Source: Opitutaceae bacterium
GTDB taxonomy: Bacteria > Verrucomicrobiota > Verrucomicrobiia > Opitutales > Opitutaceae
Length of the DNA: 48,697 nucleotides
NCBI GenBank assembly: GCA_002694885.1
Contig: NZNM01000082.1
Coordinates: 1 to 48,697, forward strand
Direction of reading: 5' to 3'
Positions 1-48,697 of the stretch are shown here, in pieces. The translations under genes were made by a program, and so were the position numbers. The notes beneath the pieces were generated by a model. It saw only the letters and a list, made by a program, of their open reading frames with translations, searched no databases and was not told where the DNA came from. Every line of letters starts with the position of its first letter. The first letter of the stretch is position 1.

Positions 1-2
1 AT

Positions 3-155
3 CGGTTTCCGGAACGGTTTAGCGCATTAAAAAAGCGATTCCGGAATATGCGTTTTAAAGATGGTCCCTCAGAGGTCGTTTACGATCTTGTCGATTTGGC
101 CCATGGCGCTCTGCCCGAACGAGAACGCCCAATGCTGAAAGTTGTTGGCGAGTAA
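3..155 (+). CDS. 3' end of an unidentified protein (partial)
   Basis: An open frame enters from the left edge and ends at TAA 153-155, giving the last 50 residues of a protein that starts outside the window. The tail is charged (Arg, Lys, Glu rich) and carries no motif I recognise. The next gene, a glycosyltransferase, begins 19 bases downstream on the same strand, so co-transcription is likely and a role in surface polysaccharide synthesis is possible. That is inference from position only. Nothing in the visible residues proves that this is a glycosyltransferase. Confidence 0.4.
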   Translation, partial: RFPERFSALKKRFRNMRFKDGPSEVVYDLVDLAHGALPERERPMLKVVGE

Positions 156-174
156 TTCGGTTCGCGCAAAGCGA

Positions 175-1368
175 ATGCGTATTCTCTATGTGGCGACAAC
201 GTTTCCGGTATATTCGGAGACCTTTTTGCGGCGAGAAGTTCGAGCCCTTAGAGCTCTGGGCGCAAATTTGAGAATCGTTTCGCTGCACAAGGGTGATTTG
301 AAATTCGAAGGCCTGGAAATCGATCGATTCCATAAGCTTGAATTGCTCAAGCTGTTTTACCTTCTCCCGTTGTTGATTCTATTTCGACCAGTCTTCTTCT
401 GGGACCATTGGAAGCAGCTTTTTCGGAGGCGTCCAAGAAGCTGGATAAATTTTTGGGAGAATCTATTGGGATTGGGTGCTGCTATTGTTAGGGAGCGTGA
501 TCTCAAGTTGGACAGGCCGGACGTAATCCACTGCGTGTGGTCAAGCGCGCCTGCGGCATTTGGTTGGCTGAGCTCCAGTTTTTTAGGTCGGCCCTATTCG
601 ATCGGCGCTCATGCGTACGACGTTTTCGAGAAAGGCGGTGATTGGCTGCTACCTCTTAAAGCTGAAAGCGCTGCGTTCATCCATACATCGACGGAATCTG
701 CTCGATCCGCTCTTTCCAAAATTGTAGATAAAAATAAGATACAGCTGATTCGAAGAGGTCTGAACAGGTTTCCGGAATTCAAGCGACTTAGAGAGTGTAG
801 ATCACGATTGAGAATCGTCTGTGTTGCCCGTCTCGTTGAGAAAAAGGGATTTCCCTATCAGCTAGATATCTATGAAGCTCTCCGCGATTCAGGGATCGAT
901 TTTGAAGTTGGGATTGTTGGCGAAGGTCCATTGAGAAAGAATTTGTCTGTGGAAATCAGAAACCGGGGATTTTCCGATAGGATACTATTGAAAGGAAGGC
1001 TTTCTGCGGAGGAGACTTTAAGCCAGATCGCGTGGGCTGACGCTTTAATTCATACCGGGATCATCGCTCGTAGCGGGGACAGGGATGGTCTGCCAAATGT
1101 TATTCCTGAAGCCATGGCTTCAGGGACTATAATCGTAGCGTCCCCGGTATCAGGTGTCATTGAGGCGATCGAGGACGAACAAAATGGTTTTCTGGCAGAA
1201 GTGGAAAACCGATCGAGATGGGTTGAATGCTTCAAACATATTCAGCAGGATGATGCGATGTGCCAGAGACTTCGAGGGGAAGGCCGAGAATGGGTCGAGC
1301 GCGAGTTTTCGGCCCGAAAGAATACAGGTAGGCTTTTGGAGTTACTATCGGAAATTTCGAAAAGCTAG
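175..1368 (+). CDS. GT4-family glycosyltransferase
   Basis: A retaining glycosyltransferase of about 397 residues that transfers a sugar from a nucleotide-sugar donor, probably in exopolysaccharide or lipopolysaccharide synthesis at the cytoplasmic face of the membrane. The N-terminus (MRILYVATTFPVYSETF) is the beta-alpha-beta start of a GT-B fold. The donor-binding half begins near residue 211 (RLRIVCVARLVEKKG). The usual E-x7-E pair appears as D304-x7-E312 in DGLPNVIPEAMASG, a conservative change of the first Glu. I chose ATG 175 because the fold starts there; a TTG at 142 would add 11 residues and overlap the preceding gene. The acceptor and donor sugars cannot be read from the sequence. 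A second GT4 gene follows after 112 bases. Confidence 0.85.
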   Translation: MRILYVATTFPVYSETFLRREVRALRALGANLRIVSLHKGDLKFEGLEIDRFHKLELLKLFYLLPLLILFRPVFFWDHWKQLFRRRPRSWINFWENLLGLGAAIVRERDLKLDRPDVIHCVWSSAPAAFGWLSSSFLGRPYSIGAHAYDVFEKGGDWLLPLKAESAAFIHTSTESARSALSKIVDKNKIQLIRRGLNRFPEFKRLRECRSRLRIVCVARLVEKKGFPYQLDIYEALRDSGIDFEVGIVGEGPLRKNLSVEIRNRGFSDRILLKGRLSAEETLSQIAWADALIHTGIIARSGDRDGLPNVIPEAMASGTIIVASPVSGVIEAIEDEQNGFLAEVENRSRWVECFKHIQQDDAMCQRLRGEGREWVEREFSARKNTGRLLELLSEISKS

Positions 1369-1480
1369 AATAGTTGAGAGCGCTAGCAGGCAATTGAATC
1401 ACGGACAGTGACGTGTCTGTTCATAACTATATTCTTGAAGCCTCTCGTGTTGAGCTTAAGCTAGAGAACGTAGAAAAACG

Positions 1481-2566
1481 ATGATCAAAGGCAGGGTATT
1501 ATACGATGTCACAAAGGCTTGCAAACAACGGCAGAAGTCAGGCATCGCTAGGGTTTCCAATTGCTTGAAACGGGAATTGAAACGCGCTTTGACCGACCAT
1601 TTTGTTGAAGTCGTTTGGGATGATCGTTCCGAGACAATCAAGCCTCGCGAGAAAAAAGCGGAATGGAGTATTGAGCCAGGGGATGTCTTTGTTACTTGCG
1701 AGCTATTTTGCGAGTTCGAGCGAGTGGGGATAGAAGGCTTTTTGAGAGAGTTTCCAGGACGAACGTATGGAATATTTCATGACGCTATACCATTGCAATT
1801 TCCAGAGTTCACTTGGCCCCATAGTGTTCAGAGGCATCCGAGTTACATGAAGATGCTTTCGATGTTTAGTGGCGTGTTCGCCGTATCGAACCACAGCGCC
1901 ATTCAACTTGAGGAGTATTGGGAGTGGCTTGAGCTAGAGAAAGCTCCCTCGGTGAGGTCTATACAACTGGGATGCGATGGCGTGTTCGATGAATGGTCTC
2001 CACCCAAAAGGGAGATTGGAGATCCGCTTCGAATACTTACGCTCGCCATTATTGAAACGAGAAAAGGGCAGGACATTGCGATTGAGGCCGCCAAAAAGCT
2101 TTGGGACGAGGGTAGCGATTTTCGTTACGACTTCGTTGGGAGGACAAATCCTTATTTTGGAAAGGATATTGAACGATCGTTGAAGCGATATGCAAAGAAA
2201 GGCTATCCAGTTGCAGTTCATGGACAGCTTGGAGATGCGGATTTGCAGCGAGTATTCGGCGAGGTGGATTTGGTCATACTTCCCTCCTTGGCTGAGGGAT
2301 GCGGTTTGCCACTATTGGAGTCATTGTGGAAAGGCGTTCCTACGCTAAGTAGTTCTCTGCACTCGATTAGAGAAAACGCGCGCTTTGGTGGATGCCTGCT
2401 TTTCAATCGAGGCGATGGAAGGGACCTCGTCAATAAGCTCAGAAGCTTGATCGAGAATCCATCTGAACTAGAAGCTTTGAAAGCAAGCATTCGCTCTGAA
2501 GCGCTTCCAAGGTGGAGTTCAACAGCTACGGATATCGTCGATTATTTGGAGACAGATGGAGCTTGA
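1481..2566 (+). CDS. GT4-family glycosyltransferase
   Basis: A 361-residue GT-B fold glycosyltransferase. The N-terminal half contains GIARVSN and a GIFHDAIPLQ segment, both typical of the WlbH/mannosyltransferase-like subgroup of GT4. The C-terminal donor domain starts near residue 188 and carries a complete E272-x7-E280 motif (AEGCGLPLLES), the nucleotide-sugar binding signature. It most likely extends a surface glycan together with the preceding GT4 gene (112-base gap, same strand). It converges on the minus-strand oxoamine synthase, with 24 bases between the two stop codons and no clear terminator there. Sugar specificity is unknown. Confidence 0.85.
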   Translation: MIKGRVLYDVTKACKQRQKSGIARVSNCLKRELKRALTDHFVEVVWDDRSETIKPREKKAEWSIEPGDVFVTCELFCEFERVGIEGFLREFPGRTYGIFHDAIPLQFPEFTWPHSVQRHPSYMKMLSMFSGVFAVSNHSAIQLEEYWEWLELEKAPSVRSIQLGCDGVFDEWSPPKREIGDPLRILTLAIIETRKGQDIAIEAAKKLWDEGSDFRYDFVGRTNPYFGKDIERSLKRYAKKGYPVAVHGQLGDADLQRVFGEVDLVILPSLAEGCGLPLLESLWKGVPTLSSSLHSIRENARFGGCLLFNRGDGRDLVNKLRSLIENPSELEALKASIRSEALPRWSSTATDIVDYLETDGA

Positions 2567-2590
2567 ATCGGTAGAAGGGCTTGTTTCCGC

Positions 2591-3787
2591 CTATAGCTTT
2601 TCTGCCGCATATCGAATCGCGTCCTCGATGATGTCAAAATCCGCATCATCATGCCTGGCTGAGATGGCTGTTCGCACGAGATCCTTGCCGGGAGGAACTC
2701 CAGGAGCGGTTGCAAAAATGGCGAACACGCCTTTTTCTTTGAGGCGTTTCCAGAAGTAGTAGGCCTTTTCACGGTCACCGATTATGATGGGGATGGCGGG
2801 AGTTTCGCTTTCCCATGTATCCAAACCAAGATCTTTAAGGAAGGCTTTGTAGCGGTGGGTATTGCTCCAAAGTCTTTCGAGCCATTCGGGTTCCTCTTGC
2901 ATTACTTGAAGCGCTGCTTGGGCGGCGGCCGCTTGGCAAGGCGATAGGGCTGCGCTGAATATGACTTGTTTCGAATGCGTTCGCAAATAATCGATAGCAG
3001 CTCGGTCTCCAGCTACGAATCCGCCCGTGCTGCCGAGTGATTTGGAAAGGCTTCCAGTGATGATATCTACCCGATCAACCAAATCAAAATGATCAGCTGT
3101 TCCGCGTCCTTGATTACCTAATACACCTAGCCCGTGAGCGTCGTCCATGATAAGAAAGCCGTCGTTTTCCTCGGCAATCTCGACGAATTTCGGCAGGTCG
3201 CATATATGGCCTTCCATGGAATAGATGCCTTCGATAGCGATAATCTTCGCGGCTTTGGGGTCGAGCTCATGAATGAGGGTCTTAAGATGTTCTGGTCTGT
3301 TGTGACTAAATCGCTCCACTTCTGCCATGGAAAGTCGAATTCCATCCCAGACACTAGAATGCATATTCTTATCAACTAGGACGACATCTCCTCGCTGAGC
3401 GAATCCAGTTATTGAAGACATGCAAGACAGGTAGCCTGCTGAGGAGACGTGACAGGCTTCTTTTCCAAGAAAGTCTGCGAGTTTTTCCTCGAGCTCTATA
3501 TGAAAGCGCCTACCTCCATTTGCCGATCGGGCTCCCATCGTTCCGGTGCCCCATTCTTTGAGGGCCTTGTTTCCCGCTTCAACAACTTTAGGATGGTCGT
3601 ATAGTCCCAGGTATTCATTGCTAGCGAGCATGACCAATTCTTTGCCTTCGACGGTCACGCGAGTTCCGCGCTGTTTTTCAGCGACATTGTACCAGATTTC
3701 GTAGCGGTTCCTCAGTCGAGTGAAGTCATCGGTGAGGCATCGCTGCTGAATAGGACTCTTTTTGCGGTTGAGAAAGGATTGGATCAT
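2591..3787 (-). CDS. PLP-dependent alpha-oxoamine synthase family protein (Kbl/BioF/Spt-like)
   Basis: A 398-residue fold-type I PLP enzyme. Family members condense an amino acid with an acyl-CoA and lose CO2 (glycine C-acetyltransferase, 8-amino-7-oxononanoate synthase, serine palmitoyltransferase). Seen here: ASNEYLGL near residue 55, the cofactor motif DDAHGLGVLG with D215 and H218, and the Schiff-base lysine K249 in TGSLSKSLGS. Length and motif order match the family. It is the last gene of a tight operon, only 6 bases after the GT2 gene, itself 15 bases after a polyprenyl synthase. That setting does not look like biotin or threonine metabolism; a lipid product (long-chain base type) is a reasonable guess. 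No biotin genes are in the window. The start is ATG 3787. The substrate is not determined. Confidence 0.85.
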   Translation of the reverse strand: MIQSFLNRKKSPIQQRCLTDDFTRLRNRYEIWYNVAEKQRGTRVTVEGKELVMLASNEYLGLYDHPKVVEAGNKALKEWGTGTMGARSANGGRRFHIELEEKLADFLGKEACHVSSAGYLSCMSSITGFAQRGDVVLVDKNMHSSVWDGIRLSMAEVERFSHNRPEHLKTLIHELDPKAAKIIAIEGIYSMEGHICDLPKFVEIAEENDGFLIMDDAHGLGVLGNQGRGTADHFDLVDRVDIITGSLSKSLGSTGGFVAGDRAAIDYLRTHSKQVIFSAALSPCQAAAAQAALQVMQEEPEWLERLWSNTHRYKAFLKDLGLDTWESETPAIPIIIGDREKAYYFWKRLKEKGVFAIFATAPGVPPGKDLVRTAISARHDDADFDIIEDAIRYAAEKL

Positions 3788-3793
3788 CTAAGA

Positions 3794-4687
3794 TTAGCAG
3801 TCTTTAGCAGAACTTTCAGGAATAGAAGGAAATTCGGATTCGGCAAATTTCCTCCGATTGAAGATGAGCCTGCTGAAAGCCTTCAAGGCGAGGCTTGGGT
3901 TCATTCGCCACCAGTATCTAGCGTAGCGATGGATATATTCTGCCGGCCATTCCTGGGCTCCGAATTGAGCCGTGTATTTCGACCAGCGTTTTCGAAAAAT
4001 CTCCGAGTTTTCGTCGTTGAACCGATGCCGCCCGGGCGATCGGCTTACGTGGTGACGAATGATGCTTTGGTGAGATACGAGTAGTCGATATCCTTCAGAC
4101 TTCATTTTGACGCAAAGGTCGACGTCCTCCATTCCATTGAGGTAGGCTTCATTGAAGCCGCCTAGTTTCAAAAAAAGGGAACGCTGAACCAAAATGCAGG
4201 CCGCAGTGATTGCGTTTCTTTCACTGGAGGTCTTGGGGGGCAGGCGCTTTCGATTCTTCCAGGCGTGCGTTGGCATCCCTTCCAGGTCGAAGAAAATGCC
4301 TGCATGATCGACCAAGCCCGTTTCGAAATTGCGTTGAATATTACCCACGGCTCCCACGTTTTCTTCGGAATTATGGAGCTTAATCATAGGATCTAACCAA
4401 TTTGGAGTTAGCTCCAGGTCGTTGTTTAGAAAAACAATGTAGTCTCCGGAAGCTTGGCGAGCGGCTCGATTATTTGACTTGGCGAAACCTGAATTCGCTT
4501 CGTTCGTCAGTATAATCGGTTTTCCTCGGATCGACCGCAGATAGTTTGCGGTGCCATCGGTTGATGCATCGTCGACAATGATCAACTCCTGGTTTTCGAG
4601 ATCGGTATATGCAAAAAGCGAATCGATCATCGCTCTTGTAAGCTCTACGCAATTGTGAGCGGAGATGATGAACGAAACCTCTGGCAT
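3794..4687 (-). CDS. GT2-family glycosyltransferase
   Basis: A 297-residue inverting GT-A glycosyltransferase. It shows VSFIISAHNC at the N-terminus, the nucleotide-binding VDDASTDGT (D39, D40), the metal-binding FLNNDLEL (N88-N89-D90 at the DxD position) and a downstream NGMEDVDLC with the E187-D188 pair expected for the catalytic base region. It resembles the rhamnosyl/O-antigen type GT2 proteins. No transmembrane helix is evident, so it is probably cytosolic and membrane-associated. It sits between a polyprenyl synthase (15 bases upstream) and an oxoamine synthase (6 bases downstream), which implies one transcript. It may glycosylate a lipid made by the operon, but that is inference. Confidence 0.87.
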   Translation of the reverse strand: MPEVSFIISAHNCVELTRAMIDSLFAYTDLENQELIIVDDASTDGTANYLRSIRGKPIILTNEANSGFAKSNNRAARQASGDYIVFLNNDLELTPNWLDPMIKLHNSEENVGAVGNIQRNFETGLVDHAGIFFDLEGMPTHAWKNRKRLPPKTSSERNAITAACILVQRSLFLKLGGFNEAYLNGMEDVDLCVKMKSEGYRLLVSHQSIIRHHVSRSPGRHRFNDENSEIFRKRWSKYTAQFGAQEWPAEYIHRYARYWWRMNPSLALKAFSRLIFNRRKFAESEFPSIPESSAKDC

Positions 4688-4702
4688 GCTGTTGGCGATA
4701 GG

Positions 4703-5575
4703 CTAGTGAGTGCGGTCGTTCAAGTAACCCGCTAGCTGCTTCAGGAAAGAGGCGGCGAGCGAATCGCAGATTTCGCAAGCCCGTTCCGTCAATGCGGCGA
4801 GCCGGTTTCGGGATTCTTGTAGGCCATGAACGGAAACGTAAGTCGTTTTGTTGGCTGCTGTGTCTGCTCCTACTGTTTTGCCCATGGTTTGAGAATCGCT
4901 GGTGGCATCTAAGATATCGTCCATGATCTGAAATCCGAGTCCGATGCATCGTCCGTATTCGGAAATCAATTGCCGCTGATTTCCATTGGCTCCACCGATT
5001 GCAGCCCCCATTCTGAGGCTGGCTTCTATCAAAGCAGACGTTTTGTTGAGATGAATAAACTCTAACTCTGATTCGCTCAGCGATCGACTCTCTCCTAGTA
5101 TATCTTCCATTTGGCCGCCAATCAGCTTTTGACTGCCTGCGGTGTTTGATAAGGTGGAGATCAGTTCTACCGCCAACTTAGGATCGCGTGCGTAGCGCGT
5201 GGCCAGGAGCTCGAATGCCAGGGTTTGCAGAGCGTCTCCCGCGAGGATTGCGGTAGCTTCGTCAAATCGGATGTGACAGGTGTCAACCCCTCGTCGCAGT
5301 TTGGAATCGTCCATTGCTGGCAGATCGTCATGAATCAGCGTATACGTGTGTAGGCATTCGACAGCTACGGCTGCGGGAAGGGCATCGACTCCAGATTCGA
5401 AGAGTTCGCTAGATGCCAACACAAGAGCGGGGCGTATCCGTTTGCCGCCAGCTGAAAGGCTGTAGCGCATAGCTTCGTGAATTCGCGCGGGTCGAGCGTT
5501 TTTCGCTGGTGTGATTTTGTCGATCGCGGAATCGATCCGAGCGACGAAAGCGGCTAATTTCTCTTTGAACTCCAT
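4703..5575 (-). CDS. ispA: Polyprenyl (farnesyl/geranylgeranyl) diphosphate synthase
   Basis: A trans-prenyltransferase of 290 residues that condenses isopentenyl diphosphate with an allylic diphosphate. Visible signatures are GGKRIRPAL near residue 43, the first aspartate-rich motif HDDLPAMDD (D83, D84, D89; the DDx4D form of bacterial FPP synthases), RRG just after it, and the second motif FQIMDDILD (D219, D220, D223). Its length matches IspA (about 300 residues). Product chain length is normally set by residues just before the first motif (LHTYTLIHDD here) and suggests a short product (C15-C20), but that needs an assay. It is first in an operon with a GT2 and an oxoamine synthase. A DUF4013 gene diverges 45 bases away. 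Confidence 0.9.
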   Translation of the reverse strand: MEFKEKLAAFVARIDSAIDKITPAKNARPARIHEAMRYSLSAGGKRIRPALVLASSELFESGVDALPAAVAVECLHTYTLIHDDLPAMDDSKLRRGVDTCHIRFDEATAILAGDALQTLAFELLATRYARDPKLAVELISTLSNTAGSQKLIGGQMEDILGESRSLSESELEFIHLNKTSALIEASLRMGAAIGGANGNQRQLISEYGRCIGLGFQIMDDILDATSDSQTMGKTVGADTAANKTTYVSVHGLQESRNRLAALTERACEICDSLAASFLKQLAGYLNDRTH

Positions 5576-5620
5576 GCGAAATGCGCGATTGTGTTACTGA
5601 ATTCCACACAGCTTTCCTAA

Positions 5621-6199
5621 ATGCATTCTATTGAGCAAGTCACTAAACGCCTTTCAGCCGACCGAAACTGGTTCAATAAGTGCATGTTGGGAGTCCTGTT
5701 TTCCATAATCCCATTGGTCCATTTCGTGGCGTTTGGCTATCTTTACCGCCTTTTTTTGCAGGGAAAGCGGCAAGAAGAAATTTCGCTTCCGGAGTGGAGT
5801 GATTGGAAAGAGCTGTTCGTGGATGGCTTGAAGTGCTTTTTAGTCGTTTTTCTGTTCGCTTTTGTCCCAATAGCTCTGGTCACCGCCATGGTTTCCGTAT
5901 TCCCGTGGGATTCGTTTCTGTCGCGCGTGCCGCTAGCCCCGGCGTATTTTTTCGCGGGGCCTTTAAGCTGTTCTGCTTTATATCTTTACACGCTTACGGG
6001 CGATTTTAAGAGCTGTTTCAACTTTCAAGCGATTGGAGGATTACTGAGAAAAGGCACTCAAAGGTACTGGGTACCAACCATGGCATTCCTGGGACTAACG
6101 CTGATGATACCGTTCGCCTATTTCGTCGGAGGGGTGATTTATTTCTATTTAATGGGAGATAATTTCAAGAATCTAGAACGGAAGGCCGATGGGAACTAG
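5621..6199 (+). CDS. DUF4013-like integral membrane protein
   Basis: A 192-residue membrane protein of unknown function. I see four hydrophobic segments, around residues 23-46, 72-93, 102-125 and 152-178, and a PEW-type motif in the first loop (LPEWSDWKELFVDG). That PEW signature between helices one and two is characteristic of the DUF4013 family, whose members are around 200 residues. The start is ATG 5621. It is followed after 6 bases by a second envelope protein gene, so the two are probably co-transcribed. It is transcribed divergently from ispA, and any promoter must lie in the 45-base gap between them. Confidence 0.7.
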   Translation: MHSIEQVTKRLSADRNWFNKCMLGVLFSIIPLVHFVAFGYLYRLFLQGKRQEEISLPEWSDWKELFVDGLKCFLVVFLFAFVPIALVTAMVSVFPWDSFLSRVPLAPAYFFAGPLSCSALYLYTLTGDFKSCFNFQAIGGLLRKGTQRYWVPTMAFLGLTLMIPFAYFVGGVIYFYLMGDNFKNLERKADGN

Positions 6200-6205
6200 C
6201 GCGTT

Positions 6206-6871
6206 ATGAAGCGAAAACTGCCAAAAGAGCCTTCTGCGATCGGAATGATTTTCACGGCGATTTCAGGTATCAGCCTGGGAATTTTGCTGGGAGGATTCAT
6301 TCTTATTAAGGAACCGCCTCGCAAAGTGAGGAGCCAGCCGGCTGAAAATGGAGATAGCCAGCTTGGTAAGTACGCGACTTATTTTATTCCGGGAGCCGTC
6401 GCTTCAAGCGAGTCGGCGACGGTTCGTTCGAGAATCAGTCGATTGGCTCGCCAAGTGCCTGGGTCCATTCCCTTTACGGAAATGGAGATCAATCATTACT
6501 TCAGCCAATACAAGAGTTCCGAAACCGATGAAGAGGGGAGTCCGGTGGATGTATCGCTGGCTTCGCCAAACGTCAGAATCGAAAACGATCAATTCATTCT
6601 GAGCTCGAAGATCATTCTTAATCCGAGTAAAAACAGGTTTGAAATAGTTGCCCAGGCGATTGGCCATTTCGAAAACGGTTCTAACGGAGTGGATCTAAAA
6701 GTTGATAAGCTCTATTTGAATTCCCTAGCGCTGCCGAAATTTGGCGGTTTTGTCGAAAAACTCTTTCAAGACAGTATCTCTGCGATCCCGCTGCCTACGG
6801 AAGTTGGCGATTCGCTAGGGGCGATCAAAGAGGTTGAGCTTCTGGATGATCAAATAGTTCTGGCACTCTAG
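6206..6871 (+). CDS. Hypothetical membrane-anchored protein
   Basis: A 221-residue protein that I cannot assign to a named family. Residues 12-34 form a single hydrophobic helix after a Lys/Arg-rich start, so it is probably a type II anchored protein with its bulk in the periplasm. The soluble part has a predicted beta-rich middle (FTEMEINHYFSQY, then alternating hydrophobic strands in INPSK/EIVAQAIGHF-like segments) that could bind lipid or hydrophobic ligands, but this is speculative. It starts 6 bases after the DUF4013 gene and probably shares its transcript. It converges on the minus-strand P-loop/DRTGG gene with a 63-base gap. Confidence 0.65.
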   Translation: MKRKLPKEPSAIGMIFTAISGISLGILLGGFILIKEPPRKVRSQPAENGDSQLGKYATYFIPGAVASSESATVRSRISRLARQVPGSIPFTEMEINHYFSQYKSSETDEEGSPVDVSLASPNVRIENDQFILSSKIILNPSKNRFEIVAQAIGHFENGSNGVDLKVDKLYLNSLALPKFGGFVEKLFQDSISAIPLPTEVGDSLGAIKEVELLDDQIVLAL

Positions 6872-6934
6872 GCATAGAATCCGATTTGACGGCTTAGAGT
6901 GATCTTAACTGCTGTACCCATAGAGTTTCGACGT

Positions 6935-8068
6935 TCAAAAGGAACCGACGATCTGGTTGAGATCGATATTTTCTTGTATCAGTTTTTTGATTAGCGGGAT
7001 CTTGTCGTCGTCTTCGGGTTGAGTCTTTACCGTCATGCTGTGTATCCGATAAGCAACCGTATAGCTATCGAATTCAGCTATTACCACGGGCACTCGACTG
7101 TTGTAGATTCGCTTCGCCAACTCCGCGGAAGGTTCAATGCCGCGCGTCAGTATGATCCCTGAAACAGATCCGCTACGGTCGTTGTCTTGATGCGATAAGG
7201 CGGCAATAATGATGTCTTCTCGATCACCGGGGGTAATGAGAAGAGTGTTCGGCAAAATCGCTTCCAAGAAACGCGTTGCGGTCATCGCTCCGATAATTAT
7301 GTTGTCGAAACGAGTGGTTTGAAACCTATAGTCTCGATTGAGCAGTCGGCCAGAAACACGTTTTTGAATCTGCTTTAAATTGGGGGATGCTAAGGTTTTT
7401 TCTTGCGGTAGCAATCCTAGCAGGGGAACGCCGATCCGCTTGAGAGCCCGACCGGTATAGGTACGGATATGCTCCATTTTGTCCGATTGAACTTTATTGA
7501 CAATGGCTCCGACCACTTCCACGCCCTCGCTATCGAAGAGAGCTTTGTTTAAGGCGATTTCGTCGATAGGCTGACCGATTCCGCCCCGGCTTACGATTAT
7601 CGCTTTGGCGCCGAGAAGCCTAGCGACCCGTGCATTTGAAAGGCCGAATACCGATCCGACTCCAGCGTGTCCGCTACCTTCGATTAATGTGAAATTCTTC
7701 TCCCAGGAAGTTCTGTCAAAAGCGTCGCAAACTTTGTGAACAAGCTCAGCTCCAATTTCCCCGGGCTTGTCTAGGTAGCGTTTTGTAAAGCTAGAGTCGA
7801 TAGCGATCGGACTCATGCTGGTGATCGGGACTTCGACTCGGTAGATTTTTTCCAAGAGTACGGAGTCTTCGTCGATCAATTGCCCATCGATTTTTACGAA
7901 GCGCTGTCCAACAGGTTTAATGAAACCTACCTTGCCAAATCGTTGCTGAAGAGCCGCGAACAAACCTAGGCATGTCGTCGTTTTACCATCGTTCATCCTC
8001 GTACCTGCGACGAAAATACGACGAGTGGACTCATTGTTGGGACGTGTCTTTAGTGAAACTGAGCTCAT
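6935..8068 (-). CDS. P-loop/DRTGG-domain protein (Pta N-terminal-like)
   Basis: A 377-residue protein matching the N-terminal regulatory half of long-form phosphate acetyltransferases. It has a dethiobiotin-synthetase-like P-loop domain (GTRMNDGKTT, Walker A K29; IEGSGHAGVGSV) followed by a DRTGG domain with the conserved TPGDREDIIIAAL segment near residue 280. It lacks the catalytic Pta domain; that is encoded by the gene just upstream (62-base gap, same strand). In E. coli both are fused in one 714-residue Pta, where the N-terminal part helps oligomerisation and metabolite control. Here it probably acts as a detached regulatory partner of Pta. The start is ATG 8068. Confidence 0.8.
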   Translation of the reverse strand: MSSVSLKTRPNNESTRRIFVAGTRMNDGKTTTCLGLFAALQQRFGKVGFIKPVGQRFVKIDGQLIDEDSVLLEKIYRVEVPITSMSPIAIDSSFTKRYLDKPGEIGAELVHKVCDAFDRTSWEKNFTLIEGSGHAGVGSVFGLSNARVARLLGAKAIIVSRGGIGQPIDEIALNKALFDSEGVEVVGAIVNKVQSDKMEHIRTYTGRALKRIGVPLLGLLPQEKTLASPNLKQIQKRVSGRLLNRDYRFQTTRFDNIIIGAMTATRFLEAILPNTLLITPGDREDIIIAALSHQDNDRSGSVSGIILTRGIEPSAELAKRIYNSRVPVVIAEFDSYTVAYRIHSMTVKTQPEDDDKIPLIKKLIQENIDLNQIVGSF

Positions 8069-8130
8069 CTAATTGGATCGTCGAATACTGGGGAACGGAG
8101 GAAGCTTGCTCATTCGCTGGGCGTGGTGGC

Positions 8131-9156
8131 TCATAGCATGAGTCGATGATCGATCGCTTGACAGCCAACGATTGCTGCAGCGCCGAGGATATCGTGAGCC
8201 GTAGCCCCTCTACTGATCTCCGCTGCTGGACTGTTCAATCCCATGATTATTTGCCCATACTTGTTAGCTCCGGATAGGAGATGTATCAGTTTGGAGGCGA
8301 TATTGCCGCTATTCAGATCGGGAAATATGAGGATATTCGCCTGTCCAGCCACGGGACTCTCTTCGGTATCTTTGATCAATGCGGTTGCTCGATCCAGAGC
8401 CGCATCCACCTGCAAATCCCCATCAATATCGACATCAAACCCAACGTGTCGGGCCTTCTCCTTGGCGATAGCTGTCGCTTCCTGGACTTTGGCGATCTCT
8501 GGACGACGTGGATTGCCGTGGGTAGTGTAGCTTAGCATGGCAACCTTGGGCCGAGCATCCGTCAAGTGATGGGCGAGCGAAGCCGTTGTAATTGCTATAT
8601 CAGCTAGTTGTTCGGGGGTGGGGTCTGGTATGACTCCGCAGTCGCCCAAAAATAGGGCCCCATGGATACCGACTTCTTTGGCTTCCATGTCGATCAGGAG
8701 AAGGGAAGACGCGGTTTTGACTCCTGGCTGCGTACCGACGATTTGAAAAAGGGCGCGCAACGCGCTGGAGGCCCGAGTCGTTGCTCCGGATATCAACGCC
8801 TCCGCTTGGTTGCGACGAAGCATGAGCGTAGCGAAAATGGGCGATTCGGCTGCTCTGGATCGGAGTTCATCTTCCGTAAGGGATTGAAATTTTGGAAGCG
8901 ACTTTAGGTCCTCGCAAAAAAGATCTATGTCGCTACTTCGGGCGGGTTCAATAATCCGTATTCCCTTGGTTGCTATCCCCAGTTTCTCGGCGGTTTCTTT
9001 GACAAGGCTGCGATCGCCCAGGAGAAACGGGACCCCCATTTTTCGCGTCACTATTTGTCGAGCCGCTTGCAATACACGGGGATCGGTGCCATCGGTGAAT
9101 ACGAATCGCTTAGGATGGGTCTGCAGTTTGCCGATCAAAGTTTCTATTAAATTCAT
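8131..9156 (-). CDS. pta: Phosphate acetyltransferase (short form)
   Basis: A 341-residue phosphotransacetylase that interconverts acetyl-CoA + phosphate with acetyl phosphate + CoA in the cytosol. Its length equals the catalytic domain alone (short Pta, about 330 residues). Visible family features are the N-terminal FTDGTDPRVLQAA, ALISGATTRASSALRALF, the VAMLSYTTHG stretch and ILIFPDLNSGNIASKL near the C-terminus with the conserved PDLNSGN. The P-loop/DRTGG half is the next gene on the same strand. No acetate kinase (ackA) is in the window, so the acetyl-phosphate user lies elsewhere. The start is ATG 9156. murJ is divergent, 193 bases away. Confidence 0.92.
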   Translation of the reverse strand: MNLIETLIGKLQTHPKRFVFTDGTDPRVLQAARQIVTRKMGVPFLLGDRSLVKETAEKLGIATKGIRIIEPARSSDIDLFCEDLKSLPKFQSLTEDELRSRAAESPIFATLMLRRNQAEALISGATTRASSALRALFQIVGTQPGVKTASSLLLIDMEAKEVGIHGALFLGDCGVIPDPTPEQLADIAITTASLAHHLTDARPKVAMLSYTTHGNPRRPEIAKVQEATAIAKEKARHVGFDVDIDGDLQVDAALDRATALIKDTEESPVAGQANILIFPDLNSGNIASKLIHLLSGANKYGQIIMGLNSPAAEISRGATAHDILGAAAIVGCQAIDHRLML

Positions 9157-9349
9157 TGGAAAGAGTTATATCGCTAATGAGTCAGCGGGTCGGCCGGAAG
9201 GTTCGTACATTGGCAGCGTTGATCATAAGGGCAGAGTTGTGATGCTTGGGACTGGAAAGCTAGAATCGTGCCGAAGCCTGTCAATGTTGGGAATGCGATT
9301 GGGTGCCAAATGTCTTGCTCGCAGGGCCTCTTTGCCTGTCAACTAAGGC

Positions 9350-10912
9350 ATGTCTAAAATGCTGGGGCAGATGGGCGTGGTATCCGCTATGACCTTGTTA
9401 TCGCGCGTATTTGGCCTGTTCCGTGATATGTTGATTACGGCAGTTTTCGGGACGAGTTTGCTGAATTCGGCATTCACCGCGGCATTTGCGCTTCCCAGTT
9501 TGTTTAGGCGTTTGCTCGGGGAAGGGGCGCTGGCGGCGGCTTTGATGCCGAATCTTTCGGAAGAGATGGAATCCAAAGGGAAAGAAGCGGTATTTCAGTT
9601 GGTGAATAAAACGCTTTCCTGGCTATTGCTTGTATGCGTGTCTCTGGCTTTTATCGCTTATGGAATTCTTGATTGGCTCGAATCCAATTCAACGGAGGAA
9701 AATCGAGTGGTTGGCGCTCGACTTGCGAAGCTTGTATTCCCGTACATAATACCAGTTTGCTTGGCAGCGATGCTTTCAGCCGTATTGAATATGCTGGGAC
9801 GATTTGGCATTCCGGCGATGACTGCGGTTTGGCTTAATTGCAGCATGATGTTGTTTTTAGGAATTGGTGGTTGGTGGCTGGCGGAAAGCCAAGAGCAAAA
9901 AATGCTATTCCTATGTTTGGGCGTTTTGGTGGGCGGAGTGTTGCAATTCGTCGTTCCTGGCGTTGCCCTCGCTAGAGAGGGATGGAAACCGAAGTTCGAT
10001 TTCTCAGTATCCGGTAGATTAAGGTCGGTATTGTTTCTGACGCTTCCGGGGATTTTCGGAGCAGCATCTTACCAGCTGAATGTCATTGTCTCTCGTTTGC
10101 TGGCATTAGAGTTTAATGATTCTGGAGCAACTCTTATCTATTTGGCCAACAGGCTCGTTGAGTTGCCGTTGGGCATTTTCACCATCGCCATTGCCACGGT
10201 GGTGTTTCCAGCGATGTCGCGCTCGATTGCTCGTGGGAACAACGAAGACTATGGGAGAACGTGTCTCGAAGGAATATCCTTATCTATGATGCTGACGATA
10301 CCAGCAGCGATAGGGCTCATGGTTTTGGCCCCGGAGATCATTGCTACTTTATTCGAACGAGGAGCGTTTGGAGCATCCGATACGCGTGCGCTCGTTCCTA
10401 TTTTGATGATTTGCGCTGCAGGAATGCCGTTTTACGGATTTGTCTCCATCGAAACACGGGCCTTGTACGCTATGAAAGACGCCCGAACACCCGTTCGAGG
10501 CGCAGCATTGGCACTGATTGTGAACATCATTTTAAGCATTACATTATTGAAGGCTTTAAACCGCATCGAAGGGTTGGTTATAGCCAGCAACGCAGCGACG
10601 ATACTTCAAGGTGTGTATATGCACAGAGCGTTGGCGAGACAAGGTGGCAATGTTCGACTGAGAAGTATCATCTCTCCATTATCAAAGTTTGCGGTTGGCA
10701 GTTTATTGATGTTGCTGGTACTCATGGTTGTTAAAACAGGGTTGTTCCGTATTGGTTCAATCGCTCAAAGTCCATTGGCTGCATTGTTGGTTTCGGTGAC
10801 TATAGGGTCTGGGTTTTATTTTGCTTTCCTGAAGTGGCTGAAGATGGAAGAAATGAATGCCATTTTTAATGCGATCTTCAAACGAGGCGAAACTGGACGA
10901 TCGGACAAGTAG
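9350..10912 (+). CDS. murJ: Lipid II flippase MurJ
   Basis: A 520-residue polytopic MVF/MATE-like transporter that flips lipid II across the inner membrane for peptidoglycan synthesis. The N-terminus is diagnostic: LSRVFGLFRDMLITAVFG, then FALPSLFRRLLGEGALAAA, both hallmark MurJ motifs with the essential Arg residues. About 14 hydrophobic helices follow, and the length matches the family (about 510). The start is ATG 9350, just after a TAA in the upstream sequence. A GlcD-type oxidase gene follows 6 bases after the stop and may be co-transcribed. The 193-base region upstream, shared with pta, shows no feature I recognise. Confidence 0.93.
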   Translation: MSKMLGQMGVVSAMTLLSRVFGLFRDMLITAVFGTSLLNSAFTAAFALPSLFRRLLGEGALAAALMPNLSEEMESKGKEAVFQLVNKTLSWLLLVCVSLAFIAYGILDWLESNSTEENRVVGARLAKLVFPYIIPVCLAAMLSAVLNMLGRFGIPAMTAVWLNCSMMLFLGIGGWWLAESQEQKMLFLCLGVLVGGVLQFVVPGVALAREGWKPKFDFSVSGRLRSVLFLTLPGIFGAASYQLNVIVSRLLALEFNDSGATLIYLANRLVELPLGIFTIAIATVVFPAMSRSIARGNNEDYGRTCLEGISLSMMLTIPAAIGLMVLAPEIIATLFERGAFGASDTRALVPILMICAAGMPFYGFVSIETRALYAMKDARTPVRGAALALIVNIILSITLLKALNRIEGLVIASNAATILQGVYMHRALARQGGNVRLRSIISPLSKFAVGSLLMLLVLMVVKTGLFRIGSIAQSPLAALLVSVTIGSGFYFAFLKWLKMEEMNAIFNAIFKRGETGRSDK

Positions 10913-10918
10913 ACTTTG

Positions 10919-12385
10919 ATGAAAACAACTCGGAAAAATCACTCTAGAGCGACCAGCGAATTGTTGAAGCTGCTGGGGCCGCGGAAAGTTTTTCGTGACG
11001 GAGAACGCAAGTTCATGGCGTCATTTGATAGTGGTAAATTGTCGTACGAGTATGCTGCTTTGGTTTGCACTCGATCGGATACGGACGTGGAAAAAGTTCT
11101 TCGATTGGCAAATCGCTACAGCGTTCCAGTTACCACTCGCGGAGCGGGAACGTCATTAACTGGTTCCGCGAGTCCTGTCCATGGCGGTTGGGTATTGGAT
11201 ACATCCCCGATGAAGCGAATTGCGATACGGAAAGAGAAGTCGATGGCCGTTGTCCAGCCGGGAGCCGTTATCGGGGAGTTGCAGAGAAAGGCTGAAGACG
11301 AGGGACTTTTCTACCCACCGGATCCGTCATCGTTGAAATACTGTACGGTCGGGGGAAATATTGCCTGCAACGCTGGAGGAATGCGTTGCGCTAAGTACGG
11401 AGTAACTCGTGATTTCGTTGTCGCTTTGGAGGGCTATCTCCCTAGTGGCGATAAAGTGTCGTGGGGTGGCGAATACAAAAAATTCGCTACTGGATACAAT
11501 ATTCGGGACTTGTGGATAGGCAGTGAAGGAACGCTTGGCGTAATCACCAAGGCGGTTTTACGGCTAATTCCTAAACCAGAAGCCACGTGGACGTGCGTAG
11601 CAGCGTTTTCTACCGAGAAGCGAGCGCTGCGGGCTGTCAAGGCGATGCTTAAAAGCGGACTGACTCCCTCAATCCTCGAATATCTTGATGAGGGATCGAT
11701 TTATTGCGCAGAGGAGATAGCCGGGATTCGCCTCTTCAAGGAAGTCGGCGGCAAGCCTCTTTTATTGATTGAGTTCGATGGGAGCGCGGTAGAGTTGCGA
11801 CAAGTGAAACGCTCAATAAAAGAGTGGGTCAATGAATGGGCTCTGGCGTTCAAGGCAGCTCGAAATGAAAACGAAGCGCATAACCTTTGGGAGGTCCGTC
11901 GCAAGTGCAGCGGAGCGATGTTCGCTCTCGGAAAAGACAAGCTTAATGAAGACATCGTAGTACCGCTGGAGAGCCAGTTAAAGCTTTCGGATGAGATCAA
12001 ACGTCTCCGCAAAACGTGGAAACTGCCTATGCCTACTTTTGGGCATGCGGCGGATGGAAACTTTCACGTTAACATCATGTTTGATCGAGCGAATCCAGAA
12101 GAGCGCTCTCGAGCCGAACAAGCCGTCAAGGACTTGATGCGCACAGTCGTAAAATTGGGCGGGACGATTTCCGGAGAGCATGGCATTGGTCTGGCCAAAT
12201 CGCCTTTCCTGAGAATTGCCCGATCAGAAGCTGAGATCGAAGCCATGTTAGCTATCAAACGAGCGCTAGACCCAAAGGCAATTTTGAATCCCGGAAAGGT
12301 GTTTCACCCGTATGAAGTGTGGGACAAGACTCCCGTCAGCGTTCCGCTGCCCTGGGACAAAAAACCGATTCTCAAGACAGGCTAG
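10919..12385 (+). CDS. FAD-linked oxidase, GlcD/D-lactate dehydrogenase type
   Basis: A 488-residue flavoprotein of the vanillyl-alcohol-oxidase fold, probably oxidising a 2-hydroxy acid such as glycolate or D-lactate and passing electrons to the respiratory chain. The FAD-binding domain (about residues 40-180) contains VPVTTRGAGTSLTGSA, YPPDPSS, VGGNIACNAGG and WIGSEGTLGVIT. The C-terminal cap domain carries GHAADGNFHVN and SGEHGIGLAK (about residue 419), family metal/substrate-site motifs. No iron-sulphur partner (GlcF type) is adjacent. I use ATG 10919; a TTG three bases upstream is possible. It lies 6 bases after murJ and converges on serC. Substrate specificity cannot be told. Confidence 0.85.
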   Translation: MKTTRKNHSRATSELLKLLGPRKVFRDGERKFMASFDSGKLSYEYAALVCTRSDTDVEKVLRLANRYSVPVTTRGAGTSLTGSASPVHGGWVLDTSPMKRIAIRKEKSMAVVQPGAVIGELQRKAEDEGLFYPPDPSSLKYCTVGGNIACNAGGMRCAKYGVTRDFVVALEGYLPSGDKVSWGGEYKKFATGYNIRDLWIGSEGTLGVITKAVLRLIPKPEATWTCVAAFSTEKRALRAVKAMLKSGLTPSILEYLDEGSIYCAEEIAGIRLFKEVGGKPLLLIEFDGSAVELRQVKRSIKEWVNEWALAFKAARNENEAHNLWEVRRKCSGAMFALGKDKLNEDIVVPLESQLKLSDEIKRLRKTWKLPMPTFGHAADGNFHVNIMFDRANPEERSRAEQAVKDLMRTVVKLGGTISGEHGIGLAKSPFLRIARSEAEIEAMLAIKRALDPKAILNPGKVFHPYEVWDKTPVSVPLPWDKKPILKTG

Positions 12386-12400
12386 GGGAACTTTTTAATT

Positions 12401-13549
12401 TTAGCTGTTCTTGATTTCCTGATATGCCCAATCGATCCACGGCAGGAGGGCTTCGGTATCTTGAGATTCGACGGTAGCTCCTCCCCAGATGCGAATTCCT
12501 GGAGGGGCGTCTCGGTATGAACCAAAGTCATAGGCGACATCCTCCTTCTCGATTAAAGCAACTAATTGCTTGGCTTTTTTCTGCTGCTCCTCGTCGGACA
12601 GCGATTGGTACCATGGGTCGGTGATACGCAGGCAAATGGACGTGTTCGATCGCTGGGAAGGGTCATTAGCCAGAAAGTCGATCCAATCTCGATCGGCGAC
12701 CCATTCTTCAACGACACGAAGATTCGAGTTGGATCGATCAATGAGCGCACTCAATCCGCCAATTCTTTCCGCCCAAAGGAGGCCATCGAGGGCGTCTTCA
12801 ACGCAAATCATTGAAACTGTATTGATAGTCGCTCCTTCAAAAATTCCTTTGATGAGTTTTCCTCCCTTAGCTAAGCGGAATATCTTGGGTAGTGGCCAAG
12901 GGGGAGAGTAGCTTTCAATACGAGCGACTGCCCTGGGGCTGAGGGCGATCATTCCGTGCGCCGCTTCTCCTCCCATAACTTTCTGCCAGGACCACGTGAC
13001 AACATCGAGTTTGCCCCAAGGCAAATCCATAGCGAATACCGCTGAAGTTGCATCGCATATAGCGAGCCCTTCGCGATCGGATGGTATCCAATCCCCATTG
13101 GGGACTTTTACTCCAGAAGTGGTGCCATTCCAGGTGAAAACAACGTCTTTGGTAAAATCAACAAGGTCGAGCTTCGGAAGCTCGCCGTAGTCGGCTATGC
13201 GTGTAGTGACGTCGTCGAGTTTGAGCTGCTTTTCGACATCGGTCACCCAACTAAGCCCGAAGGATTCCCAAGCTAGCATCTCGACGCCTCGCTGCCCGAG
13301 AAGATTCCAAAGAGCCATTTCTAGGGAGCCAGTGTCAGAAGCCGGCACGATTCCGCAAACATAGTCGTGCGGAATTCCTAAGATCGACTTCGATCGATCA
13401 ATCACATCTTTGATCCGGGCCTTCGCGCCTTTGGAACGGTGGGATCTCCCTACGAGAGCGCCTTCGATGCTAGTTGGTGACCAGTCTGGGCGCTTGCTGC
13501 AAGGCCCAGAAGAGAAATATGGGCGATTTGGTTTGAGCTCGGGTTTCAT
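12401..13549 (-). CDS. serC: Phosphoserine aminotransferase
   Basis: A class V PLP aminotransferase of 382 residues that converts 3-phosphohydroxypyruvate and glutamate to phosphoserine, the second step of serine synthesis. The N-terminus [12 protein letters not shown], the [14 protein letters not shown] stretch, D166 in [11 protein letters not shown] and the Schiff-base lysine K190 in [14 protein letters not shown] fit the alphaproteobacterial/archaeal-type SerC subfamily, not the classical E. coli type (which has GPAxLP). The start is ATG 13549. surE lies 89 bases upstream on the same strand, so serC may have its own promoter or be second in a surE-serC unit. It converges on the glcD-like gene with a 15-base gap. 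Confidence 0.88.
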
Positions 13550-13638
13550 GCTTTCGGTTTTAGAACGCAGCTAGTATGCCGAGTGGAAATGACTGTCAAT
13601 ACCGTCAAGCGATTAATATCACTGTATGATAAAAACGA

Positions 13639-14403
13639 CTACTGGCACAAATTAGAATAGTCGAATATCGTGTGGCTTATATCCCCATTGTGTACAGTTT
13701 CTCGATCAGTCGGTTTGCTTTGGGAGTTTCGCGTTTCCAAGGGCTTATAACAGAATCGAAATTGGTTACCGTCTCGTTCAAACAGTGGTTGGGAAATTGT
13801 GTGCGCAGTCCGACTTCTAACGAATCTAGCTGCATCCAAATTGTCGGTGGGGAAATTGATCGAATGCACTTGCCCATACTGAGGTCGATGCTTTTCAAAA
13901 AATGAATCCAGGAATGAGCCAAGCAAGGCGGAGGCTTGGTCCACGTGAGATTGGATGTCGGAATCAAGTTCTCTTCTAGCGTGATCGACTCGCTGAAAAC
14001 GGTTGGGATCGAGATACATAGACGCGGCGATTGCTGGAATGTCATGCAAGGCCCCTTCGAGAGCCGCTCCTATTGTTCCAGACGAGGCAACGAAACTTAG
14101 ACCGGCATTGTGACCAATATTAATTCCTGATAGAACAAGATCTGGGGGCTCAGGACATAAGTAGCCTAGGGCGATATTGACGCAATCGCTGGGCGTACCT
14201 GTCAGACTGTAGGCGGGACAGGAAAATTGATCGTGGACTTCAGCCAAATCAATTCGTCCTCGTCGCGTCATCGCTCTTCCAATCCAGCTCTGCTCGTCAG
14301 ACGGAGCAACCACGATAGTGTCGTGGCTAGCGGCCACGGTTTTCGCGAGGGAATAGAGGAAGGGCGACTGGATGCCGTCATCGTTTGTTACAAGGATCTT
14401 CAT
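13639..14403 (-). CDS. surE: 5'/3'-nucleotidase SurE
   Basis: A 254-residue metal-dependent nucleotidase that dephosphorylates nucleoside monophosphates, associated with stationary-phase survival. The metal site is complete: VTNDDGI (D8, D9), APSDEQSW (S39) and SGINIGHN (N95), the same numbering as characterised SurE proteins. GTPSDCVNIAL and SSGTIGAALEG are further family motifs. The start is ATG 14403. A strong minus-strand terminator lies just upstream (14420-14447), so surE is separated from pnp and must use a promoter in the short 14404-14420 stretch or depend on read-through. The C-terminus is a little divergent but not truncated. Confidence 0.9.
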   Translation of the reverse strand: MKILVTNDDGIQSPFLYSLAKTVAASHDTIVVAPSDEQSWIGRAMTRRGRIDLAEVHDQFSCPAYSLTGTPSDCVNIALGYLCPEPPDLVLSGINIGHNAGLSFVASSGTIGAALEGALHDIPAIAASMYLDPNRFQRVDHARRELDSDIQSHVDQASALLGSFLDSFFEKHRPQYGQVHSINFPTDNLDAARFVRSRTAHTISQPLFERDGNQFRFCYKPLETRNSQSKPTDRETVHNGDISHTIFDYSNLCQ

Positions 14404-14419
14404 GAGTTAACGAGAGCTG

Positions 14420-14447
14420 AAAAAGGCCAGAGTAGTGTACTCTGGCC
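14420..14447 (-). terminator. Rho-independent terminator after pnp
   Basis: Perfect 10-bp inverted repeat (14425-14434 with 14438-14447) with a 3-base loop. On the minus strand it is followed directly by five T residues (14424-14420). It lies 35 bases beyond the pnp stop codon and 17 bases before the surE start, so it should end the rpsO-pnp transcript. Confidence 0.9.
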
Positions 14448-14481
14448 TCGTTGGTTGAGACAAATCAGATACGGGGATCGA

Positions 14482-15594
14482 CTAAGCAGTTTCCGCGGGC
14501 TCCTTTTCAGATTCGGAATCGGAAGATTCCTCTTCTTTTGCAGCTTTGCGAGCTTCAAGCTCTTCGAGAGCGGCCCGCCTGCTCAAGCGTACGCGACCTT
14601 TCTCATCGATGCCGATACACTTGACGACCATTTCGTCGCCAGGCTTGCAGACGTCCTCGGTACGTTTGACCCGGAAGTCGGCAAGTTCGGAAATATGAAC
14701 GAGTCCTTCTTGTCCGGGAAGGGCTTCTACAAAGCATCCGAACTCCTTCACGCCTTTGACGATTCCACGGTAGATTTTACCTTCCTCGATTTCACCACAA
14801 GCGAGGTCAATTTCCTGAATCGCCCGATTCATAGCCTCTTCACTGGTAGCGTAGATGTTAACCTTGCCGCTATTGTCTTCGTCGATGTCGACTTGAGCCC
14901 CTGTGATTTCTACGATCCGGCGAATGTTCTTTCCACCTGGGCCGATGAGGGCGCCGATCTTCTCAGGATTGATTTGGATCGAAGTAATTCTAGGAGCGTT
15001 CTCGCTGACGTTTTCACGAGGCTTGTCGATAGTCTCGGCCATAGAATCCAGAATGGCCAAACGGGCTTCTCGCGATTGGGCAACGGAGTCTCTCACTAAG
15101 TCGAAAGGAAGACCATTTATCTTCAGATCGAGCTGAAAACCGGTTATGCCATTGCGCGTTCCTGCGATCTTAAAGTCCATGTCGCCAAAATGGTCTTCCT
15201 CGCCGAGAATATCCGTCAGAATAACGCTCTTAGCAATTTTGCCTTCTTCATCGTTTTCCGTTACGAGACCGCACGAAATTCCAGCGACGGGATCAGCGAT
15301 GGGAACCCCAGCGTCCATGAGGGCCAAGCATCCACCGCAAATAGAAGCCATCGAAGTGGAACCATTGGAAGCCATGACCTCTGAGACTATCCGTATCGTA
15401 TAGGCAAAATGGGTCTTCGGCGGGCACAACCGGGAGCAGAGAGCGCTCAGCCAAGGCTCCATGGCCGATTTCCCTGCGTCCAGTAAAACCAAATCTTCCC
15501 GCCTCGCCAACGGAAAACGGAGGGAAGTTGTAGTGGAGCATGAAGGACTTTGATTCTGGGCCACCAGTGACGCCGTCCAGTCGTTGAGCTTCAT
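14482..15594 (-). CDS. pnp: Polynucleotide phosphorylase, C-terminal part (frameshifted)
   Basis: This frame holds the rest of PNPase after a frameshift. Homology begins at about 15412 with [11 protein letters not shown] and continues through the second RNase PH core ([18 protein letters not shown], the [10 protein letters not shown] active-site region), a KH domain ([17 protein letters not shown]) and an S1 domain ([17 protein letters not shown]), ending in an acidic Glu/Ser tail. The first 60 or so residues of this open frame (15594-15413) do not look like PNPase; they are the out-of-frame shadow of the N-terminal part. Removing one base restores a single 729-residue protein, the normal PNPase length. 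On its own this part has no plausible start codon with homology, so it is probably untranslated unless frameshifting occurs. Confidence 0.8.
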
Positions 15595-16672
15595 TGGTCG
15601 GTCCTAGTGTAGCGAATACGAGCGCCTGGGTTTCGCCACGCGAGAATAGGGCGGATCCGTGAACACGTGGAACGAGTCCCACTTCGCTCTTTAGTTCACG
15701 CAGCTCTCCGGGGCCGCGGCCTCCGGATCTCTCTCCCGACGCCAATATTGGAGCCCTATAAGCTACTTCTTGAAGCTCTTCCATGGCCATAGAGAGCTGA
15801 GCGGGGTTGTAGTCGTCTTCGCCAAGCTTTTCTTTCAAAGCTTCCTCGGCTTTATCCTTTAGCTCGTCGATAGCGGCATTGCGATCCTGCTTGTCGCCAA
15901 TGCGCGTCGCGCTAGCGATGCCTTCGCCAATGAGGTCTTCGACAAAGCACTTAATTTCCGGATCCAGAACGACGAGCGGAAATTCCGCTTTCGCTTTCCC
16001 GGCGATTGAAACGAGTTCTTCGATGCCAGCGATAACCGGCTGAATGGCCTCGTGGGCGAATTCTAGGGCAGCGATGAAGTCGTCTTCAGGTAGCTGAGCA
16101 GCGCTTCCCTCTATCATCAGCATGTCGGTCTTGGTGCCAACGTATATGAGATCTAGATCGGAAGAGTACTGGTCTTCAACTGTCGGATTCACAACAAATT
16201 CGCCGTCGATGCGTCCCACGCGAACAGCTCCGATAGGGCCGTTCCAAGGAATGTCGGAAATCGCCAAGGCAGCCGACGCTCCATTAATCATGGAGATATC
16301 TGGCTCATTGGACTTATCGGTCGAAAGCAGAAAACCGATAATTTGAACTTCGTTTAGAAATCCTTTTGGAAACAAGGGCCGACAGGGTCGATCGCACAAA
16401 CGCGAGGTCAGAATCTCCTTTTCCGTGGGTCGGGCTTCGCGCTTGAAGTAGCCGCCGGGAATCCTTCCAGCCGCGGAGAATTTCTCGCGATAGTCAACGG
16501 TAAGCGGGAACCAGTCTTGGCCTTCCCGGACAGTGTTGGCGGCTGTGGCTGAGACGAATACGCAGGTTTCGCCTACGGTGATGGTGACGGAGCCGCTGGC
16601 GAGTTGAGCCAGATCTCCGGTTGAGATGGTCATGTTTAGATCATCAATCGTTACACTATGTTTTTGTATCAT
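15293..16672 (-). CDS. pnp: Polynucleotide phosphorylase, N-terminal part (frameshifted)
   Basis: N-terminal portion of the 3'-5' exoribonuclease PNPase, which degrades mRNA phosphorolytically and is the core of the degradosome. True PNPase sequence runs from ATG 16672 to about residue 420: the first RNase PH domain ([35 protein letters not shown]), the all-alpha linker, and the start of the second RNase PH domain ([34 protein letters not shown]). After PAED near 15413 the frame shifts at CCC-A-TTTT on the minus strand; the remaining 39 or so residues are out of frame. It follows rpsO, the classical rpsO-pnp arrangement, with a 273-base gap that holds a strong hairpin. Confidence 0.85.
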
Positions 16673-16729
16673 TATTTTATTTACAGTGCTGCGACTAAAG
16701 CGATCTCGGCTGCGTAGAGAAATTTCAGG

Positions 16730-16755
16730 ATGAAATCTGCCGGTGGCGATTTCAT
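16730..16755 (-). promoter_or_regulatory. Hairpin in the rpsO-pnp intergenic region
   Basis: An 8-bp perfect stem (16730-16737 with 16748-16755) continues after a single bulged base with three G-C pairs (16739-16741 with 16745-16747) and a 3-base loop. No T-run follows on the minus strand, so it is not a simple terminator. It lies about 58 bases upstream of the pnp start. In E. coli the equivalent gap carries an RNase III hairpin through which PNPase represses its own synthesis; a similar role here is inference from position and structure. Confidence 0.5.
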
Positions 16756-16945
16756 GCGGAAATATCCCCGTCCGCCTGGATCGGCTTCGGACGCGTCATT
16801 TTAGTTTTTTGGTTGGTTAAAGAACAACGCTTCTATTGACGCGAACCAAGTATGGATTGCGGCAATGCCAGCGGATTTTGAGATGTCGTTTCCCTTTTCT
16901 GAATCAATTGAGTATTCCGGGAATCGATCTGGATGGCTAAATCCC

Positions 16946-17218
16946 CTACTTGCGGAGATTGAGCCGTTGAAGGAGTTCGTTGTACTTGCTGAGATCGTTT
17001 TTCTTCAAGTAGTTGAGAAGTTTGCGTCTCCGGCTAGTCATGGCGATGAGGCCACGGCGGGTGTGGAAGTCCTTCCGGTTTGCTCGAAGGTGCTCGGTCA
17101 AATGATTGATGCGAGCGGATAGTAGGGCGATTTGCACGTCGCAAGACCCCGTATCGGTATCGTGCGTCTTAAAGTCGCTGATTACCTTCGATTTATCGAT
17201 AGCTTTACTATGTGACAT
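16946..17218 (-). CDS. rpsO: 30S ribosomal protein S15
   Basis: A primary 16S rRNA-binding protein of the 30S platform. From ATG 17218 it has 90 residues, matching the family length of about 89. The core motifs are present: HDTDTGSCDVQIALLSARI, LTEHLRANRKDFHTRRGL and RRRKLLNYLKKND. A GTG at 17236 would add six residues; a GAGGG sequence lies 12 bases before that GTG, and I prefer the ATG because of length and N-terminal homology, with moderate certainty. pnp follows on the same strand. The leader (17246-17292) is able to fold into hairpins that could mediate S15 autoregulation. Confidence 0.93.
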   Translation of the reverse strand: MSHSKAIDKSKVISDFKTHDTDTGSCDVQIALLSARINHLTEHLRANRKDFHTRRGLIAMTSRRRKLLNYLKKNDLSKYNELLQRLNLRK

Positions 17219-17245
17219 ATTTTGATTTTCGCTCACGGAAATTGA

Positions 17246-17265
17246 GATCCCTCGTTTGAGAGACC
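17246..17265 (-). promoter_or_regulatory. Stem-loop in the rpsO leader
   Basis: On the minus strand an 8-bp stem with two G-U pairs (17265-17258 with 17253-17246) closes a 4-base loop and includes the GAGGG Shine-Dalgarno-like sequence. A second inverted repeat (17266-17271 with 17287-17292) lies just 5' of it. S15 is known to repress rpsO in several bacteria by binding structured leaders; whether this stem is such a site is inference. Confidence 0.4.
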
Positions 17266-17424
17266 GTTAGCCAAGCTCGTCGCTGAGCTAACCGCTAGTA
17301 CTCGATGGTTTGTCGAATTTCCCGCGGAAGAAAGCGCAATTTGACGCTGACTTCTAGCGTAAGAGCGATGACAAGAAGGGAATTTCTGCTCGGTGCAATA
17401 CTAAAATCCGTCTTTGGACGCTCG

Positions 17425-18084
17425 TTAGAGTTTCCGATGCTTGAGTCGTGTAGCGATCCGGACCAGTTCACAAGCGTTAGAAAGTTCCAGCTTCGATTTT
17501 ATTCGAGATCGATGTGACTCGATCGTTTTAACGCTGATTTTCATTTCTCTGGCGATTTCGCGATTGTCCAAGGATTCGCCTATATGCTGGATAATTAGGA
17601 GTTCGCGATTGGATAAACGATCGAAGAGGGGATTTGAGTCCTTGGCCTCGTGACCGCTCATACGGCTCAAGAGGCGCCGTTTCATGGATGGGCTCAAATA
17701 AAGTTTTCCTCCATTCAGGAGTTTGTACGCGTCCAGATGCTCCTGGATGGGAGCGGTCTTCATCACGTATCCTTTCGCTCCAGCCCTAAGGCAGCGCTCG
17801 GCGAAGATTCGTTCGTCGTGCGAACTGACGACGAGAATTGAAGAGTTGGGATATTGGCGGATCAGCTCTTTGACGGAACCGATCCCATTACTTTTGTCTA
17901 CGTCGATATCGAGAGCGAAAATATCCGGAGACTCCGCCGAAGGATCTAGACGGTCGATGGCTTTGGTATAGCCGCAGACAACGAAATCTTCCGATTCGCG
18001 GAACAGCTCATCTAAGCCGTACTTGTAGATGGGTTGTTCGTCTACGACGAAAATGCGGGTGGGTTTGCCAATTTTCTGGATCAC
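17425..18084 (-). CDS. NarL/FixJ-family response regulator
   Basis: A 219-residue DNA-binding response regulator with a receiver domain (about residues 9-125) and a LuxR-type helix-turn-helix (about 156-212). The phosphorylation pocket has D15/E16 (VVDEQP in place of the common DDHP), phospho-acceptor D59 in FALDIDV, Ser in SSHDE and K109 in YVMKTAP. The HTH is typical: LSNRELLIIQHI and SVKTIESHRSRI. It is a paralogue of the regulator at 18401-19054, same strand, 316 bases upstream. No histidine kinase is in the window, so it is an orphan here. Targets are unknown. Confidence 0.88.
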   Translation of the reverse strand: MIQKIGKPTRIFVVDEQPIYKYGLDELFRESEDFVVCGYTKAIDRLDPSAESPDIFALDIDVDKSNGIGSVKELIRQYPNSSILVVSSHDERIFAERCLRAGAKGYVMKTAPIQEHLDAYKLLNGGKLYLSPSMKRRLLSRMSGHEAKDSNPLFDRLSNRELLIIQHIGESLDNREIAREMKISVKTIESHRSRIKSKLELSNACELVRIATRLKHRKL

Positions 18085-18400
18085 GCTTGTGGGAGGTCGC
18101 GTGAATCATAGGAAAATGTATGCGTTTCGTCTATCGGGTGGCTGCTGACTTAGCTGCGGTAAATTCGATGCAGAATCGAACCCGAATTTGCCGATACCGA
18201 GGAAGGGCCGCCTCTAAAAGATCCTTGGAGGATAGTGCTTAAGGTAAAGACGCTTCTCGATTTAGACTGATTGTATATGTAGTCTAACTCCAAGCTCGTC
18301 CTGACTCGGGGGAGGGCGAGAAAAGCCTATAATCCAGAATGGAAGCGACAGCTCTGATGCCTGTGGGATGAGGCCAAAAGAGTGGGATAACCCGAATCAG
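18085..18400. other. Intergenic region between two response regulator genes
   Basis: 316 bases without a coding frame I can support. It contains a small inverted repeat (18164-18169 with 18175-18180, 5-base loop) but no clear terminator, and no promoter strong enough to name. The promoter of the downstream regulator must lie here unless both regulators are co-transcribed. Confidence 0.4.
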
Positions 18401-19054
18401 CTACATTACTTGCTGGTCAACCCACTGGACCGAGAACTGAACGAGCTCAGTCGCGTTGCGCAGATTTAGCTTCTCTTTGACGTGGGCACGGTGCGACTCG
18501 ATCGTTTTCACGCTCAAATTCAGGCTTTCGGCTATTTCCCGACTAGATAGACCCCTTCCGATGAGTTGCACGACTTCCAGTTCGCGGTCTGTTAGACGAT
18601 CGATTGGTGAAGAGGAAGTGGCGTTGTTCGGGCCATTCACGATCTGATGCAGCACCTGGTCCGCAACCGATGGGCTGACGTAGATCTCCCCCTTGATTAT
18701 GCGGCGAATGGCTTCAACCACTTTTGTCGGGGATTCTTTTTTCATGACATATGCCTTGGCGCCGGCTCTAAGAGCCCGTTGGGCAAAGATAGATTCGTCA
18801 TGCATTGAGAAGACGAGAATCGGAATGTTCTCATGGATCGCCTTCAGATTCTTTATGAGTTCTAGGCCGTTGTTCCCTCTGAGAGAAATGTCTACGATGA
18901 TGACATCGGGATTCGCTGGGCCGACGCCCTTCATTGCCTCCGGAGCGTCTTCAGCTTCGCCACAGATCTCCATATCTGCTTCGTTGTTAATAACTTGAGA
19001 CAACCCTTGCCGTACGAGGGGATGGTCGTCGACGATGTAGATCCGTGTGGCCAT
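18401..19054 (-). CDS. NarL/FixJ-family response regulator
   Basis: A 217-residue response regulator with a canonical receiver domain (IVDDHPLVRQGLSQV; phospho-acceptor D55 in IIVDISLRGNNG; FSMHDE; K105 in YVMKKESP) and a C-terminal LuxR HTH (LTDRELEVVQLIGRGLSS, SVKTIESHRAHVKEKL). It shares architecture and many residues with the neighbouring regulator at 17425-18084, indicating tandem duplication, but this copy has the more standard acidic pocket. No partner kinase is encoded nearby. The start is ATG 19054; the 195-base upstream region shows nothing I recognise. Confidence 0.9.
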   Translation of the reverse strand: MATRIYIVDDHPLVRQGLSQVINNEADMEICGEAEDAPEAMKGVGPANPDVIIVDISLRGNNGLELIKNLKAIHENIPILVFSMHDESIFAQRALRAGAKAYVMKKESPTKVVEAIRRIIKGEIYVSPSVADQVLHQIVNGPNNATSSSPIDRLTDRELEVVQLIGRGLSSREIAESLNLSVKTIESHRAHVKEKLNLRNATELVQFSVQWVDQQVM

Positions 19055-19249
19055 TTTTCGAAATTAAGTAGTGGTGTTAATACGTTGATCGAGCTGGAGC
19101 CTGAGTTCAAGCAGCAACAGCGGTCAGCTGAGTTCGGTGGAAGTCGAGTTGTGGGGAATTATTACGCACACCCACGTTTCTAGATATTCGGATCTAAGGG
19201 ACGATTCTTAAACGATAACCAAGAGAGCGCGAAAAGGCCGGCGCGAGTC

Positions 19250-19942
19250 CTAGGCAGTCAGGAAGGTCGCCGCGACGCCGATGACGCCTCCGAATACGCC
19301 ACCCCAAACAACTAGCCACCCAAGGTGTTCGCGAATCATATCTTCCAAGATCGATTTCACCTCTTCGGGCTCTAGTTGATCGAGTTTACCCTTCACCAGG
19401 TTTTCTACAGTAGGGCGAAAATTTTCGAAATGCATATTGCTATTAGTGAGATCCAGATCATCGACAACCTCGGTCAACTTTTTTGAGAACTCCTCTTTGA
19501 AGGGCTCTCTGAGCGGTTCCAAGGCTCTCAGCCCGCCTACGAGGGAAAGCATACCTCCAAATTTTGATCGAGCAACCACGTCCAGAAATCCGTTGAACAT
19601 ATCGTCCATGTCGATTGTGGATCGGATGCCTTCCGCGGATAGACCTTCGTGGAGCGCTACGTCGGTGAATCGCTTGAAATTCTCCTCGGTGAAGAAATTT
19701 TCCATCACGAGACTATGGATCCCATTCTTGAATTCCTCAAAGCGATCGACGATGACGCCGGAACCGTAAAGGCCGGGGACTTTCTCGAATAGCATGTGAA
19801 CGGCTAGCCAGTTAGTGAGGGCTCCAGAAAGTGAAAAGAGCCCGGCGCTAACGACGAAGGGCTTTGCGGAGCTCTCCGGCAATGCGAGGCCGATAGCGCA
19901 AAGGAGCGCGGAGCAAATATTGGTGATTAGGCTTTTGTTCAT
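19250..19942 (-). CDS. DUF445 family membrane protein
   Basis: A 230-residue protein of the DUF445 (YheB/YjiN-like) family, function unknown. A hydrophobic N-terminal segment leads into the family motif GALTNWLAVHMLFEKVPGLYGSGVI. The middle is soluble and helical, and a C-terminal membrane helix (LVVWGGVFGGVIGVAATFL) ends the protein, so the soluble part is held by anchors at both ends. I start at ATG 19942, 5 bases after the esterase stop; an upstream start at 19993 would add 17 basic residues and overlap the esterase gene. It is the last gene of a gcvP-esterase-DUF445 run on the minus strand. Confidence 0.78.
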   Translation of the reverse strand: MNKSLITNICSALLCAIGLALPESSAKPFVVSAGLFSLSGALTNWLAVHMLFEKVPGLYGSGVIVDRFEEFKNGIHSLVMENFFTEENFKRFTDVALHEGLSAEGIRSTIDMDDMFNGFLDVVARSKFGGMLSLVGGLRALEPLREPFKEEFSKKLTEVVDDLDLTNSNMHFENFRPTVENLVKGKLDQLEPEEVKSILEDMIREHLGWLVVWGGVFGGVIGVAATFLTA

Positions 19943-19947
19943 AGGCG

Positions 19948-20745
19948 CTATGCGTCGCTGTCTTGCTGGGGTATTCGATTTGTTGGCAGCCAATCAAGAA
20001 CGCTTTGTATCTTCATGTCCCAGTAACCCCACTCGTGCTCTCCTTTCTCTTCCTCATAGTGGATCTCGATCCCGAGTTTTTGGGCCTCTCCTAGAAACTC
20101 TCGATTCGCTTTGTAGAGAAAATCCTCAGTGCCGCAGCATTGAAACAAGTCCAATGAATGCTCGTTAGACGAGGCGAATTTCCTAGCCAGGAGAATGAGA
20201 TCGCTTTCCGGGTGGTCGACGGCTCCGTCAGGACCGAATATTATGGGCCATTCGGGAAGCAAAGAATCTGGCTCATCGACGCTCGCTAATGACAGGGGTC
20301 CGGACAGGCTAGCGGCTGCTCTGTATTGGTCTGGCCGTGACAAAGCTATTTTGAAAGCGCCGTAACCGCCCATGGAAAGTCCGGCGATAAAACGGTCTTC
20401 TCGACGTTCGGAAATGGGTAACAAGCGGTTGACGACGCGAGGAAGTTCATCGGCAAAAAAATCGAAGTACCGATAACCCTTATACATGTTTGTATAGAAA
20501 CTTCTCCCGGCGTCCGGCATGACGACTGCGATACCCTTCTCCTCTGCGTAACGCTCGATGGAAGTATAGCGGGTCCAAGCAGTGTAGTCCGATTGGAGCC
20601 CATGCAATAGGAAGAGAGTTGGAAGTGGCCGATTATTCATAATCGAGGCGTTCTCGTCCGTAGAAGGAGCCATAGGGATGATGGCATCGAAGGCCGTCCC
20701 TGTCCCCAGTACTTCAGAGTAAAAGTCGCAATGAATTAGCGCCAT
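19948..20745 (-). CDS. Alpha/beta-hydrolase esterase (EstA/esterase D type)
   Basis: A 265-residue serine esterase similar to tributyrin esterase EstA and S-formylglutathione hydrolase. The catalytic triad is visible: nucleophile S124 in AGLSMGGYGA, acid D208 in CGTEDFLY and base H237 in GEHEWGYWD; the oxyanion region is FLLHGLQSDYTAW. No signal peptide is apparent, so it is probably cytosolic. The substrate is likely a short-chain ester, but S-formylglutathione or a carbohydrate acetyl ester are alternatives. It lies 58 bases downstream of gcvP and 5 bases before the DUF445 start, so the last two genes are probably translationally coupled. Confidence 0.85.
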   Translation of the reverse strand: MALIHCDFYSEVLGTGTAFDAIIPMAPSTDENASIMNNRPLPTLFLLHGLQSDYTAWTRYTSIERYAEEKGIAVVMPDAGRSFYTNMYKGYRYFDFFADELPRVVNRLLPISERREDRFIAGLSMGGYGAFKIALSRPDQYRAAASLSGPLSLASVDEPDSLLPEWPIIFGPDGAVDHPESDLILLARKFASSNEHSLDLFQCCGTEDFLYKANREFLGEAQKLGIEIHYEEEKGEHEWGYWDMKIQSVLDWLPTNRIPQQDSDA

Positions 20746-20803
20746 TTCGATTTGTTTGAATGCTTAGCTTGATTCGAAGGAAGCGAACTGATTGTTAAAT
20801 CGG

Positions 20804-23722
20804 CTACTCTTGGTAGGCTTCCATTGGTGGGCAAGCGCAGACGAGATTTCTGTCCCCAAAGACATTGTCGACTCGCGCCACAGGCGGCCAGTACTTGCAA
20901 TCCTTCAACGAAGGATCGGGGAAAGCCGCCTGCTCTCTGCTATAGGGAGACTCCCAGTCGTCGGCAGCAATTCGCTGGCTTGTGTGCGGAGCGTTTTTTA
21001 AGGGATTATCCTCTCGGGACCACGTTTCCTTTTCGATGCTTTCCATTTCCGATTTTATGGAAATCAGGGCTTCGCAAAACCGATCCAGTTCCCTTCGTGA
21101 CTCGCTTTCAGTCGGCTCGATCATCATCGTTCCTGCAACGGGCCAAGACATGGTGGGCGCATGAAATCCATAGTCCATCAAGCGTTTGGCGATATCCTCT
21201 ACATCAACACCGGCTCTCTCTTTCCACTCTCGGAAGTCGATAATGAACTCGTGGGCCACCAAACCGTTCTCGCCGCGGTAGACGATGGGGAAATGAGGCT
21301 CTAGCTTCTTTGCCATATAGTTGGCGTTCAGGATGGCGATCTTGGTTGCTTGCGTTAGCCCACTTTCCCCCATCATACGAATATAGGCCCAGGAAATGGG
21401 AAGGATGCCTGCGCTTCCAAAAGGGGCTGCTGATACGGCTCCAACCGCAGTTCGGTCGTTGAGATCCGGGCTTTGACGATGGCCGGGGAGAAAAGGCGCT
21501 AAGTGGCTAGCGACCCCAATGGGACCAACTCCAGGTCCGCCGCCGCCATGGGGTATGCAAAAAGTCTTATGCAAGTTCAAGTGGCAAACATCGGCCCCGA
21601 TAAATCCAGGGCTAGTCACTCCACACTGGGCATTCATGTTCGCTCCGTCCATGTAGACTTGGCCGCCATTGTTGTGAACGACTTGGCAAATTTCCTGTAC
21701 GGAAGATTCGAATACTCCATGCGTAGATGGGTAGGTGATCATGAGGGCTGATAGGCGATCGCGATGCAACTCGGCTTTCTTTTCCAGGTCATCGATATCA
21801 ATATTGCCTTGAGAATCGCAATTTATGGGCACGACTTTCATGCCAGCCATCACGGCGCTGGCAGGATTGGTTCCGTGAGCCGAAGACGGAATGAGGCAAA
21901 CATTTCTATCCCCCTGCTCGTTGGATCGATGGAATTCCCGAATGGCCAGGAGCCCTGCGTATTCTCCTTGAGATCCCGCATTCGGCTGAATGGAAACCGT
22001 TGCAAACCCCGTTATCCTTGCCAGCCAGGTTTCGAGTTGCTCGATTAGCTCCCGGTATCCTGCCGTTTGGCTCGATGGGGCGAATGGATGAATCTCGCTA
22101 AATTCGGGCCAGGATATTGGAAGCATTTCCGCAGTCGCATTCAGTTTCATGGTACACGAACCCAGCGGAATCATAGAGTTGGTCAGAGAAAGATCCTTGT
22201 TCTCCAGCTTTTTGAGATAGCGGACGAATTCTGTTTCGCTGTGGTACCGATTGAATACCGTATGGGTGAGGAACCGAGATTGGCGCTGGAGATCGGGGCT
22301 AATCGGTTCTCTGGCATCTGAAGGAGTTTGGATTTTACTCTCCTCGAGCACCGAGCCATCAGAGCTGAATGCTCTAAGGACAGTCGCCAATTCCTGATGG
22401 GTTACAGTTTCGTCAATCGACAGGCCGATTAGATTCTTGGAAATAGTATGCAAATTGTATCCAAGATCCTGTGCCTTCTCGATGATTCCTTTAGCGATAT
22501 CCTCTGGCGCTTCTATTGCCAGTGTGTCGAAACGCTCGCCTTCGATTATCTGGAAGCCTAACTCGGTAAGGATCTGCTTCGCAGTCAGCGCGAGGCGGCG
22601 TATTCGTTTGGCAATCTCGATGAGTCCGTAGGGACCGTGATAGATAGCATAGGCTGCGGCGATATTGGCCAGAAGCACCTGGGCAGTGCAGATATTGCTA
22701 GTGGCTTTGTCGCGACGTATATGCTGCTCTCGGGTTTGCAGGGCGAGTCTCAAGGCGGGGTTGCCTTCGGAATCCTTGGATAGGCCGATGATTCTGCCGG
22801 GCGCTTTGCGCTTGTTGCTTTCGGTGGTGGCGAAAAATGCGGCGTGGGGCCCGCCGAATCCCAAGGGAACGCCGAAGCGTTGGGCAGATCCAACAGCGAT
22901 ATCGAATCCCATTTCCCCGGGTGGCTTCAATAATGTTAGCGATAGTAGATCGCAGCAGCAGATGGCTATAGCCCGATTGCTGTGGGCATTCTCGACAAGA
23001 TCAGACAAATCGCGGGCTATGCCTAGCGTATCCGGATACTGGAGAATAATCGCGAATGCCGTGCCAAAATCGATCGGTTGACTAGTATCGACGATTTTCA
23101 CATCGATACTCAATGGTCTAGCCCGCGTCTCAATGACTTCAATGGTTTGCGGATAGCACTTCGAGGAAACAATTACAGCGTTTTTCGAGCCTCGTCCTCG
23201 GAGTCCATAGGCCATGGAAACGGCTTCAGCAGCGGCAGTGCCTTCGTCCAGTAGCGAAGCGTTGGAGATTTCCAGTCCGGTCAAGTCAGACACCATAGTC
23301 TGGAAATTGAAAAGAGCTTCCATTCGGCCCTGAGAAATTTCTGCTTGGTAGGGGGTGTATTGGGTGTACCAACCGGGGTTTTCTAGAATATTTCTTAGGA
23401 TCGGGGGTGGAGTAATTGTATTCGAATACCCAAGACCAATAAGTGATTTTTTAACTGAATTCTTGCCTGCAATCTGCTCCAGCTCTTTGAGCATATCGCC
23501 CTCGCTTACGGGATCCGGAAGCTCGTCAATAGCGGATATGCGGATGTTTTCGGGAACGGCATCGTCTATAAGGCGATCCAGTGAATCGAATCCGATTTCA
23601 GCGGCCATTTCCGCGGCATCTTGCTCGCCTATTCCGAGGTGGCGTCTGGCGAAGGAATCGCTTTCAGAATAGCTAGTCGTATAAGGAAAATTCGGAATGT
23701 TGGCCGCCTGATTGCTCGACAT
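20804..23722 (-). CDS. gcvP: Glycine dehydrogenase (decarboxylating), P-protein
   Basis: A 972-residue single-chain P-protein of the glycine cleavage system, which decarboxylates glycine and passes the aminomethyl group to lipoyl-H-protein. Full length with both halves: the N-terminal non-catalytic-like half ([34 protein letters not shown]) and the PLP half with K719 in [16 protein letters not shown]. gcvT and gcvH are not in the window, so the system is encoded at more than one site. No glycine riboswitch is evident in the short region upstream (23723-23778), which runs into a palindromic repeat. The start is ATG 23722. Confidence 0.95.
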
Positions 23723-23778
23723 AGGCGCACAGTAGGTTTGGCGGTTCGCGAATCAATAGGAAATCTCGATTGAAGATC

Positions 23779-23970
23779 TAATACCAATTACGAAAAAGAG
23801 TGAGTAGATGGCGGCGATTTCAAGCCCGTCCCCTGAGGGATGCGGACCAGATTCAAGTTCGCGGCGTTAGGCAAGGCCATCCGACACCCGTGACGCAAGG
23901 CCTCGCCCGCCTTGCGCTGCTTGGATCTGGTCCTGCACCATCTGCTCTTTCTTTTTCGTAATTGGTATTA
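23779..23970. repeat. 192-bp palindromic (MITE-like) element
   Basis: The two ends form a perfect 21-bp inverted repeat (23779-23799 with 23950-23970), and the similarity continues inward for about 10 more bases with mismatches. A second inner inverted pair (23844-23856 with 23921-23933) matches at 12 of 13 positions, so the whole element can fold into one long bulged hairpin. It has no coding frame. GATCTAA occurs on both outer flanks (23775-23781 and 23973-23979), a possible but not exact target duplication. It lies between the divergent gcvP and nth genes. I infer a non-autonomous miniature element. Confidence 0.75.
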
Positions 23971-24022
23971 AGGATCTAAACGATTGCTAGGCGGACTGAA
24001 TGAATGCAAAAGAGGCTTCCAT

Positions 24023-24673
24023 ATGATCAGAAAAGAGAGAGCAGCTTATGTTGATCAGGAACTGGAAAGACTCTACCCGAATCCGCCCATTCCTTTGGAC
24101 CACAAAGATTCCTACACTCTTTTAGTCGCGGTTTTGCTCTCAGCTCAATGCACGGACGTTCGAGTCAATAAAACGACGCCCAGTCTCTGGGCACTGGCGG
24201 ACAATCCTTTCGACATGGCTAAAGTGGCCGCCTCGAGAATCGAGAATGTCGTGCGCCCGTGTGGTTTGGCTCCGCGGAAGGCGCAGGCCATTCATGAACT
24301 GTCTAACATTCTGGTGGAAAATTACGATGGCGAGGTTCCTGAGGGTTTTGACTTACTTGAAGCTTTGCCTGGAGTGGGCCATAAGACGGCATCGGTCGTG
24401 ATGGCCCAAGCGTTTGGGCATCCCGCTTTCCCGGTAGACACCCATATACATCGACTTGCTCAGAGATGGGGATTAACCAATGGCAAAAACGTATTCCAAA
24501 CGGAGAAAGATCTTAAAAAGCTGTTCCCAGAGCAGCGGTGGAATGATCTGCATCTTCAGATTATTTACTACGGACGCGAACACTGCACCGCCCGCGGTTG
24601 CGATGGCACGATTTGCCCGATGTGCAGAACATTGTACCCTCAAAGAAAGAAAGCGGTGGCTACGCGGAAATAA
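24023..24673 (+). CDS. nth: Endonuclease III
   Basis: A 216-residue base-excision-repair DNA glycosylase/AP lyase. The helix-hairpin-helix LPGVGHKTASVV supplies the catalytic lysine K121 and VDTHIHR the aspartate D139, matching E. coli K120/D138. Near the C-terminus four cysteines (C188, C193, C198, C201) stand where the [4Fe-4S] cluster loop is expected, but their spacing (x4, x4, x2) differs from the classical C-x6-C-x2-C-x5-C. The start is ATG 24023 with AGAGG seven bases before it; the upstream TTG at 23984 has no such site. It begins 52 bases after the palindromic element. Confidence 0.93.
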   Translation: MIRKERAAYVDQELERLYPNPPIPLDHKDSYTLLVAVLLSAQCTDVRVNKTTPSLWALADNPFDMAKVAASRIENVVRPCGLAPRKAQAIHELSNILVENYDGEVPEGFDLLEALPGVGHKTASVVMAQAFGHPAFPVDTHIHRLAQRWGLTNGKNVFQTEKDLKKLFPEQRWNDLHLQIIYYGREHCTARGCDGTICPMCRTLYPQRKKAVATRK

Positions 24674-24701
24674 AAAAGCCCCTCCCTGAGATGAGAGGAG
24701 C
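24672..24701 (-). terminator. Rho-independent terminator of the prepilin-like gene
   Basis: A 9-bp stem (24678-24686 with 24693-24701, two G-U pairs in the minus-strand RNA) with a 6-base loop, followed on the minus strand by six T residues (24677-24672). It sits 35 bases past the stop of the prepilin-like gene and overlaps the nth stop codon. Confidence 0.82.
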
Positions 24702-24736
24702 TCGGAAATCGTGAAAGAAGAAGCGTATTCAAGCGA

Positions 24737-25492
24737 TTAGTTTTCGGCAATATCCGCTCCAGTCGGCAACGCGCTGTCCATGGTTGTCGCAGGAGTCCCG
24801 TCATCTTGAAACAGCTGTGCGAATGGCTGAGCAGCTCCTTGCGTTTCGAACCAGTTAACAGCTCCTCCAGCAAATCCTATGTGTCCCCCTTCGCCAGCAT
24901 ACATGTCAGTTGGTCCCCAACCTGATGAGCCACTGTTGCTTAAGCGAGAGAATATCAGCGGCGTTTGGCTGGGGGTGCCAAGCGTGAGACCCACCACATA
25001 GTGGTAAGATAAAAACCCTGACGATGTGGGATTTTCGGGATCTGCGTCGTCCAAGGGATTGGTGTCAGCCAGATCCGAATTCATATTGCCGTTGACGAGA
25101 ACGGGTGTGGGCCCGTTGAGCTGCATCGCATTTGCATCGCTTTGGCTTATCCAAATGTTTAGGTCGTTAAGGTCTGATTCAAGTGCAAGAACAGCAGCCA
25201 CTTCACCGATGGATGGCGCTTCTGTGTCAGTAGGATCAAAATTGAGTTGCCCGTTTGAAACTCGATGGCCCGGTTGCGGCAGTAGGTCTCCGTTCCTAGT
25301 CGCAAACAGTTGCGAGGCGTTTATAATTTGCCGCATATTGTTTACATCTCGTGTTTTTCGAGCCGTTGACTGCATCTGGGAAATGGTCGGAACGAGGATG
25401 GCGGACAAAATGGCGATCATCGCTATGACAGTAAGGACCTCGATTAGCGTAAAGCCTTTCGAGCGGCGAATCTTCGAGTTGCGATAGTTCAT
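24737..25492 (-). CDS. Type II secretion/type IV prepilin-like protein
   Basis: A 251-residue protein with a class III (prepilin) signal: a basic 13-residue leader, SKGFTLIEVLTVIAM with cleavage expected after G13 and mature E5 (E18), then a hydrophobic helix to about residue 40. The C-terminal part has GEGGHIGFAGGAVNWFE, resembling the H-x-G...F-A-G/D-G motif typical of the many pseudopilin-like proteins in Planctomycetes and Verrucomicrobia. It would be processed by a PilD-type peptidase and assembled or displayed at the inner membrane/periplasm. It stands alone, with no other pseudopilin gene adjacent; a PilB-type ATPase gene lies 12 kb away. The start is ATG 25492. Confidence 0.85.
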   Translation of the reverse strand: MNYRNSKIRRSKGFTLIEVLTVIAMIAILSAILVPTISQMQSTARKTRDVNNMRQIINASQLFATRNGDLLPQPGHRVSNGQLNFDPTDTEAPSIGEVAAVLALESDLNDLNIWISQSDANAMQLNGPTPVLVNGNMNSDLADTNPLDDADPENPTSSGFLSYHYVVGLTLGTPSQTPLIFSRLSNSGSSGWGPTDMYAGEGGHIGFAGGAVNWFETQGAAQPFAQLFQDDGTPATTMDSALPTGADIAEN

Positions 25493-25776
25493 AGGAAAAT
25501 GGAAAGGGTAAGCAATTACAGCTCATTTTCACCAGACACCGCTGGTAATAAATTAAGATCATCGCAACGAAGCTATGTTACAAGGTCGATCCCTCTTTTT
25601 TACCGCTCAACAGTGATGCGATTAGGGTCCTAATGGGCGATATCCTCATGGCTGTCTACAGGATTCCCTGATCAAAGCCGGCAAATCGCAAAACCTTAGG
25701 CAATTCTTTTCATATGCGTTCGCCTCCAACAGATTTTTCTTTGCAAGTGGCCGACGAACAAACAGGTATTACCGCG

Positions 25777-26643
25777 ATGAAAATTTTCCTGGATGGCGAA
25801 TTCCTAGAAAAAGAGGATGCGAAGATCTCGGTTTTCGATCACGGTCTGCTCTACGGGGATGGAATATTCGAAGGAATTCGTGTCTACCGCAAGTGCGTCT
25901 ACCGCTTGCAGGAGCACCTCGAGCGTTTGTGGCATTCAGCCAAGGACATCCTTCTGGAGATCCCCATGTCCCCGAAGGAAATGGAAGAGGCGGTGTGCGA
26001 GTCCTGTCGTCAGAATGGGATTGTCGACGGATACATCCGTTTGCTCGTCACCCGTGGGAGAGGGGACTTGGGGCTTTCGCCCGATTCGTGCCCGAGCCCT
26101 TCGGTCATTATTATCGCCGATACCATTAGTCTATATCCCGAAGATCACTACACGGATGGCCTCTCTATTGTTACGGTGCCCACGCGGCGATCCGGACCTG
26201 CAGCTTTGAATCCGGCCATTAAGTCGCTCAATTATCTGAACAACATTCTAGCCAAAATGGAGGCGGCTCAAAGTGGGGCTCTGGAGGCCATCATGCTCAA
26301 TGATCAAGGTTACGTAGCGGAATGCACGGGCGATAACATATTTATTGTCCACAAGGGTCGGATGTACACGCCAGATGTGTCGAATGGCGCTCTTCGTGGA
26401 ATCACTCGCGGAGCGGTTATCGAACTAGCGGAATCGGAAGGCATTCCGGTCAAGGAATGTAACCTGACGCGCCATGAGATTTGGAATGCCGATGAGTGCT
26501 TCCTCACGGGAACGGCCGCCGAACTCATTCCCGTCGTAAAGTTGGATGGACGCGTTATTGGCCCGGGTAAACCCGGCGAGGTGACCAAGAAGCTGCACGC
26601 GGCATTCCACGAGGAAGTTTCGACGCGCGGGGTGCTTCTTTAA
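25777..26643 (+). CDS. ilvE: Class IV aminotransferase (branched-chain type)
   Basis: A 288-residue fold-type IV PLP aminotransferase, probably transferring amino groups between glutamate and branched-chain 2-oxo acids. MKIFLDGEFLEKEDAKISV begins the fold; VFDHGLLYGDGIFEGIRVY, the Schiff-base K149 in AIKSLNYLNNILA and ECTGDNIF are family signatures. I start at ATG 25777, which gives the usual length and has AGG ten bases upstream; an in-frame ATG at 25714 would add 21 poorly conserved residues. D-amino-acid aminotransferase and aminodeoxychorismate lyase share this fold, so the IlvE call is likely but not certain. Confidence 0.8.
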   Translation: MKIFLDGEFLEKEDAKISVFDHGLLYGDGIFEGIRVYRKCVYRLQEHLERLWHSAKDILLEIPMSPKEMEEAVCESCRQNGIVDGYIRLLVTRGRGDLGLSPDSCPSPSVIIIADTISLYPEDHYTDGLSIVTVPTRRSGPAALNPAIKSLNYLNNILAKMEAAQSGALEAIMLNDQGYVAECTGDNIFIVHKGRMYTPDVSNGALRGITRGAVIELAESEGIPVKECNLTRHEIWNADECFLTGTAAELIPVVKLDGRVIGPGKPGEVTKKLHAAFHEEVSTRGVLL

Positions 26644-27250
26644 TGCGCGAAACCCGGCGTCAAAGCGGGAGAGCGGTATTTCGTAGTTAGATGGTGGGTC
26701 ACTTTAAAGTGATACAGTCGCTTTCGCTTCGGCTCGAGCTCGCTGTGGCGTATATCGCCTCAGTCCCGCCACGGCGTGAGCGCGTGCGAAGCCAAGCTAA
26801 GCTCGCCCGGCCATTCGATATGCTCAGGGTAGAGAGCCAAGTCGAACCGAGGTCTAGCTCCACCGTTCTCTCTTCCAAGGAGAGGGTGGAACACGATCCC
26901 GCAGCCCCTTCTTTGCCAATTGGGACATTATTTCGCTACGGATACTGAAACTAGTGTCACTGGCGCTAGATTGAAAACCGGCAGAGCCAGTGGCAGTATT
27001 TAGAGGATTACAGGGAAAAATTTACCCAGGGTTTAATACACTTGGGCTCGGATGTTTTCTGGGTGCGGTTAAATTTACTTCAAAATTGGCGAAGAAAATC
27101 GATTGGGTCATCGATTCTGGGCTTTCTAGGGGTCAGATTTACGCTTCTATAATAATTGGCGCGGCTCATGCGTTGTATTTTTGTTCAATTGTGTAGCGAA
27201 AACGTTTTCCTGTTGGATATTGAAAGGGTAATTGAGTACAAGTATGAGCT
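26644..27250. other. 607-base non-coding region
   Basis: No gene I can support. The first 300 bases contain an imperfect stem-loop (26859-26872 with 26880-26890: TCCACC and CTCTC pairing with GAGAG and GGTGGA) and several short CG-rich inverted repeats around 26740-26790, giving a look of degenerate repeats. The second half is AT-richer and contains a 68-codon GTG frame (26990-27196) with no ribosome binding site. The promoter of mcsA-mcsB-clpC should lie near the right end, but I cannot place it. Confidence 0.5.
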
Positions 27251-27769
27251 ATGTCTAAGCCTCTAAAATGCGACGTTTGCGATGAAAATGCGACAGTGCA
27301 TTTGACGCAGATTATCAATAACCAGATCCACAAGATCGATCTCTGCGAATCTTGCGCGGAGGAGAAAGGGATTACGAATCCTGATGGCTATTCGCTAGCG
27401 GATTTGCTTGTGAAGCCGGAAAAGGGATCGGAAGAGGCAGCTGAGTCTCTCGAATCTCTGGATGAATGTCCGGAATGCGGCTATACGCAAAAGGAATTTA
27501 AGAAGACGGGCAGGCTAGGTTGCGAGTACTGCTACGAAACTTTTAGACCGTTGCTAGGCAGGGCCTTGGAAGGAATGCACCGCGGGGATCAACATAAAGG
27601 TAAAGTTCCCGAGGAAGCTTTGGAAAGAAAGTCTTACGAGGACAGGATCAATTCTTTGGAAAGCGATTTACAAAAGGCCATCGCTAACGAGCAGTATGAA
27701 GAAGCGGCCCAGTTTCGCGATGAGATTTTAGAGTTAAAGAAGTCTCTGGAAGCGGAAGAGACCACGTAA
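27251..27769 (+). CDS. mcsA: McsA-like zinc-finger/UVR protein, activator of McsB
   Basis: A 172-residue protein with four CxxC pairs (C7/C10, C32/C35, C73/C76, C91/C94), expected to bind two zinc ions, and a C-terminal UVR domain (about 128-163, with EQYEEAAQFRDEI). In Bacillus, McsA activates the arginine kinase McsB and helps deliver substrates to ClpC. Order and spacing support this call: mcsB starts 5 bases downstream and clpC follows directly. The start is ATG 27251. No CtsR repressor gene precedes it, unlike the Bacillus ctsR-mcsA-mcsB-clpC operon. Confidence 0.88.
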   Translation: MSKPLKCDVCDENATVHLTQIINNQIHKIDLCESCAEEKGITNPDGYSLADLLVKPEKGSEEAAESLESLDECPECGYTQKEFKKTGRLGCEYCYETFRPLLGRALEGMHRGDQHKGKVPEEALERKSYEDRINSLESDLQKAIANEQYEEAAQFRDEILELKKSLEAEETT

Positions 27770-27774
27770 GAGTG

Positions 27775-28917
27775 ATGGTTATCAAAGACATTTTCGACAG
27801 TAAGTCTGTTATGACGGAAGGGGCAGCGAAAAAATGCCCCGTTGTCCTGATGACACGCGTGCGTTTGGCCCGGAACTTGAGTGATCATCCATTTCCGGGT
27901 TGGGCCAAGGCGCCTCAGAAGAAGGAGGTGCTAGAGACATGTTTACCCGCTATTGCGACGCTTCGTCCAATGAAAAGCGGTATTACCGCTGAGATTGAAG
28001 AGCTGTCGGAATTGGAGAAGCAGATACTGGTGGAGCGGCACTTGATTAGCCGGGAATTATCGGGATCCCCTGAACGCGCAGGAGTCGTAATCAGCAAAGA
28101 CCAATCGGTTTCCGTCATGATAAACGAGGAGGATCATCTCAGGATGCAGGTGGTCAAGTCCGGCTACCGATTTAAGAGCGCGTGGAACGCGGTCAACAAT
28201 TTGGATACTGCCCTCGAAGGAGGCTTGAACTACGCGTTTTCTTCTCGCCTTGGCTATTTGACTGCCTGTCCAACAAACGTGGGGACAGGGATGCGGGCGT
28301 CCGCAATGATGCATCTGCCGGCGCTGGTCATATCAAATCAGATGGAGAAAGTGGTCAGAGCGGTCAACCAGCTTGGAATTGCCGTTCGCGGCTTGTTTGG
28401 CGAGGGTTCAGACGCTAGTGGCAGCATTTTCCAGATCTCCAACCAGACAACCTTGGGTGAATCTGAGGAAGCGATCATCAAAAGGCTTTCGTCGGTACTG
28501 AAAACGATCATCGACCAAGAGATTAATGCTCGGGAAAAAATTCTGGAGAACGATCCCAGCAAGCTCCTGGATAAGATAGGCCGGGCCTACGGGATTCTAC
28601 AGAATAGTCATCTTCTGAGCTCTAACGAGTGCATGAATTTGGTTTCACTGGTGCGATTCGGGGTCGATTTGGAAATGTTTCCGGAAGAAATGAGGAACAT
28701 TGTGGATCGATTGTTCATCGAATGCCAACCGGGACACATTCAATATCATGCGGGCAAATCGATCGATACTAGCGAGCGGGATGCTTGCCGATCTGAATAT
28801 TTGCGGAAACAATTTGAGAATGTGGACAAACCTGTAAAAAGAATTCTGAATCCAACGACTGGGGAAGAAAACGCGGATACGGAGTCAACCAACGAAGAGG
28901 AGAACGATAAGGGGTAA
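27775..28917 (+). CDS. mcsB: Protein-arginine kinase McsB
   Basis: A 380-residue ATP:guanido phosphotransferase-type kinase that phosphorylates protein arginines; in Bacillus phosphoarginine marks proteins for ClpC-ClpP. Signatures: VVLMTRVRLARNLSDHPFPG near the N-terminus (arginines for nucleotide binding) and YLTACPTNVGTGMRASAM with the reactive-site C165. The length (about 360-380) and the lack of a creatine-kinase-like N-terminal domain fit McsB. ATG 27775 is preferred; a GTG three bases earlier is in frame. It is the middle gene of mcsA-mcsB-clpC, and its stop abuts the clpC start with no gap, suggesting translational coupling. Confidence 0.9.
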   Translation: MVIKDIFDSKSVMTEGAAKKCPVVLMTRVRLARNLSDHPFPGWAKAPQKKEVLETCLPAIATLRPMKSGITAEIEELSELEKQILVERHLISRELSGSPERAGVVISKDQSVSVMINEEDHLRMQVVKSGYRFKSAWNAVNNLDTALEGGLNYAFSSRLGYLTACPTNVGTGMRASAMMHLPALVISNQMEKVVRAVNQLGIAVRGLFGEGSDASGSIFQISNQTTLGESEEAIIKRLSSVLKTIIDQEINAREKILENDPSKLLDKIGRAYGILQNSHLLSSNECMNLVSLVRFGVDLEMFPEEMRNIVDRLFIECQPGHIQYHAGKSIDTSERDACRSEYLRKQFENVDKPVKRILNPTTGEENADTESTNEEENDKG

Positions 28918-31419
28918 ATGGAACCGATGAACAATTTTACGCCGCGAGCGCAGCAGGTGCTCGCGCTTGCCAGGAAAGAGGCGGACAGATTCCACCACAA
29001 CTATGTGGGGACAGAGCATATTTTACTTGGACTAATCAAACTGGGCCAGGGTGTAGCGGTAAGCGTGCTCCAAAAAATGGGCCTGGATTTGGAAACCGTG
29101 CGCAGCGCCGTGGAAAAGCAAGTGGGCTCGGGCCCCGAAGGAAAAGAATCCGGAAGCATTCCCTACACGCCTAGAGTTAAGAAAGTGCTGGCGCTTGCTG
29201 GTAAAGAGGCCAAGGCCCTCAATCATAGTTATGTCGGTACCGAGCATATTTTGCTGGGGCTTTTGCGCGAAGGCGAAGGCGTTGCCGCTCGGGTTTTGAA
29301 GTCCTTGGATGTGGATATCGAACGCACGCGGAACGAAATATTGCGTGAGCTCGATCCGCAATTCTCTGGCGAAACCGAAGAAGCCATCGCGTCGCCCAGG
29401 GGCCAAGGTGGTGAAGAGAAAAAGGAGACAAAGACCCCGGCTTTAAAAGCGTTTGGACGTGACTTAACGGAATTGGCCAAAAATGGCGAACTTGACCCGG
29501 TTATCGGACGAAAGGCCGAGATCCGCCGCGTAATCCAAATTCTCTGCCGACGAACCAAGAACAATCCCGTATTGATTGGAGAGGCGGGAGTGGGCAAAAC
29601 AGCGATCGTTGAAGGTTTGGCTCTGGAAATCGCCAGTGGGGTCATTCCAGAAATTCTCGTAGACAAGCGAGTCATCACCCTCGACTTGGCCCTGATGGTT
29701 GCCGGCACAAAATATCGAGGCCAATTCGAAGAGCGCATTAAAGCGGTCATGGACGAGATCAAGCGGGCCGGAAATGTCATCATCTTTATTGATGAGCTTC
29801 ATACCATCGTAGGCGCAGGCGCCGCAGAAGGGGCTATGGATGCGTCCAATATTTTTAAGCCGGCATTGTCGCGTGGCGAGCTTCAGTGTATCGGGGCCAC
29901 CACGCTCAATGAGTACCGGAAGTACATCGAAAAGGATAGCGCTTTGGATCGTCGTTTTCAGAGCGTACAGGTGGATGCTCCCAGTATCGATGATACGATC
30001 TTGATTCTCAAAGGCATTCGGCAGAAGTACGAGGACCATCACAAAGCCGTATTTACTGACAAGGCTTTGGAAGCTGCTGCCAAGTTGTCCGAGCGATATA
30101 TTACGTCGCGTTATCTGCCGGACAAGGCGATCGACATCATGGATGAAGCGGGCTCTAAAGCTCGTATTGCATCCTTGGCTCGCCCTCCTGAGATCGAATC
30201 GCTTACGGCGAAAATTGAGGAGGTTTGCGCAAGCAAGGAAGAGGCGATCAGCAAACAGCATTTTGAGGAGGCCGCTAAGTTCCGAGACGAAGAAAAGCGC
30301 TTGCGGGCAGAGCAAGAGAATGTGCTCGAGGAATGGAAAAAGAATCGCGAGGAGAATCGCGTCACGGTCGACGAGGATGACATGATGCGTGTGGTTGCCG
30401 ATTGGACGGGAATTCCTGTGAACCGTATGGAGAAAAAGGAGACAGAGCGTCTCTTGAAATTGGCCGATGAACTGCAATCGACTGTAATTGGCCAAGACGA
30501 AGCCTGTTCGACAATCGCTAAAGCCTTGCGTCGGAGCCGGGCTGATCTGAAAGACCCGAACCGTCCTATTGGGGCATTCATGTTCCTTGGACCAACTGGC
30601 GTGGGCAAAACCTTTTTAGCCCAAACGTTGGCCGAAAAAATGTTTGGAGACAGGGATTCCATTATCCAAGTGGACATGTCCGAGTATATGGAGAAATTCT
30701 CTGTATCCAGAATGATAGGATCGCCCCCTGGCTATGTGGGACATGAAGAAGGGGGTCAGCTTTCCGAACAAGTGCGTCGCAAGCCCTATTCGGTCGTGCT
30801 ATTCGACGAAATCGAAAAAGCCCATCCAGATGTTGTTCAAATTATGCTTCAGATCTTCGAGGAAGGTCGGTTGACTGACAGCCTCGGTCGGGAAGTGGAT
30901 TTCCGTAATACGATCATTATCATGACAACAAACGTCGGCGCGGCTGCTATTCAACGACAATCCAAGATGGGATTCGGAGCTGCGAAGTCGATGAGCGATG
31001 ATTACGACGCTATCAAGGAAAACGTGATGGATGAGGCGAAGAAGGCGTTTAAGCCGGAATTCCTTAATCGGATCAACGACTTGATTGTTTTCCATAATCT
31101 AACGAGAGACGATTTACTTAAGATTGTGGATCTCGAAATAGCGAAGGTTCAAAAGCGCTTGGTTGAAAAGAAGATTTCCATCGACCTCACTGTCGATGCC
31201 AAGGCTCTTGTCATCGACAATGGTTACGATGAAAAGTATGGGGCTCGCCCTCTTAGGCGTTCGATTGAGAGACTTCTCGAAGATCCGTTGGCGGAGGCAT
31301 TGCTCTCTAATGAGGTGAACGAAGGGAATTCGGTTGTCGTCGATAGTGATGGCGATGAATTGACGTTTAAAACGATCGAAGACGTTGAACCTGCTTCGTC
31401 CGAGTCGGAGTCACCTTGA
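28918..31419 (+). CDS. clpC: AAA+ unfoldase ClpC
   Basis: An 833-residue class I Hsp100 unfoldase that feeds substrates to ClpP. Domains: two Clp N repeats (1-145), AAA D1 with Walker A K227 in GEAGVGKTAIVEG, a UVR middle domain (about 431-467, with KQHFEEAAKFRDEE), and AAA D2 with K564 in GPTGVGKTFLAQ. The UVR insert and length distinguish ClpC from ClpB and ClpA. KMGFGA near residue 684 is at the place of the ClpP-docking [LIV]GF loop. It is the last gene of the mcsA-mcsB-clpC operon and is followed by a strong terminator. clpP is not in the window. Confidence 0.95.
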   Translation: MEPMNNFTPRAQQVLALARKEADRFHHNYVGTEHILLGLIKLGQGVAVSVLQKMGLDLETVRSAVEKQVGSGPEGKESGSIPYTPRVKKVLALAGKEAKALNHSYVGTEHILLGLLREGEGVAARVLKSLDVDIERTRNEILRELDPQFSGETEEAIASPRGQGGEEKKETKTPALKAFGRDLTELAKNGELDPVIGRKAEIRRVIQILCRRTKNNPVLIGEAGVGKTAIVEGLALEIASGVIPEILVDKRVITLDLALMVAGTKYRGQFEERIKAVMDEIKRAGNVIIFIDELHTIVGAGAAEGAMDASNIFKPALSRGELQCIGATTLNEYRKYIEKDSALDRRFQSVQVDAPSIDDTILILKGIRQKYEDHHKAVFTDKALEAAAKLSERYITSRYLPDKAIDIMDEAGSKARIASLARPPEIESLTAKIEEVCASKEEAISKQHFEEAAKFRDEEKRLRAEQENVLEEWKKNREENRVTVDEDDMMRVVADWTGIPVNRMEKKETERLLKLADELQSTVIGQDEACSTIAKALRRSRADLKDPNRPIGAFMFLGPTGVGKTFLAQTLAEKMFGDRDSIIQVDMSEYMEKFSVSRMIGSPPGYVGHEEGGQLSEQVRRKPYSVVLFDEIEKAHPDVVQIMLQIFEEGRLTDSLGREVDFRNTIIIMTTNVGAAAIQRQSKMGFGAAKSMSDDYDAIKENVMDEAKKAFKPEFLNRINDLIVFHNLTRDDLLKIVDLEIAKVQKRLVEKKISIDLTVDAKALVIDNGYDEKYGARPLRRSIERLLEDPLAEALLSNEVNEGNSVVVDSDGDELTFKTIEDVEPASSESESP

Positions 31420-31456
31420 ATATGGAGAAGCGCAGGGCGCCTGTCAAAAAATTGCG

Positions 31457-31485
31457 ACCGCGAGATGAATTCTCGCGGTTTTTTT
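31457..31485 (+). terminator. Rho-independent terminator after clpC
   Basis: Perfect 9-bp stem (31457-31465 with 31471-31479), 5-base loop, then seven T residues (31479-31485). It lies 37 bases after the clpC stop codon and should end the mcsA-mcsB-clpC transcript. Confidence 0.93.
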
Positions 31486-31575
31486 GAATACACAGCTAAA
31501 GTCGACTCGTATTACGATACCAATGATTTTCTGTTATAAGGTTTTCTCGCCTTCCTGTCTAATAAGTCTGAGTAG

Positions 31576-34500
31576 ATGAATCGGATTCGGGCAGCGTTGG
31601 TGGTAGGACTCGTTTTGGGGATGACGATTACGCTAGTGTATCGCTGTGTTAACCGAACCCCAGCACACGTTGATTTCTCCCAGCGGGTTGAAGATTTGAA
31701 AGCCGATGAAGGTCTCGAGGAAAACGATGCCGCTTTCAATGGTGAGCCCGTTAGAAAAGTTGGACCGAGAGAACGCTTGAATGCCAAGATAAGTCAGTCC
31801 GGTCGATTCTCCGATTATGAAGTAGTAGACAGAGCCGTCGGTCCGGATGTAGATAGAACAAGCAATGTTCACTACCTGTTGAAAGGCGAAAGCGAGAGCA
31901 TTCCTTTTGTGTTCTTGGAAGAGCATTTCGAGTGGAGTGAGGCTGATCAAGATTTCGTCTTGGCGCAGCAGATTGCTTCAAAAGGAGATGAAATCATTTT
32001 CGATGCCGATCCGGCGCTGGTTGATTTAGATGAGTTAGCTAATCGTCTTTCGGAAATTGAAGCATCGATCTCTTGGAGATCTCGTCTTTCGAATTTTGTT
32101 CAAATTAGGATACAAGACCCAAGCGTAAACCGCTACTTAAGAACATTATCATCGCTGCGAGAATTGTATCCAGATACTACTGTTTCGCAGGACCATTTGC
32201 ATTTCCAGTCGGCTATCCCGAGTGATCACTCGTCAGCGCTGCTATGGCATTTGGATCAGATAAACGCTGCCGAAGCTTGGGATTTGGAAACCGGCAGTGG
32301 AGAGATTGTTGTCGGAGTTATCGACACGGGCTGCTCGATCGATCATCCGGATTTGGTCGATAACATATTTGTAAACCCATATGAGATTCCTGGGAATGGA
32401 CTGGATGATGACAATAACGGTTTTGTCGATGATATCAATGGATGGGATTTCGTGGACGACGATGCGAATCCGAATGACCTAACCGGGCATGGGACTCACG
32501 TTTCCGGAATTGCCGGCGCTCGAGGCAATAACGGAATTGGCGGATCTGGAGTTGGCTGGGGCATAAAAATCTTGCCACTGAAAGTTGGCGATGCAGGCGG
32601 TCTTTCTAGTTCGGCCATCGCCGAGTCGTTGAGATATGTCTCTAAAATGTGGAATCTCGGGGTGAAGATCGTTGCCACGAATAATTCATTTGGATCGTCC
32701 GCACCGAATGATGTAGCCAGAAGCGAAATACAAAGCCATGAAAATTTGGGTATCGTGTTCGTTGCCGCTGCAGGAAATAGCGGCGAAGACATAGATACGC
32801 CTGGGAACTCTCAGTTTCCTGCAGGATTTCCCGAAAGCAATGTGATTTCGGTGGCAAGTTCGACGCAAGGAGATCAGCTATCAAGTGGAACTAACTTTGG
32901 TGTGGAAAGCGTAGATATTGCCGCTCCTGGACAAGAAGTTTATTCGACGAGCAATAACGACGACTACGAATTCCTAACGGGAACTTCGATGTCATCGCCG
33001 GTAGTAGCGGGAGCGGTAGCTTTATTGGCTTCGAGAGAGCCAGAGTTGAGCGGCACTGAGCTAAAAGAGCGCATCCTAGAAACCGCTACAACTATCGAAA
33101 GCATGCTTGGTAAAACGGTGACAGGCGGACGTTTGGATCTGCTGGCCGCCTTGGATCCGGAACTGAAAGATTTCCGATTAGATACGCCTGGTCATCCGGG
33201 GCATCTGATCGTTCTTCCTGATACGCGAATCCCGATTAAATTGAATGTGGAGACGTTGGAAGGCGCTGACATCGTAGCCGAGGTTTCGGACTCTGATGAT
33301 GGAATCGAGATATCCCAAGATTCTGACGGAAACTTTGTCTTCCAGTTCTCGGAAGTGGGGCGCTATCGGGTGAATATTTCCGCGACCAAAAACGGTTTCG
33401 TTCGCAGGGCTATTAAACAGTTTATAGTTGGGTCTCCAGGGGACGTTAGAGATGGGTTGATCCATTCATGGGAGATGGAAGGTTCGGGTGCGACCTTAGT
33501 AGATTCTGCGGGGCAAGGAACTGGGGAGTTTCAAGGCGCAAATCGTGTGTCAGCTCCACTTGGGAAAGGGATCAATTTTGCTGGCTCATCCAGCCGAGTT
33601 CGTTTCGAAGCCCAGCCAACTTCAGTAGTGACGATTTCCGCATTTGTTCGATCGGACGACTTGTTGTCCAGCCCGCATCCACGTATCGTCAATATGCCGG
33701 ACTACTACCTCTACTTCTCAACCAGAGGAGTAGCGAGTCTTCCCGATGGTAATTCGAACACGTTAAAGTTCTATTCGAATCGCGATGTAGATTTTGGAGT
33801 CTGGAATTCGCTCCCTGATACGGTAGTGGAGGGAGAATGGCTACACGTATTGGCCAGTTACGATAGCGCGGATTTGGCGAATACGCCTCGGCTATTCATT
33901 AATGGTCAAGAGCAGACGGTACGCGTTCAGCGACTGCCAGTGGGAACGCAAACGCTGGAAGGGGGCGAAGGCTTCTTGGGTGATCGGGGTGCGGGAGATC
34001 GCGCCTGGGATGGTCAGATGGATGAGGTTCGGGTTTACAACCGAATCTTGGGCCCAGAAGAAGTTTCTCATCTGTCCGCTCGCTATGCAACAGCCTACTG
34101 GAATCAATTTTCGATTTTCGAAAGCGTTGAGGAGGGATCCGTCGACAGAGTGACTCTTGAACTGAGGTCCGCTTTAGGCGAGGTTCCGAATGGCGATTTT
34201 GAATGGTCGCTGACAGAACAGATGGAAGGAGTTGAGCTTGGCGAGAATGGATCCCCGGTATTGGAGATCGTCGCTAACAAGAAAGTGAATACTTTCGTTC
34301 GACTGAAGGCAACCGGAGTGATGGGGACTCGTTATTACCATTACGATCTTCTGATGGATCCACCAGAGGTTAAATCTGGCATTTACACCGGAACGACGGG
34401 ATCTGGTGGAACGGTCTGGGTGGAAGTAGATGAGAATGAACGTGGCGGATATATCACTATATCGGATACTGCTAGCGGTTTTTCGCGATCCAGAGAGCCG

Positions 34501-35769
34501 ATCACTATAGACGCTTTGGGGAAATTTACTACATCAAGCGATTTCGATCAGGTTGTTTCCGGTGAAATCGATGGAGGGATTACCGGGAACGTGTCCGAAT
34601 TGAATATTCAATTTAGCGGAGAATCCAAAGAAGAACCCGCTCGCATGACGGAATTCGAGGGATTCTTCGAAGGTGGTTTGATTGGCAAAGCGGGAGAGCC
34701 GATTGAGCTGCGCATTTTGTCTGACGGGAGTGTATTTCTATGGCTAAACGGTGACGTGTTGGATTTAGCTATGGGATCGGTAGACTCGGATGGATTTTTC
34801 GATCTGGAATCCGAATCGGGAGCTTTAATTCAAGGCTCGGTTGTTGGTGATTCACATTCAATAGAAGGCTCGGTTTCTCGCTCTCTTGAACCAGAATCAA
34901 TGTATTTGAAGAATGAAGACCGCTCTTCGGAGAATGGCTATGTAAACCTTTCGACCCGAGGACTCGCTTCTGCGGGAGAGAAAACGTTGATTGGCGGTTT
35001 CGTGGTGTCCGGAGAAAATCCTCGCCAATTGCTATTGCGAGGGCTGGGCCCGGATCTGGCCAACCGAGGAGTGGTGTCTTTTGCGAGCGATCCCTCGCTT
35101 AAAGTTTTTCGGGGCCAAGAGGTTATTGCCGAAAACGATAATTGGGAATCAAATGGAGACCTTGAGAGTTTGATTGAGTTTTCGGAGAGAGTGGGCGCTC
35201 CGCCCCTGGCTTCAGGAAGTGCAGATGCTGCCTATTTGGGCGTGTTTGAACCGGGATTGTACACCGTGTTTTTGGAATCGCAGGAGCTCGAAGGTGAAGG
35301 TCTTTTCGAGGTATTTGGCGACGCTGCTGAATCTGAAAGATCGCTATTCAACCTATCAACGCGTGGCTATGTTGAGGGACGGGCGGCTCCGCTTATCATT
35401 GGATTCGTGGTGATTGGTTCAGAACCTAAGAAGGTACTTATTCGAGCTGTGGGTCCGGGTTTGTCGACATTGGGCGTAATTCAGCCATTGGCCGATCCTT
35501 CTATAGCAGTGTACCGAGCGAGCGATTCCATCGCTTTCAATGATAATTGGAGTGACGGATCAGCTCCGTTTTTAGAAGGGCGATCTGTACAGGGCTCTTC
35601 CCGTTTCTTGATGTCGGCGTTTGAGAGTTCAGGGGCGTTTTCTCTTGACCTTGGTTCTCGGGACGCGGCGATGCTGATCTGGCTAGAGCCTGGATTGTAT
35701 ACGGCTATTGTCAGCGGAGTGGAGGGTAGTTCCGGTATTTCCCTTGTTGAGGTTTACGAAGTAAATTGA
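31576..35769 (+). CDS. Secreted subtilisin-like serine protease with LamG domain and tandem C-terminal module
   Basis: A 1397-residue multidomain protein. Residues 1-25 are a signal or signal-anchor. A propeptide-like segment precedes the S8 peptidase domain, with the triad D250 (GVIDTGCSIDHPDL), H305 (GHGTHVSGIAG) and S471 (TGTSMSSPVVAG). About residues 625-837 form a LamG/concanavalin-like domain (WEMEGSG...DEVRVYNRILGPEE). Around 940-1110 lies a beta-rich stretch of unknown type. The last 275 residues hold two copies of a module of about 135 residues (starting NLSTRGLA near 1122 and NLSTRGYV near 1257, each with a LLRGLGP/LIRAVGP core). The same module ends the CAP protein at 40518-44093. 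It probably acts outside the cell on proteins. The start is ATG 31576. Confidence 0.9.
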   Translation: MNRIRAALVVGLVLGMTITLVYRCVNRTPAHVDFSQRVEDLKADEGLEENDAAFNGEPVRKVGPRERLNAKISQSGRFSDYEVVDRAVGPDVDRTSNVHYLLKGESESIPFVFLEEHFEWSEADQDFVLAQQIASKGDEIIFDADPALVDLDELANRLSEIEASISWRSRLSNFVQIRIQDPSVNRYLRTLSSLRELYPDTTVSQDHLHFQSAIPSDHSSALLWHLDQINAAEAWDLETGSGEIVVGVIDTGCSIDHPDLVDNIFVNPYEIPGNGLDDDNNGFVDDINGWDFVDDDANPNDLTGHGTHVSGIAGARGNNGIGGSGVGWGIKILPLKVGDAGGLSSSAIAESLRYVSKMWNLGVKIVATNNSFGSSAPNDVARSEIQSHENLGIVFVAAAGNSGEDIDTPGNSQFPAGFPESNVISVASSTQGDQLSSGTNFGVESVDIAAPGQEVYSTSNNDDYEFLTGTSMSSPVVAGAVALLASREPELSGTELKERILETATTIESMLGKTVTGGRLDLLAALDPELKDFRLDTPGHPGHLIVLPDTRIPIKLNVETLEGADIVAEVSDSDDGIEISQDSDGNFVFQFSEVGRYRVNISATKNGFVRRAIKQFIVGSPGDVRDGLIHSWEMEGSGATLVDSAGQGTGEFQGANRVSAPLGKGINFAGSSSRVRFEAQPTSVVTISAFVRSDDLLSSPHPRIVNMPDYYLYFSTRGVASLPDGNSNTLKFYSNRDVDFGVWNSLPDTVVEGEWLHVLASYDSADLANTPRLFINGQEQTVRVQRLPVGTQTLEGGEGFLGDRGAGDRAWDGQMDEVRVYNRILGPEEVSHLSARYATAYWNQFSIFESVEEGSVDRVTLELRSALGEVPNGDFEWSLTEQMEGVELGENGSPVLEIVANKKVNTFVRLKATGVMGTRYYHYDLLMDPPEVKSGIYTGTTGSGGTVWVEVDENERGGYITISDTASGFSRSREPITIDALGKFTTSSDFDQVVSGEIDGGITGNVSELNIQFSGESKEEPARMTEFEGFFEGGLIGKAGEPIELRILSDGSVFLWLNGDVLDLAMGSVDSDGFFDLESESGALIQGSVVGDSHSIEGSVSRSLEPESMYLKNEDRSSENGYVNLSTRGLASAGEKTLIGGFVVSGENPRQLLLRGLGPDLANRGVVSFASDPSLKVFRGQEVIAENDNWESNGDLESLIEFSERVGAPPLASGSADAAYLGVFEPGLYTVFLESQELEGEGLFEVFGDAAESERSLFNLSTRGYVEGRAAPLIIGFVVIGSEPKKVLIRAVGPGLSTLGVIQPLADPSIAVYRASDSIAFNDNWSDGSAPFLEGRSVQGSSRFLMSAFESSGAFSLDLGSRDAAMLIWLEPGLYTAIVSGVEGSSGISLVEVYEVN

Positions 35770-35863
35770 ATGTCTTCAAGGGACGCGGATCGGATCGCCA
35801 CTGCAGTTTGCTAAAGATTAGCGAGGGTTGCTTTTTCTAAGTGGCGCCTATTGCCTCGTCGCT

Positions 35864-36883
35864 ATGTTCGTAGACGAAACCAAGATCAAGGCAGAAGCTG
35901 GTGATGGGGGTCGAGGCTGCGTCAGTTTTCGGAGGGAAAAATTCGAGCCATTTGGTGGACCGAATGGTGGCGATGGCGGAAAGGGTGGCGATGTCATTCT
36001 CGAGGGCTCGGACAACGAAAACAATCTGACGCGCTATCGATTTCAACCTCATTGGGCGGCCGGTAGAGGCGAACATGGACGAGGTTCGGACCAAAATGGG
36101 GCTCAGGGGAAAAATTGTATGATCTACGTGCCTCCAGGGACTGTGGTCACCGATCTAGATACCGGAAACGTGGTCGCGGAGATCCTTGAGCACGGAGAGA
36201 GAAAGGTACTTTTAGAAGGCGGAAATGGAGGCTGGGGGAATAAGAAATTCAAGAGTTCGGTAAATCGAGCTCCCAAGCGGGCGAATCCGGGAGAGCCAGG
36301 AGAGAAAGGCGAATATCGGCTCGTTCTAAAGAGTATCGCGGATATTGGGCTTGTCGGCTATCCAAACGCAGGAAAATCAACGCTGACGAGCATGATTACC
36401 AATGCCCGTCCTAAAGTGGCTGCCTATCCGTTCACAACCCTTCACCCGCAGATTGGAGTGATCGAGTATCCAGAACGGTATCAAAGGCTGCAATTGGCTG
36501 ATATTCCAGGACTTATCGAAGGAGCTAGCGACAATCGTGGACTAGGGCACAGATTTCTTAGGCACATCGAACGTTGCTTTCTTCTGACATTGATTATCGA
36601 TATGTCCGGAATCGACGGGCGTGATCCGATCGATGATTATGACCAGTTGATGGATGAGCTGGGGGCTTACGATTCGACGCTGTTGAAAAAGCCAAGGCTT
36701 GTGGTGGCTAACAAAATGGACGAAGAGGCCGCTTTGCAGAATTTGAGGCAGTTCCAAGTGGCCCATTCGGTCGATATTCAGCCGATTTCCTGTCTGTCAG
36801 AGGAAGGCATACCGGAATTAAAACAACTTTTGTGGGAAAAAGTGTCTGAAGCTAAAGCCAAGGCGAAAGAAGCCGAGAGTTGA
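35864..36883 (+). CDS. obgE: Ribosome-assembly GTPase Obg
   Basis: A 339-residue GTPase for late 50S assembly. It has a glycine-rich N-terminal Obg fold (DGGRGCVSFRREKFEPFGGP, GGDGGKGGDV) and a G domain with G1 GYPNAGKST (K171), G2/G3 (YPFTT, ADIPGL) and G4 NKMD. I start at ATG 35864 (MFVDETKIKAEAGDGG), the conserved Obg N-terminus; an upstream in-frame start at 35828 would add 12 hydrophobic residues. It lies 94 bases after the protease gene, and its stop is 56 bases before the MshEN-like gene. Confidence 0.95.
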   Translation: MFVDETKIKAEAGDGGRGCVSFRREKFEPFGGPNGGDGGKGGDVILEGSDNENNLTRYRFQPHWAAGRGEHGRGSDQNGAQGKNCMIYVPPGTVVTDLDTGNVVAEILEHGERKVLLEGGNGGWGNKKFKSSVNRAPKRANPGEPGEKGEYRLVLKSIADIGLVGYPNAGKSTLTSMITNARPKVAAYPFTTLHPQIGVIEYPERYQRLQLADIPGLIEGASDNRGLGHRFLRHIERCFLLTLIIDMSGIDGRDPIDDYDQLMDELGAYDSTLLKKPRLVVANKMDEEAALQNLRQFQVAHSVDIQPISCLSEEGIPELKQLLWEKVSEAKAKAKEAES

Positions 36884-36939
36884 TATGGCGGAAACGCCAA
36901 CAACGACTCACTTCACTCAGCAACACTCAATCCCGCATT

Positions 36940-37446
36940 ATGGCCAGTATCAAGCCACTCGTCATGCGCGCCAATCGCCTATTGGGAGCGACCTTGGTAG
37001 AGCAGGAGCTTGTTTCGATCGACGATCTCGACGAGGCCAACGACCGCATGGCCGAGCTCATGAGCGGTCAGTCGGATTCCCATCAAATCAGTCTCCTGTC
37101 AATTCTCGTTAATGAGAAGCAATCGTTGAGCGAGGATCAGCTGTTAGATATCCTGTTGGAGGAACATGGGCTGGGATTGATCGATTTGGCCAATATTCAT
37201 TTTGATCCTGAGCTGCTAGGAAAACTCGATTTCAAAACCTGTTGGGCGACGCTCACTGTGCCGTTCGACCTGGTAGAGGATACAGTCTATTTGGCGACAT
37301 CCTATTACTTGAGTCCTGCCGTACGTTCTCATTGGGAAGAGGCCTACAAGAAAAACGTCGTCTGGTACGCCGCGACGGTAGACTCGATCATGCGATTTTT
37401 GGAAGGATGCGAGAGCTCGGTGCCAACCGTGGCTGGAAATAATTAA
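36940..37446 (+). CDS. Stand-alone GspE/MshEN N-terminal-like protein
   Basis: A 168-residue protein resembling the N-terminal domains (T2SSE_N/MshEN) of GspE/PilB ATPases without an ATPase domain. [18 protein letters not shown] and [21 protein letters not shown] are the recognisable LGxxLVxxGLIS/LDL-type elements of that fold. MshEN domains of some ATPases bind c-di-GMP; whether this one does is unknown. It sits 5 bases upstream of a full-length PilB/GspE gene whose own N-terminal part is of the same kind, so the two products probably work together at the pilus or secretion motor. I start at ATG 36940; the first codons are not certain and no good ribosome binding site is seen. Confidence 0.75.
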
Positions 37447-37451
37447 ACGCT

Positions 37452-39164
37452 ATGCCACTTGGAAGATTTCAAGGAGCGATCGTCGACAACCTTTCGCGCC
37501 GTTCATTTCTCGATCAAGAAGAGTCGGAAACACTCAAATCAACCGACGAGGCATTCAACGGTAGCGCTTTTGACGAGCTTCTTTTGGGGGAATACAGGAT
37601 TTCCCTTCATCAGCTGAATGTGGCCAAGGCGAATGCCTATGGAGTTACTCCGATAAATGTAAAGCGACTGGATATTAACCCAGGCACGTGGGAAGTCCTT
37701 GATCAAGAGTTTTGCGAAGAACACGGAGTCGTGCCTGTCAGCTGCGTAGCCGGCTACATCTCTGTCGCCTTTTCGAATCCTTTTGAGCTCTCTATCTCCA
37801 GCAAGATCGCTGAAATAAGTGGCAAGCAGGTAATCACGTTGCTCAGCCCGGAGCAGGATATTAAGGAAGTCCTGAACCAAGACGCAGCCGCCTCCAAAGA
37901 GTCGAAATTCGATGACGTCATGGAGGCTGTGGGCGTTGAATTCGAAGACGGGGAAGAAATTGATGAAGACGAATTGGAGGATGAGGAGTCAGCTCCAATC
38001 ATCCAGTTGGCGAATCGGATTATTGAAGACGCTTATGTGCTTGGCGCTAGCGATATCCATATTGAGCCTCGCGAGATCGAATTGGTGGTTCGTTATAGGA
38101 TCGACGGGGTGTGCCAGGAGAAATTGAAATTGCCGCCAAAAGTTGCCGGCTCGCTAATTGCCCGCATGAAAATCATGGCTAATCTGGATATCGCGGAGCG
38201 GCGACTGCCACAGGACGGGCGAATAATATTCAAACAATTCACGCGGAAAAATATCGATATCGATTTGCGTGTCGCGACGGCGCCATTGAATCATGGCGAA
38301 GGTATTGTGATGCGTATCCTCGATAAGCAGAAGTCGACAATGCCTCTGCCTGCATTGGGCTTTGCAGACGAGAATCTCGAGAAGTACCGCGATGTCATCA
38401 AACAGCCATATGGGATGATCCTTCACTGTGGACCGACAGGCTCCGGTAAGTCGATGACGCTCTACTCGGCCCTCAACGAGATAAGTACTCCTGGAATTGT
38501 AGTTAGAACTGCGGAAGATCCGATCGAATACACATTGGACGGTATCAATCAAATGCAGATGAACCGCCGGATAGGGCTGACCTTTGCCAGTTCACTGAGA
38601 GCATTTCTGCGACAAGATCCGGACATCATTCTCGTAGGTGAGATTCGGGATACTGAAACCGCTAACATCGCTGTTGAGGCCGCGTTGACGGGTCACTTGC
38701 TCATTAGTACTTTGCACACGAATGATGCTCCGGGTACCGTTGCCCGACTTACGGACATGAATATCGAGCCATTCATGATATCGTCGTCGCTATTGTGCGT
38801 TTGCGCTCAGCGACTTATGCGTCGAGTCTGTAAGACTTGCCGGATACAGTACGAACCAACAGGTCGCGAGAAAGAGGTTCTAGAGACGGGAATCGGCTGG
38901 AGCGGAACGATTTTCAAGCACAATCCCAAAGGCTGCCCGCGATGCAATAGTTCGGGCTACAAAGGTCGAGTGGGAATTCACGAACTGATGGTAACGGATG
39001 ACAAATTGGTCGATGCCATCAACAAGGGTAAGGAAACTTCCGAGATCAAGAAGATCGCGATGAAGAGCGGAATGAAAACGCTCCATCAGGACAGTCTCCT
39101 CAAGGTAAAAGACGGAATTTCCACGCTTTCTGAAGCCCTCGCTACTGTGCCTGCCGACTTGTGA
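37452..39164 (+). CDS. PilB/GspE-family assembly ATPase
   Basis: A 570-residue hexameric secretion ATPase that powers pilus or pseudopilus extension at the inner membrane. It has an N-terminal MshEN-like region, an acidic linker ([15 protein letters not shown]), then the ATPase core: Walker A K333 in [10 protein letters not shown], the Asp box, Walker B E397 in ILVGEIRD and His box [10 protein letters not shown]. The zinc site is C460-x2-C463 and C495-x2-C498, as in PilB/GspE/MshE. No pilT, pilC or secretin genes are in the window. It follows the stand-alone MshEN-like gene with a 5-base gap and no terminator. Confidence 0.9.
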
Positions 39165-39184
39165 GGCTTAGCGTATTCGGTTCT

Positions 39185-39207
39185 GTAGGTCGAGGCTACA
39201 GCCTGCG
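39185..39207 (+). repeat. REP-like hairpin with 5' GTAG
   Basis: GTAG (39185-39188) is followed by a short hairpin (39193-39197 with 39200-39204, 2-base loop). It lies 20 bases after the PilB-like stop codon. It resembles four other GTAG-headed hairpins in the window (44336, 44465, 46248 and 46297 on the other strand), though its stem sequence differs. Confidence 0.45.
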
Positions 39208-39406
39208 TCATTCTACCTTACGTTTTGGCATGTGGTATAAAAACTAGTTTTTGCATTGAGAACACGGATCGCAGTTTATTGGGGACTCACTAAGGCTTGC
39301 AGAAGCTTGACCAAGATCCCAAACAATAACGCTATTCAACACCTGCTTCAGCGGTCGCCAATAGCAGTTTGGCTGGAATGCGGAATCGGTAGTTGGGGTT
39401 AACATA

Positions 39407-39895
39407 CTAGAAACTGATTTCCAAGTCCGGCGTCACTAGGAAAACAGAAGGTACGGGCAGTTTCCCGCGACGGGAGTCGAAGTCTATGCCAAAAGCTTCC
39501 ATGGCCTGATAGCGGCTATCAGAATAGAGTTGGTATCCGAGATCGTGCTTAGCGTCGGTTACATTGAGCGATTCTGGCTTGTCCGGGCTAATCGCTACTA
39601 TCTGATAGCCAAGTTTTTTAAGGTCGTCCTCGATAGAGGCTAGTTCATTGAGCTGCGTATTGCAGTAGGGACACCAGCTTCCCCGATATAAAATCACTAC
39701 CGATGAACGTCCGCCAAGGATTTCGGTCAACTGAACGTCGTTTCCTTCCTGGCCAGCCAGTTTAGCCTCTGGAACGGAAGCTCCGATGAGCAGCGGGGTG
39801 GCTTCGTCCGCGGATTTGCCCAAGGTCGAATTTGCGCCAAAAGCGAGAAAACAGGAGGCGATGATGATCGCAGGTTTAACGAGGAAACTCTTCAT
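39407..39895 (-). CDS. Secreted AhpC/TSA-type thioredoxin-fold protein, interrupted by a stop codon
   Basis: An exported peroxiredoxin-like protein. A basic, hydrophobic signal peptide (residues 1-22) precedes a thioredoxin fold with C75-x2-C78 in YRGSWCPYCNTQL. AISPDKPESL and LPVPSVFLV are also family features. The frame stops at TAG 39407-39409 right after PDLEISF. If that TAG is read as a sense codon, the same frame continues for 24 residues (YVNPNYRFRIPAKLLLATAE...) and stops at 39332, exactly the C-terminal strand and helix the family normally has. So a single base change has removed the C-terminal helix. The start is ATG 39895. It may be a recent pseudogene, a sequencing error, or a shortened but active protein. 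Confidence 0.75.
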   Translation of the reverse strand: MKSFLVKPAIIIASCFLAFGANSTLGKSADEATPLLIGASVPEAKLAGQEGNDVQLTEILGGRSSVVILYRGSWCPYCNTQLNELASIEDDLKKLGYQIVAISPDKPESLNVTDAKHDLGYQLYSDSRYQAMEAFGIDFDSRRGKLPVPSVFLVTPDLEISF

Positions 39896-40154
39896 AATAG
39901 GTTTAGTTTAGGGAGAGATTTGAATGATAGTGTACTACGCATTCACAGATCAACTGAATGCCAAATTGTTGAATCAAATCTGGAGAATGCGACTCAACTC
40001 TCTCGCCTGCCTGAGGAAAATGGTTGTTTGCAATAGATTCGATTTCCTAGGGTTTACCGAATAGTGGAGGATATTCGTCGGTAAAACGAGCGATACTCTC
40101 TATTCCCAGGACATAGGTTGCGCGTTATAATTGGGGTAATCAAAATAGTTGCCT

Positions 40155-40367
40155 ATGGAGTTCCCAGCAGTACAGAATCTAGTCGGTGCGACGCTCAATC
40201 CATTTGGATCACCAAAGAGCGGCCCATCCAGTATTACCGATCAATCTACGGAGCCAGTTGCCAGTGGCGAACAGTCTGCTACTGTTGTTTCCGATTTTGG
40301 GGGATCCCGTCGAGAAGAGTCAGCCGGTTCACAAGAAGTAGGCGTTCATCTCGATGAGATAGCCTAG
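40155..40367 (+). CDS. Small hypothetical protein
   Basis: A 70-residue frame starting at ATG 40155, rich in Ser, Gly, Ala and Glu, with no cysteine, no membrane helix and no family I recognise. Possible support is a perfect TATAAT (40126-40131) 24 bases upstream, though no convincing -35 or ribosome binding site is seen. It sits alone in the gap between the broken peroxiredoxin-like gene and the CAP gene. It could be a real small protein or chance. Confidence 0.35.
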   Translation: MEFPAVQNLVGATLNPFGSPKSGPSSITDQSTEPVASGEQSATVVSDFGGSRREESAGSQEVGVHLDEIA

Positions 40368-40461
40368 TCGTTTGTTTTTACAATGCGAGTAGCATTCGAA
40401 GCGGTTTGATCCGTTTCAAATGCGAACCCGTTTTTAAACACTTAAGTTCCTATTTTATGAA

Positions 40462-40493
40462 GACGCCTCGACCTTTAATTGGGGCGGGGCGTC
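40462..40493 (-). terminator. Possible terminator after the CAP-domain gene
   Basis: A 6-bp G-C rich stem (40462-40467 with 40488-40493) with further inner pairing and an AT-rich loop. On the minus strand it is followed by TTCATAAAAT, a poor T-tract. It lies 25 bases past the stop of the large CAP gene and may work in both directions. The call rests mainly on position. Confidence 0.4.
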
Positions 40494-40517
40494 GCTTTGG
40501 AACGCGCCTAAACGTGG

Positions 40518-43500
40518 TTAAAACTCCGATGGCGCAAATGCTTCTACAAGCGCAATGCCACTTTCTCCAGCGGCTCCAGAAAGGATTACGGTATAAACAC
40601 GATTGGGTTCAAGATCCACGACCATTGCGGAGTTGGGACTTCCAATGACGTAACCCTGAGAGTTGACAGCTGCAGCCACCAGTAGAATCTCTGCGACATT
40701 GTTTTCCGGATCGGTCCAATCATCATTGTCGAATAGGTTTTCTTGATTCGGAAATGTTTCCACAACTCGAATATTCGGATTCGGAAGAGCGGTTGCTCCG
40801 GCTGGCAATCCTACGCCAGGCCCTTGCGCTCGGATAAGCAGTTTTTGTGGTTTATCGCCTATCACTGTGAAACCTGCGATCATAACGGAATCCTGATTAG
40901 AGCCAACGAAAGCGCGGGTGGAGATATTGAAGAGAGAAACGTTCGCGTCGGGATTGCTGTGTATTGATTCATCGTAAACCTCGACGAGCCCAATGCCCGT
41001 TCCATTGTCGACGCCCCTGACGATCGCCGTGTAGACGCCTTCGGTGAGACTGGCTCGCATCGCAGCGTCGTTGGAGTCGGTTGGTAGATCGAACGCCCCG
41101 ACTAGAGTCATAGCGTCCGCTAGTTCAGAAAGGCCACCCCATTCGGTATTCGGATTTTGGGGGATGTCGACTGGATTGGATTGTGGTGGGTTTTGGGTGA
41201 AATCCGTTTTAAAGAGTTCAACGGTTGGGTTTTCGATAGCGCCGGAGATGTTGTTTGGAGCATCGGCTAGCGTTGGTCCAACAGCTCGAATCAGAACGTC
41301 GAGTGGATCGCTACCAAGGATTGTGAACCCGGCTATCATGACTGAATCGCCCGTCAACACTTCGGATCTCGTGGAGATATTGATCAATTGCGAGGATCCA
41401 GATGAGTCCACTGTAGTAGCGCCGTTAATGACGATTCTCAAACTCGCCACATCGCTGTTGTTTTGAGAATCCTCGATTGTGTATTGGAAAGTTTCTTCGA
41501 TGCTTTCGCCATCGTTAAGATTGGCGACGTCGGGATCGTCATTGTCGACCTGATATGCATAACTTCCGTCCGGAGCGATGACCAGGTAGCCGTGATATGT
41601 TTTGATGCGAGCGCCTACGTTGTCGGATTCGCCGTCTACTTGCGTTATGGTTAGCGTTTCTCCATCGGGGGCTCCATCATTGTCGAGCAAAGAGCCTTTT
41701 ACGTATCCGCCGCCTTCGGTGATGGCGTCTTCATCATCGCCCGCAGTTACAGCAACGCCGTTGATGGTTATGGTTAGCGTAGCGGAGTCAGAGCGGCTCG
41801 CTCCGTCTATCGCCCGATAGATAGTGCTATCTTCAAGGGTCTCTCCGGCGTCTAAGGCCAGAACGGCGGCGTTTTCGTTGTCCAACTCGTAGATATAGTT
41901 GCCATTGGCTGCAATGGTAAGTGTGCCAAATGTAGTTGAAATTTGAGTGCCGACATTGCCTGCATCATCGTTGACACGGTCAACCGTCAGCGTTTCGCCG
42001 GTCGGCTTTTCATCATTGGTCAAAACGGATCCATTGACTGACGCTTCGCCTTCGTTTATCGAGTTCGTGTCATCGTTTGCGGTGACAGACTCAGCAGCGG
42101 CTACGGCAGTGACAGATAGTACGTCTCCCCATTCCATTTCATAGAAGTTATGCAGCATGCCTTGGGCTTGGAGCGAGACATCGCCGAGGGCCGAAGCCGT
42201 GAAGGCGAACGAATCGGCTCCCGGGAAAAATGCTGAGGTAGTGATCCCGCTCATGCTCTCTACGCCTGTGAGCATAATGTCGTCGAAATACCAGCCTACA
42301 AATGAGTCGGATCCCGTAAAGGCAGAGCCGCCTGTGTTATCATACGCAAACTGAATGTGGATTGTTCTGCCTTCAAAGGCTGATAGATCGACTGTTTTAT
42401 CAAAAAACGAGTTTTCGTCAGTACTGCCGCTATCAGAGCCTTGCGGTGTTAGCCCCGCTTGGGAGAAAACGTTGAGCCAGGATACGCCATTGTCCAAGGA
42501 GATGTTAACCTTAGCGATTTGCGAATCGGTAGCTGCTCGAACCATGCTCTTAAACGTAAGTTGGCTATTTTCTCCTATGACATACGTGTCAGGGAACGTA
42601 ATCGATTGGTTTGTGCCTATTTCATCGGTTGCTAGATGGAAAGCATTGCCGCTAGGATTCGAAGCCGGTGGAGCTTCGAGTACTGTGTATTCACCGAATT
42701 GGCGAACGGTTACTCTGCTCTTGAATTGTGAATCTGATTCACCGTTGTCTGCATTTTCATTGAGGCCCCCTGGTGTTGTCATGAACGAACGAAATCGAAT
42801 CCCTGTAACGTTTTCGTTAGTTTGGAGAGTAGCGAAATCGGGCAGGTTGACATCGAAATTCGTGGGCGTTCCAACTTCGACCTGAGGTGGTCCCGCGACA
42901 GTTGTTACGGTAGTTTCTCCAGTGGTTGGGACCTCGGGATCGAATACGATAACATCGTATGTATAGCTCGTTTGCGGCGCGTTTTGAATCCCGTCGATGG
43001 TGACTTGGTAAGTGACGTCGCTGACGGGTTTTGGATGGGTGTGACTTTCGTTTGCGTTCAGGCCGTCGTAAACCCAAACAAGCGTGTTATCTCCTAGAGA
43101 GCCGGCGTTTGGATCGTCGGGATCGGGATCCAAGACTTCTAGGGCGACATTGATTGGAGATCCGTCTCGCGTCATGGTGACGGTCGCATTCTTGAAATTG
43201 GCGTCTTTGATTGAAAACGACCATCTGGGATAGACGTTGTGATAAGGGACGTAGCCTTCCTGTGGAAAGGCGACATAGGCGAAATCAGTAGTAGGATGAG
43301 CTCCAAAGTTCAGGTTGGAGAATATATGGATTGCGTTGGCTCGACGAACCTCGGTTGGATTTCCAGGGATATTCGCTTGAGTTTCAGCTGGTATTGCAGC
43401 TGCCGGCGTATCTCCGGTTCCCATTTCTTTCATCGGTGGAAAAAGTAGCCAGCGTCGATGTCCAACGGAGGTATTTCCGGATCCCTTGTCTTGCATGTAT

Positions 43501-44093
43501 TCGTTTACGGATCCAGGTCCATAGGATCCTATCGCCAAATTGGAATCTTGAGCTCCCTGAACACCCTCAGCTGAAAGATAGTTTTGAAATCCGGCAAGAT
43601 CGGGGAAGTGGCCTATATTGTTGTTCCCCCCCATTATCAGAGCCGTCAATTGGGCGATGCGGCTCAACTCTTCTTTAAACTCAACATCTCCTGGTACGCC
43701 GGCCATGGCTCGGTAGTAATTGATGCGCAGCAAAGTCGCTTCTTGAAATAGCGAGTTCGTTTCTCCAGCGAGAGGTGTGACCGTTTCTGTTGTTTGTGTA
43801 CCAGTCCCTGGAAAGGGGCTAAAAGAGCCCGTCCAATCGATGGTGGCGTACTCCGATGCCCAGTAGATGGCGTTAAAGAATGTTCGAACCTCTTCTCGAT
43901 TCGAGTTGTCGACCTCCAGATCCACTCCAAGATCGATATCCTCGGCTAAAACCTGGAAATCTGAGAGCGTCTCCAGTTTGATCTGCAAGTCTTCTCGGTC
44001 TTCAGGCAGCAGTATCGGCTGAGCGATCGAGAGCTCCAGCAACCCAAAGGTGAGAAGCAAAAAGAGAGTATGACGGGCGGACGACAGTTTCAT
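40518..44093 (-). CDS. Large secreted CAP-domain protein with VCBS repeats and tandem C-terminal module
   Basis: A 1191-residue secreted protein. A signal peptide (residues 1-25, ending SIAQP) is followed by a CAP/SCP-like domain (about 110-290): LLRINYYRAMAGVPG, H162 in NNIGHFPDL and H212 in SVGHRRWLLFPP, but the usual GEN glutamate is not seen, so catalysis is doubtful. A MAM/immune-inhibitor-type beta domain follows (DLSAFEGRTIHIQFAYDN, WYFDDIMLTG). Two VCBS/cadherin-like repeats cover about 669-884 (each with LTNDEKPTGETLT- or LDNDGAPDGETLT-like cores). The last 290 residues are two copies of the NISTR...GF...LIRA-GP module also found in the S8 protease. I start at ATG 44093, where the signal peptide begins; 44135 is in frame upstream. 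It probably acts at the cell surface or outside. Confidence 0.82.
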   Translation of the reverse strand: MKLSSARHTLFLLLTFGLLELSIAQPILLPEDREDLQIKLETLSDFQVLAEDIDLGVDLEVDNSNREEVRTFFNAIYWASEYATIDWTGSFSPFPGTGTQTTETVTPLAGETNSLFQEATLLRINYYRAMAGVPGDVEFKEELSRIAQLTALIMGGNNNIGHFPDLAGFQNYLSAEGVQGAQDSNLAIGSYGPGSVNEYMQDKGSGNTSVGHRRWLLFPPMKEMGTGDTPAAAIPAETQANIPGNPTEVRRANAIHIFSNLNFGAHPTTDFAYVAFPQEGYVPYHNVYPRWSFSIKDANFKNATVTMTRDGSPINVALEVLDPDPDDPNAGSLGDNTLVWVYDGLNANESHTHPKPVSDVTYQVTIDGIQNAPQTSYTYDVIVFDPEVPTTGETTVTTVAGPPQVEVGTPTNFDVNLPDFATLQTNENVTGIRFRSFMTTPGGLNENADNGESDSQFKSRVTVRQFGEYTVLEAPPASNPSGNAFHLATDEIGTNQSITFPDTYVIGENSQLTFKSMVRAATDSQIAKVNISLDNGVSWLNVFSQAGLTPQGSDSGSTDENSFFDKTVDLSAFEGRTIHIQFAYDNTGGSAFTGSDSFVGWYFDDIMLTGVESMSGITTSAFFPGADSFAFTASALGDVSLQAQGMLHNFYEMEWGDVLSVTAVAAAESVTANDDTNSINEGEASVNGSVLTNDEKPTGETLTVDRVNDDAGNVGTQISTTFGTLTIAANGNYIYELDNENAAVLALDAGETLEDSTIYRAIDGASRSDSATLTITINGVAVTAGDDEDAITEGGGYVKGSLLDNDGAPDGETLTITQVDGESDNVGARIKTYHGYLVIAPDGSYAYQVDNDDPDVANLNDGESIEETFQYTIEDSQNNSDVASLRIVINGATTVDSSGSSQLINISTRSEVLTGDSVMIAGFTILGSDPLDVLIRAVGPTLADAPNNISGAIENPTVELFKTDFTQNPPQSNPVDIPQNPNTEWGGLSELADAMTLVGAFDLPTDSNDAAMRASLTEGVYTAIVRGVDNGTGIGLVEVYDESIHSNPDANVSLFNISTRAFVGSNQDSVMIAGFTVIGDKPQKLLIRAQGPGVGLPAGATALPNPNIRVVETFPNQENLFDNDDWTDPENNVAEILLVAAAVNSQGYVIGSPNSAMVVDLEPNRVYTVILSGAAGESGIALVEAFAPSEF

Positions 44094-44335
44094 AAAGATA
44101 AGTTGGCTAAGATTAGCAGTGTCGAGGCGGGGCAATCCCTTCTTAGGATTCCCTGAAATCGAATGGATTCTCTAAATAAATGCAGTTCCAAAACGGCTCC
44201 TGTCCTAAATCGTCACATCCTTTTACGAATTAATCACTTTGTTGTCTGAATCGATTATTCGTGGAAGGAGAGCGCGTGCGCAGCTTGTTCAAGCGGGCCT
44301 CTTTCTAACAAGTGGCTTTAAGGATTCGTGGATAG

Positions 44336-44360
44336 GTAGGTAGGACCGTCTCAGTCCTCC
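44336..44360 (+). repeat. REP-like hairpin with 5' GTAG
   Basis: GTAG occurs twice in tandem (44336-44343) and is followed by a hairpin (44342-44346 with 44354-44358, 7-base loop). It is the first of three hairpins in the 510-base gene-free stretch between the CAP gene and the sulfatase (44094-44646). Nothing else in that stretch looks coding. Confidence 0.5.
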
Positions 44361-44464
44361 AATTCCACATGTTACTCAAGACGGACGACCGAGCCCTTCG
44401 ACTAGGCTCAGGCTAAGACCGGTCCTCCCGATCTCGCGAAACGAGTTCGCAACCATATTCTCAA

Positions 44465-44492
44465 GGTAGGGCTGATTGTCCCCAATCAGCCG
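44465..44492 (+). repeat. REP-like hairpin, GTAGGG/GTCCC family, copy 1
   Basis: GTAGGG leads into a perfect 8-bp stem (44470-44477 with 44484-44491) with loop GTCCCC. Copies at 46248-46274 (+) and 46297-46323 (-) share the GTAGGG head, the GTCCC loop and the CAGCCG end, but carry different stem bases that still pair. Confidence 0.75.
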
Positions 44493-44523
44493 CCAGACGG
44501 TCAGTTCGATATCGCCAGCTGTC

Positions 44524-44552
44524 GGAGCGTCCCGCAGCGCGCGGGACGCTCC
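44524..44552. repeat. Perfect 12-bp hairpin
   Basis: A 12-bp perfect inverted repeat (44524-44535 with 44541-44552), G+C rich, loop AGCGC. No T-tract follows on either strand, so it is not an ordinary terminator. It lies 94 bases beyond the sulfatase stop and 32 bases right of the preceding REP-like element, in a cluster of hairpins. Confidence 0.7.
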
Positions 44553-44646
44553 AACACTCGACTATTACGTAAATTGAAGCCAATCCGCGACGGGAGAAGA
44601 CGCCCTGCGCGAAATAGGCCCTGGCTTCAGGGAGCTCGAGCGACTA

Positions 44647-46098
44647 TCAAAGCCTTGTCGGTTCAAACGGCGAGTCGGGGGCCGTTCCGAGAACCTGCGC
44701 TCTCAGCTTGGCTCTCAATGATCTTACGACCGATTCGTAGGCGGAATCGTTGGCCAGATTGGTAAACTCTCCTGGGTCTTGAGCATGGTCGTACAACTCG
44801 ATTCCCTGCTGTCCTTCGTTCCACTCCGTATAGCGCCAGCGATCCGTGCGAATGCTGGCTCCCATGACTGGCAGTCCATCACCAGGACGCAGTACTTGGG
44901 TGAAGGCTTCTCCGTGCCAGTTCCGCTTCGGGTCTTCGAGCAAAGCGACGATGCTTTTACCTTCGATCTCATCGGGCGTTTCGAGTTGGCAAAGTTCGGC
45001 GACCGTTGGGTAGAGATCGACGAACTCCACGATTTCCTGGCTGGCCGTCCCATTTCCTAGGGCTCCGGGAGCATAGAAGATCATGGGTGCCGAGGCGGAC
45101 TCTTCGAATAAACAGCGTTTTTGCCAAATTCCCTGATGCTCTCCAAGATGATAGCCATGGTCGCTCCAAAAGACGATTATGGTACGTTCCATCAGATCCA
45201 TGGACTCCAGAGCGTCTAGCAGGCGACCGACCTGGGCGTCGACGAAACTGACGCTGGCGTAGTAGGCTTGTTTGGCTTTGAGAACGTCCGCTTCGTCTAT
45301 GCCATAGTTGGGTATAGGGCAATTATGAGCAAAGGCGACTTTCGGGATGTCCTCGCGATCATCATCGGGAGCGTAAGGCATTTTGATCTTTTCCAGTGGA
45401 TACAGGTCCCAGTACTTCTTTGGAGCGACATAAGGCGTGTGTGGCCGAAAAAATCCAACGCCGAGAAAAAAGGGCCGATTACGATTCTCGTCCATCAGTC
45501 GAATGGCTTCAGTCGTGATCATTCCATCGGTTTGCTCTTCATCCGTTCCTTCTGCCGCGAGCCAGCTCAAGGCGGCGCTGATAGGGCGATGAGGCTCGAG
45601 ATTGGTGATGAGGCGCTCTTCCTCAACGTCGCGCCCCTTTGGATTCACGACCTCATCCCAGGACTGAGGATCGTCCAAGCCATTGGTTCCGATTTGGCGC
45701 GGGACGCCGTAGTGATAGAGTTTGCCCACGCGCATCGATTTGTATCCGTTTTTTCGAAACAATTGAGGCAATGTGACCACATCTGGTTTCTCGTCGCGAA
45801 AGTGGCGGGACAAGTCGTAGACTTTCAATGTATCGGGCCTCAGGCCGGTGAGCAAGGAGGCTCGGGTAGGGTTGCAAAGCGGAATTTGGCAGTAGGCGTT
45901 GTCTAACCGTACGCCCATGTCCGAGAGCCGATCGAGGTTCGGAGTGACGGCTATCGGGTCGCCATAACACGCGATTGCTTGAGTGAGATCGTCGGAAGCG
46001 ATGAACAATACGTTGAGGGGCTTTGAGGGCTGCCCAATTAGGTTAGCGAAGCCAAAAACTAGGCTTGAGAGTAGGGTTGAGAATTTGATTGAGGTCAT
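44647..46098 (-). CDS. Secreted sulfatase, iduronate-2-sulfatase type
   Basis: A 483-residue sulfatase of the alkaline-phosphatase superfamily, exported by a signal peptide (residues 1-23, ending near NLIGQPS). The formylglycine site is C75 in [12 protein letters not shown] (C-x-P-x-R). Metal-binding residues are in FIASDDLT (SDDL) and [31 protein letters not shown] and [11 protein letters not shown] are typical of the iduronate-2-sulfatase-like subfamily (S1_7), which removes sulfate from polysaccharides. The Cys must be activated by an enzyme encoded elsewhere (FGE or anSME). I start at ATG 46098; an upstream ATG at 46140 would place 14 polar residues before the signal peptide. REP-like repeats lie on both sides. 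Confidence 0.9.
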
Positions 46099-46247
46099 TA
46101 GGGAGTATGAAAGGTATTCAATGTGGTTGCATTGGGTCAATCATTGGCTTGGGGAAAGGAATTTTCAGGTGTCGGTAAAACGGCGTATCAGGAACTGTAG
46201 ACGCTGGTCGCCCCAAAAAACGTGCATGAATCGTATGAATTTCCTAT

Positions 46248-46274
46248 GGTAGGGCGGCTTGTCCCAAGCAGCCG
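46248..46274 (+). repeat. REP-like hairpin, GTAGGG/GTCCC family, copy 2
   Basis: GTAGGG (from 46249), a stem of eight positions with one mismatch (46253-46260 with 46266-46273), loop GTCCC, then G. Compared with copy 1 several stem bases differ on both arms together. It forms an inverted pair with copy 3, 22 bases away. Confidence 0.72.
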
Positions 46275-46296
46275 AATATGCGTTTGGGGTTCAAAA

Positions 46297-46323
46297 CGGC
46301 TGACTAGGGACAGTCACCCCTAC
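46297..46323 (-). repeat. REP-like hairpin, GTAGGG/GTCCC family, copy 3
   Basis: On the minus strand GTAGGG leads into an imperfect stem with GTCCC in the loop and ends CAGCCG. It faces copy 2 head-out, giving an inverted pair of about 76 bases, the arrangement called a BIME for REP elements in enterobacteria. The pair lies in the 343-base gap between the sulfatase start and the TctC-TctB start. Confidence 0.7.
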
Positions 46324-46441
46324 TATGGAATCGGTAAAGCGCTCTCGCGAGCGATACATCTGTTCGCCCTTTATTTGTTTGCCCGAATAGCGGAGCTTTC
46401 AAGAATTCGCCTAATCTGGTTTGTCCTCCTTCCTCTGCTAA

Positions 46442-47761
46442 ATGCTCAAAACGTTTATCCACACTATCGTAATTATCCTGATTGCGCTATCCGCTCTCCT
46501 GTACATTGATTCGGGATCATCCGATGGCGACGCGTTTCCAGCGCGCCCGGTGAGGGTGATTGTTCCGTTTAATCCAGGTGGAGGGACGGACACCTATGTG
46601 AGGATTTTGCAAAAAGCGATCAAGGATAACGATCTCATGCCTCAGCCCTTGGTCATTCTGAACAAGCCAGGAGGTGGAGCTACGATAGGGAGTACCTATG
46701 TAAAGGATGCCAAGAATGATGGATACACGCTGCTTTGCTTACACGAGGCGTTGCTAACATCGAAAGTAACGGGCCAGTCGCCTCATGGACCGGAAGCATT
46801 CGAGTCGGTAGCGGCCACGGGAGAGAATGATATGCTGATCATTGTTAATGATTCGGCCCCATTCCGGACGATGAAAGCGTTTATGGACGAAGCGAAGTCG
46901 CGACCGGAGACGCTAAAGTTTGGCGTTAACTTCGGTACGCCAACCCACTTCGCAGGTATTCAATTAGAAAATACCGCTCCCGGAGCTCGGTTTCGCTTGG
47001 TGTCAGCAGGGGGAGGCGCCAATCGGCTAGCCGCTTTAATGGGCGGGCATCTCGATGCAGCGATTTTTTCGGTGGGTGAATTCGTGCGTTTCCGCTCCAA
47101 TGGCTTGAGAGCCTTGGCATATCTTAGGGAAGAGCGGCACGAGGAGTTTCCGGACATCCCGACGGCGGAAGAATTGGGCTATCCAGTCAACAGCAGCAAT
47201 TTGCAATACTGGTGGTATCCAAAAGGCACGGATTCCGAGATAGTCGATTACATGGCGAATATTCTCAAAAAAGCCATGGAAACCGAATATGCGGTGAACC
47301 GGTCCAATGAATTGCAGATCGAGCCGCGAACGATTGTCGGGCAGGAGCTGCAGGATCGAATCGATCGCAAAATGCGCCTTTTCGGCGAGATGAAAACTGC
47401 GGAACGATTGGATTTGCCTGATGTGGTGTTTTGGGCGTTCGTATTCGTAGCGGTATTTGGGGTGACCGTGTTCATAAAGAGGAAATCGAATGAAACAGAA
47501 GCTGCAATCGCGAGCGAATCACTGACATTGCGATTCGATAAGGCATTTGGAGTTGTCGGCATGTGCGTGGTTTACGTTTCTCTAATGGGCTTCGGCATCG
47601 CTACTTTCGTATGGGCGACATCGCTCTTCCTAGTGGTGAGCGGGTTGTATCTTACGAACTTTGACAAGAGGCGATTGCTTCCAGTGTTTGAAACCGCCTT
47701 CCTGTTGCCCTTCGGGCTTCACTTTGTCTTCACTAAGCTATTTGCCATCCAACTTCCCTAG
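46442..47761 (+). CDS. Fused TctC-TctB protein: solute receptor plus small membrane subunit
   Basis: A 439-residue fusion of two tripartite tricarboxylate transporter subunits. Residues 7-22 are a signal or signal-anchor. Residues 35-320 are a TctC/Bug-type receptor (PVRVIVPFNPGGGTDTYVR, NKPGGGATIGSTYVKDA, FGTPTHFAGIQLE). Residues 325-439 are a TctB-like unit with about four hydrophobic helices (328-346, 367-383, 384-404, 412-434) and a basic cytoplasmic loop (KRKSNE). In the classical system TctC is a free periplasmic protein and TctB a separate membrane protein. Here the receptor would be tethered to the membrane. tctA follows 6 bases later, supporting the assignment. The start is ATG 46442. 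The ligand is probably a carboxylate, otherwise unknown. Confidence 0.85.
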   Translation: MLKTFIHTIVIILIALSALLYIDSGSSDGDAFPARPVRVIVPFNPGGGTDTYVRILQKAIKDNDLMPQPLVILNKPGGGATIGSTYVKDAKNDGYTLLCLHEALLTSKVTGQSPHGPEAFESVAATGENDMLIIVNDSAPFRTMKAFMDEAKSRPETLKFGVNFGTPTHFAGIQLENTAPGARFRLVSAGGGANRLAALMGGHLDAAIFSVGEFVRFRSNGLRALAYLREERHEEFPDIPTAEELGYPVNSSNLQYWWYPKGTDSEIVDYMANILKKAMETEYAVNRSNELQIEPRTIVGQELQDRIDRKMRLFGEMKTAERLDLPDVVFWAFVFVAVFGVTVFIKRKSNETEAAIASESLTLRFDKAFGVVGMCVVYVSLMGFGIATFVWATSLFLVVSGLYLTNFDKRRLLPVFETAFLLPFGLHFVFTKLFAIQLP

Positions 47762-47767
47762 GCATCC

Positions 47768-48697
47768 ATGGAGTCGATACAAGCAGCCGCCAGCTACATT
47801 CTTAGCGTTCAGGGAATCGCCTTGATCGTATTGGGGACTGTGCTGGGCATCACTATGGGCGCTATTCCCGGTCTGACGGGCGCCATGCTAATCGCTCTTA
47901 CGCTTCCTCTGACTTTCAGCATGGACCCCATCTTCGCCTTCATCTTGTTGATAAGCATGTATGTGGGAGCCGTCAGTGGTGGTTTGATTACAGCCACGCT
48001 TTTGAGGATGCCTGGTACGCCGGCTTCGATCATGACGACGATGGACGGGTTTCCCATGGCTCGGTCTGGCAAACCGGGTAGGGCTCTCGGATTGGGGATA
48101 ACGGCATCCTTCGTGGGTGGGATGATTTCCTGGGTATTCTTGATAACCCTCTCGGCCCCCATTGCCCGCTATTCAACGAAATTGGGGCCGTTCGACTTTT
48201 TCTCGCTCGTGCTTCTGGCCCTCGTCTTGATCGCCTCAATTGGCGGAAAATCGTTGAGTCGATCCTTTTTTTCCGCGTCGCTAGGTGTTTTGGCTTCGTT
48301 GCCGGGTATCGATAAAGCGACGGGGAATCTGCGTTTGACCTTTGGCTACGAGGAACTCAACGGCGGATTGAAACTATTGCCAGTGCTTATTGGCATGTTC
48401 GCCATCAGTCAAATTATATCGGACATCAGCCGTATCAACGAGAAGATTACGGTGATACCTGTAAATCGGGCTCGAGAGATCTTCTTCAAACTGCGGGATT
48501 GGAAGAGGCAAGCAGTTAACCTGATTCGATCGTCGCTCATAGGGACTTGGATTGGCATCCTGCCTGGAGTCGGAGCGAATATCGGGTCGGTGACGGCTTA
48601 TAGCGCAGCCCGTTCCGTCGCGTCTCCTGAGGAGAGGGAGAAATTCGGCAAGGGATCTGAAGTAGCCATCGTCGCTTCGGAGTCGGCTAACAATGCC
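47768..48697 (+). CDS. Tripartite tricarboxylate transporter TctA (partial, 3' end outside window)
   Basis: The first 310 codons of the large membrane subunit, open to the right edge; the family has about 500 residues. The start is ATG 47768, 6 bases after the TctC-TctB stop. The two symmetry-related TctA hallmarks are visible: GTVLGITMGAIPGLTGAM with a following LTLPLTF near the N-terminus, and TWIGILPGVGANIGSVTAY near residue 265. RMPGTPASIMTTMDGFPMA is also diagnostic. About seven hydrophobic helices are covered. It forms the sodium- or proton-coupled carboxylate channel that receives ligand from the fused TctC-TctB partner. Confidence 0.93.
   Translation, partial: MESIQAAASYILSVQGIALIVLGTVLGITMGAIPGLTGAMLIALTLPLTFSMDPIFAFILLISMYVGAVSGGLITATLLRMPGTPASIMTTMDGFPMARSGKPGRALGLGITASFVGGMISWVFLITLSAPIARYSTKLGPFDFFSLVLLALVLIASIGGKSLSRSFFSASLGVLASLPGIDKATGNLRLTFGYEELNGGLKLLPVLIGMFAISQIISDISRINEKITVIPVNRAREIFFKLRDWKRQAVNLIRSSLIGTWIGILPGVGANIGSVTAYSAARSVASPEEREKFGKGSEVAIVASESANNA

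Follow-up and report, generated by a model that had tools for sequence, protein, structure and literature searches.

Within the window, by which we mean the whole stretch of DNA analyzed (48,697 nucleotides, the entire contig C88 of a 165-contig, MAG-like genome), an open frame on the plus strand, tctCB, runs from ATG to TAG (positions 46442–47761, stop codon counted) and encodes a protein of 439 residues in which a TctC receptor is followed by TctB helices 2–5. The protein starts with a hydrophobic helix, residues 2–23 in the AF2 model (46445–46510, plus strand), which is possibly an uncleaved signal anchor. This is followed by a TctC/Bug receptor domain of about residues 31–312 (46532–47377, plus strand), which would lie in the periplasm, and by the TctB helices at residues 328–353, 365–383, 389–404 and 409–433 (47423–47740, plus strand). 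After a gap of 6 bases from the tctCB stop codon, tctA begins on the same strand and encodes the first 310 residues of the translocation subunit (47768–48697; PF01970, E = 1.9e-90) before it is cut by the contig end. The remainder of tctA is probably located on contig C54. We infer this join from a 16-base exact overlap between C88 and C54 and from the complementary TctA profile spans of the two fragments (2–294 and 290–423, respectively). On the minus strand, divergent from tctCB, lies a sulfatase gene (44647–46140).

Pfam matched the fused protein to TctC (PF03401) at residues 64–306 (E = 5.9e-26) and to TctB (PF07331) at residues 330–439, the latter over profile positions 34–137 only. Taken alone, the TctB score of the protein (28.4 bits) is marginal, lying just below the cut-off of 29.1, but the fused frame exceeded this cut-off in the six-frame genome search (32.7 bits), and a canonical TctB profile built from 51 standalone proteins (155 positions) matched the fusion (row L003) at 3e-10 from profile position 44 to 149. 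For the receptor, the best Foldseek match was Bug27 (2qpq, E = 5e-22), in a list headed by Bug/TctC crystal structures (Bug27, TphC, MatC, BugD and similar), and the best phmmer match was 25HK (E = 8e-31). The AF2 model, computed from an alignment of 20 fusions, comprised the N-terminal helix, a receptor fold and four C-terminal helices with a mean pLDDT of 79, with values below 50 at residues 320–326 and 352–363. When Pfam matches with E values up to 1 were considered, the fusion matched TctC and TctB only, and its partner matched TctA and one weak family below its cut-off; the TRAP families DctP/TAXI, DctQ and DctM and ATPase domains were matched in neither protein. NCBIfam provided no usable name for the fused protein. 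A receptor made as a separate soluble protein is a usual, not strictly defining, trait of tripartite tricarboxylate transporters (TTTs); here, receptor and TctB share one frame. These results agree with the initial annotation, which had described a two-gene TTT operon whose first gene fuses TctC to TctB, four TctB-type helices lying behind the receptor and tctA starting 6 bases downstream.

We searched 57 related genomes with the fused protein and found full-length, stop-free fused frames in 12, namely all genomes of the window's genus (11/11, with G007 and G010 being single-contig assemblies) and one genome from another family of the order (G043); the other 45 of the 46 genomes searched outside the genus yielded no full-length fused frame. 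These window-type fusions are 53–81% identical to the window's protein and thus are not copies of it. Starts and N-termini were inspected at 21 loci. Two findings that the initial annotation had named as fatal to its claim were looked for, and neither appeared: independent assemblies contained no frameshift or missed stop, and none of the close relatives read had tctC and tctB as two genes at this locus. Several genomes of the genus also carry a second fused paralogue, preceded by tctA and sharing 32–37% identity with the window's protein, as well as conventional unfused tctC, tctB and tctA genes at other sites. An assembly or sequencing artefact, in which a lost stop codon or a frameshift joined two genes, might be suspected in a MAG-like contig that ends inside tctA, but the recurrence of the stop-free frame in diverged genomes, two of them single-contig, and the entry into TctB at the same region in 47 distinct fused ORFs make it negligible. 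We accordingly regard the TctC–TctB fusion as confirmed: it is genuine, conserved and recurrent.

The distribution of the fusion was surveyed by a one-genome-per-species scan with the fusion alignment, from which the best 80 of at least 566 confirmed stretches were taken. Local profiles and a six-frame reading of all collected loci yielded 174 distinct receptor frames, 47 of which were fused to TctB. Among the best matches listed, the fusion occurred not only in Verrucomicrobiota, where the initial annotation had suggested searching, but also in Planctomycetota, Lentisphaerota and Bacillota, the last of which was also found by a search of the Epulopiscium order; one named cultured strain, Rubritalea profundi (L062), was among these matches. 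At least 4 of 288 evenly drawn genomes of the window's phylum contained a fusion (G000, G010, G256 and G279). The fusions of G256 are L178 and L179, and the match coordinates in G279 are those of G333, the genome of L047. In the Epulopiscium order, long TctB frames above the cut-off were present in 6/196 genomes, and all seven such frames were TctC–TctB fusions (L100 and L172–L177). Two further candidates were rejected: the tail of a 440-residue frame (L072) runs into a sulfatase-like fragment, and at a 471-residue PF07331 frame (G259) the TctC and TctB regions are read in two different frames that overlap.

A second arrangement, class C, consists of a receptor with a single C-terminal helix, followed by tctA (8 rows, support 100/100 in tree 2). 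At all class C loci checked (8/8), the receptor stop codon overlaps the tctA start as ATGA, so that the remainder of TctB is truly absent there. A TctB search of four class C genomes gave only matches below the cut-off in G342 and G344, a fusion elsewhere in G343 (L141) and no match in G345. In tree 2, class C was placed among the PVC fusions, near two Planctomycetota ones, with weak support (93/83). It is likely that class C was derived from a fusion by loss of TctB helices 3–5; the reverse order, in which class C preceded the full fusion, was not rejected (p-AU = 0.088).

Tree 1 comprised 118 of the 174 receptor rows and tree 2 comprised 75 rows, after long branches, near-copies and truncated rows had been dropped together with some of the standalone rows. 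The starred tree branches force at least three changes between the fused and separate states. We compared alternative groupings by p-AU values, which are weakened because the tested groups were named after a quick tree had been seen. A single clade of all fused and anchored rows was rejected (p-AU = 0.0006), as was the joining of the Planctomycetota pair L132/L133 to the PVC rows of the main clade (p-AU = 5e-6). A clade of PVC and Bacillota fusions was borderline (p-AU = 0.049), and neither PVC fusions together with class C (p-AU = 0.285) nor PVC fusions without class C (p-AU = 0.088) were rejected as one clade. With both the single clade and the joining of L132/L133 rejected, these trees indicate that the fusion arose more than once, with at least two origins; three origins of fusion or anchoring are probable, the split between Bacillota and PVC being borderline.

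The position of the junction within TctB was constant. In the canonical TctB consensus, helix 1 was located by eye at about positions 8–25. All 47 distinct fusions matched this profile from positions 26–50 to positions 145–154, and helix 1 was unmatched in each of them (47/47). Similarly, Pfam TctB matches began mostly at positions 2–7 in standalone proteins and at positions 24–34 in fusions. A model of canonical TctB displayed five helices at low confidence (pLDDT 53) and was taken for the helix count only. The N-terminus of TctB is predicted to be cytosolic, according to the available part of a review (PMC5812351); if so, helix 1 runs from inside to outside. A receptor with its C-terminus in the periplasm would consequently have to enter TctB at a helix running from outside to inside, with helix 1 missing. 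The repeated absence of helix 1 would thus be a requirement of a working tethered protein. Basic residues are found behind helices 2 and 4, where they would be cytosolic, as the positive-inside rule wants; however, the loop at residues 349–366 after helix 2 is net acidic (1 K/R, 4 D/E), which counts against the proposed topology.

We further analyzed the N-terminal helix. An [AVSTG]xA or lipobox motif was present in 99/110 standalone TctC proteins, 21/46 fusions and 6/8 class C proteins, by a loose search with unrestricted position that misses lipoboxes recognizable by eye in L071 and L133. Neither motif was found in the window's protein, and one loose [AVSTG]xA was found in each of the same-clade members L011, L013, L014, L015, L017 and L020. 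Other fusions, such as L048, L049, L051, L070, L100 and L177, have lipoprotein-type N-termini. The variation suggests that several anchoring solutions exist, and retention of the first helix is not general, since N-termini of the lipobox or SPI type occur in several fusions; within the clade of the window, the N-terminal helix is mostly free of obvious cleavage motifs and may stay in the membrane. The idea that the receptor was inserted between TctB helices 1 and 2, the N-terminal helix being the true helix 1, failed a homology test: the median helix-1 profile score was 4.25 bits for fusion N-termini and 3.40 bits for TctC signal peptides (P = 0.11), compared with 21.4 bits for true TctB proteins, which were the training set of that profile. 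Because the helix scores no better than ordinary signal peptides, it could still be a cleaved signal; it is also possible that it acts as a functional stand-in for TctB helix 1.

Taken together, these features probably describe a two-gene TTT importer in which the receptor is covalently tethered to the membrane, with the topology, the retention of the first helix, the assembly with TctA and the direction of import as we infer them here. The signal sequence would probably remain in place as a helix whose N-terminus is cytosolic, and the receptor would fold on the periplasmic side and lead at its C-terminal end directly into TctB helix 2. TctA, as the subunit that would carry out ion-coupled transport, would provide the docking site for the four TctB helices, and ligand would be passed from the receptor to its own TctA rather than exchanged from a soluble pool. 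By analogy with receptor-fused ABC importers, it is plausible that the resulting high local concentration of receptor changes the transport kinetics, as had been proposed initially. A competing possibility is that one chain is made and then cut, N-terminally by signal peptidase and in the linker near residues 316–327 by a protease, which would leave the receptor to diffuse freely. The low pLDDT of linker residues 320–326 and the SPI-like or lipobox N-termini of some other fusions could be read in this way. However, the linker is short, P326 is invariant and L325 nearly so among 20 aligned fusions, and class C proteins still end in a hydrophobic helix that no further TctB sequence follows; we therefore consider such processing improbable. 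The lone C-terminal helix kept in class C suggests, under the tethered-receptor reading, that the anchor is itself useful.

The comparison of class C with the fusions that keep helices 2–5 makes the role of TctB testable, whether as a receptor dock, as a TctA chaperone or as a dispensable part. The function of TctB is given as not known in the available part of a 2018 review (PMC5812351), and the accessible text of a 2026 paper (PMC13390454) states that no TctB has been characterized so far. Compared with the TTT family TctABC (TC 2.A.80), the window's system has the TctA, TctB and TctC domains and the gene order C–B–A in common, but differs by joining receptor and TctB in a single chain and by lacking TctB helix 1. 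Fusions between other components are already in print: a TctA–TctB fusion in Paraburkholderia caribensis is described in the 2018 review, the available text of which does not mention a TctC–TctB fusion, and TRAP P–Q fusions, which join the binding protein to the small membrane subunit as in the window, are termed ‘rarer still’ than Q–M fusions in the part of PMC8276074 at hand, where they are written Q–P. According to the same portion of the 2018 review, TRAP Q–M fusions fix the topology with an extra helix, whereas the fusion described here would keep it by omitting one. In the ABC importer GlnPQ, extracytoplasmic substrate-binding domains are likewise linked to the membrane domain (available text of PMC8025302); unlike GlnPQ, the window's system has no matched ATPase domain, and its TctA partner belongs to a secondary-transporter family. 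We recognized neither a TctC–TctB fusion nor a TTT–sulfatase operon in the open-access literature searched. What the analysis adds to the initial annotation is that TctB helix 1 is consistently missing from the fusions, that an anchored class lacks TctB and that many loci are linked to sulfatases.

The sulfatase that neighbors tctCB in the window (44647–46140) matched PF00884 (E = 2.3e-45) and SGSH_C, has a signal-like N-terminus and contains an FGly-type CNPTR motif, which fits C-x-[PA]-x-R; it can thus be classed as a type I sulfatase. A sulfatase occupies the same place in the same orientation at L040, L041, L042 and L191. We compared loci for a sulfatase gene within 500 bp and found one at 29/49 fused or anchored loci and 0/21 ordinary loci (Fisher's exact test, P = 7e-7); a hand count of same-strand sulfatases within 60 bp gave 21/49 and 0/21 (P = 1e-4), and the PVC loci alone gave 23/42 and 0/7 (P = 0.008), although all of these P values are too small because the loci are related. 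Within 500 bp, the positive loci were 18/34 PVC fusions, 5/8 class C loci and 6/7 Bacillota fusions. The controls were same-genus tctCBA operons (0/7) and other standalone tctC genes with tctA (0/1 and 0/13), most controls from outside the genus coming from genomes that are possibly poor in sulfatases. Because of too little flanking sequence or because no tctC–tctA cluster was found, 1/35 PVC fusions, both members of the Planctomycetota pair (2/2) and 1/9 class C loci were left out, only 1/28 and 13/46 of the other standalone loci were usable, and near-copies of listed loci (for example, L200, L197 and L198) were excluded.

We then read the N-termini of 36 neighboring sulfatases. Twenty-one were signal-less, defined by reading as a start codon 3–8 residues before the first conserved strand with no signal-like stretch, although longer starts are possible in some; 14 were signal-like and one (L175) was cut. 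The signal-less proteins, which we took as cytosolic for that reason, were those of L047, L048, L049, L051, L053, L054, L061 and L179, five from class C and eight from Bacillota, and a signal-less sulfatase was present at 18 of the 29 loci with an adjacent sulfatase. Signal-like N-termini were found in the window and its close clade, in which the directly adjacent sulfatases look secreted, and at L046, L060 and L178. At L046, a secreted and then a signal-less sulfatase come after tctA. The same order is seen on C54, where a secreted sulfatase and then a signal-less one lie downstream of the tctA end; the signal-less protein is the top hit within that genome for its L046 counterpart (66% identity). 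Given the probable C88–C54 join, the window's operon thus probably continues as tctA, secreted sulfatase and signal-less sulfatase.

No protein reached an NCBIfam family cut-off, the sulfatases matching only below the cut-offs without a family name, so that NCBIfam does not name the substrate. Membership in the TTT family would imply a carboxylate. Among solved receptors, TTT-C of Vibrio sp. C42 (PDB 25HK) is the nearest in sequence; it belongs to a three-gene system, in contrast to the two genes here, and is reported in the available text to bind unsaturated alginate oligosaccharides (PMC13390454). Of its 11 ligand residues given there, five are the same in the window's receptor (F19, G24, T25, D26 and G183, corresponding to F43, G48, T49, D50 and G212) and six differ (G20, P104, S164, E165, T225 and R227, corresponding to N44, D130, A193, N194, N253 and Q255). 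For part of the group, the genomic context suggests an anion that is sulfated or of the uronate type. Alginate is not sulfated. We tentatively propose that in some lineages the substrate may be an organic anion that carries sulfate, for example a sugar acid or a uronate oligosaccharide in sulfated form, which would be desulfated by the neighboring, often cytosolic sulfatase; this proposal falls well below even confidence. A broader and rather doubtful proposal combines two parts, namely that receptor-tethered TTTs include repeatedly evolved organosulfate importers that would bring in such sulfated substrates intact and feed them to a co-encoded cytosolic sulfatase, and that the class C anchor replaces TctB, with TctB serving as a receptor dock. 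If the link to sulfatases holds, these systems would also offer PVC bacteria a way to move sulfated breakdown products across the inner membrane; a study of Verrucomicrobiota growing on sulfated methyl pentoses left the transporters, the outer-membrane ones in particular, open in the part of its text available (PMC8857213).

Alternatively, the sulfatase neighbors could mostly reflect the background of sulfatase-rich genomes, and the transporters could be ordinary TTTs for sugar acids or carboxylates, an explanation that we consider only slightly short of an even chance. PVC genomes contain many sulfatase candidates: five genomes of the genus had 186–261 first-look candidates each (scores saturate near 81). 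Twenty of the 49 loci lacked an adjacent sulfatase, including all seven loci of one sister subclade (L043, L044, L045 and L192–L195), in which the genes after tctA at L043 and L193 are instead an enolase-superfamily member and an RraA-like one, and including the fusion of Rubritalea profundi (L062); Amidohydrolase_2 genes are present at L047, L050, L068 and L069. The accessible text of PMC13390454 describes TTTs that transport citrate, glucarate and similar compounds. In addition, when five genomes were searched for the signal-less sulfatase, the best match was located elsewhere than at the window-type fusion in four (G005, G007, G010 and G043); the G005 match is about 3 kb from the reversed-order paralogue. 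On the other hand, no sulfatase adjoins any of the seven standalone tctCBA operons of the same genus, and in Bacillota, where sulfatases are less numerous, the Epulopiscium genome G331 contains only 7 sulfatase matches, yet two sulfatase genes flank its fusion L100. Transport of a sulfated anion is also favored over such a background by the class C loci, at five of eight of which a sulfatase gene begins 0–20 bp after tctA.

Class C, the sister form of the fused receptors (L022/L064, L024, L050, L057, L058, L065, L067, L068 and L069), has TctC followed by a single C-terminal helix; the receptor gene and tctA share an ATGA overlap (8/8 checked), and no TctB was found at these loci. Class C is apparently a tripartite tricarboxylate transporter (TTT) functioning without TctB.

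In a second fused clade, gene order is inverted, with tctA preceding the fusion gene (L028-L032, L052, L053, L055, L056 and L059-L063), and this arrangement is present in cultured Rubritalea profundi (L062). Bacillota also carry TctC-TctB fusions (L100, from Epulopiscium sp., and L172-L177), some with lipobox N-termini, and a sulfatase adjoins six of the seven. The C-terminal piece of an additional fusion copy in genome G006 (C469:4791-5336) contains a single in-frame TAG and is possibly a decaying copy.

Tethered TTTs are adjoined by a group of signal-less sulfatases whose N-terminus resembles MxxRPNILWYCTDQQRFDTIGAL; examples among its members are L057:6496-7896, L068:4637-6031, L054:7357-8757 and, in the genome of the window, C54:17201-18592. 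The sulfatase of the window adjoins a putative secreted protein of 1205 residues (40518-44135, reverse strand), one stretch of which is present in two similar copies and, by eye, looks like adhesion-type repeats.

Downstream of tctA, one subclade harbors an enolase-superfamily gene and an RraA-like gene (L043:8932-11153 and L193:3315-5533), and L044 and L195 show, by eye, starts similar to these genes. The top NCBIfam match of the L193 enolase-superfamily gene was L-talarate/galactarate dehydratase, under the cut-off. Amidohydrolase_2 genes lie close to the TTT at L047:3635-4531, L050:8555-9484 (L-fucono-1,5-lactonase match, likewise under cut-off), L068:6053-6985 and L069:10333-11265.
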